The notes under the pieces are model-generated. The model was not told the DNA's origin. It ran no database searches and worked only from the letters and a program-made list of their open reading frames with translations. A program made the translations under genes and the position numbers. A stretch of DNA of 38,379 nucleotides from Desulfobacteraceae bacterium (GTDB lineage Bacteria > Desulfobacterota > Desulfobacteria > Desulfobacterales > JAABSP01), in assembly GCA_011389855.1 (NCBI GenBank), contig JAABTM010000012.1:1-38379 (forward strand). The letters are read 5' to 3'. This document shows positions 1-38,379 of this stretch, piece by piece. Each line of letters begins with the position of its first letter. The first letter of the stretch is position 1.

Positions 1-1
1 G

Positions 2-691
2 TTTTTGGTCAACCTTTTGAAAGAACGCCATTTCCCCCCGCCCATGATCGAAAATCTTCAAACCGACGAAACCATGTTCAGCACCTATGAAATCGAAAAT
101 TTAAAGCCGGAGGCGATCCTGTTTCAAACAGGCTGCGTCACCATCAAAGACGTGGACGAGGAAGAAGGAATTTATAAGTTCGACTACCCCAACCGGGAAG
201 TCAAAAAATCGTTCCTGAAACATCTGCTCGCTTCCTACGTTGAACCACAGGAGGCGTATTCCCAGGTTTTGACCCTTGCGTCGCATCTTCAAAAAGAGCG
301 GCTTGAAGAATTCTTCGAGGCCATGACCGCCATTTTTGCGACCATTTCCTACACGCTGGAAATTGAGCGCAACGAAGCCTGGTTCCACACCATTTTTTAT
401 CTCATGGTCAGCGCGTCGGGGGCCAGCGCCCGCAGCGAGGTGCTCCATTACCGGGGCCGGATCGACCTGGTGGTGGAATTTTCCGACAAGATCTACATCA
501 TCGAATTCAAATGCAATCAGAGCGCGAAGGCCGCCCTGAAGCAAATCCATGATAAGGGATACCCTGACATGTTCCGGCAAACCGGTAAAAAGATCATCCT
601 CCTGGGCGTGAATTTCGATTCGGAAAAGCGGAATGTGGCGGAGTGGGAATGGGAACACTTCAGGGAACTGAAGGTCGCGGGCCGGCGATGA
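2..691 (+). CDS. AAA-ATPase-like / PD-(D/E)XK nuclease-domain protein, C-terminal part (5' end outside window)
   Basis: The reading frame is open at the window edge, so this is the 3' part of a longer gene; the first possible start (TTG at 5) is probably internal. The visible part resembles the C-terminal half of the AAA-ATPase-like plus DUF1703/PD-(D/E)XK family. The nuclease-type core is visible: an acidic residue in GRIDLVVEF (Asp, codon at 464) followed 13 and 15 residues later by Glu and Lys of IEFK (codons at 503 and 509), the D-x(n)-E-x-K pattern. Family members are abundant, often multicopy, and of unclear role; the Walker ATPase half would lie upstream. Its stop codon overlaps the next gene's start as ATGA (688-691), implying translational coupling. 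Whether it cleaves DNA is unknown. Confidence 0.8.
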   Translation, partial: FLVNLLKERHFPPPMIENLQTDETMFSTYEIENLKPEAILFQTGCVTIKDVDEEEGIYKFDYPNREVKKSFLKHLLASYVEPQEAYSQVLTLASHLQKERLEEFFEAMTAIFATISYTLEIERNEAWFHTIFYLMVSASGASARSEVLHYRGRIDLVVEFSDKIYIIEFKCNQSAKAALKQIHDKGYPDMFRQTGKKIILLGVNFDSEKRNVAEWEWEHFRELKVAGRR

Positions 692-1338
692 CGGGAAAGT
701 ACGGCGACCCAAAGAACGCACGCGACAAACCGGGCCGACTGCCGGTTTTCGATCCGAACCCCAGCGGACGGTTCGTTCGCGAGGTACTGAACGAGACCGG
801 CGTCAACGGCGTTCTCATCGGGCGGCTGGCGGTGTGGCTTTATCTTTCGTCCGAAAAAAAGCAGGCGTTTACGAAGGATATGGATATCGCGGTCACCCGG
901 GAGGGGCTTCACCGGATCCGGAAATGGTTGACGGATCGCGAGATCCGGTATCTTGATCTGGCCATCGGCGGAATCAACGTGGAACAGGCGGGGCAAATCA
1001 ACGTTGATTTCATCACCCGGTCATGTGATTTCGGCGATTTCAGCCCGCTTTTCGAGGATGCGGTCCAGTGCGCCGTGGAAAACGGCGACAGCATCGATGT
1101 CGGAGAGGGCCGATTGGTGGTGGTCTCCCCGGAACATCTGACGGCCATGAAAATCGGAACCGGCGAAAAAAAAGACGAAGAGGACGCGGAGGCGTTGCTC
1201 GTCGACGCAAACATCCGGATCGATGCGACCCGAGGGCTCATCGCCCGATATCTAGGGCCGGGCAGCCTGAGCCGCTTTGAAGTGATGCTGCGGAAGATCG
1301 GTCATCCGGAGGCGAAAGCCGTGTACGGGCGTTCGTAA
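688..1338 (+). CDS. Nucleotidyltransferase-fold protein (AbiEii/MNT-like)
   Basis: A 216-residue protein starting at the ATG inside the ATGA overlap with the preceding gene; an upstream in-frame ATG at 643 lies within that gene and is less likely. It has the layout of the minimal/AbiEii-like nucleotidyltransferase fold: a helix with IGRLAVWLY (45-52) where the family usually has a GG or GS turn, then KDMDIAV with Asp64 and Asp66 as candidate metal ligands, and a third acidic residue in INVDFIT (Asp107). Near the C-terminus a KDEED stretch (162-166) after MKIG matches the KDxxD pattern typical of this group. Such proteins may be toxins of type IV-like modules or stand-alone transferases; the substrate cannot be told. 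Coupling to the PD-(D/E)XK gene suggests a shared role (inference). Confidence 0.65.
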   Translation: MTGKYGDPKNARDKPGRLPVFDPNPSGRFVREVLNETGVNGVLIGRLAVWLYLSSEKKQAFTKDMDIAVTREGLHRIRKWLTDREIRYLDLAIGGINVEQAGQINVDFITRSCDFGDFSPLFEDAVQCAVENGDSIDVGEGRLVVVSPEHLTAMKIGTGEKKDEEDAEALLVDANIRIDATRGLIARYLGPGSLSRFEVMLRKIGHPEAKAVYGRS

Positions 1339-1353
1339 ACAAGGATCGCGAGA

Positions 1354-2088
1354 TTGTCCCAAATGCGCTTACAAAAATTCCTCTCCGCCGCCGGCGTTTG
1401 TTCCCGGCGGAAGGGGGAGGAGCACATCCAGGCCGGGGAGGTGGCCGTCAACGGCCGGACCGTCACCGAACTGGGGACCAAGGTGGACCCGGCCGCGGAC
1501 CGGGTGACCTTCAAGGGCGAACCCGTCCGTCCGGCGGCATCGACCGTGTATATCGCCCTGAACAAGCCCAGAGGGTACGTCACCTCTTGCGATCATCCCG
1601 GCGAGCGGGTGGTGGTGGATCTGCTGGACATCCCCGAGCGGGTCTTCCCCGTGGGCCGGCTGGACAAGGATTCCACCGGCCTGCTGCTGCTCACCAACGA
1701 CGGGCCGCTCCACAACCGCCTTTCCCATCCCTCCTTCGACCATGAGAAAGAGTACGAGGTCACGGTGGGAAAGCCCATTCCGGACGGCGCTCTGGCCGCC
1801 ATGGCCAGGGGCATGCCCATGATGGGGAGGAAGACGCGGCCGGCGAAAGTCGAGCGGATCTCCGCCGTTAAATTCCGGATGGTGCTCAAGGAGGGCCGGA
1901 ACCGCCAGATCCGGCGGATGGTCCGGAAGGTGGGCAACCATGTGGCGGCGTTGAAACGGGTCCGGGTGGCCAACATCCGGCTGGGGGACCTGCCCGAAGG
2001 CGGATGGCGTCATCTGACGGCGGCCGAGCGCGAGGGGCTGCTGTCGGCGGCCGCGGGAACGCCCGGAAAGCGGCGGTCCACCGGCTGA
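1354..2088 (+). CDS. rluB: 23S rRNA pseudouridine synthase (RluB/RsuA family)
   Basis: An RNA pseudouridine synthase of the RsuA/RluB/RluE group, isomerising a uridine in rRNA (23S rRNA for RluB). An N-terminal S4 RNA-binding domain (MRLQKFLSAAGVCSRR) is followed by the catalytic domain with FPVGRLDKDSTGLLLLTNDG, whose Asp104 is the nucleophile, and by the C-terminal EGRNRQIRRM motif of this subfamily. The length of about 244 residues is normal. AAGG at 1341 is well placed for a TTG start at 1354; the ATG at 1363 gives the more family-like start MRLQKFL but is about 18 bases from that site, so either is possible. RluB is preferred over RsuA by overall motif style, with moderate certainty. It lies 15 bases after the nucleotidyltransferase gene. 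Confidence 0.88.
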   Translation: MSQMRLQKFLSAAGVCSRRKGEEHIQAGEVAVNGRTVTELGTKVDPAADRVTFKGEPVRPAASTVYIALNKPRGYVTSCDHPGERVVVDLLDIPERVFPVGRLDKDSTGLLLLTNDGPLHNRLSHPSFDHEKEYEVTVGKPIPDGALAAMARGMPMMGRKTRPAKVERISAVKFRMVLKEGRNRQIRRMVRKVGNHVAALKRVRVANIRLGDLPEGGWRHLTAAEREGLLSAAAGTPGKRRSTG

Positions 2089-2165
2089 TCCCGCCGCCGG
2101 TTTGCATCGCGGGACCGCCGTGGTTATGGTGATCGTATATCTTTTCAAAAAGAAAGGAGATCATC

Positions 2166-4241
2166 ATGGCTGAAAATCGCCTTATCGACGAAAAAAGTCC
2201 ATATTTGCTCCAACACGCCCACAACCCCGTGGACTGGTATCCATGGGGAGACGAAGCCTTTGAAAAAGCCCGGAAAGAGGACAAGCCGGTCTTCCTGTCC
2301 GTGGGCTACGCCACCTGCCACTGGTGCCACGTCATGGAAAAGGAATCCTTCGAGGACGACGAGGCGGCGAAGGTCCTCAACGACACCTTCGTCCCCATCA
2401 AAGTGGACCGGGAAGAGCGCCCCGACATCGACGCCGTCTACATGGCCGCCTGCCAGATGCTCACCGGCAGCGGCGGCTGGCCCCTCACCGTCTTCATGAC
2501 GCCGGACAAGCGCCCGTTTTTCGCCGGCACTTACATTCCCAAACACAACCGGTTCGGCCGGCCCGGCCTCATCGAATTGTGCGAGCAGGTCAAACGATTG
2601 TGGAAAGAGGAGAGGGCCAAGCTGCTGGAATCGTCGGAATCGATTTCCGGCCACCTCGGCAAGGCCTTTTCCTACGAGAACGGCGGCCAACCGGGCCCCG
2701 CGCTTCTGGAAGGGGCCTACGGCCAAATCGAAGGCGGCTTCGACGCCCAAAAAGGCGGTTTCGGTCCGCCGCCCAAGTTTCCCACGCCCCACAAGATGCT
2801 GTTTCTGCTCCGCCATTACCATCGCACCGGCGAGGAAAAGGCCCTGGAGATGGTCCGCAAGACCCTCACGGCCATGCGGCTGGGGGGCATCTGGGACCAT
2901 GTTGGCTTCGGCTTCCACCGCTATTCCACGGACCGGGACTGGCTGGTCCCCCATTTCGAAAAGATGCTCTACGACCAGGCCCTCATGGCCATGGCCGGCC
3001 TGGAGACCTTCCAGATCACCCGGGACCCCTTTTTCTCCGGCATCGCCGAGGATATCTTCACCTATGTGCTGCGGGACATGACCGACGAAGACGGCCCGTT
3101 CTACGCCGCCGAAGACGCCGACAGCGAAGGCGAGGAAGGCAAATTCTACGTCTGGACCGTGGACGAATTCCGCGAGGTGCTGGGCGAAGAGGAGAGCCGC
3201 CTGTGGGAACAGGTCTTCAACCTGACCCCCGAAGGCAATTTCGCCGAAGAGGCCACGGGACGGAAGACCGGGGCCAACATCCCCCACCTGACCCGATCCT
3301 TTTCGGAATGGGCCGCCGAACTGGGGACCGACGAGGCCTCCCTGACTGAACGGTGGGAGGCGGCCCGGCAAAAGCTGTTCGACGTTCGGGAAAAGCGGGT
3401 CCATCCGCTGAAGGACGACAAAGTGCTGGCCGACTGGAACGGGATGATGATCTCCGCCATGGCCCTGGGCGGCCGGGTGCTCAACCGGCCCGACCTGACG
3501 GCGGCGGCCCAGAAGTCCGCCCAGTTCGTGCTGCGGAAGATGCAGGACGGCGACTACCGATTGCTCCACCGCTATCGCGATGGAAAAGCGGGGATCGCCG
3601 CCAACGCGGGGGATTACGCCTTTATTATCGACGGTCTGCTGACGCTTTACCGGACCACCTTCCTGGCGCCTTACATCCAGCAGGCCGACGCCCTCCAGAA
3701 GGTGATGATGGACGATTTCTGGGACGAGGCCGCCGGCGGCTTTTTTCTCACCGCCGAAAAAAACCACGAACTGCCGGTGCGGCCCAAGGAGCTGTACGAC
3801 GGGGCCGCGCCCTCGGCCAATTCCGTCGCCCTGCTCAACCTGCTCCGGCTGGGCCGGCTCACCGGCGACCCCCAGTGGGAGGATAAGGCCCAGGCCCTGA
3901 CGGCGGCGTTCTCCGGAACCGTCCAAAACCATCCGTCGGCCTTTACCTATTTCCTGCTCGGCCTCGACTTCAGCTTTGGAAAGGGGCAGGAGGTGGTCAT
4001 CGCCGGCGAACCCGACGCCGACGCCACAAGGGCCATGATCGACGCCCTGGATGCCGCCTACGCCCCCAACCAGGTGGCGCTGCTGAAGACCGGCGAAAAC
4101 GGGGACAAGCTGGCCGGGATCGCCCCCTTCACCGCCGATCTGTCGCCAAAAGAGGGAACAGCCACCGCCTACGTCTGCGCCGATTTCGCCTGCGGCCGCC
4201 CCACCCACAGCCCGGAGGAACTGGCGGCCCAGATCGGATGA
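2166..4241 (+). CDS. DUF255 / YyaL-type thioredoxin-domain protein
   Basis: A 691-residue protein of the DUF255 (YyaL, spermatogenesis-associated protein 20) family. The N-terminus has the family signature [18 protein letters not shown] followed by a thioredoxin-like fold with CHWC (Cys51, Cys54), then GGWPLTVF and KVDREERPD. The remainder (about residue 190 onward) matches the alpha/alpha-barrel seen in N-acylglucosamine 2-epimerase-like and glycosidase-like proteins, including [10 protein letters not shown] and DWNGMMISA. Length and domain order are typical and the gene looks intact. The biochemical function of the family is not established; a redox or sugar-linked role has been proposed. 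AAAGGAG lies 6-7 bases before the ATG. The gene is followed after 110 bases by the rhodanese-ferritin gene. Confidence 0.9.
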
Positions 4242-4286
4242 CAACAACCCTGGACATCGGGGCAGAGGCTGGATTCCGCTTTCCCG

Positions 4287-4334
4287 CCTTTGCGCCTCTG
4301 TCCCTCTGTCCCTCTGTCCCTTTGTCCCTTTCTT
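4287..4334 (+). repeat. 8-bp tandem repeat CCTCTGTC (six units, some degenerate)
   Basis: Units in order are CCTTTGCG, three perfect CCTCTGTC, CCTTTGTC and CCTTTCTT. The array fills most of the 110-base gap between the DUF255 gene and the rhodanese-ferritin gene and ends just before that gene's Shine-Dalgarno. A second array of the same unit lies inside murG at 35704-35739. Confidence 0.9.
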
Positions 4335-4351
4335 TTCAAGGAGATTCCCAC

Positions 4352-5179
4352 ATGAACATCCCACCCCCCGAAAACATCTCCCCCGACGCATTGCGAAAAT
4401 ACCTGTCAACCCGTCCGGAGTCGAAGTACCTGTTGGTCGACGTGCGGCAACCCGAGGAATACGAAGAGGACCACATCCCCGGCGCGACCCTCATCCCGGT
4501 CCATGAACTGGTGAGGCGTCTCGACGAAGTCGCCGGGGATCGGGAACTGGTTTTCTACTGCCATGCGGGCGGGCGATCCCAGGCCGCCTCCCTGATGGCC
4601 GCCGAAGAAGCGGTTACGGAACGGATTTACAACCTCGCCGGCGGCATCATGGCCTGGGAAGGGAAGACCCTGGTCGGTTTTCCACGGGTTCAGGTCTTCA
4701 ATGAGATCAATGATCCGGCCGCGGCCCTCCGGACCGCCATGGATTTGGAAAAAGGCGCGCTCCGATTTTACCGGGCCGCCCTGGATCGTTTCGGCGACGG
4801 AGACGCCGCCGATGTACTAAAGGAACTGGCCAAGGCCGAGCGGGCCCACGCCCGGACCGTCTACGCCTTCTGGAAAAAGACCCAGGCGGATCCGCCGGAA
4901 TTCGATACGCTTTTCGATGGGTTAAAAGGCGATATCCTGGAAGGGGGCCGCTCCGTGGAAGAAGCCGTGGACGCTTTGGAAGGGATCGAAACCGACGGCT
5001 TTCTCCGGCTGATGGAGGCGGCCCTGGACATCGAGTACGCCGCCTACGACCTCTATCGGGTCATGGTGGAACGATTCGAATCCGAAGAGGCGAAAAAAGC
5101 GTTCACGGCCATCGCCCAGGCGGAAAAGGGACACATGCGGAAGATTGTCGAGGCCATTGGGAAGCGATCTGGAGGATAG
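4352..5179 (+). CDS. Rhodanese domain fused to ferritin-like diiron domain
   Basis: A 275-residue two-domain protein. Residues 8-110 form a rhodanese sulfurtransferase domain with LLVDVRQPEEYEEDHIPGA and the active-site loop CHAGGRS (Cys70), which would carry the persulfide. Residues 120-275 form a four-helix ferritin/rubrerythrin-like domain with the diiron ligand pattern Glu133, Glu163-x-x-His166, Glu228, Glu258-x-x-His261. Such fusions occur in anaerobes and are thought to link sulfur transfer with peroxide or iron handling; the reaction here is inferred, not known. The start was chosen at 4352 because AAGGAG ends 8 bases upstream; the frame is open upstream to 4238, but that extension translates the CCTCTGTC repeat into low-complexity sequence and is rejected. 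Confidence 0.88.
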   Translation: MNIPPPENISPDALRKYLSTRPESKYLLVDVRQPEEYEEDHIPGATLIPVHELVRRLDEVAGDRELVFYCHAGGRSQAASLMAAEEAVTERIYNLAGGIMAWEGKTLVGFPRVQVFNEINDPAAALRTAMDLEKGALRFYRAALDRFGDGDAADVLKELAKAERAHARTVYAFWKKTQADPPEFDTLFDGLKGDILEGGRSVEEAVDALEGIETDGFLRLMEAALDIEYAAYDLYRVMVERFESEEAKKAFTAIAQAEKGHMRKIVEAIGKRSGG

Positions 5180-5225
5180 ACTTATCTCACGTAAAAATCC
5201 CGATAGCTTCTGACGCTAATGGGCA

Positions 5226-5507
5226 TTAAGCAAATGCTTTAACATCCATTTCCTCGCCCTTTTGCATGGCGTGCCAAAGGTCATACTGAGCCTGCTGGTT
5301 CAGCCAGCTCTCGGCGCTGCCGCCGAAAGCCTTTGACAGACGAATGGCCATTTCCGGAGAGATGCCGAAACGGCCATTCAGCAGAGCGGACAAGGTTTTA
5401 CGGGACACCCCAAGACCTTTGGCGGCCTCTGTCACCGTAAGACCCAGCGGCTCGATGCAGAGTTCTCGGATAACTTCGCCGGGGTGCGGGGGATTGTGCA
5501 TCGCCAT
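5226..5507 (-). CDS. higA: HigA-family antitoxin (XRE-type HTH)
   Basis: A 93-residue HigA antitoxin. The opening [19 protein letters not shown] is the family hallmark, followed by a Xre-type helix-turn-helix ([20 protein letters not shown]) and a C-terminal dimer helix with [15 protein letters not shown]. It should bind and neutralise the HigB ribosome-dependent mRNA interferase encoded just upstream on the same strand (13-base gap) and repress their shared promoter. AGGAGG lies about 7 bases before its ATG, so translation initiation looks much better than for the toxin. The gene is intact. It ends 46 bases from the convergent rhodanese-ferritin gene, with no clear terminator between them. 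Confidence 0.93.
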
Positions 5508-5520
5508 TTATTGCCTCCTT

Positions 5521-5799
5521 CTAATGGTAATCCAGATAATCGACATCGGTTGCGTCTTGATCCTCGAACCGGAAAATAACCCGCCAGTTTCCGGATACCG
5601 TCACGGCCCAATATCCTTTATAGTTGCCTTTCATGGAATGCAATTTCAGGCCAGGCAGATTCATATCCCCCGGCGATTGACTCGCCGCCAGCCTGGCCAA
5701 TATTAGGCGCAAGCGGGTCGCATGTTCAGGGTTTACACCTTGTCGATTTCCAGTGTCATATAGCTTTTTTAAGCCTTTATGCTTGAAATTGATAATGAT
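5521..5799 (-). CDS. higB: HigB-type toxin (RelE/ParE fold), no canonical start codon at the conserved N-terminus
   Basis: The frame encodes a complete HigB homologue: FKHKGLKKLYDTGNRQG, VNPEHATRLR, then LPGLKLHSMKGNYKGYW, SGNWRVIFRFED and the terminal DVDYLDYH, the core of a RelE-like mRNA interferase. Translated from 5799 it is 92 residues, the usual family length. The codon at the expected Met position is ATC (then ATT, ATC), and between the upstream stop (5821-5823) and 5712 there is no ATG, GTG or TTG in frame. The first usual start, TTG at 5712, would remove about 29 conserved residues including the first helix. Initiation may use ATT/ATC, or the toxin may be silenced by start loss. The antitoxin downstream is intact. 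Confidence 0.75.
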   Translation of the reverse strand: MIINFKHKGLKKLYDTGNRQGVNPEHATRLRLILARLAASQSPGDMNLPGLKLHSMKGNYKGYWAVTVSGNWRVIFRFEDQDATDVDYLDYH

Positions 5800-5960
5800 T
5801 GTCCAGAAAACAACATCCCATCAATGCCGGAGGTTTTCAGTTTGTTCGGCATATCCATAATTGGAAATCATCAGAATAGTTACTTTTGTTTTGTAACCCG
5901 GTTATGGTCGGGTGTCAATAGTAAGATTCTGCCAGGGGGGTTCTCGACAGAATTGTAGAA

Positions 5961-5969
5961 TGGTATATT
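5961..5969 (+). promoter_or_regulatory. Possible extended -10 promoter for the SDR gene
   Basis: TGGTATATT resembles an extended -10 element (TGnTATAAT) about 80 bases before the SDR start. No good -35 is seen. It lies in the 249-base AT-richer gap (5800-6048) between divergent higB and the SDR gene; nothing else was recognised there. Confidence 0.3.
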
Positions 5970-6048
5970 CTATTTTCCCCTTTTGTTTCGGGGCGATCGG
6001 TGATATGTCTATCTGAAAATCGCAGACTCATGAAAAAAGGGAGGAAAC

Positions 6049-6792
6049 ATGGAGATCAAGGGGAAGAATATCATCGTTACCGGCGGCGCCCGGGGCATGG
6101 GGCGGCAGTTTTCGTTGGACCTTCAGGAAAAAGGGGCCAAGCCTTTCGTGCTTGACGTGCTCCAGGAGAACCTGGACGAGCTGGAGAAGGAAAAGGGGAT
6201 CCCCGGCCGGGTGGTGGATGTGACCGACGAGGGGCAGGTGGAAACCTTTTTCAACGAGTACGCGTCCCAGTACGGTCCGCCGGACGTGCTTATCAACAAC
6301 GCCGGCATCACGGCGGACGGCCTTTTCGTGCGGAAAAAGGATGACGAGGTCAAAAAGTTCCCCATGGCCAGCTGGAACAAGGTGGTGGCCGTGAACCTCA
6401 CCGGCGTCTTCCTCTGCGGGCGGGAAGCCGCCGCCCAGATGGTCAAGCACGGCGTCAAGGGGCTTATCATCAATATATCCTCCATCAGCCGGGCCGGCAA
6501 TTTCGGGCAGTCCAACTATTCGGCCACCAAGGCGGGGGTGGCCTCTTTGACGGTCACCTGGGCCAAGGAACTGGCCAAAAGCGGCATCCGCTCTGCCGCC
6601 ATCGCGCCGGGCTACGTCAACACGGAAATGGTGGCCAAAATCGACCGGAAGGTCATCGACAAGATCGTGGCCCAGATCCCCTCCGGACGCCTCGGCGAGA
6701 TGAAAGAGATGTCTCAGGCGGTCCAGTTCATCATGGAATGCGATTTCTTCAACGGCCGGGTTTTGGAGGTGGACGGCGGCCATCGGATATGA
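6049..6792 (+). CDS. SDR-family dehydrogenase (FabG-like)
   Basis: A 247-residue classical short-chain dehydrogenase/reductase using NAD(P)H. Visible motifs are the dinucleotide-binding TGGARGMG (11-18), NNAG (83-86), the catalytic Ser in NISSIS (144-147), YSATK with Tyr157 and Lys161, and PGYVNTEM after it; the C-terminus VDGGHRI is typical. The fold is close to 3-oxoacyl-ACP reductase (FabG) or 3-hydroxyacyl-CoA dehydrogenases, but it stands alone and not in a fab cluster, so the substrate is unclear. AGGGAGGAAAC precedes the ATG. It is preceded by a 249-base gap with a possible promoter and followed by a hairpin repeat. Confidence 0.9.
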   Translation: MEIKGKNIIVTGGARGMGRQFSLDLQEKGAKPFVLDVLQENLDELEKEKGIPGRVVDVTDEGQVETFFNEYASQYGPPDVLINNAGITADGLFVRKKDDEVKKFPMASWNKVVAVNLTGVFLCGREAAAQMVKHGVKGLIINISSISRAGNFGQSNYSATKAGVASLTVTWAKELAKSGIRSAAIAPGYVNTEMVAKIDRKVIDKIVAQIPSGRLGEMKEMSQAVQFIMECDFFNGRVLEVDGGHRI

Positions 6793-6795
6793 TCG

Positions 6796-6841
6796 GAACC
6801 CGTAGGGGCAGAACCCGTAGGGGCGAAAAATTTTTCGCCCC
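6796..6841 (+). repeat. Direct repeat plus 22-bp perfect palindrome (GGGGCGAAAAA family)
   Basis: GAACCCGTAGGGGC occurs twice (6796-6809, 6811-6824). The second copy runs into a perfect palindrome at 6820-6841, with arms GGGGCGAAAAA and TTTTTCGCCCC. Similar GTAGGGGCGAAAAAT-type elements are dispersed in many bacterial genomes. A related copy lies at 9382-9403. As RNA it would form a hairpin between the SDR and permease genes and may weaken read-through. Confidence 0.75.
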
Positions 6842-6907
6842 CGCACATAAATCAATTGATGGTCCGTTTCCCGCAAAGGGCCTGGAAATTCCTGCAACCA
6901 TAAACAG

Positions 6908-8014
6908 ATGATTCAGCTTTTTAGAAACTGGGTAAACCGTTATCTGGCCGATCCCCAATTGATCATATTGGGGCTGCTCCTGCTTTTCGGATTTATCCTC
7001 ATTTATATGTTGGGAAACCTGCTGACGCCGGTGTTCGCATCCATCATCATCGCCTACCTGCTGGAGGGGATGGTGGCCCGGCTCCAGACCTTCCGGGTTC
7101 CCCGCATGGCGGCGGTCATCATCGTCTTCCTGCTTTTCCTCGCCTCCATGCTGCTGGTGTTCATCGGGCTCCTGCCCATGTTGTCGCGCCAGTTGGCCCA
7201 GCTCTATCAGCAGATACCCGACTGGATCGCCCGGGGCCAGAAAGAGCTGATGCAGTTGCCCCAGAAATATCCGGAATACATCTCCGAGGCCCAGGTGAAG
7301 GACATCATGAACATCATCGGCACGGAGCTGTCCAAACTGGGGCAGCAGGTGCTGATGTTCTCCCTGGCCTCGGTGCGGGGCGTGATCTCCACGGTGGTCT
7401 ACGCCATTTTGGTGCCCCTGATGGTCTTTTTCTTCCTGAAGGACAAGACCCTGATCATCGAATGGCTCAAGGGCTTCCTTCCCGAGGAGCGGCGGCTGGC
7501 CACCGAGGTGTGGCACGAGGTCAACGCCCAGGTGGCCAAATACGTGCGGGGCAAGATCTGGGAGATCCTCATCGTCTGGGGCGCCAGCTACATCACCTTT
7601 AAAGTGCTGGGCCTCAATTTTACGGCCCTGATCTCGCTTTTCGTGGGTCTGTCGGTGCTGATCCCCTACATCGGAGCCACGGTCATGTACATCCCGGTGA
7701 TCCTGGTGGCCTATTTCCAGTGGGGCGGGGGGCCGGACTTCGCCTATACCGTCATCGCCTACAGCTTCATCCAGATCCTGGACGGCAACCTGCTGGTGCC
7801 GCTGCTGCTTTCCGAAGTGGTCAACCTCCACCCGGTGGCCATCATCGTGGCGGTGCTGGTTTTTGGCGGGTTGTGGGGGGTGTGGGGTCTTTTTTTCGCC
7901 ATTCCCCTGGCTACGCTGTTCCACTCCGTGGTTAAAGCCTGGTTTTCCAATCATATCCGAATCCGAAAACGACTCCAGGCGACGGCGGCCCGGACGGACA
8001 ACGAGGCGGCGTAG
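6908..8014 (+). CDS. AI-2E family (PerM/TqsA-like) membrane transporter
   Basis: A 368-residue inner-membrane protein of the AI-2E exporter/PerM family. The N-terminal half has membrane helices (LIILGLLLLFGFILIYML, then AVIIVFLLFLASMLLVFIGLL), followed by a long soluble or amphipathic region (about 95-150) and a C-terminal block of closely spaced helices containing the family signature around GLSVLIPYIGA and NLLVPLLLSEVVNLHPV. Members include AI-2 exporters, Na+/H+ antiporters and peptide exporters, so the substrate cannot be assigned. No clear Shine-Dalgarno precedes the ATG. It is followed by a Rho-independent terminator at 8090-8115. Confidence 0.88.
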   Translation: MIQLFRNWVNRYLADPQLIILGLLLLFGFILIYMLGNLLTPVFASIIIAYLLEGMVARLQTFRVPRMAAVIIVFLLFLASMLLVFIGLLPMLSRQLAQLYQQIPDWIARGQKELMQLPQKYPEYISEAQVKDIMNIIGTELSKLGQQVLMFSLASVRGVISTVVYAILVPLMVFFFLKDKTLIIEWLKGFLPEERRLATEVWHEVNAQVAKYVRGKIWEILIVWGASYITFKVLGLNFTALISLFVGLSVLIPYIGATVMYIPVILVAYFQWGGGPDFAYTVIAYSFIQILDGNLLVPLLLSEVVNLHPVAIIVAVLVFGGLWGVWGLFFAIPLATLFHSVVKAWFSNHIRIRKRLQATAARTDNEAA

Positions 8015-8089
8015 CCCCGTGCAAGCTGGAAACTGGTGACATTTTTTTTAGGATTTGGTATGGAAGCGACATATCCGGTCCGAAGAACG

Positions 8090-8115
8090 CCGGCCGCAGG
8101 GCCGGTTTTGTTTTT
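8090..8115 (+). terminator. Rho-independent terminator after the AI-2E family gene
   Basis: CCGGCC (8090-8095), loop GCAG, GGCCGG (8100-8105), then TTTTGTTTTT. It lies 76 bases after the permease stop and before dapL, so it separates the two transcription units. Confidence 0.75.
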
Positions 8116-8156
8116 CCGGAGGGACCGGGAACCACGACGCGAGAAGAGGAAACCCC

Positions 8157-9377
8157 ATGATCCACATCAACGAAAACTATCTAAAGCTCCAGGCATCCTA
8201 TCTCTTTTCGGACATCGCGCGGCGGGTGGCCGCCCATCAGGAGGCCCATCCGGAGGAGACCCTCATTAAACTCGGCATCGGGGATGTGACCCGGGGGTTG
8301 CCCCGGGCCTGTGTGGACGCCCTCCACAAGGCGGTGGACGAAATGGCCGGGGACGCCACCTTCAGGGGCTACGGTCCGGAGCAGGGATACCCGTTTTTAC
8401 GGGAGAAGATCGCCGCCGGGGATTTCGGGAGCCGTAACGCCGACATCTCCCCGGACGAGATCTTTATCAGCGACGGCGCCAAATGCGACACCGGCAACAT
8501 CCAGGAGATCTTCGCCGCGGACATCCGGGTGGCGCTTCCCGACCCGGTTTACCCGGTCTATCTCGACACCAATGTCATGGCCGGAAGGACCGGCGCGTTC
8601 GAAGACGGCCGCTACGGCGGACTGGTCTACCTGGAAAGCCTGCCGGAAAACGGGTTCATCCCCGAACCGCCGTCCGAACCGGTGGACCTGATCTATCTGT
8701 GCTTTCCCAACAACCCCACCGGCGCCGGCATCAGCCGGGATGCGCTCAAAACCTGGGTCGATTACGCCCGGGAGAACAAGGCGCTGATCCTTTTCGACGC
8801 GGCCTACGAGGCCTTTATCCGGGACGACGCCATGCCCCGTTCCATCTTCGAGATCGAGGGGGCCCGGGACGTGGCCATCGAATTCCGGAGTTTTTCCAAA
8901 ACCGCCGGCTTCACCGGAACCCGGTGCGCCTTCACGGTGATTCCCAAATCCTGCACGGCCTACGACCGGTCCGGGGCCGCCCATTCGCTTCACGCCCTGT
9001 GGAACCGGCGTCATTCCACCAAGTTCAACGGCGTTGCCTACCCGGTCCAGCGGGCCGCCGAAGCGGTCTACAGCCCGGAGGGGAAGGCCGAAGTCCGGGA
9101 GCGCATCGATTATTACATGGAGAACGCGACGTTGATCCGACGGGAGATGACCGACCTGGGCTACACCTGCGTGGGCGGGAAAAATTCCCCCTACATCTGG
9201 ATCGAGGGAAAAACCGATGCCTGGTCCTTTTTCGACCGGCTCCTCAAGGCCGGCGTCGTCTGCACCCCCGGCACGGGATTCGGCAAATGCGGCGAGGGGT
9301 TCATCCGCATCAGCGCCTTCAACAGCCACGAGAACGTCCGGGCGGCCATGGACCGGATCAGAACCGCATTGCAATAA
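8157..9377 (+). CDS. dapL: LL-diaminopimelate aminotransferase
   Basis: A 406-residue PLP-dependent class I/II aminotransferase that converts tetrahydrodipicolinate to LL-2,6-diaminopimelate using glutamate, bypassing the acylated intermediates of the DapD/C/E route. The N-terminus ([20 protein letters not shown]) and [12 protein letters not shown] are characteristic of DapL. Further motifs are [29 protein letters not shown] and [15 protein letters not shown], with the PLP lysine at residue 248. Length is normal (about 410). The start at 8157 fits the family; the open frame further upstream (from 8055) runs through the terminator region and is not coding. The lysine/peptidoglycan precursor gene lysA follows after 49 bases, supporting the assignment and a common transcript. 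Confidence 0.95.
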
Positions 9378-9381
9378 TGCA

Positions 9382-9403
9382 GGGGCGAAAAATCTTTCGC
9401 TCC
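9382..9403 (+). repeat. GGGGCGAAA hairpin between dapL and lysA
   Basis: Arms GGGGCGAAA (9382-9390) and TTTCGCTCC (9395-9403) with loop AATC; one G-T pair. It is a diverged relative of the palindrome at 6820-6841, sitting between the dapL stop and the lysA ribosome binding site. Confidence 0.7.
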
Positions 9404-9426
9404 GGCTAATTCCAAGGAGTTTCAAT

Positions 9427-10710
9427 ATGCCCATGTCCAAAGCGTTCGAGGATCGGCTCTCTCCCATCCTGACTGAGACGGCCGACCATTTCGGCACGCC
9501 GTTTCACATATACGACGAAACCGGCATCCGGGAGACCGGAGCGGCCCTGAAGGCGGCCTTTTCCGGCGTGGGGGAGTTCCGGGAATACTTCGCCGTCAAG
9601 GCCCTGCCCAACCCGGCTGTTCTGGCGATCATGCGGGACATGGGGTTCGGGTTCGACTGTTCCTCCATCGCGGAGCTGGAACTGGCCCGGCAGGTCGGGG
9701 CCCGGGGCGAGGCGGTGATGTTCACCTCCAACAACACGGGTCCGAAGGAGTTCCTGGCCGCCGGGGCCGACGGCGGGTCCATCCTGAACCTGGACGACAT
9801 CTCCCTGATGGACAAGGTTCCGAAGATGCCGGAGCTGATCTGCTTCCGGTACAATCCCGGCGACCGGCGCACCGGCAACGACATCATCGGCAACCCAGTG
9901 GAGTCCAAATACGGGGTGAGCCACGCCCAGATCGTGGACGCCTACCGCAAGGCCGCGGCCCGGGGCGCGAAACGCTTCGGCCTCCACACCATGCTGGCCT
10001 CCAACGAGCGGAATTACGACTACATGGTCCGGACCGCCGAAATGCTGCTGGATCTGGCGGCCCGCATCGGCCGGGAACTGGACATCCGGTTCGAGTTTCT
10101 CAACATCGGCGGCGGGCTGGGCATCCCCTACGGTCCCGACGACGCGCCCCTGGATCTGGCGGCCATGGGCCGGGAGATTTCGGCCCTGTTCGCGGCCTTC
10201 GGGGCCCAAAACGGCTACATGCCGCGCCTCTATCTGGAAAGCGGCCGCTTCATGACCGGTCCCCACGGCGCGCTGGTCGCCCGGGCCATTAACCGCAAGG
10301 AGATCTACCGCACCTATGTGGGGCTGGACGCCTGCATGTCGGCCCTCATGCGGCCCGGGATGTACGGCGCCTACCATCACATCACCGTCCACGGCAAGGA
10401 TGGCGGCGACCCCGCCGAGGTGGTGGACGTGGTGGGCGCCCTGTGCGAGAACAACGATAAATTCGCCATCCAGCGGTCCCTGCCGAAGATCGGGGACGGG
10501 GATCCCGTCCTGATCCACGATACGGGCGCCCACGGCCACTCCATGGGCTTCAACTACAACGGCCGCCTGCGGCCCAAGGAGCTGCTCTTGCGGACCGACG
10601 GGACCGTTTCGTTAATCCGGCGGGAGGAAAGATTGACCGACCACTTCGCCACCCTCCGGTTCCGGGCCGACGATTTCCGGCCGGCGGAAGCACGGGAGGG
10701 CGCCCGATGA
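9427..10710 (+). CDS. lysA: Diaminopimelate decarboxylase-family protein
   Basis: A 427-residue fold-III PLP decarboxylase, probably converting meso-diaminopimelate to lysine. The PLP lysine is Lys58 in YFAVKALPNP; the glycine-rich phosphate loop is NIGGGLGIPYG; ESGRFMTGP (Glu271) and a C-terminal active-site Cys (Cys340 in CENNDKF) are present. Two motifs differ from textbook LysA: the histidine motif reads GLHTMLASNERN instead of HIGSQ, and CENNDKF replaces CESGD. This may be a divergent clade or reflect an altered substrate; the neighbouring dapL argues for the lysine pathway. AAGGAG lies about 9 bases before the ATG at 9427. The stop overlaps the next gene's ATG by four bases. Confidence 0.87.
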   Translation: MPMSKAFEDRLSPILTETADHFGTPFHIYDETGIRETGAALKAAFSGVGEFREYFAVKALPNPAVLAIMRDMGFGFDCSSIAELELARQVGARGEAVMFTSNNTGPKEFLAAGADGGSILNLDDISLMDKVPKMPELICFRYNPGDRRTGNDIIGNPVESKYGVSHAQIVDAYRKAAARGAKRFGLHTMLASNERNYDYMVRTAEMLLDLAARIGRELDIRFEFLNIGGGLGIPYGPDDAPLDLAAMGREISALFAAFGAQNGYMPRLYLESGRFMTGPHGALVARAINRKEIYRTYVGLDACMSALMRPGMYGAYHHITVHGKDGGDPAEVVDVVGALCENNDKFAIQRSLPKIGDGDPVLIHDTGAHGHSMGFNYNGRLRPKELLLRTDGTVSLIRREERLTDHFATLRFRADDFRPAEAREGAR

Positions 10711-11054
10711 CCACGGAAAACGATGTCGTTCTGATCCATTTCGAGGACAAGCCTCTTTCGTTCGCCCGGGTCGAAGAGATCTCGCCGGATGTCAAGAAGG
10801 ACTGGTACCACGTCAAACTCCTCCTCCTTCAGGTTCCGCTCCAGGAGGTCACCTGGATTCTGCGGGACGTCTACATCGACGGGGCGGAGTTCACCATGGA
10901 CGGCAAGCGGATGCGCCTTGACAAGGTGGTCGGCCCGGAATCCGGGGAACCGGAGGCGGCCGGGGAAGCGCCGGAAGACGACGCCCCGGCCGAGCCGTCC
11001 GGGGACGGGGGACCGGCCAAGGTCATCTCCCTGACCGACCGGAAAAAGACCTGA
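10707..11054 (+). CDS. Small conserved protein of unknown function
   Basis: A 115-residue soluble protein that I do not recognise as a named family. Residues 1-75 look like a compact mixed alpha/beta domain (VVLIHFEDKPLSFARVEEI, DWYHVKLLLLQVPLQEVTWILRDVYIDGAEFTMDGKRMRL). Residues 76-115 are an acidic, Pro/Gly/Ala-rich tail that is probably disordered and ends VISLTDRKKT. There is no signal peptide, membrane helix or cysteine. It is coupled to lysA by an ATGA overlap and followed after 9 bases by dusB, so it is a true operon member. The alternating hydrophobic pattern resembles small beta-rich RNA- or protein-binding folds, but this is only a guess. Confidence 0.8.
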   Translation: MTTENDVVLIHFEDKPLSFARVEEISPDVKKDWYHVKLLLLQVPLQEVTWILRDVYIDGAEFTMDGKRMRLDKVVGPESGEPEAAGEAPEDDAPAEPSGDGGPAKVISLTDRKKT

Positions 11055-11063
11055 TCGCCGTCC

Positions 11064-12032
11064 ATGCGCATCGGTTCGGTCCCCATCCCGGGCGTTACGG
11101 TGCTGGCGCCCCTGGCCGGCATCACCAACCTTCCCTTCCGGCTCCTGGTCAAGGAACAGGGATGCGGTCTGGTCTGCTCCGAGATGATCAGCGCCAACGG
11201 CCTGCACCACGGGTCCCCCAAAACCGTTCGGCTCATGGAGAGCGTCCCCGAAGAAAAGCCCCTGTCGGTGCAGATCTTCGGCGCCGATCCCGACATCATG
11301 GCCGAGGCGGCCCGCATGGTCGCCGCTTCCGGGGCGGATATTCTGGACATCAATTTCGGCTGCTCGGTCCGGAAGGTGGTCAAGACCGGGGCCGGCGCGG
11401 CCCTCATGCGGCGGCCCGAAGAGAGCGAACGGATGCTGCGGGCGGTGCGGGCCGCCATCGACATCCCGCTTACCATCAAGATTCGCAGCGGATGGGACGC
11501 GTCGGGGGAGGGGGCCCTGACAATCGCCCGGCTGGCCGAAGAGTGTGGGGTGGACGCCGTGGCCGTCCATCCCCGGACCGCCGCCCAGGGGTTCGGGGGG
11601 AGCGCCGACTGGACCCTGATCCGGCGGGTCAAAGAGGCCGTCTCCATCCCGGTGATCGGCAACGGGGACATCGAAACCCCGGAGGACGCCCTCCGGATGC
11701 TGGAGACCACCGGTTGCGACCGGGTCATGGTGGGCCGGGCCGCCATCGGCTATCCCTGGATTTTTTCCCGGATCGAGGCCGCCGTCGCCGGCCGGCCGGT
11801 CCCCGAGGTGACGCCGGCCATGCGGATCGCGGCCATGGCGCGGTATCTGGACGATTCCATCCGGGCCATCGGCGAGGACCATGCCTGCCGGATGATGCGC
11901 AGCCGCCTGGGGTGGTTCGCCAAGGGATTGCCCCACGCGGGCCGGTTCCGGGCGTCGCTCCACCATCTGTCGAGCCGGGCGGAGGCCCTGGAACGGATCG
12001 AGGGCTACGGCGCGCTGCTCTCGGCCTCGTAG
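11064..12032 (+). CDS. dusB: tRNA-dihydrouridine synthase (DusB type)
   Basis: A 322-residue FMN-dependent tRNA-dihydrouridine synthase that reduces uridines in the tRNA D-loop. A TIM-barrel opening VTVLAPLAGITNLPFR and SVQIFGADP precede the catalytic loop DINFGCSVRKVVKTGAGAALM, with Cys100 as proton donor (Pro after Cys, usual in the family, is Ser here). TIKIRSGW, VHPRTAAQGF, VIGNGDI and MVGRAAIGYPWIF are FMN/phosphate-binding and Dus signature segments. Length is normal. It is the last gene of the dapL-lysA-unknown-dusB run. Its 3' end overlaps the 3' end of convergent queF by 28 bases. Confidence 0.93.
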   Translation: MRIGSVPIPGVTVLAPLAGITNLPFRLLVKEQGCGLVCSEMISANGLHHGSPKTVRLMESVPEEKPLSVQIFGADPDIMAEAARMVAASGADILDINFGCSVRKVVKTGAGAALMRRPEESERMLRAVRAAIDIPLTIKIRSGWDASGEGALTIARLAEECGVDAVAVHPRTAAQGFGGSADWTLIRRVKEAVSIPVIGNGDIETPEDALRMLETTGCDRVMVGRAAIGYPWIFSRIEAAVAGRPVPEVTPAMRIAAMARYLDDSIRAIGEDHACRMMRSRLGWFAKGLPHAGRFRASLHHLSSRAEALERIEGYGALLSAS

Positions 12033-12418
12033 TGGGCCGATGCCCGGGAGGTGATCCCGCCCCGGGCCGTGAACCGGCCCTCCACGGTCATCCGGCGAGG
12101 AGACAATACGGCCGCCAGGTCGTCCAGAATCCGGTTGACCAGGTGCTCGTAGAAGATCCCCACGTTCCGGTACTGGAGGAGGTAGTATTTGAGGGATTTG
12201 AGTTCCACCAGGGTCGCGTCGGGCTGGTACCGGATGACGATGGTCCCGAAATCCGGCAGACCGGTCATGGGGCAGACCGACGTGAATTCCGGCTGTTCGA
12301 TGACGATGTCCAGGGACCGTCGTTCTTTGTAGGCATAGGGAATGGGGTCCAGGGGGTCGGCGGATACGGTTTCGGGTCCGTCGATGGCGTAGGGGACTGG
12401 GTAGGGTTTGTTTTCCAT
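12005..12418 (-). CDS. queF: NADPH-dependent 7-cyano-7-deazaguanine (preQ0) reductase, QueF type I
   Basis: A 137-residue single-domain QueF of the T-fold superfamily. It reduces the nitrile of preQ0 to the amine preQ1 in queuosine tRNA modification. The nucleophilic Cys49 sits in FTSVCPMTGLPDFGT, with Asp56 as proton donor, and the QueF motif ELKSLKYYL (Glu72 onward) binds substrate and NADPH. The length matches the unimodular type rather than the two-domain E. coli form. AAAGGAGG precedes the ATG. The gene converges on dusB (28-base overlap). The leader, up to the divergent mla promoter, was checked for a preQ1 riboswitch; none was recognised, though it holds an inverted repeat (ACACCGG near 12494 and CCGGTGT near 12544). 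Confidence 0.94.
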   Translation of the reverse strand: MENKPYPVPYAIDGPETVSADPLDPIPYAYKERRSLDIVIEQPEFTSVCPMTGLPDFGTIVIRYQPDATLVELKSLKYYLLQYRNVGIFYEHLVNRILDDLAAVLSPRRMTVEGRFTARGGITSRASAHYEAESSAP

Positions 12419-12576
12419 GAAAACCTCCTTTGATCGGTTGCGTCAATCACGATAACGGGCGTTCTTTCCGTCGCGCGGGGCACCCTACACGAAACACCGG
12501 CAAAAGAAAACCCCCGCGACCGCGGCATAACGCTGAAAGGTTTCCGGTGTCTTTCCGAATATTCCATTGTCTTTAG

Positions 12577-12605
12577 TTGACACCTTCAAGACCCTCCACT
12601 ATTAT
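12577..12605 (+). promoter_or_regulatory. Sigma70-like promoter of the mla operon
   Basis: A perfect -35 TTGACA (12577-12582), a 17-base spacer and a -10 TATTAT (12600-12605), 62 bases before the mlaE start. Transcription should start near 12612. Confidence 0.8.
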
Positions 12606-12667
12606 ATAGAATCGCGGAAAGAACAAATACCCCGGTCGCCCGCGGAAAGGTACGCGAGAATCCGAAT

Positions 12668-13471
12668 ATGAGTCAAATCGCCATTGTCACATCGCCCGTC
12701 GCCGCCCTGGGCCGCTTCGTTTTGTTCCTGCTCCAGGAGATGGGGCGGCTCGCCCTTTTCTTTCTGGAAGGGCTGGTTTATATTTTCTACTTCCCTTTCC
12801 AGTTCTTTAAAATCGCCGAGCAGGTCTATTTTATCGGCATGAAGTCGGTCTTCGTCATCTGCCTCACCGGTGCGTTCACCGGTATGGTGCTGGGCCTCCA
12901 GGGGTATTACACCCTGGTCAAATTCGGCTCGGAGGGGATGCTGGGCCCGGCCGTGGGGCTGACCCTGATCCGGGAGCTGGGGCCGGTGCTGGCGGCCATC
13001 ATGGTGACGGCCCGGGCCGGATCGGCCATGGCCGCGGAGATCGGCATAATGCGGATCTCGGAGCAGATCGACGCCCTCAACACCATGAACATCAACCCGG
13101 TCCGGTTTCTGTTCAGCCCCCGGCTGGCGGGCGCTCTCATCAGCCTGCCGCTGCTCACCGCCATCTTCGACGTGGTGGGCATCTTCGGCGGCTATCTGAC
13201 CGGGTCGCTGATGCTGGGGATCAGCCCCGGCATCTATTTTTCCCATATGGTGGAGGCCGTGGTCATGACCGACATCAACGGCGGATTTGTCAAGTCCGTC
13301 GTCTTCGCCGGCGTGGTGGCCACCATCACCTGCTACCAGGGCTATTACACCCACCTCCGGGCCGAAGGATTCGGGGCCAAGGGCGTCGGCCTGGCCACCA
13401 CCTCCGCGGTGGTGTTCGCATCGGTGATGATCCTGATCACCGATTACGTGATTACCTCTTTTATGCTGTAA
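12668..13471 (+). CDS. mlaE: MlaE-family ABC transporter permease
   Basis: A 267-residue inner-membrane permease (DUF140/MlaE family) of the phospholipid transporter that maintains outer-membrane lipid asymmetry. It has an N-terminal amphipathic or interfacial stretch and about five hydrophobic segments. Family landmarks include GAFTGMVLGLQGYYTL, LIRELGPVLAAIMVTARAGSAMAAEIG (coupling helix for the ATPase) and QIDALNTMNINPVRFL. Length matches the family. It is the first gene after a good promoter, and mlaF follows after 18 bases. The partner genes mlaF, D, C and A are all downstream in the same operon, which fixes the assignment. Confidence 0.95.
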   Translation: MSQIAIVTSPVAALGRFVLFLLQEMGRLALFFLEGLVYIFYFPFQFFKIAEQVYFIGMKSVFVICLTGAFTGMVLGLQGYYTLVKFGSEGMLGPAVGLTLIRELGPVLAAIMVTARAGSAMAAEIGIMRISEQIDALNTMNINPVRFLFSPRLAGALISLPLLTAIFDVVGIFGGYLTGSLMLGISPGIYFSHMVEAVVMTDINGGFVKSVVFAGVVATITCYQGYYTHLRAEGFGAKGVGLATTSAVVFASVMILITDYVITSFML

Positions 13472-13489
13472 CGAGGACCGCTTGAATTC

Positions 13490-14698
13490 ATGAGCGAACC
13501 ACTGATTCGATTTGACGACATCCATAAACGATTCGGGACCAACGAGGTGCTCAACGGGGTGAACCTCTCCGTCTACGAAGGGGAGATCACCACCGTCATC
13601 GGCAAGAGCGGCGGCGGCAAAAGCGTGCTGCTCAAACACATCGTCGGTCTTATGCAACAGGACGAGGGGCGGGTTCTCATCGAGGGCAAACCCCTTCGGG
13701 AGATGACCCGGGCGGAGCGGCGGGCCATGAAGCGCCGGTTCAGCTATATGTTCCAGGGCAATGCGCTGTTCGATTCCATGACCGTCTACGACAACGTGGC
13801 CCTGCCCCTCAAAGAGAAGACCGACATGCCCAAAAAGGAGATCCCCGGGCAGGTCGAGAAAAAGATGGACCAGCTCGATCTCCACGACATCCATAACAAA
13901 TACCCCTCCCAGCTTTCCGGCGGCATGCAGAAGCGGGTGGCCCTGGCCCGGGCACTGGTGACCGATCCGGAGATCGTCCTTTTCGACGAACCCACCACCG
14001 GGCTCGATCCGGTGCGGAAAAACGCGGTCCACAGCATGATCTCCGACTACCAGCAGCAGTTCGGGTTCACCGGCGTTATCGTCAGCCACGAGATCCCGGA
14101 CGTCTTCTACATTTCCCAGCGGATCGGGATGCTCGACGAAGGGCGCATCATCTTCGAAGGGAAGCCGGAGGATATCCAGAACTCCCGTGATCCGTTGGTG
14201 CAGCGGTTCGTTCAGGGATTCGAGAGCCGCCACGATCAACTCACCGGCATGGCGCCCCAGTCCCAGGGCGAACAGCGGTATCGGGAGGAGATCGCCCGGA
14301 TGGACCGCTATCAGAACGTGTTTTCCCTGATCCTGCTGACCATGGATCGCATCGACGGCGAACGGAAACGGGACCACGAGGCCCATCAGACCGCTCTCAA
14401 AGAATTTTCCCAGCGGATCCGAAACCATCTGCGGCTCACCGACATCTGTTCGCGATACGGCATGAACAAGCTAATGATCATCCTGCCCAACGCCAACCAG
14501 CAACAGGCCGAAGAGGTCTGCGCCAAGCTGGCGGCCAATCTCCAGACGACCGAGGGCGCGGATGCCCTGTTCGGGAGCGAGGGCTGCTTCCGGGTGACGG
14601 CCGGCATCGCCGAAGCCGCCAAGGACAGCCCCATCGAACAGGTGTTGTCGGCGGCCGAGGAGGCGCGGAATCCATTCTATGAGTTCAGGGTATGCTAA
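13490..14698 (+). CDS. mlaF: MlaF ABC ATPase with C-terminal degenerate GGDEF-like domain
   Basis: A 402-residue protein, about 140 residues longer than a usual MlaF. Residues 1-245 are a complete ABC ATPase: Walker A GKSGGGKS (38-45), Q-loop MFQGNALF, signature LSGGMQKR (142-149), Walker B VLFDEP (163-168) and the switch His200, with the MlaF-style GMLDEGRIIFEGKPEDI. After a short linker, residues about 262-395 follow the fold pattern of a diguanylate-cyclase GGDEF domain: NVFSLILLTMDRID, an amphipathic helix, RNHLRLTDICSRYG, LMIILPNANQQQAEEVCAKL and RVTAGIAEAAKD. The signature that should follow RYG is MNKLMI instead of GGDEF, so catalysis and c-di-GMP synthesis are not expected. No mlaB gene is in the operon; the extra domain may stabilise or regulate MlaF instead (inference). 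Confidence 0.9.
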   Translation: MSEPLIRFDDIHKRFGTNEVLNGVNLSVYEGEITTVIGKSGGGKSVLLKHIVGLMQQDEGRVLIEGKPLREMTRAERRAMKRRFSYMFQGNALFDSMTVYDNVALPLKEKTDMPKKEIPGQVEKKMDQLDLHDIHNKYPSQLSGGMQKRVALARALVTDPEIVLFDEPTTGLDPVRKNAVHSMISDYQQQFGFTGVIVSHEIPDVFYISQRIGMLDEGRIIFEGKPEDIQNSRDPLVQRFVQGFESRHDQLTGMAPQSQGEQRYREEIARMDRYQNVFSLILLTMDRIDGERKRDHEAHQTALKEFSQRIRNHLRLTDICSRYGMNKLMIILPNANQQQAEEVCAKLAANLQTTEGADALFGSEGCFRVTAGIAEAAKDSPIEQVLSAAEEARNPFYEFRVC

Positions 14699-14718
14699 AA
14701 GCCTGATTTGGAGGAAAC

Positions 14719-15168
14719 ATGAAACGTTCGACTGTTGAGATATCCGTGGGCATCTTTGTCCTTATCGGCATTCTGTGCGTCGGGTACCTGACCGTCAAGC
14801 TCGGAAAGATGGAGTGGTTCGGGGAAGGGTATTATCCCCTCAAGGCCCGGTTCACCTCGGTCACCGGCCTGAAAACCGGCACTGAAGTTCAAATGGCGGG
14901 GGTGTCCGTGGGGAGGGTGGCGAAAATCGCCCTGGATCCCGACCTCAAAATCGCCATGGTCACCCTCAATATCCGGCAGGATCTGGAACTGACCGAAGAT
15001 GTCATCGCCTCGGTTAAAACCGCGGGGCTTATCGGCGACAAATATGTCAGCCTCACCCCCGGAGGCGCCATGGACATGCTGAAGCCGGGCGACACCATCG
15101 TCGAAACCGAGTCGGCCGTGGACATCGAGGAACTGGTGAGTAAATATGTATTCGGAAGCGTGGAGTAA
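14719..15168 (+). CDS. mlaD: MlaD-family MCE lipid-binding protein
   Basis: A 149-residue inner-membrane-anchored MCE protein, the periplasmic ring subunit of the MlaFED complex. One N-terminal membrane helix (about 8-28) is followed by a single MCE domain (about 38-120): LKARFTSVTGLKTGTEVQMAGVSVGRVAKIAL and TAGLIGDKYVSLTPGG are the family hallmarks. Length is typical for single-MCE MlaD. GGAGGAAAC lies just before the ATG, 20 bases after the mlaF stop, and mlaC follows after 27 bases. It should hand lipids between MlaC and the MlaE/MlaF membrane complex. Confidence 0.94.
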   Translation: MKRSTVEISVGIFVLIGILCVGYLTVKLGKMEWFGEGYYPLKARFTSVTGLKTGTEVQMAGVSVGRVAKIALDPDLKIAMVTLNIRQDLELTEDVIASVKTAGLIGDKYVSLTPGGAMDMLKPGDTIVETESAVDIEELVSKYVFGSVE

Positions 15169-15195
15169 CACGCTGTTGATGGAAAGGAGAAACAA

Positions 15196-15840
15196 ATGAA
15201 ACGAACGATCATAACGATATTGTGCATGGGGCTGTCTCTGGCCCTCACCGTCCCGGGACAGGCCGCCAACAAACCGGAAACCCCGGCGACCGACGCCGTG
15301 AGAAACCGGCTCGAGAACGTCATCGACATCCTCAAGGATCCGGCATACGACGAAGCGGCGCCGGAGAAACTGGAGGAACAGCGCCGGAAAATCCTGAAGC
15401 AGGTGGACGGGTTTTTCGATTTCCAGCGGATCGCCCAACTGTCCCTGGGCCGGTTCAGGCGGCAGTTCAGCCAGGAGGAGATGAAGACCTTCACCGCTCT
15501 GTTCACCGATCTGTTGACCAACACCTATCTGAAACAGGTGCAGGAAGAATTCGAAAACGAAAAAGTCGATTACCTGGAAGAGGTCCATCATCCCTCTGAC
15601 AAAGATCGGGTCATGGTCAAAACCCTGGTCTACCGAAAGGGAAACAAAGTCCCCGTCGATTACAGCATGTACTTCGAAGACGGGCAGTGGCAGGTCTACG
15701 ACGTGAAGGTGGAAGGGGTCAGCCTGGTGAAGAACTACCGGACCCAGTTCGAAAAAATCCTGCTCAACGAATCGCCCCAGGCCCTGATCGACAAGGTCCG
15801 GGATAAGCTCGAGGAAAAGGATGAGGAAAAAACATCGTAG
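15196..15840 (+). CDS. mlaC: MlaC-family periplasmic phospholipid-binding protein
   Basis: A 214-residue secreted protein: a signal peptide (MKRTIITILCMGLSLALTVPGQAA) followed by a mature MlaC/Ttg2D domain with FFDFQRIAQLSLGRFRRQFSQEE, YLKQV and the C-terminal VDYSMYFEDGQWQVYDVKVEGVSLVKNYRTQF, which is the strongest family signature. It ferries phospholipids across the periplasm between MlaA and MlaD. AAAGGAGAAAC precedes the ATG. Its 3' end overlaps mlaA by 20 bases in another frame, so the two are likely coupled. Confidence 0.94.
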   Translation: MKRTIITILCMGLSLALTVPGQAANKPETPATDAVRNRLENVIDILKDPAYDEAAPEKLEEQRRKILKQVDGFFDFQRIAQLSLGRFRRQFSQEEMKTFTALFTDLLTNTYLKQVQEEFENEKVDYLEEVHHPSDKDRVMVKTLVYRKGNKVPVDYSMYFEDGQWQVYDVKVEGVSLVKNYRTQFEKILLNESPQALIDKVRDKLEEKDEEKTS

Positions 15841-16651
15841 ACAGCGGATAGCGGCGCCGGTCCAGGGACGGTCGCCGGGCCTGGTCATGGCGGTGGTCCT
15901 TTTCGTCGCCCTGGGGATGGGGACCGCGGGGATCGCCGCGGCGGCGGAGCCGTCCGAAACCGGGATCCAAACCGGCGCCGACGCCTTCGCCGACGAGGAC
16001 TTTTTCGACGACGAATTCGGGACGGACGCCGAAGCCCGGGCCGGGTCCGCCGTCTCCGACCCGCTGGCCCCCTGGAACAAGGCCATGTTCCACTTCAACG
16101 ACAAGCTCTATTTCTGGGTGCTCAAGCCGGCGGCCACCGGGTACAAAACGGTGACGCCGGGGATCGTCCGGACCGGCGTGAAGAATTTTTTCCATAACCT
16201 CACCACCCCCATCCGGGTGGTCAACTGCATGCTCCAGGGCAAAAGCGAGCGGATGGGGGCGGAGATCGGCCGGTTCATGCTCAACACCACCGTGGGCGTG
16301 CTGGGATTCGGCAACCCCGCCCAGCGGGATCCCCGACTGGCGGTTCCGGAGGAGGATCTCGGCCAGACCTTCGCGGTCTGGGGAATCGGCGACGGGCCTT
16401 ACATCATATGGCCGGTATTGGGGCCCTCCACGATCCGGGACTCCTTCGGCATGCTCGGGGACGGGTTCCTGGACCCGGTCGGTTATGTGGACCCCAGGGT
16501 CTTGTCCGCCGGCATCAAGGCATTCGACACCATCAACGCCACCTCTTTTCGCCTCGGAGATTACGAAGCCCTCAAGGATTCGGCCATCGCGCCCTACGAA
16601 GCCCTCCGGGACGCCTATATCCAGAACCGGAAAAAGAAGATCGGCGAGTAG
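15821..16651 (+). CDS. mlaA: MlaA/VacJ-family outer-membrane lipid-asymmetry protein
   Basis: A 276-residue MlaA (VacJ) protein. The core matches the family: DPLAPWNKAMFHFNDKLYFWVLKP, VKNFFHNLTTPIRVVNCMLQGK, GRFMLNTTVGVLGFGNPA, EEDLGQTFAVWGIGDGPYIIWPVLGPSTIRDSFG and YVDPR. E. coli MlaA is a lipoprotein, but here the signal (LVMAVVLFVALGMGTAGIAAAA) has no lipobox cysteine and there is no Cys in the first 95 residues, so a signal peptidase I substrate is predicted. An acidic linker (about 48-75) precedes the core. The start overlaps mlaC; GAGGAAAAGG lies just before the ATG. It ends the mla operon. Confidence 0.93.
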   Translation: MRKKHRRQRIAAPVQGRSPGLVMAVVLFVALGMGTAGIAAAAEPSETGIQTGADAFADEDFFDDEFGTDAEARAGSAVSDPLAPWNKAMFHFNDKLYFWVLKPAATGYKTVTPGIVRTGVKNFFHNLTTPIRVVNCMLQGKSERMGAEIGRFMLNTTVGVLGFGNPAQRDPRLAVPEEDLGQTFAVWGIGDGPYIIWPVLGPSTIRDSFGMLGDGFLDPVGYVDPRVLSAGIKAFDTINATSFRLGDYEALKDSAIAPYEALRDAYIQNRKKKIGE

Positions 16652-16674
16652 CCGCCCCGGGCCGGGGAGTAAAA

Positions 16675-16690
16675 ATGAATGCTCATTCAT
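16675..16690 (+). promoter_or_regulatory. Second ATGAATG/CATTCAT inverted repeat
   Basis: Arms ATGAATG and CATTCAT flank a 2-base centre (CT), 23 bases after the mlaA stop. It shares its half-site with the fadB operator at 16845-16864 but has shorter spacing. It could be an auxiliary operator; this is inference. Confidence 0.4.
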
Positions 16691-16785
16691 ATCCTTTTTC
16701 GCCCCGGCTCCGGATCTATCGCCCCCAATCCCGCCCCACCCCCTTCCTTTCAGCCTTTCTATAATCACCAATAAATTTAACGTTT

Positions 16786-16817
16786 AGGGAATCTTTTCCC
16801 TGCACCCCATTTTTTTG
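16786..16817 (+). terminator. Possible weak terminator in the mlaA-fadB gap
   Basis: Hairpin AGGGAA-TCTT-TTCCCT (16786-16801), then nine bases and a T7 run. It is short and the T-run is distant, so confidence is low. The 250-base gap 16652-16901 otherwise holds the two inverted repeats and the fadB promoter. Confidence 0.3.
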
Positions 16818-16846
16818 TTGACAGAGGTTTTCCGCCTTTGATAAAT
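16818..16846 (+). promoter_or_regulatory. Promoter of the fadB-thiolase operon
   Basis: TTGACA (16818-16823), then a 16-17 base spacer and a -10-like GATAAA/ATAAAT (16840-16846). It is overlapped at its 3' edge by the 20-bp palindrome, which would place a bound repressor over the -10 region and start site. Confidence 0.65.
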
Positions 16847-16864
16847 GAATGAATATTCATTCAT
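16845..16864 (+). promoter_or_regulatory. FadR-type (TetR family) operator, perfect 20-bp palindrome
   Basis: ATGAATGAATATTCATTCAT is a perfect palindrome. Its inner 18 bases fit the operator consensus I recall for the TetR-family fatty-acid regulator FadR of Bacillus subtilis (TGAATGAMTANTCATTCA). It covers the -10/start region of a beta-oxidation operon, so acyl-CoA-relieved repression is the natural model. No tetR gene is in the window. Confidence 0.7.
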
Positions 16865-16901
16865 GTCAGGTGATGTTAATCTATTCCCAGGAGGTAAACA
16901 G

Positions 16902-19310
16902 ATGATCAGAAAGATAAAACAAGCGGCCGTGATCGGTTCCGGCGTCATGGGCGGGGGCATCGCGGCCCTGCTGGCGTCCGCCGGGGTCAAAACGCTCCTG
17001 CTGGATATCGTCCCCTTCGATCTCAAAGACGAAGAAAAGGACGATCCCAAGGCGCGAAACCGGATCGTCAAGGCGGGTTACGACGCCATGGTCAAGGCCA
17101 ATCCCCCCCTGCTGATGCACAAAAAGGATGTGGCCCGGATCAGCATCGGCAACCTGGAGGACGATTTCGACAAGCTGAAGGACTGCGACTGGATCGTCGA
17201 GGTGGTGGTGGAGAACCTCAAGATCAAGCAGGATCTCCTCGGTCGGCTGGAAGGGGTCCGGAAAGAGACCTCCATCGTCTCCACCAACACGTCGGGGATT
17301 CCGCTCAAGTCCATGTCCGAAGGGCTGAGCCCGGATTTCAAACGCCACTTCATGGGAACCCACTTCTTCAACCCGGTCCGGTACATGAAGCTGCTGGAGC
17401 TGATCCCCGGAGGGGAGACCGACCCGGAAGTGCTCGACTTCATGGCCGATTTCGGCGAGCGGATCCTGGGCAAAGGGATCGTCTGGGCCAAGGACACCCC
17501 CAACTTCGTGGGCAACCGCATCGGGGTCCAGGGCATCGTCAAGGCTATGCAGGTCATGCTCGAAGACGGTTTGACCATCCCCGAGGTGGACGCCCTGTTC
17601 GGCCCGGCCATGGGCCGTCCCAAGACCGCCATGTTCAAGACCTCCGACCTGGTGGGCCTGGACACCATGGCCCATGTGGCCAAAAATACTTACGATCTGG
17701 TGGAAGACGATGAGCAGCGGGACAGCTTCAAAATCCCGGAATTCGTCAACAAGATGATCGATCAAAAGTTGCTGGGCAAAAAGGCCAAGGCCGGCTTCTA
17801 CAAGACCGACCTCACCCCGGAGTGGAAGAAGATCCGGAAGGTCATCGATCCCGAAACCCTGGAATACGCGGAATACGACAAACCCGATTTCCCCTGCCTC
17901 CAGGCGGCCAAAAAGGCCAAGATCCTGCCCGAAAAGATGCGGGCCGTGGTTTACGGCGACGACAAGGGCGCCAAGTTCGCCTGGAAGGTGGTGGCCAACG
18001 GCCTGATCTATGCGGCCAACCGGATTCCCGAGATCTCGGACACCATCGTGGAGATCGACAACGCCATGAAGTGGGGCTACAACTTCGAGATGGGCCCCTT
18101 CGAGACCTGGGACGCCATCGGCGTAAAGGAATCCGTGGAGAAGATGGAAGCCGACGGCTTCGACGTGCCGGAAAAGGTCAAGAAGATGCTGGCGGCCGGG
18201 AACACCTCCTTTTACAAGACCGAGAACGGCACGGTCTATTTCTACGATTTCGAGACCCAGGGATACAAAGAGCGGACCGTCAGCGACAAGATCGTCTCGC
18301 TCTCCGCCCTCAAGGGCGCCGACCGGACCGTCCAGTCCAACAAATCCGCCTCCCTCGTCGATCTGGGCGACGGCGTCTTCTGCTGTGAGTTCCACACCAA
18401 GATGAACGCCATCAACAAAGAGATCGTCGATTTCATGGGCGAGGCCATGGAATACGTGGATCAAAACGGCGTGGGCCTGGTAATCGGCAACCAGGCGGGC
18501 GGCATGCCCGGCGCCTTTTCGGCCGGCGGCGACCTGTTCTACATGGGGTCCCTGGCCAAAGAAGGCAAGTTTGCCGACATCGACGCTTTCCTGCGGCAGG
18601 CCCAGGAGGGGATGCAGCGGATCAGGTACGCCCACTTCCCCGTGGTGGCGGCGCCCTACGGCATGACCCTGGGCGGCGGGTGCGAGGTCTGTCTGGGCAC
18701 GGCGGACAAGATCGTGGCCCACGCGGATCTCTTCATGGGGCTGGTGGAAATCGGCGTCGGCCTGCTGCCGGCGGGCGGCGGCTGCCTCAACCTGTGGAAG
18801 AAGTTCCTGAGCACGGTCCCCGAGGCGGTAAGCGATTACGACCTGGGCAAATTCTTCATCCCGGCCTTCATGAACATCGCCATGGCCAAGGTCTCCAACT
18901 CGGCGGCCGACGCCCGGGCCAACGGGTTCCTGGGCCCCAACGACCGGATCATCTTCAACCGGGATTACCTCATCGGCGAGGCCAAGAAAGAGGTCCTCAA
19001 CATGGTGGACGTCGGCTACGCCCCGCCGGCCCGGCGGAAGGTCAAGGTGCTGGGCGAAGCGGCCCAGGGCATGATCGCCGGCGAACTCCACAACATGCTG
19101 AGCGGCAAATTCGTCAGTGAATACGACGCCTTCCTGGCCAATCGGATCGCCTATGTGTTAAGCGGCGGCGACGTCCGAACCAACACCGAAGTGGACGAAT
19201 CGGTCATCCTCACCCTGGAGCGGGAGGCCTTCATCGATTTCTGGAAGCAGGAAAAAACCCAGGCCCGGGTCGAGCACATGCTGAAAACGGGGAAGCCCCT
19301 TCGAAACTGA
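16902..19310 (+). CDS. fadB: 3-hydroxyacyl-CoA dehydrogenase / enoyl-CoA hydratase fusion (FadN/FadB-like)
   Basis: An 802-residue multifunctional beta-oxidation enzyme. The N-terminal half is a 3-hydroxyacyl-CoA dehydrogenase: Rossmann motif VIGSGVMGGGIAALLASAG (10-28), STNTSGIPL, GTHFFNPVRYMKLLELIPG with the catalytic His, DTPNFVGNRIG, then the C-terminal helical domains. The C-terminal part (about 470 onward) is an enoyl-CoA hydratase/crotonase domain with GAFSAGGDL and GMTLGGGCEVCLG oxyanion-hole segments and VEIGVGLLPAGGG. Dehydrogenase first and hydratase second is the FadN order, reverse of E. coli FadB. AGGAGG lies 7 bases before the ATG at 16902; the upstream ATG at 16845 lies in the operator and is rejected. 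A thiolase follows, giving a complete hydration-oxidation-thiolysis unit. Confidence 0.93.
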   Translation: MIRKIKQAAVIGSGVMGGGIAALLASAGVKTLLLDIVPFDLKDEEKDDPKARNRIVKAGYDAMVKANPPLLMHKKDVARISIGNLEDDFDKLKDCDWIVEVVVENLKIKQDLLGRLEGVRKETSIVSTNTSGIPLKSMSEGLSPDFKRHFMGTHFFNPVRYMKLLELIPGGETDPEVLDFMADFGERILGKGIVWAKDTPNFVGNRIGVQGIVKAMQVMLEDGLTIPEVDALFGPAMGRPKTAMFKTSDLVGLDTMAHVAKNTYDLVEDDEQRDSFKIPEFVNKMIDQKLLGKKAKAGFYKTDLTPEWKKIRKVIDPETLEYAEYDKPDFPCLQAAKKAKILPEKMRAVVYGDDKGAKFAWKVVANGLIYAANRIPEISDTIVEIDNAMKWGYNFEMGPFETWDAIGVKESVEKMEADGFDVPEKVKKMLAAGNTSFYKTENGTVYFYDFETQGYKERTVSDKIVSLSALKGADRTVQSNKSASLVDLGDGVFCCEFHTKMNAINKEIVDFMGEAMEYVDQNGVGLVIGNQAGGMPGAFSAGGDLFYMGSLAKEGKFADIDAFLRQAQEGMQRIRYAHFPVVAAPYGMTLGGGCEVCLGTADKIVAHADLFMGLVEIGVGLLPAGGGCLNLWKKFLSTVPEAVSDYDLGKFFIPAFMNIAMAKVSNSAADARANGFLGPNDRIIFNRDYLIGEAKKEVLNMVDVGYAPPARRKVKVLGEAAQGMIAGELHNMLSGKFVSEYDAFLANRIAYVLSGGDVRTNTEVDESVILTLEREAFIDFWKQEKTQARVEHMLKTGKPLRN

Positions 19311-19331
19311 ACTATGATTTCAAGGATTTAA

Positions 19332-19366
19332 ATGATGGCCATGATGGGGATCATCATGGCCATCAT
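19332..19366 (+). other. Intercistronic hairpin between fadB and thiolase
   Basis: A perfect 15-bp stem (ATGATGGCCATGATG at 19332-19346 with its complement at 19352-19366) and a GGGAT loop. There is no T-run, so it is probably an mRNA stability or processing element rather than a terminator. The thiolase Shine-Dalgarno AAAGGAGG follows about 38 bases later. Confidence 0.8.
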
Positions 19367-19417
19367 CCCAATCAGATGAATCACAGTTCAGACACCTTAT
19401 AAAGGAGGAAATCTACA

Positions 19418-20596
19418 ATGAGAGACGCATATATCGTTACATCCGTCAGAACCCCCGGCTGCCGGCGCGGCAAAGGGGCGCTGAAAGACACCCGACCCGA
19501 GGATCTGCTGGCCTTTATCCTCAACGCGGCCGTGGATAAGACGTCCAATCTGGACAAAAAACTGATCGACGACGTGATGATCGGCTGTTCCTTTCCCGAA
19601 GCCGAACAGGGCCTCAACATCGGCCGGATCGTCACCCAGATCGCCGGATTCCCCGAAGAGGTCTCCGGCGCCACCGTCAACCGGTTCTGCGCCTCGGGCC
19701 TGGAGGCCATCTCCCAGGCGTCTCTGCGGGTCATGTCCGGCTGGTCCGAAATTGCCATCGGCGGCGGGGTGGAGTCCATGACCTACGTGCCCATGGGCGG
19801 CAACCTGCCCCGGCCTCATCCCGAACATACCCGGAAGCACGCGGATTTGTACACCTCCATGGGCATCACAGCCGAGAACGTGGCCCAGCGGTACAACGTC
19901 GCCCGGGAAGACCAGGACGAATTCGCGTACAATTCCCAGATGAAGGCCGCCAAAGCCATGAACGAGGGGCTGTTCACCGAACTCATCCCCACCCCGGCGG
20001 CCAAATTTGAACTGGGCGAGGACGGGATCTATAAAAAAGAGACCTTCATCATCGACCACGACGACGGCATCCGGCCCACCACCACCAAAGAGGGCCTGGG
20101 CAAGCTCAACCCGGTCTTCGCCGCCGGCGGCAGCGTCACCGCCGGCAACTCCTCCCAGACCACCGACGGCGCCGCCGCCGCCATTATAATGAGCGAGGAC
20201 AAGGTCAAGGAACTGGGCGTCCAACCCATCGCCAAGCTCAAATGCTACACCACCGTCGGCTGCCGGCCGGATGAAATGGGCGTCGGGCCCCGATATGCCA
20301 TCCCCAAGCTGCTGAAGCTGGCCGGGATGGATGTAAAGGATATCGACATCTTCGAGATTAACGAAGCCTTTGCCTCCCAGGCGATTTATTGTGTGAGGGA
20401 GTTGGGCATCGATATGGAGAAGGTTAATATCCATGGGGGGGCGATTGCTTTGGGGCATCCATTGGGCTGCACCGGGGCGAAGTTGTGTGCGACGTTGTTG
20501 GCGAATATGAGGGAGCGTGGAGCAAAATTCGGCGTGGAGTCCATGTGCATTGGCGGCGGAATGGGGGCCGCGGCGTTGTTTGAGATGATAGAATAA
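19418..20596 (+). CDS. fadA: Thiolase (acetyl-CoA C-acyltransferase)
   Basis: A 392-residue type II thiolase that cleaves 3-oxoacyl-CoA to acetyl-CoA and a shortened acyl-CoA. Catalytic residues are all present: nucleophile Cys91 in VNRFCASGLEA, NEAFA, His347 in GGAIALGHPLGCTGAK and Cys377 in MCIGGGMGAA. Placement behind the FadN-like gene and a shared leader point to a degradative role. AAAGGAGG precedes the ATG. Codon choice changes sharply near the end: from about 20390 to the stop all seven leucines are TTG, with many GTT, ATT, TGT, AGG and GCG codons, while upstream leucines are mostly CTG or CTC; the protein stays intact. A strong terminator follows. Confidence 0.95.
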   Translation: MRDAYIVTSVRTPGCRRGKGALKDTRPEDLLAFILNAAVDKTSNLDKKLIDDVMIGCSFPEAEQGLNIGRIVTQIAGFPEEVSGATVNRFCASGLEAISQASLRVMSGWSEIAIGGGVESMTYVPMGGNLPRPHPEHTRKHADLYTSMGITAENVAQRYNVAREDQDEFAYNSQMKAAKAMNEGLFTELIPTPAAKFELGEDGIYKKETFIIDHDDGIRPTTTKEGLGKLNPVFAAGGSVTAGNSSQTTDGAAAAIIMSEDKVKELGVQPIAKLKCYTTVGCRPDEMGVGPRYAIPKLLKLAGMDVKDIDIFEINEAFASQAIYCVRELGIDMEKVNIHGGAIALGHPLGCTGAKLCATLLANMRERGAKFGVESMCIGGGMGAAALFEMIE

Positions 20597-20625
20597 GTTT
20601 TATTCGCTAATATCCAGGATACTGA

Positions 20626-20660
20626 AAAAGGGCCGCCCGGTTTGGGCGGCCCTTTTGTTT
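20626..20660 (+). terminator. Rho-independent terminator after the thiolase gene
   Basis: GGGCCGCCC (20630-20638), loop GGTTT, GGGCGGCCC (20644-20652), with flanking AAAA and TTTTGTTT. A perfect 9-bp GC stem plus T-run ends the fadB-thiolase operon. Confidence 0.93.
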
Positions 20661-20733
20661 ACAACTCAGAGGGCACCGGCTCGCCCCACCATGTTGGCGA
20701 TCTCCTGATGCGTCATTTTCTCCGTGTTATCCC

Positions 20734-20775
20734 AAAAAAAGCCCCGACCACATTCGAGTGGTTGAGGCTTTTTTC
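20734..20775 (-). terminator. Terminator of the RHS cluster (bidirectional)
   Basis: GCCCCGACCAC (20741-20751) pairs with GTGGTTGAGGC (20758-20768) with one mismatch, flanked by A7 and T6 runs. On the minus strand it lies just past the RHS stop and ends in a T7 run. It faces the thiolase terminator; the bases between them hold no gene I recognise. Confidence 0.85.
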
Positions 20776-20787
20776 GATGGAATTCGA

Positions 20788-23700
20788 TTATCGCCCCATT
20801 GGAGGCATCCGGATCAAATAGGGAATCGTGATTCCAGTCCCCGGCGGCGTCCATACATTCGATGTGTTTGGATCGATGTAATGGATCGTCGGCCTAGGCC
20901 GAGGAATCGCGGGATCGACGGTCACGAATGATGGATCGGAGAAAAGATTCCGGAACATCGTCTCGGCCGGGGTCGCGGATTCCGGCGCCGGGGCGGACGG
21001 CGGGGGCGGCAATATATTCTCGTTAAACGGATTGTTGTTCATGTAGGTGTAAGAATTGCCGGCGATATCGTAGCCGTCGGGATCCGGCTGGAGATACCGT
21101 CCGATACCCGGATGATAATGACGGCGGCTGTCGATATAGAGCCCGGTGGTTTCGTCGAAACGGTCGCCGGCGAAATAAAAGGGGTTGCCCACCCTCGACG
21201 TCTCGATGGTTCCGTCGTCGTCCCGGATGATAAAATTTCCGAAAGCATCGTAGGCGTACCGTTCCACGATATTGCCCGCTTCGTCGGCGATGGCGACGAC
21301 CGAGCCGTAGGGGTCCGTCAGAAAATAATATTTCGCCTGGCCAATGACGCTCATCCGAATCAAGTCGCCGTTTTCGGGGTGATATACATACCGTCTGAGA
21401 GTATCTCCTTCCGCGTTGCATTCAGCGATCATACGGTCGCCGTCATAAACATACGTGATCTCTCCGGCTGCATCGCTCTGGCGGCGGCGGATCAGCAGTC
21501 CTTCATGATCGTACGCATACTGCACTTCGATATCTCCGGCATCAACTTTTATGAGTCGGTTTTTCTTATCGTACGTGTAGTGATTGAGAGAATCTTTCTC
21601 CAGGTTTCCGTTGGCGTCGCACCCAAGGGATGTTCCTCCCGCGGAGCTGTAGCAGTTCGATTTTTCCGGCAAGGAATAGGCCGTGGCGATCCCTCCCTGG
21701 ATGACGACGGTTGTTCGGTTGCCGACCCAGTCATATTGGCATTCAGCGTCCCCTATCGCCAAAGGCCCTAAATAACCGGCCGACACGAGGCGGTTGAGTG
21801 CATCATATCCATACTCGAATTGACCCAGAGGCCCGCTGGCTGTTTCGAGGTTGCCGAACGCATCGTACGCGTATGTCGTCGTCGAAATGGCGCCATCAAC
21901 GGCATCGCGGGTCACTTTAACGGTCGCCATTTGGCCGGCGTCGTTCCATGTATAGGTCTGGGCAAGTCCATTGCCCATTTCTTTCCGACTTAGACGGCCG
22001 GCGCCGTCATAATCGAAAGAGGCGATGGGGCCCTTGGCGTCTTTGATCGCTTCCAACCGGCCGGCGACGTCATAGGCGTAGTCGATTTCGTAGGGGTTGG
22101 GATATTTCAGCGTGGCCAGCTTTCCCTCCGGGGTGTATTCATAACCGACCGTGTAGTCGCCCTGACGGACGATCCATGGACGCCCCAGCGCATTGTACTC
22201 GTAATCCGCGGCGGCGACAACGGACGCGGCGTCGCCCTCTTTTACCGTCGCCGATTTCAGCAATCCAAAACTGTTGTATTGATACTCCATAACCGGATCG
22301 CCCCCGCCGCCGGTTTCTTTCTTTAGACGGTTGGCGGCGTCATACTCGTAATTGAACGCATTTCCAGCTCGATCCACCAGCGAAACCAGATTTCCGGCGG
22401 CGTCATATTCGCGGGTTTCCGTTTTTCCGTCCGGATACCTTGTTTGGGTCAATTGATTGTAGGCGTCATAATCAAATTCCGTTCGATTGCCCCTCGCATC
22501 CTCGAATGCTGTCAGATTGCCGCTGGCGTCATATTCATACTGGTTATCGGGGTTCGGCCCTACATATTGGATTTCATAGGACATGCGGATAAGCCGGTTA
22601 AGGGCGTCATGGGAAAACCATAGAACGGGATCATCGTTATGGGTGACCGTCTGGAGATTGCCCGCGTCATCGTAGGCATATTGGGTGTCGGGCCAGTTTG
22701 GACCGTCGATCCGTTCGATCCGGCCATTCGTATCGTACCCATAGGAAATGGTACCGTCGCCTGGGGTTGTGATCCTTCTCAGCTTCCCGTTTTTTTCATA
22801 CTCGAATTCGGCTATCTCCGAATCCGAATCCGAATCCGAATCCGATGGCGGTTGAATGCTTTTCCGCAGCAGCCGTCCCCGAAGGTCATGTTCGTACAAA
22901 TACACCACGCCGTCCCGGTCCGTGAATGATTCGACTTGGCCCAGGTCGTTGTGCGTCAGGGTCGCCGGTTTGTTCATTCGATCCGTTATCGCCGAGATAT
23001 AGCCGTGCGCATCATAAGAAAATTGCGCATCATGTTCGTCTCCGTCGGTGGCGATCTCAATGATGTTCGTCAAGTCGCCGCTATCGTTGTACTCAAACGC
23101 AAGCTTTTCTCCGGATGGATGCGTGATTTTTTTGAGATGGCCGTTGTCGGCGTAAGAAAAGGACGTTTCGCGACTCAACGGGTCGATGATTTTTGCGATC
23201 CGGCCATTTTGATACTCGTAAGTGGAGGTGATCGATTCGGAATCGCCCTGGTTTTGGGTGATCTTCGTCAGGTTTCCGGCCGCATCATATTCGTAATCGG
23301 TCCGCATTCCGCCTGGATCGACCTGTTGCGTCATGTTCATTGCATCATCATACGCATAATCGGCGTCCAAATTCAGTCTTTCCTCGCCTCCTTTATCCCG
23401 GATGATGCGGGTGGGATTCCCCCGATCATTGAAAACATATTGGTCCACGACGCCGTTGGGCCGGGTCACGGTCGTGGCCCGGTTTTCCCGGTCATAGGCG
23501 AACATAAGCGTCCGGCCGCGATGGGTTTGCTCCTGGAGGCGGCCCTGATCGTCGTAATCGTTTTCGATGACGACGATCCCCGCCGGGTCGGTCGCTTCCA
23601 CGAGTCGGGATGTCCCCGTCTTATAGGTGAATCGATAGGCGTCGGTTTCGCCGGCGCCGGCGTCGGGAAGAGGGGGTAAACGGATATGGGTCAGCCGGCC

Positions 23701-24489
23701 CCTCTCGTCGTATGCATACGTCATTTCTCGGTCGCCGGGGCCGGAGAGGCGGTCCAGTCGGCCATCGTTGTGGTAAAAGAACCGGATTTCCCGACCGGCT
23801 TCATCGGTGATGGTTTCCAATTTGTGGGTCCGCGCCAGCAGGTCGGAATCCCCGGTCATGAAAAAATCGGAGGTTCCCGTAACCGACATATTCGCTTCGG
23901 TTGAATCCGCGTAGGAAAAGGTCCAGCCTTTCCCGTTCCGGTTTTCCATCCGGGTCGGCTTGCCCTCTTGATCAAATTCGTACCGGTCGCCTGACGGGGT
24001 GATGCGGGCGAACCCGCCGTCTCCGGTTTCGACAAGCTGGCCAAAAACGCCGGCGGGCGGCGTGTAGCCCGACCCGTCCGCTTTTTTCCGGAATTCGTGC
24101 TTTCGGCCGTCGCCGTCCACCAGCAGCAAATTCCCGTTTTCCAGCCTCAGCACGCGGATATCGACGCTCAAATGCCATCCCCGCCCCCATCTGCCCCGGA
24201 TGTTGCTGCCGCTTTTGTATGTGTGGGCGATGACCAGATCGGGGCCGCGGCCCGGCAGCGCGAGGTCCGTTATGGACAGGACGAATTCTCCGGTGTGAAG
24301 CGCCACGGAATCCTCTATTTTGCAGGCGTTTTGAACTGGAATCGCCGGCGGTTCCGGCTTGCCGCGCGGAACGTCCACGGTTATCGTTCCGATATTGGTG
24401 ATCGCATGCGCCGCGAAGATCGCTCCAAAAAACACCATGACGCTGCATACGGCAATGATTGCGGCCATCCGGCTTCTTTTATTGAACAT
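20788..24489 (-). CDS. Secreted RHS/YD-repeat protein
   Basis: A 1233-residue protein: a signal peptide (RMAAIIAVCSVMVFFGAIFAAHA), an N-terminal DUF6531-like segment (HTGEFVLSITDLALPGRGPDLVIAHTYKSG), then more than 30 YD repeats of the YDAAGNL, YEYDA and LTKIT type, forming a large beta-shell. It ends with an RHS core domain (RYAYDAFGNF, FAGDRFDETTGLYIDSRRHYHPGIGRYLQPDP, NSYTYMNNNP). The roughly 70-residue tail is Pro-rich and matches no toxin I know; the DPxG autocleavage motif usual after the core is absent and no immunity-like gene follows. The start at 24489 is chosen for AAGGAGA just upstream; an in-frame ATG at 24537 lacks one. A hexamer repeat encodes SDSDSDSDS inside. Function is unknown; a surface or adhesive role is possible. 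Confidence 0.9.
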   Translation of the reverse strand: MFNKRSRMAAIIAVCSVMVFFGAIFAAHAITNIGTITVDVPRGKPEPPAIPVQNACKIEDSVALHTGEFVLSITDLALPGRGPDLVIAHTYKSGSNIRGRWGRGWHLSVDIRVLRLENGNLLLVDGDGRKHEFRKKADGSGYTPPAGVFGQLVETGDGGFARITPSGDRYEFDQEGKPTRMENRNGKGWTFSYADSTEANMSVTGTSDFFMTGDSDLLARTHKLETITDEAGREIRFFYHNDGRLDRLSGPGDREMTYAYDERGRLTHIRLPPLPDAGAGETDAYRFTYKTGTSRLVEATDPAGIVVIENDYDDQGRLQEQTHRGRTLMFAYDRENRATTVTRPNGVVDQYVFNDRGNPTRIIRDKGGEERLNLDADYAYDDAMNMTQQVDPGGMRTDYEYDAAGNLTKITQNQGDSESITSTYEYQNGRIAKIIDPLSRETSFSYADNGHLKKITHPSGEKLAFEYNDSGDLTNIIEIATDGDEHDAQFSYDAHGYISAITDRMNKPATLTHNDLGQVESFTDRDGVVYLYEHDLRGRLLRKSIQPPSDSDSDSDSEIAEFEYEKNGKLRRITTPGDGTISYGYDTNGRIERIDGPNWPDTQYAYDDAGNLQTVTHNDDPVLWFSHDALNRLIRMSYEIQYVGPNPDNQYEYDASGNLTAFEDARGNRTEFDYDAYNQLTQTRYPDGKTETREYDAAGNLVSLVDRAGNAFNYEYDAANRLKKETGGGGDPVMEYQYNSFGLLKSATVKEGDAASVVAAADYEYNALGRPWIVRQGDYTVGYEYTPEGKLATLKYPNPYEIDYAYDVAGRLEAIKDAKGPIASFDYDGAGRLSRKEMGNGLAQTYTWNDAGQMATVKVTRDAVDGAISTTTYAYDAFGNLETASGPLGQFEYGYDALNRLVSAGYLGPLAIGDAECQYDWVGNRTTVVIQGGIATAYSLPEKSNCYSSAGGTSLGCDANGNLEKDSLNHYTYDKKNRLIKVDAGDIEVQYAYDHEGLLIRRRQSDAAGEITYVYDGDRMIAECNAEGDTLRRYVYHPENGDLIRMSVIGQAKYYFLTDPYGSVVAIADEAGNIVERYAYDAFGNFIIRDDDGTIETSRVGNPFYFAGDRFDETTGLYIDSRRHYHPGIGRYLQPDPDGYDIAGNSYTYMNNNPFNENILPPPPSAPAPESATPAETMFRNLFSDPSFVTVDPAIPRPRPTIHYIDPNTSNVWTPPGTGITIPYLIRMPPMGR
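22817..22846 (-). repeat. Hexamer tandem repeat TCCGAA (five units) within the RHS gene
   Basis: Four TCCGAA units and a final TCCGAT on the plus strand, encoding alternating Ser-Asp in the RHS protein. Because the unit is six bases, changes in copy number keep the frame and only alter the length of an acidic loop. Confidence 0.9.
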
Positions 24490-24555
24490 GGTTTCTCTCC
24501 TTATGGGTTTATTGGACTTTCTATAGATGTACGTCATGCCCCCTCTGCCGGCGGA

Positions 24556-24963
24556 TCAGTGGCGGACCCGGATGGTCGCGCTGCCCTTTCCCATCCGTCC
24601 GGCTCTGTCTTCGGCCATGAAACTGACGATGTAATCGCCCTCCGACACCCCTGTGTAGTCGCGCCGGAATGTCGCGGGCAGCCAGCGGTCATGGTAGGTA
24701 TGGATTCGTTCGCCATCCCGATACAGGGATATGCTGTATCGTTTGGAAGGAGAAGCCGCTTGTTCGTCGCTCAGCCGGAATGTGCAAACGCCGTCTACGA
24801 TGTTGGCGGCGTCGGCGTAGGAATCGGCGCCCTCCACCGATACATCGACCATTATCAGAAAATCGAGCGACGTTTCCCGGCCGTCTCCTGGCCCCGCCAG
24901 GGCCGTCGCCGTCAGGCCGGCAAGCGCGAAGAACAAAATCCAAACGGGTTTGCCGCGGAACAT
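24556..24963 (-). CDS. Small secreted beta-rich protein of unknown function
   Basis: A 135-residue protein with a signal peptide (about 1-23, WILFFALAGLTATALAG) and a mature domain of about 110 residues rich in alternating hydrophobic residues (LDFLIMVDVSVEG, KRYSISLYRDGERIHTYHDRWLPATF, GDYIVSFMAEDRAG), suggesting one Ig- or FN3-like beta-sandwich. I do not recognise a named family. It sits between the large Ig-like protein (34-base gap) and the RHS gene (66-base gap) on the same strand, so the three are likely one transcript and may act together at the cell surface. The frame is open further upstream into the neighbouring gene; 24963 is the first ATG outside it, with AGGAAA about 12 bases before, a weak site. 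Confidence 0.75.
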   Translation of the reverse strand: MFRGKPVWILFFALAGLTATALAGPGDGRETSLDFLIMVDVSVEGADSYADAANIVDGVCTFRLSDEQAASPSKRYSISLYRDGERIHTYHDRWLPATFRRDYTGVSEGDYIVSFMAEDRAGRMGKGSATIRVRH

Positions 24964-24997
24964 GTCGCGATGTTTTCCTAACCAAGCGCGTTGTCGG

Positions 24998-27505
24998 TTA
25001 CCGATACACCCGAACAATGGCTTCCTCTTTCTCCAGGAGTTTATCATTGTCGCCATAAGCGGCGATTTCGACGGTATAATCCTGAAAACCGCCGGGGGCG
25101 CTGGGCCATGCGATGAAATGCTCGCCCACCGTCCCTTCCCACACAAAATCTCCATATCCGACAGTCGGATCGAAAATTTCCTCGTACGCCGCCAAATTGC
25201 CCGGCATATCGGATATGGAGATTTGGAGGCGGTCCACGCCCGTTTCCAGGGTGTAGCCGATGGTGCAGACATCGCCGTAGGCGGGCGTCATCACATAAGG
25301 TTCGGCGGCGACATCGGCAATGACGCCTCCGGACGGGCTTTCCTCGATCACGATGACGTTTTCCGGAAGGAGGTCGGCCCTGGCCGAAAGCGTCACGGCC
25401 CCGTTAGGCGCCGTTTCCCCTCTGGTTGTGCGGCCGTTCCACCATTCCGTTATCCGGCCCGCGTTTCTGGGGGCGCTTTCAATGGCGTAGCCATTCATGT
25501 CCGGCCCGCCGATGGCGACCCAGGCGGGGACATCGAGTGTATATCGGATCCGGACCTTGTCGCCGGCGTAGGGATTAAAGTAAGGGTTTGAATTATCTTT
25601 GGTTCCCCCCTCCGAATCGACGATGGCGATCTCGGGCGATTTGATCTCCACATCCCCCTGGGCGTAATCCAGGCCGTGGATGCTGATTCTGTCATCGTCG
25701 GTTTCCGCCGTGACGACGTAAGTGTAAGCCCCGGGGGCCAGGAAGTTTCCATCGGGTTCGGACGGGTTCCGGCCGTCCCAGGAGACTTGGTGGAACCCCG
25801 ATTCCATGATCCGTTCTCGCAGCGTCATGACAAATTCTCTTCTAAACGTTATTTCGCCGTCGTCGTCAGACCGCAAAAAGGTTCTGTACAGGTCAATGGT
25901 CACCACGGCGGAATCGGCCAACCGGAAGGAAATCAGGCTCTCCTCTCCGGCCGCCGGCCGGATGAACACCGGGGACGCCGTCGGTTGGGTTTCAAACAAA
26001 TCGTCATTGGTCAGCACGTTTATCTCTTTACTCTTCTTGATCGTCCTCCCTTCGGCGTCCTCCATGGCCATGAGAAAATCGTACCGACCGATCTGATCGG
26101 TCGTCGGGGTCCATGCAAAGGCTCCGGTATTTTCGTCCAGGTCCACGCCTTCAGGCAGATGGTTTTTGGTTCCATCGTCTATGTCGAAGATCGTCACATT
26201 GTTTTTGGCCACCCCGACAATTTTATAAGACAAGGGCAAGGTCATTTCCGCCAGTTTTTCCTGGCTAAGACCCAACTGGAACGCAATCGGCTCATGAGGC
26301 GCGACCGTCAGCACAAGGTCCGCGGCCCCGTCGGGGCTTTGATTCCAGCTTCCGGCTCGGGATACGTTGACATAATAGGATAGCCCGGGAGAAACGGTGA
26401 AATTGTTGATGCCGGTTCCCTTGGGATGTCCTTCGTAGCCGTCTCCGACTCGGTCCCACCGCCACACCGCGTCGCAGTTGGGGATTTCATTGGCCAGTTT
26501 TTCCGCGGTGTCGATATCCGTCCGGTAGAGCGGGACGGTGACGAGGTTGATGTTGGTGCTGAGGGGATTGGCCGTCAGTTCGACGTCGGTAATAACGGGC
26601 AGGGGTTCCCCTTCCAGTGTCAGGACGTCCTCCGCGCCCGCGGCCATTTCGATCAAATAGGGGGCGCCGGGGACAATCTCGAAATCGACTTCTTCGTTGG
26701 CGACATGCCGCTGGGCGCCGGCGTCCCATTTTCGCACCGAACGGCATCCATCGATAGCGGAAATCAGATCCAACGCCGTTTCGATCTTGACGACTTCGTC
26801 TGTTCCGACCCTGGCGTAGGCGTTGCCCAATGGCATGGAAATGGCGTTGAATCCTTCCGAAAGCGTAAATTGCCTGGAAGCCGCTTCGGCTGTTTGAACC
26901 GAAAGGAACGCGGAAAAGACGATGATCAGGCCGGCCGCCAAAAAGCGTTTGCGGCCATGCTTGGCTATCCGAACGGCCAAAAGACCGCCGATGATCATGA
27001 GAGCGATCAGCGTCATGCCGTATCCTGTGAAGCCTCGGTTGTTGACCGTTTGGATAAAACAATTATTGCTATCGCCGCTGTTTTTGTGCCCGTCATCATT
27101 ATCGCCATCGTCGCCGGCCCCGCCGCCCGGCGGTTCGGTTGCCCACTGCCGGCCTTCCAGGGTCAGCGTGGCGGATTCATCCTGGCTTTCGCCGGTGTCG
27201 AGGTTGGTTGCGATGATGAGCAGCTTTTCGTCGGGTTGCCAAGGGGTTTGGAAATTTCCCACTTCGATCCACCATCGGTCGTCATCATGCCCGCACCCAG
27301 GGTCGTGTTGGGTTAACACGTCGTCGGGCCGGGAGGCGATGTACGCCTCGAGCGTCACATCGTTTTCGCCCGCGCCGGCGACGTCGAGGCTCCCGATCAC
27401 AAGGTGGGGCGTCCCGACGGCATGGGCCATGGACGCCAATCCGAGGAGCAACAAGGTAAAAAGTAGCGTCCGTCTGGAAGACGCAAGCAAGGAGTGCCTG
27501 ATCAT
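24998..27505 (-). CDS. Large secreted multi-domain protein with Ig/FlgD-like domains
   Basis: An 835-residue protein. A signal peptide (1-29) precedes an N-terminal domain (about 30-120). An Asp/Gly-rich linker follows, then Cys149, a first hydrophobic helix (about 162-180), a basic RKR and a second hydrophobic stretch ending QTAEAAS (about 188-210), which looks like a second signal peptide. Two homologous repeats follow (about 211-305 and 310-400; pattern GFNAISMPL or INLVTVPL, a Trp-Asp motif, then PGxxYxxxxxxA), then a He_PIG-like domain (PLPEGVDLDENTGAFAWTPT type, about 440-490), a FlgD-like Ig domain (VSWDGRN, LAPGAYTYVVTAE, about 510-610) and two more beta-sandwich domains. Function is unknown; display or secretion scaffolding is plausible. 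AAGGAG precedes the ATG. Confidence 0.82.
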   Translation of the reverse strand: MIRHSLLASSRRTLLFTLLLLGLASMAHAVGTPHLVIGSLDVAGAGENDVTLEAYIASRPDDVLTQHDPGCGHDDDRWWIEVGNFQTPWQPDEKLLIIATNLDTGESQDESATLTLEGRQWATEPPGGGAGDDGDNDDGHKNSGDSNNCFIQTVNNRGFTGYGMTLIALMIIGGLLAVRIAKHGRKRFLAAGLIIVFSAFLSVQTAEAASRQFTLSEGFNAISMPLGNAYARVGTDEVVKIETALDLISAIDGCRSVRKWDAGAQRHVANEEVDFEIVPGAPYLIEMAAGAEDVLTLEGEPLPVITDVELTANPLSTNINLVTVPLYRTDIDTAEKLANEIPNCDAVWRWDRVGDGYEGHPKGTGINNFTVSPGLSYYVNVSRAGSWNQSPDGAADLVLTVAPHEPIAFQLGLSQEKLAEMTLPLSYKIVGVAKNNVTIFDIDDGTKNHLPEGVDLDENTGAFAWTPTTDQIGRYDFLMAMEDAEGRTIKKSKEINVLTNDDLFETQPTASPVFIRPAAGEESLISFRLADSAVVTIDLYRTFLRSDDDGEITFRREFVMTLRERIMESGFHQVSWDGRNPSEPDGNFLAPGAYTYVVTAETDDDRISIHGLDYAQGDVEIKSPEIAIVDSEGGTKDNSNPYFNPYAGDKVRIRYTLDVPAWVAIGGPDMNGYAIESAPRNAGRITEWWNGRTTRGETAPNGAVTLSARADLLPENVIVIEESPSGGVIADVAAEPYVMTPAYGDVCTIGYTLETGVDRLQISISDMPGNLAAYEEIFDPTVGYGDFVWEGTVGEHFIAWPSAPGGFQDYTVEIAAYGDNDKLLEKEEAIVRVYR

Positions 27506-27538
27506 TTTTTTCTCCTTCTTTTAGGAGGTTAAAAAGAA

Positions 27539-27544
27539 TTTATA
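27539..27544 (-). promoter_or_regulatory. Possible -10 element for the secreted-protein cluster
   Basis: TATAAA on the minus strand, 34 bases before the large Ig-like gene in a 53-base gap after the radical SAM gene. No convincing -35 is seen, so read-through from upstream is equally possible. Confidence 0.25.
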
Positions 27545-27558
27545 GAAAACCTGATGAT

Positions 27559-29319
27559 TCAGAAAGACGCCGCCGCCGGGGCGGGCGTTGACGCATCGTC
27601 GCAGACGCCGCACCGGGAGCAGCCGTCCGCGGGGCAGGGCGGGGTGGTCCTGCCGTTCAGCCCCCGCTGGTATTCCCGCCACAGATAGGCCCGGTCCACC
27701 CCCGGATCGACGATCTCCCAGGGGAACCGTTCCTCCCGGAAACGGGGCCGGGTGGTATAAAATGCCGGCGACAGCGGTGTTTCCTTGAGGGTTTGGGCCC
27801 AGTTGCCCCGGTTTTCGTGGGCCAGCTCAAGAATCCGGGCGACCCTTCGATCCCCCCGGGACAGAAGCCCCTGCACATGGGCGGTTCGCGGAGAAGCCGC
27901 GCTGATCCGGAGATTGGCCACCCCCTTGAGATCCTTTTTGATTCGTCCGATCCGTTTTTTGAGGATCGCCACGTCGGCCATGGGGGCCCACTGAAAGGGG
28001 GTGAAGGGCTTGGGAACGAAAGGATTGACGCTGACCGTGATGGTTCCAATGCGCCCCCGGTCGCGGCTGGCGGCCAGGAACCGTTCCTTGATCGCCTTGC
28101 ACAGATCGACGATGGCCGTCACATCCGATTCGGTCTCCGTGGGGAGGCCCACCATGAAATAGAGTTTCAGGTTGGGGATGCCCCCGGCGACCAGGGTTTC
28201 GGCGGCCTTTAGAATTTCGGCCTCGGTCAGATCCTTGTTGATGACCCGGCGCATTCGCTCGGATCCGCCGTCGGGCGCGATAGTGGCGGTTTTGACGCCG
28301 CTGCCTTTGAGGGTCGCCAGGAGGTCGTCGGTGAGGGCGTCGGCCCGGAGGGAACTGAAGGAAAACCGCACGCCTTTGTTGTCGAACCGGGCGCAGATGC
28401 CGCCGATGTCCGGGAAGTCGGAAACCGCCGCGCCCACCAGGCCGATGTGCCGGGACAGGCGGCTGCCTTTTTCGATGCAGGATTGAAGGGTGTCCCCGGA
28501 TCGGAACCGCGCCGGCCGGTAGACGTAGCCGGCGCCGCAGAACCGGCAGCCATGGGGGCATCCCCGGCTCACTTCGATGAGGAAGGCGTTGTCGAAGGTC
28601 GTCTCGGGCGCCAGCACCTCGCTGCAGGTGGCCACGTCGGTGAGATCCGCCGGGTACTGACGCTGGACGGTTTCCGGAACCCCCTGGGACGGTACGACGT
28701 CCCGAAGCCGCCCGTCGGGATAATAGGACGGCGTGTAAAACCTCGGCGCGTAAAAGCCCGGGACGGTCCGGGCCAGGCGGGCCAGAAGGGACGACCGGTC
28801 CTCCCGGCGCAGGTCCCCGGCGAGGATGTCGAAAAGCGGTTCCAGCCCCGCTTCGGCTTCGCCCAAAAAAAATCCGTCCATGAAAGGGGCGATGGGCTCG
28901 GGGTTGATGAGGCAGGCGACCCCGCCGGCCATCACCAGGGGGTGAGCCTCGGTGCGTTCCCCGGAAAGAAGGGGCAGTCCCGCCGCTACGAGGAGAGTCA
29001 GCAAGTGGAGATAGTCGTTTTCAAAGGAGATGGAAAAAGCGATCACATCCACGTCCGCCAGCCGGTGGCCGGACTCCAGGGTGACGATGCCGGTTGCGTC
29101 GGCAGGGGCGGGGGAGGGGAGAAAGGCCCGTTCGCAGGCGACGCCGTCCATCCGGTTCAACAGGCCGTAGACGGTCTGAAACCCCAGGTTGGACATGCCC
29201 ATGCCGTAGGCGTTGGGATAGACCAGGGCCACCCGCAGATATGCGCCGCCGTCCTTCCGGATGGCCCCGGTTTCGGCCTTAAGCAGCGCGTCGTATGATC
29301 TGTCCGGTTTCCATGTCAT
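27559..29319 (-). CDS. B12-binding-type radical SAM protein (TIGR03960-like)
   Basis: A 586-residue radical SAM enzyme. The N-terminal region (25-165) looks like the cobalamin-binding-type domain of this group (VALVYPNAYGMGMSNLGFQTVYGLLN, GGVACLINPEPIAPFMDGFFLGEAE) but lacks a classic DxHxxG motif. The radical SAM core has SRGCPHGCRFCGAG with Cys254, Cys258 and Cys261 for the 4Fe-4S cluster. A C-terminal Cys-rich tail (CPADGCSRCGVC) may bind a further metal or cluster. It matches the TIGR03960-type family, usually followed by a TIGR03936 partner, which is absent here. It lies 58 bases after ftsZ on the same strand. The reaction is unknown; RNA or cofactor modification is a guess. No clear Shine-Dalgarno is seen. 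Confidence 0.87.
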   Translation of the reverse strand: MTWKPDRSYDALLKAETGAIRKDGGAYLRVALVYPNAYGMGMSNLGFQTVYGLLNRMDGVACERAFLPSPAPADATGIVTLESGHRLADVDVIAFSISFENDYLHLLTLLVAAGLPLLSGERTEAHPLVMAGGVACLINPEPIAPFMDGFFLGEAEAGLEPLFDILAGDLRREDRSSLLARLARTVPGFYAPRFYTPSYYPDGRLRDVVPSQGVPETVQRQYPADLTDVATCSEVLAPETTFDNAFLIEVSRGCPHGCRFCGAGYVYRPARFRSGDTLQSCIEKGSRLSRHIGLVGAAVSDFPDIGGICARFDNKGVRFSFSSLRADALTDDLLATLKGSGVKTATIAPDGGSERMRRVINKDLTEAEILKAAETLVAGGIPNLKLYFMVGLPTETESDVTAIVDLCKAIKERFLAASRDRGRIGTITVSVNPFVPKPFTPFQWAPMADVAILKKRIGRIKKDLKGVANLRISAASPRTAHVQGLLSRGDRRVARILELAHENRGNWAQTLKETPLSPAFYTTRPRFREERFPWEIVDPGVDRAYLWREYQRGLNGRTTPPCPADGCSRCGVCDDASTPAPAAASF

Positions 29320-29377
29320 AGCGTAAGCGGCGTCAGCGGAGGGAGGCCCGGCGGGGGCGCGTCCCGCCTGGTTTCGT

Positions 29378-30586
29378 CTAGTCGGCTTTTCTCCTCAGAA
29401 AGGTCGGGATGTCCAGGTCTTCGTTGTCGATCTCCATCCCCTTGGGGCCGCGGTAGGGCTTGTCGATAGCCTCGGCGGCCTCTTCCCGGGATTTTTCTTT
29501 TTCCTTTTTCTTCTTCCGGAGAAAGGTGGGGGCGTCGTAGTCTTCCGCCTGGGGTTCCGGTTTGGCCTCCCTATGCTTCCGCTGTAGTTGGGGGACCGGT
29601 TTGTGCCGTTCGGGCAATGCCGATTCCGGCCCGCCGCCGATGCCGGTGGCGATGACCGTCACCCGCATTTCGTCCCCCAGGTTGTCGTCGATGACCGCGC
29701 CCCAGATGATCTCGGCATCGCCGCCCACTTCGCTGTAGATCCGTTCGGATGCCTCGGTCATCTCCTCCATGGTGAGGTCGCTGGAGGAGGTAATGTTCAT
29801 CAGCACGCCGGTGGCCCCGGTGATGGAAAGGTCTTCCAGGAGCGGGTGGGAGATGGCCCGCTCGGCCGCTTCCACGGCCCGGTTTTCGCCGTGGGCCGAG
29901 CCGATGCCCATGATGGCCATGCCGGCCTTGAGCATGGTGGTCTTGATGTCGGCGAAGTCGAGGTTGACGAGGCCGGGCATGAGGATCAGATCGGTGATGC
30001 CCCGGACCGAGTGGAGGAGGATCTCGTCGGCTTTCCGGAACATGTCGATCATGGTGGCGTTTTTGGAGGCCAGCCCCCGGAGCCGGTCGTTGGGGATGGT
30101 GATGACGGTGTCGGCGATCTCCTTGAGTTCCTCGATGCCCTCCTCGGCCTGCCGGAAGCGTTTGCGGCCTTCGAAGGAAAAGGGCTTGGTCACCACCGCC
30201 ACGGTCAGGGAGCCGAGTTCCTTGCTGATCTCGGCGATGACCGGCGCGGCGCCGGTGCCGGTGCCGCCGCCGAACCCGGCGGTGATGAAGACCATGTGGG
30301 CGTCCTTGAGGGCGTTGCGGATGGCTTCGGCGCTCTCCTTGGCCGCTTCCCGGCCGATCTGGGGGTTGGCGCCCGCGCCGAGGCCTTCGGTGAGTTTGTC
30401 GCCGATCTGTATCTTCTGGGGGGCCTTGGAAATGCCCAGCGCCTGGCCGTCGGTGTTGGCCACGATGAAGTTGACGCCCTGGAGATTGGAATCGATCATA
30501 TTGTTGATGGCGTTTCCGCCGGCGCCGCCGATTCCGATGACTTTTATCTTGGCGGATTTTCCGTTGTTCTCTGGATAGCTAAACAT
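29378..30586 (-). CDS. ftsZ: Cell division protein FtsZ with two C-terminal tail motifs
   Basis: The 402-residue tubulin-like GTPase that forms the division ring. The tubulin signature GGGTGTG is at 106-112, with GIGGAGGNAINNM near the start and the T7-loop region NLDFADIKTTM present. The C-terminal linker (about 330-402) is unusual: besides the normal conserved tail LDIPTFLRRKAD at the end (391-402), which binds FtsA and other partners, a second copy DAPTFLRKKKKEKEK lies at 351-365. AGGAGG precedes the ATG. The gene is last of the dcw run, 83 bases after ftsA. Confidence 0.97.
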   Translation of the reverse strand: MFSYPENNGKSAKIKVIGIGGAGGNAINNMIDSNLQGVNFIVANTDGQALGISKAPQKIQIGDKLTEGLGAGANPQIGREAAKESAEAIRNALKDAHMVFITAGFGGGTGTGAAPVIAEISKELGSLTVAVVTKPFSFEGRKRFRQAEEGIEELKEIADTVITIPNDRLRGLASKNATMIDMFRKADEILLHSVRGITDLILMPGLVNLDFADIKTTMLKAGMAIMGIGSAHGENRAVEAAERAISHPLLEDLSITGATGVLMNITSSSDLTMEEMTEASERIYSEVGGDAEIIWGAVIDDNLGDEMRVTVIATGIGGGPESALPERHKPVPQLQRKHREAKPEPQAEDYDAPTFLRKKKKEKEKSREEAAEAIDKPYRGPKGMEIDNEDLDIPTFLRRKAD

Positions 30587-30669
30587 CGTGCCCTACCTCC
30601 TGAAAATTGACTGAACGTATACGGATTTCAGATGGCGACAGCCTACCCGATTTTTCTTCAGGGGTCAAA

Positions 30670-31896
30670 TTATATTATCTCTTTGAACCACCGCTTCATC
30701 CGGGTCATGACGCGGTTGAAGATGTTGGCGTCCCGGATGCGGAACTTGTTGGCGCTCTGGTTCCGGGCGCCGTACATCACCAGTCCGACGCCGGTGGCGT
30801 ACATGGGATTGTTGACCACGTCCACCAGGCCGCCGATGCCCCGGGGCTTGCCCAGGCGGGTGGGCAGATTGAAGATGGATTCGGCGACGTCCGTCACGCC
30901 GTCCAGCAGGGCCGATCCGCCGGTGAGCACCAGGCCAGACGCCATGACGTTTTCCATGCCGGCACGGTATATTTCCCGCTGGACCAGGGTGAAGATCTCC
31001 TCCATCCGGGGCTCCAGGATTTCCCCCAGAATCTGCCGGGACAGCTTCCGCGGCTTCCGGCCGCCCATGCCCGGGACTTCGATCATTTCGTCGCTGCCGA
31101 TGTTTTCCGAAATGCAGGTGCCGTAGTTCTTCTTGATGTTTTCGGCTTCGGCCAGGGGCGCCCGGAGGCCCACGGCGATGTCGTTGGTCATGTTGTTGCC
31201 GCCCAAAGCCAGAACGAAGGTGTGCTTGATGTTCTTGTTGGAGAAGATGGCCAGGTCGGTGGTGCCGCCGCCGAGATCCACCAGCGCCGCGCCCAGCTCC
31301 TTCTCCTCGTCGGCCAGGACCGCCTCGCCCGACGCCAGGGATTCCAGGACGATGTCGCAGACGTCCAAGCCCGCCCGGTTGGCGCATTTGACGATGTTGT
31401 GGGCCGAGGTGACGGCGCCGGTGACGATGTGGACCTTGGCCTCCAGCCGCACCGCCGCCATGCCCACCGGGTCGAGGATCCCCGCCTGGTCGTCCACGAT
31501 GAACTCCTGTGGCAGCACGTGGATCACCTCCCGGTCCATGGGGATGGCCACGGCCCGGGCCGCGTCGATGACGCGGTCCACGTCGTGCTGGGCGATCTCC
31601 TTCCCCTTGATGGCGATGATGCCCCGGCTGTTGAACCCGGTGATGTGCCCCCCGGCGATGCCGGCGTAGACCGAGGAGATTTCGCAGCCGGCCATTAGTT
31701 CGGCGTCCTCGATGGCCTTTTTGATCGACTGGACGGTGGATTCGATATTGACCACCACGCCCTTGCGAAGCCCGATGGAGGGGTGGGTTCCGATCCCGAT
31801 GATGTTGATGTCGTTACCGGAGAGTTCGCCGACTACCGCACAGATCTTTGTCGTGCCGATATCCAGCCCGACAATGATATCTTCCTGTCCATGCAC
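30670..31896 (-). CDS. ftsA: Cell division protein FtsA
   Basis: A 408-residue actin-like protein that anchors FtsZ to the membrane. Phosphate-1 motif GLDIGTTKICAVVGE (10-24), the 1C-domain (VNIESTVQSIKKAIEDAE), LVDLGGGTTDLAIF and LTGGSALLDGV are present, and the C-terminal amphipathic membrane helix is MTRMKRWFKEII. The GTG at 31896 is chosen because AAGGAGG lies 6 bases upstream and it begins one base after the ftsQ stop; an in-frame ATG at 31959 lies inside ftsQ and is rejected. The tight junction implies translational coupling. Confidence 0.95.
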   Translation of the reverse strand: MHGQEDIIVGLDIGTTKICAVVGELSGNDINIIGIGTHPSIGLRKGVVVNIESTVQSIKKAIEDAELMAGCEISSVYAGIAGGHITGFNSRGIIAIKGKEIAQHDVDRVIDAARAVAIPMDREVIHVLPQEFIVDDQAGILDPVGMAAVRLEAKVHIVTGAVTSAHNIVKCANRAGLDVCDIVLESLASGEAVLADEEKELGAALVDLGGGTTDLAIFSNKNIKHTFVLALGGNNMTNDIAVGLRAPLAEAENIKKNYGTCISENIGSDEMIEVPGMGGRKPRKLSRQILGEILEPRMEEIFTLVQREIYRAGMENVMASGLVLTGGSALLDGVTDVAESIFNLPTRLGKPRGIGGLVDVVNNPMYATGVGLVMYGARNQSANKFRIRDANIFNRVMTRMKRWFKEII

Positions 31897-31897
31897 T

Positions 31898-32857
31898 CTA
31901 AACCTCCTTTTGGTCTTCGGAGAGCGATTCGGTTTCCCGTCCTCTGTCTTCCGCGGCATCCCCCGCGGCGGGGTTGATCACGATGCGGTCCAGGTCCTTG
32001 AGGTCGATGGCCTCGATGCGAAGCCCCTCTCCCTCCCGCCGGAAAAAATCGATGATCTCCTGGAGCCGTTCGTATTTGACGGCATACCCGCGATGGTTGG
32101 CGTGATCGTCGAAACCGATTCCCACGGCCCTGAACGGTCCGGGCGCGGCGTCGGACAGGTGGAGGGTCAGCCCCATCTCCCGGTCCACCCGGATATCCCG
32201 GATGGATTCGTTCGACAGCACGCCGGTCGCCCGCCGCCCCATGGTCAGCGCCGTTACCACCGCCTGAAACGGATCGCCGCCGGGCCGGTCCGGCAGGGGG
32301 ATGTCGATGAATTCGAGCCCCCGCACCACGGGGGCGTCCAGACGGTCGGACGCTTCATATGCCTTGAATATCTCGCCGTCGAGATTCATGATGTATCGCC
32401 GGCCCTTCCCCATGTCGAGGACCGCCAGGGGCGTATGCTCCTGAACCCGGATATGGATCGCCGAGGGGAGTTCCCGGCTCACCTGGGCGTCGGCGATCCA
32501 CGGATGGGCCAGCAGCCGCTTCCGGGTCAGGGTCAAATTGACCGACAGGATGTTGATCCCCCGGGCGACCCGGGCCTGTTGCAGCACATCCCCTTTTTGG
32601 AGTTGCCGGCAGCCCTCCACCGCGACCTCGTCGGCCCTGAAATAATCGCACTGGGTCAGAAAATCGTGGGTCAGGAGAAAGCCGAGGCTCATGGCGGCCG
32701 CCAGGGCCAGCCCGCCGACGACCCGGGCGGCCGGGGCCAGCGCGGTTAACCGGGCCGGCCAGTCCCCCGATCCGCCGAACCGATGGGCGTGGTTGTTCTT
32801 CCGGACCCCTTTCCGGGCGGATTTTCCGTTAGACCGGATGCCGTTTTTCTCCGACAA
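31898..32857 (-). CDS. ftsQ: Cell division protein FtsQ
   Basis: A 319-residue bitopic division protein. A basic cytoplasmic N-terminus of about 45 residues is followed by one membrane helix (about 46-66), a POTRA domain (FRADEVAVEGCRQLQKGDVLQQARVARGINILSVNL) and the FtsQ beta domain (LPSAIHIRVQEHTPLAVLD, YIMNLDGEIF). The C-terminal tail is acidic. The start is a TTG at 32857, supported by GGAGG 6-7 bases upstream; it overlaps the murB 3' end by 29 bases. It follows murB directly, with no ddl between them. Confidence 0.93.
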   Translation of the reverse strand: MSEKNGIRSNGKSARKGVRKNNHAHRFGGSGDWPARLTALAPAARVVGGLALAAAMSLGFLLTHDFLTQCDYFRADEVAVEGCRQLQKGDVLQQARVARGINILSVNLTLTRKRLLAHPWIADAQVSRELPSAIHIRVQEHTPLAVLDMGKGRRYIMNLDGEIFKAYEASDRLDAPVVRGLEFIDIPLPDRPGGDPFQAVVTALTMGRRATGVLSNESIRDIRVDREMGLTLHLSDAAPGPFRAVGIGFDDHANHRGYAVKYERLQEIIDFFRREGEGLRIEAIDLKDLDRIVINPAAGDAAEDRGRETESLSEDQKEV

Positions 32858-33779
32858 TCTCCACCTCCGGCGACAACCGGATGCCGAACCGTTCCCGGAC
32901 GGTCTCCTGGATCCGGTCCTTCAGGGCCAGGATGTCCGCGGCCGCGGCATCCCCAGTGTTGACGATGAAATTGGCGTGGCGCGGCGAAACCATGGCCCCG
33001 CCGACCCGGACGCCCTTAAGGCCGGCCCGGTCGATGAGAGCCCCGGCCGGGGGCCCGTCCGGCGGATTTTTAAAAAAGCAACCGGCGCTCCAGCCGCGCC
33101 CGTGATCCGGCTGGCCCCTTCGGCGTTCGGCCAGGATCTCCCGGGCGCGTTCCTTCAGTTCACCCGGAGAAGCGCCGTTCCGCTTGAGACGGAAGACCGC
33201 GCCCAGAACCACGCAGCTCTCCATTCCATGGAGGCCCCGGTACCGGAAATCCAGCTCGTCCCGGCCCATCTCCGCCACCCGCCCGTCGGGCAAAAGAAAC
33301 GCGACCGAGCGGATCACGTCGCCCACCGCGCCCAACCCCGTGCCGGCGTTCATCCGGACGGCGCCCCCCACGGTTCCGGGGATCCCCAGGGCCATTTCCA
33401 TTCCGGAAATCCCGTTTTCCAGGGCCGATCGGCAGAGGGCGGCGAGCCGGACGCCGGCCATGGCCCCGATGCGCGGCTGATCCTCGTTTTCATGGCTATA
33501 CCTAATGGTATTCAGGGCGTTTGTCAAAACAATTACAACTTTCCGGAGACCGCCGTCCCGAACGAGGAGATTGGTGCCGTCCCCCACCGCCATGAAGGGG
33601 ATGCGCCGCTCCCGAAGCCCGGCCGCCAGCCGTTCCAGGATCGCCTGATCCCCGGGCCGCGCCAGGGCCGCCGCCGGCCCCCCCACCCGAAAGGATGTAT
33701 GGCGGGCCATGGGTTCGTCAAAGGCGACGCCGTCCCCCAGAATGCCGCGGAGCCATCGCCGGGCGTCTCTGTCAAGCAT
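32829..33779 (-). CDS. murB: UDP-N-acetylenolpyruvoylglucosamine reductase
   Basis: A 316-residue FAD-dependent MurB that reduces UDP-GlcNAc-enolpyruvate to UDP-MurNAc. FAD-binding segments [10 protein letters not shown] and [10 protein letters not shown], then [27 protein letters not shown] and the proton-donor loop SAGCFFKNP (231-239), where Cys234 stands in place of the Ser of E. coli; both occur in the family. The shorter loop layout fits type II MurB. The ATG at 33779 overlaps the murC stop (ATGCTTGA); an in-frame ATG at 33809 lies deeper in murC and is less likely. Confidence 0.94.
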
Positions 33780-35148
33780 CGAGGAAGGTCTCCCCGATCT
33801 TCCAGACATCGCCGGCGCCCAGGGTCAGCAGTACGCTGTCGCGGTCCCCGGAAGCGAATTCGCTTTTCAGACGCTCGACGGCGCCATGGAAATCGTCCAC
33901 GCAGGTCACGTCCCGGTGGCCGTGGGCGCTGATGGACTCGCACAGATCCCGGCTGGTGGGGCAGTCCGGGATCGGCGTTTCCCCGGCCGAGTAGACCGGC
34001 AGGAGCAAAAGAACGTCCGATTCGTAGAAGGCCCGGGTGAAGTCGTCGAAAAGGGCCTTGGTCCGGCTGTACCGGTGGGGCTGAAAAACCACCACGACCC
34101 GGCGGTCGGGCCAGCTTGACCGGGCCGCCTGGAGGGTGGTCTTGATCTCCGTGGGATGGTGGCCGTAGTCGTCCACCACGATCGCCCCGTCCCGTTCGCC
34201 CTTGATCTCCAGGCGCCGCTGAACCCCGTCGATGGTCTCCAGGGCCGACCGGATCGTGTCAAAGGGGATGTCCAGCTCCGCGCCTACGGCGATGGCGGCC
34301 AGCGCGTTGGAGACATTGTGGAGACCCGGCAGGCTCAATTCGATCTCCCCCAGCCGGCGGCCTTCGTGAACGACTGAAAAGCGGCTGGAGAGCCCTGAAA
34401 ACCGGACGTCCCGTGCCTGAAAATCGGCCTGGGAGGTCATGCCGTAAGTGGTGAACCGCTTTTTGATGCGGGGGATCAGCGCCTGGACCGATTCGTTGTC
34501 CAGGCAGAGCACCGCCAGCCCGTAAAACGGAATCCGGTCGATGAACGTGAGAAAGGCCGCCTTGATTTCGTCCAGGTCGCCGTAATGGTCCAGGTGCTCA
34601 CGGTCGATGTTGGTCACCACCGCGATGGTGGGGGAGAATTTGAGAAACGAACCGTCGCTCTCGTCGGCCTCGGCCACGATGAACTCCCCGCCGCCCAGCA
34701 GGGCGTTGGTTCCCAGGTTCTTGAGCTTCCCGCCGATGACCACGGTGGGATCCAGGCCCCCGGCGGCCAGCACCGACGACACCAGGGAGGTGGTGGTGGT
34801 CTTGCCATGGGCGCCGGCCACGGCCACGCTGTATTTGAGCCGCATCAGCTCGGCCAGCATTTCGGCCCGGGGAATGACGGGAATCGCGGCCGAGTGGGCC
34901 GCGGCCACCTCGGGATTATCCGGCCCCACCGCCGATGAGGTGACCACCACGTCGGCCCCCTGGATCTGGTCCGCGGCATGGCCGGCGTAAACCGTCCCGC
35001 CCAATTCCGCCAAACGGTCGGTGATGTCCGACCGCTTCAGGTCGGAGCCCGAAACCCGGTACCCCAGGTTGAGCAATAGTTCGGCGATGCCGCTCATGCC
35101 GATCCCGCCGATGCCCACAAAATGGATGCGATATTTTTTTCGATACAT
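33772..35148 (-). CDS. murC: UDP-N-acetylmuramate-L-alanine ligase
   Basis: A 458-residue Mur ligase that adds L-alanine to UDP-MurNAc with ATP. The N-terminal UDP-binding domain has [28 protein letters not shown]; the ATP loop is [10 protein letters not shown] (111-120); EADESDGSF and [11 protein letters not shown] are metal and ATP ligands; [16 protein letters not shown] and FQPHRYSRT mark the C-terminal domain as MurC. Length is typical. It follows murG with a 3-base gap (35149-35151). Confidence 0.97.
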
Positions 35149-35151
35149 AAA

Positions 35152-36270
35152 TTATAAATTACCTAACAATTGATAGATATCCGCAACGATCCGCCGGGCG
35201 GCGTCCGGTTTTCCGAACCGGCGCGAGTGATCGGCCATTCGACGGAGGGCTTCGGGGTGATCCGCATAATAATCGATCCGGTGGGCCAGCATCCCGCCGG
35301 TGGCCGCTTCCTGGGGGATCAGCTCCGCGCCGCCCGCATCCGCCGGCCCCCTGGCGTTGAGCGTCTGGTGGTCGTCGGCGGCGAAAGGGAAGGGGATGAA
35401 AACGGCCGGCTTGCCCAGGGCCGTCACCTCGGCCACCGTGGTGGCGCCGGCCCGGCAGATGATCAGATCCGCGGCGGCGTAGACCGGTCCCATATCCTGG
35501 AAAAACGGCCGGACATCCGCCGAAACCCCCGCCTCGCGGTAGCCCGCGGCCACCGCCTCCGCATCGTTCGGGCCGGTCTGATGGATGAACCGCACCCGAT
35601 CCCGGTCTTTCAGCAACCCCGCCGCCTCGACCATGGCCATGTTCACCGCATGGGCCCCCTGGCTTCCGCCCAGCACCGCCACGGTCAAAGACAGTCCATT
35701 TCCCCTTTGTCCCTCTGTCCCTCTGTCCCTCTGTCCCTCCTCCAAAACTTCCGCCCGCACCGGATTCCCAAAAACCCGAACCCGGTCGGCGTATTTCCCC
35801 GGAATCCGGGTCGCCCCGAAGGAGACGTAAATCCGCTTCGCCAGGGGGGTCAACGTCCGGTTGGTGACGCCCGGCAGCATGTTCTGTTCGTGGAGGACCA
35901 CCGGGATGGACGCCATCCGGGCCGCCGCGGCCACGGGTCCCGCCGAATATCCTCCCACCCCGATGACCAGATGGGGGCGGAATCCCCGGATGATGCGGGC
36001 GGATGCGGCCAACGCCCTGGGGAGTTTGGCCAGTGCGATGGCCTGGTTCCGGAATCCGCGTCGTTTGAGCCCCGCCACATCGATGGCCCGGCCCTCGAAC
36101 CCGGCCGCCGCCAGGGCGGACCGCTCGAAGGGCCTGCCCGTGCCCACGAACAGGATCCGGTTGTTCGGGTCCCGCGATATCAGTTCCCCGGCCAGGGCGA
36201 TGCCGGGAAACAGGTGCCCTCCCGTGCCGCCGCCGGCGACGAGAACCCGGAGAGGACGCCCGGTCTTCAT
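35152..36270 (-). CDS. murG: UDP-GlcNAc:lipid-I N-acetylglucosaminyltransferase with repeat insertion
   Basis: A 372-residue GT28 glycosyltransferase that makes lipid II on the inner face of the membrane. VAGGGTGGHLFPGIALA (11-27), GVGGYSAGPV, LHEQNMLPGVTNR, GNPVR, VLGGSQGAHAVN and ICRAGATTVAEVTALGKPAVFIPFPFAADDHQ are the family motifs. Between GNPVRAE and the second Rossmann core an extra EGQRDRGTEGQRG (178-190) is encoded by the 8-bp repeat at 35704-35739 and has no counterpart in usual MurG. The ATG at 36270 overlaps the ftsW stop (ATGA); the long open frame upstream (to 37059) is a shadow of ftsW. Confidence 0.96.
   Translation of the reverse strand: MKTGRPLRVLVAGGGTGGHLFPGIALAGELISRDPNNRILFVGTGRPFERSALAAAGFEGRAIDVAGLKRRGFRNQAIALAKLPRALAASARIIRGFRPHLVIGVGGYSAGPVAAAARMASIPVVLHEQNMLPGVTNRTLTPLAKRIYVSFGATRIPGKYADRVRVFGNPVRAEVLEEGQRDRGTEGQRGNGLSLTVAVLGGSQGAHAVNMAMVEAAGLLKDRDRVRFIHQTGPNDAEAVAAGYREAGVSADVRPFFQDMGPVYAAADLIICRAGATTVAEVTALGKPAVFIPFPFAADDHQTLNARGPADAGGAELIPQEAATGGMLAHRIDYYADHPEALRRMADHSRRFGKPDAARRIVADIYQLLGNL
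35704..35739 (-). repeat. 8-bp tandem repeat CCTCTGTC inside murG
   Basis: On the plus strand CCTTTGTC, three perfect CCTCTGTC and a partial unit. It is the same array type and plus-strand orientation as at 4287-4334, over 31 kb away. Read on the minus strand it adds Gln/Arg/Asp/Gly/Thr/Glu residues to MurG without breaking the frame. Confidence 0.9.
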
Positions 36271-37439
36271 TCCGTTTCCGCGACCCCGATCTTCATGAGG
36301 ACCCCCACCGCCATCATGTTGAGCACCAGGGAGGTGCCGCCGTAGCTGAGAAACGGCAGGGTGAGCCCTTTGGTGGGGAGGAGCGCCAGGGCCACGCCCG
36401 TGTTGACGCAGACCTGGAGGGCCAGGGCGAAGGTGATCCCGCCCGCCAGCAGGGAGGAGAACATGTCCGGCGCGTCGAGGGCGATCCGGATGCCCTTGTA
36501 AACGATCACCCCATAGAGGACCAGGATGAACAGCACCCCCAGCAGTCCCAGTTCCTCGCCGATGACCGAAAAAATGAAGTCGGTGTGGGGTTCCGGCAGG
36601 TAGAAGAGTTTCTGGTACCCCTGTCCCAGCCCCTTGCCCCAGATCCCGCCGGAACCGAAGGCCATGAGGGAATGGATGATCTGGTAGCCGCCGTCCGCGG
36701 CGTACTGCCAGGGGTCGAAAAAGCTGATAATCCGCTCGATCCGGTAGGATTCCACCACCAGAAAGACGTAAGCGGCCGGGAAAAGAACGAGCAGGGACAG
36801 GCCCAGATGCTTTATCGGCACTCCGCCCATGAACATCATGATCCAGGTGAGGGCCCCCAGGATCACCACCGATCCGAAGTCGGGCTGGAGCACGATCAGA
36901 AAGGAAAAAATGCCGAGAACGATGAGGTGGGGGAGGAACCCGATGTAGAAATCGTCCAGCTGCTCCTGCTTCCGGCTCAGGGAATAGGCCAGGTAGAGGA
37001 TCAGGACGAACCGCGCTAATTCGGCGGGCTGAAAGGAGATCCCCCCGATGTTGAGCCACCGGGTGGCGCCGCCGGCTGAAAAACCGAAGGCCGGAATGTG
37101 GACCGCGAACAGCATGATGAGCGTCAGCGCCACCAGCGGGTAGGTGAGGTGGCGGATGGTCCGGATGGGCGTCCGGTAGGCGGCCAGCAGCAGCAGTATC
37201 CCCATGACGGCATAAATCGCCTGTTTTTTCAAAAAGTAGATGTCGGACCCGAATTTTTTAAGGGCCAGGGCGGAGCTGGCGCTGTAGACCATGACCACCC
37301 CGATGCCCACCAGCAGCAGAACGGGCAGAAACATGTAAAAGTCGAAGGTCGAAAAAAAATCCCGGGGCGCCGCCGTGGTCCGCGGAACGGGCGCGATGTT
37401 CGCCATGGCCCGGGGCGCGGCCGGAAGATGCGGGATCAT
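36267..37439 (-). CDS. ftsW: Lipid II polymerase FtsW (SEDS family)
   Basis: A 390-residue SEDS glycosyltransferase that polymerises lipid II at the septum, with about ten membrane helices. Motifs include GVVMVYSASSALALKKFG, HIPAFGFSAGGATRWLNIGGISFQPAELARF, LQPDFGSVVI, FDPWQYAADGGYQIIHSLMAFGSGGIWGKGLGQGYQKLFYLPEPHTDFIFSVIGEELG (landmarks in order) and LPFLSYGGTSL. The ATG at 37439 overlaps the murD stop (ATGA); another in-frame ATG at 37478 lies inside murD. The position between murD and murG is the normal dcw order. Confidence 0.95.
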   Translation of the reverse strand: MIPHLPAAPRAMANIAPVPRTTAAPRDFFSTFDFYMFLPVLLLVGIGVVMVYSASSALALKKFGSDIYFLKKQAIYAVMGILLLLAAYRTPIRTIRHLTYPLVALTLIMLFAVHIPAFGFSAGGATRWLNIGGISFQPAELARFVLILYLAYSLSRKQEQLDDFYIGFLPHLIVLGIFSFLIVLQPDFGSVVILGALTWIMMFMGGVPIKHLGLSLLVLFPAAYVFLVVESYRIERIISFFDPWQYAADGGYQIIHSLMAFGSGGIWGKGLGQGYQKLFYLPEPHTDFIFSVIGEELGLLGVLFILVLYGVIVYKGIRIALDAPDMFSSLLAGGITFALALQVCVNTGVALALLPTKGLTLPFLSYGGTSLVLNMMAVGVLMKIGVAETE

Positions 37440-38379
37440 CGGTCCCCGGACGGTTTGAGTTCTGAAACGCATCGACAAAAATCCTCTCCGCGCTGGGCAT
37501 AGGAATCGTATCGGTCAAAACTGGCGCAGGCCGGAGACAGGAGCACCACATCCCCCGGCCCGGCGGCCTTGAAGGCCGCCCGCACCGCGTCATCCATATC
37601 GGCCGCCGTTCGGGTGGGAACCCGATCCCCCAGGTCGGCCTTCAGCATCCCGGCGGCTTCCCCCATGAGGAACAATCCCTTGACTCGCTTTCCGACGGCA
37701 TCGGCCAGGGACTTGAACCCGCCCCCCTTTGTCCGGCCCCCCATGATCAGCAGGATGGGCGAATCGAAGCTCTCCAGCGCCCGGGCCGCGGCGTCCACGT
37801 TGGTGGCCTTGGAATCGTCGTAAAACCGGACCCCGTCGATCTCGGCCACATGGGTCAGCCGGTGGCCGAGCCCCCGGAATCCGTCGATGGCCGCCTGAAT
37901 CCCGGACGGCGTCGCCCCTGCATGGAGGGCCGCCAGGGCCGCCGCCGCCAGGTTCTCCAGGTTGTGGCGGCCGGCCAGTTTCACGCCGGACAGGTCGAAG
38001 GAGAGTTCATCTCCGTCGGTCCCCTGGATCGCCAGCCGGGGGTAGTGGGTTACGGCGTCGGCCGCCCCGCCGTCCGATCGGAAGGTCCGCCGGGTCGCGC
38101 CGGCGGGAATCCTGTCGGTGATGGACCCGATCCGGGAATCGGCGCCGTTGAAGATGGCCGTGTCTCCCGTTCGCTGATTTTCGAAGATCCGCGCTTTGGA
38201 CCTTGCATAGGCTTCCATGTCGTCATACCGGTCCAGATGGTCGGGGGTGATGTTGAGCAGCGCCGCCACATGGGGGCGAAACGTCCGGATGGTGTCCAGT
38301 TGAAACGAACTCAGCTCCACCACGGCCGCGTCAACCCGATCACCGTCATGGGCCAGCCCGATCAGGGGCGCGCCGATGT
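37436..38379 (-). CDS. murD: UDP-N-acetylmuramoylalanine-D-glutamate ligase, N-terminus cut by window end
   Basis: The C-terminal 314 residues of MurD, which adds D-glutamate to UDP-MurNAc-L-Ala. The frame runs off the window end; the first visible residues IGAPLI and then VVELSSFQLDTI are typical of the MurD central domain, so roughly the first 130-150 residues, including the ATP loop, are missing. Also seen are NITPDHLDRYDDMEAYARSK, AGRHNLENLAAA, GLGHRL, FYDDSKATNVDAAARALESF, LLIMGGRTKGGGF and LLSPACASFDRYDSYAQRGEDF. The apparent GTG start at 38323 is internal. The stop overlaps ftsW as ATGA. Confidence 0.96.
   Translation of the reverse strand, partial: IGAPLIGLAHDGDRVDAAVVELSSFQLDTIRTFRPHVAALLNITPDHLDRYDDMEAYARSKARIFENQRTGDTAIFNGADSRIGSITDRIPAGATRRTFRSDGGAADAVTHYPRLAIQGTDGDELSFDLSGVKLAGRHNLENLAAAALAALHAGATPSGIQAAIDGFRGLGHRLTHVAEIDGVRFYDDSKATNVDAAARALESFDSPILLIMGGRTKGGGFKSLADAVGKRVKGLFLMGEAAGMLKADLGDRVPTRTAADMDDAVRAAFKAAGPGDVVLLSPACASFDRYDSYAQRGEDFCRCVSELKPSGDR

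Follow-up and report, generated by a model that had tools for sequence, protein, structure and literature searches.

A GGDEF-derived domain with a replaced active site is fused to the Mla transporter ATPase MlaF across much of the Desulfobacterota

RESULTS

The locus and its genes

The window, that is, the whole 38,379-nucleotide stretch of Desulfobacteraceae contig JAABTM010000012.1 (assembly GCA_011389855.1) analysed here, carries a complete mla operon on the forward strand in the order mlaE-mlaF-mlaD-mlaC-mlaA (Table 1). No STAS gene lies between mlaE and mlaA, in agreement with the earlier note, which had reported this operon to be without mlaB. Downstream on the same strand (window positions 16845-20596) are genes for a fused 3-hydroxyacyl-CoA dehydrogenase/enoyl-CoA hydratase and an apparent thiolase, placing fatty-acid beta-oxidation genes next to phospholipid transport genes. 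The same genome (G000) holds a second MCE-type transporter (locus L115, contig C490:6185-8195), in which the permease is a 413-residue protein with an N-terminal STAS domain and the ATPase partner is MlaF-like and unfused; such a covalent STAS-MlaE is an alternative to a free MlaB.

Table 1. Genes of the mla operon and features within MlaF (positions in the window)
Feature	Position	Strand	Evidence
mlaE, permease, 267 aa	12668..13471	+	PF02405 E 3.3e-76
mlaF, ABC ATPase with C-terminal GGDEF-derived domain, 402 aa	13490..14698	+	PF00005 E 3.6e-36; PF00990 E 4.7e-15; AlphaFold2 mean pLDDT 83.7
MlaF ABC ATPase part, residues 1-244	13490..14221	+	Walker A, Q-loop, LSGGM signature, Walker B and H-loop intact
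Degenerate GGDEF domain, residues 245-402	14222..14695	+	Pfam; PDB profile search, best E 1.7e-23; Foldseek
DQLTG, N-terminal D-x-L-T-G motif of GGDEF domains, residues 249-253	14234..14248	+	Alignments
Thr284, replaces metal-binding Asp (D327 of PleD)	14339..14341	+	T/S in 50/60 subtype A, 23/32 subtype B
Gln300, replaces guanine-contacting Asp (D344 of PleD)	14387..14389	+	Q in 53/60 subtype A, 20/32 subtype B
RLTD, at c-di-GMP I-site RxxD position, residues 315-318	14432..14443	+	R in 44/60, D in 59/60 subtype A
GMNKL, in register with GGDEF, residues 324-328	14459..14473	+	Alignments
mlaD, 149 aa, short type	14719..15168	+	PF02470 E 4.4e-22; NCBIfam TIGR04430 above cut-off
mlaC	15196..15840	+	PF05494 E 1.7e-43
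mlaA	15821..16651	+	PF04333 E 1.3e-67

The ATPase part of MlaF had been described as complete and normal, and this holds: its motifs are all intact, and K44, Q89, S143-M146, D166-E167 and H200 are invariant in an alignment of 67 fused homologues. The full ABC motif set, the signature at residues 142-146 with the Met of SGGM included, and an operon with mlaE and mlaD assign the protein to the MlaF family. In structural alignments with MlaF of the Escherichia coli MlaFEDB complex (PDB 6xbd, 6xgy) the ABC part is aligned over its whole length at 35% identity, with all motifs present, and the E. coli Mla system has the same partners MlaE, MlaD, MlaC and MlaA. The window protein scores 187 bits against the NCBIfam MlaF equivalog NF008809, under the cut-off of 441; because this model is tuned to E. 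coli-like MlaF, the shortfall counts against the label of an E. coli-type MlaF and not against that of an MlaF homologue in an mla operon.

Identity and extent of the C-terminal domain

By sequence and by predicted fold, residues from about 245 to 402 of MlaF are a GGDEF domain. PF00990 matches residues 247-392 with 59.5 bits (cut-off 23.8) in the full protein, reaches E 4.4e-16 on the C-terminal domain alone, and is found in 89 of 92 homologous C-terminal domains. When a profile of these 92 domains was searched against the PDB, it matched 50 sequences, nearly all of them named diguanylate cyclases or GGDEF proteins. The domain was also modelled separately (AlphaFold2 mean pLDDT 81.6), because ABC ATPases swamped the fold search with the full-length model; with the domain-only model, all 50 PDB matches listed by Foldseek were GGDEF structures (TM 0.58-0.74). 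The GGDEF-like extension claimed in the earlier note is thus present, and diguanylate cyclases are the top matches that it had expected of a structure prediction. Its extent needs correction: the extension had been placed at 14252 with about 135 residues, and since DQLTG occupies residues 249-253 we set the start at about residue 245 (about 14222), which gives about 158 residues. In the AlphaFold2 models, too, the ABC fold leads straight into a compact folded domain, with the junction near residue 245, and in alignments DQLTG sits directly past the point where the C-terminal extension of E. coli MlaF starts. A frameshift or assembly artefact was ruled out, as the fusion occurs in single-contig genomes and at more than 100 loci. 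A fused MlaF from a second species is 91% identical, and the scanned contigs include a close relative, the MAG Desulfobacteraceae bacterium S20.Bin143.

Catalytic positions, I-site and conserved cysteines

Fused domains fall into subtype A, to which the window belongs, and subtype B; residues were called by alignment of 60 subtype A and 32 subtype B domains with solved diguanylate cyclases. The earlier note had read MNKLMI where GGDEF would be expected, and GMNKL does align in register with that motif, the majority form in subtype A being G[ML][ND][KR][IL]. The two further replacements, Thr284 and Gln300, fall on positions which we take, in PleD numbering, to be the metal-binding D327 and the guanine-contacting D344. 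With GMNKL, Thr284 and Gln300 in catalytic positions, an active diguanylate cyclase was excluded on sequence, and the window domain is expected to be without cyclase activity. The replaced positions are themselves conserved (Gln300, Asn326, Lys327); the catalytic residues were therefore exchanged for others under new constraint and did not merely decay. The least degenerate motif seen is the GADEF of a subtype B fusion (L210 in G741), in which the metal-binding Asp is still Thr.

An I-site RxxD, as expected of degenerate GGDEF domains that act as c-di-GMP receptors, is found in the window and is not kept in all relatives: 15 of the 60 subtype A domains have the Asp and lack the Arg, and the motif is lost in subtype B (32 domains compared). 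Subtype A also has conserved cysteines (window positions 14447-14695), namely C320 (54/60), C344 (48/60), C366 (44/60) and the C-terminal C402 (36/60), and the consensus of the ABC part contains none. That these four cysteines serve redox or metal sensing is in our estimation very unlikely, since a Cys at position 320 also occurs in the ordinary diguanylate cyclase SiaD (7e6g) and C320, C344 and C366 stand together in only 36 of the 60 domains.

Distribution, origin and loss of the fusion

The survey sampled GTDB genomes within the phylum Desulfobacterota. An MlaF match at E <= 1e-70 was obtained in 223 of 390 genomes of the window's order, and many of these matches span the entire fused protein. 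Among 291 genomes drawn at class level, at least 104 full-length fused loci (79 subtype A, 25 subtype B) were counted by hand in the matches listed, which came only from genomes of the window's order. The phylum-level draw of 395 genomes gave 50 with a full-length fusion, 42 of them outside that order and there mostly of subtype B. Where the surroundings of fused loci were read, nearly all of these loci belong to mla operons that encode a short MlaD and in most cases MlaC and MlaA as well. Only mlaF was recognised near the second subtype A copy of G171 and the first subtype B copy of G030, and the same is true of G117 and G727, where the loci are near contig ends. The fusion was absent from all sampled systems with an MlaD of about 500 residues or a STAS-MlaE permease. 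On one contig (L194, G520) fusions of both subtypes occur about 3 kb apart, and that of subtype B lies in a full mla operon.

Mapping presence and absence of the fusion onto trees built from the ATPase part alone requires 14-15 changes of state. Both states occur within families f7, f41 and f49 and within a single genus (g6, a clade with 100% SH-aLRT support), where G114 and G198 are fused and G006, G074, G143, G164, G181 and G222 are unfused. The domains of G114 and G198 are visibly decayed, and MlaF of L079 (G044) and L215 (G706) ends in a shortened remnant of a GGDEF-like domain; some of the unfused states, at least, are therefore losses. The aligned fusions of both subtypes share a junction just after F-[IV]-x-G, and both subtypes carry the changes of D327 to T/S and of D344 to Q. 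These shared features favour a single origin and suggest one ancient fusion of a domain that was probably already dead. It is from them that we infer it, as the deep branches of the ATPase tree are weakly supported and the origin of the domain is not read from a resolved tree. Taken together, the fusion is old, has been kept across much of the Desulfobacterota, and has been lost several times.

In nine pairs of close relatives, dN/dS was 0.11-0.31 for the domain and 0.07-0.14 for the ABC part, so the domain is under purifying selection and is less constrained than the ATPase. The repeated losses, the decay in G114 and G198 and the remnants in G044 and G706 could be taken to mean that the domain is a vestige without function. 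However, dN/dS lies well under 1 in all nine pairs and new conserved residues extend across dozens of families, which makes this extremely improbable.

The absence of mlaB

In the earlier note the extension was linked to the missing mlaB, and this link fails: relatives with an unfused MlaF lack mlaB as well, and the survey gave no anti-correlation, mlaB being absent near fused and unfused operons alike. By coordinates, a STAS_2 domain was found in the mla operon of none of the 37 genomes examined, fused or unfused, and E. coli MlaB as query gave no significant match in the loci, in a search that is insensitive. In four genomes (G006, G023, G048, G052) the E-F-D-C(-A) operon encodes an unfused MlaF, and a genome-wide search gave no STAS_2 hit. 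Absence of mlaB is the rule in the surveyed group, which agrees with phylogenomics in which MlaB is sparsely distributed and the MlaEFD core is ancestral (PMC10665443). As mlaB is absent with or without the domain, the domain is not explicable as a response to its absence.

A replacement of MlaB, in which the domain would dock on the helical subdomain of MlaF and stabilise it, might be proposed from the window operon without mlaB, from the need of E. coli MlaF for MlaB for stable association (PMC7367683), and from the covalent attachment of STAS in the STAS-MlaE of contig C490. We find it quite improbable, given that otherwise identical operons with unfused MlaF also do without mlaB, four of them in the genomes without any STAS_2 just named, that loss of the domain within a genus brings no recognisable STAS gene nearby, and that an MlaEFD core lacking MlaB is regarded as the ancestral state (PMC10665443).

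DISCUSSION

The reading that we favour, and judge somewhat probable as a whole, is that an active-site-dead GGDEF domain joined the C-terminus of MlaF of an MlaEFDCA transporter once, early in the Desulfobacterota, and now serves as a non-catalytic regulatory domain that associates as a dimer. The fusion point is the very place taken in E. coli MlaF by the C-terminal 'handshake' extension. In E. coli this extension of about 25 residues wraps around the other MlaF subunit, and function is lost when it is deleted but largely regained when a GCN4 dimerisation domain is substituted for it (PMC7367683); because of this exchange, a dimerising domain at the junction could plausibly serve. In other ABC ATPases, compact C-terminal domains self-associate below the nucleotide-binding domains and regulate them (PMC7367683). 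Because the GGDEF-derived domain starts exactly at the point of the E. coli extension, a regulatory or dimerisation role of the MetN, ModC and MalK kind may be proposed. By analogy with the C-terminal domains of these proteins, two copies would probably associate below the nucleotide-binding domain dimer, and this association would have the effect of stabilising or adjusting both the dimerisation of MlaF and its ATPase activity, perhaps in response to a ligand or partner.

Several points bear against a regulatory dimer. The models are of single chains, and self-association is proposed by analogy. GGDEF domains often contact one another only via ligand or upstream helices. Moreover, several relatives have neither the domain nor the extension, so dimer stabilisation is not generally needed. 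In favour of the reading are the purifying selection on the domain, the conserved residues at its former catalytic positions and its wide spread, and the repeated losses together with the remnants in G044 and G706 fit a regulatory accessory better than an essential part.

It might be asked whether the ligand is c-di-GMP, bound by the retained I-site RLTD so that lipid transport is coupled to the sessile or motile state. The window and 44 of 60 subtype A domains have the complete RxxD, D318 occurs in 59, the window's genome has nine GGDEF matches at E <= 1e-8, probably including MlaF itself, and G052 and G100, which have no GGDEF match at all, have an unfused MlaF. However, many GGDEF domains have an RxxD, which could be merely inherited here, a quarter of the subtype A domains (15/60) keep the Asp without the Arg, subtype B has no motif, G754 has a fused MlaF yet no other GGDEF gene at E 1e-20, and the association of unfused MlaF with GGDEF-free genomes comes down to two genomes of one genus. 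We regard a c-di-GMP receptor as unlikely; going by these motifs, only subtype A could sense c-di-GMP, and in subtype B a response would be unlikely because the I-site is lost.

Returning to the regulatory dimer domain, its nearest counterparts in architecture are MetN of the methionine importer MetNI, ModC and MalK, which likewise combine an ABC ATPase with a compact regulatory domain at its C-terminus; Foldseek aligned 356-369 columns of MetN with the window MlaF. The MetN domain, in contrast, is ferredoxin-like and ligand-sensing, is not GGDEF-derived, and belongs to another transporter family. In E. coli, MlaF ends in the extended tail of about 25 residues and is accompanied by the STAS protein MlaB, whereas the window has a folded domain of 158 residues and no MlaB. 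The diguanylate cyclases PleD, SiaD and GcbC share the fold, the sequence family and the I-site RxxD with the window domain, in which their metal, guanine and GGDEF residues are replaced. An ammonium transporter (PDB 8qj3, 8qpf) also has a C-terminal GGDEF domain on a transporter chain, although there the domain is attached to a membrane channel protein instead of an ABC ATPase. Effectors of c-di-GMP of the PopA type, with a degenerate GGDEF domain, resemble the window domain in a dead active site and possibly a working I-site, and differ in not being transporters and in that the I-site is missing in subtype B MlaF.

The earlier note knew of no described case, and the literature searched on MlaF with GGDEF or c-di-GMP, in which subscription papers were partly beyond reach, contained no such fusion either. 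The MlaF-GGDEF fusion thus seems undescribed, both families and C-terminal regulatory domains on ABC ATPases being already known. We consider it unlikely that the fusion defines a phylum-wide class of Mla systems whose phospholipid trafficking is gated by the dead GGDEF domain of the ATPase as a sensor of c-di-GMP or some other nucleotide; if true, outer-membrane lipid balance would be linked directly to second-messenger signalling.

The regulation of the Mla ATPase is an open question even in E. coli. In much of this phylum, the position of the E. coli dimerisation extension is occupied by a domain of signalling origin joined to the ATPase. Natural deletions of this domain have occurred several times, even inside a single genus, so that comparison of close relatives can test what the MlaF C-terminus does, and the fusion may connect nucleotide signalling directly with outer-membrane lipid transport.
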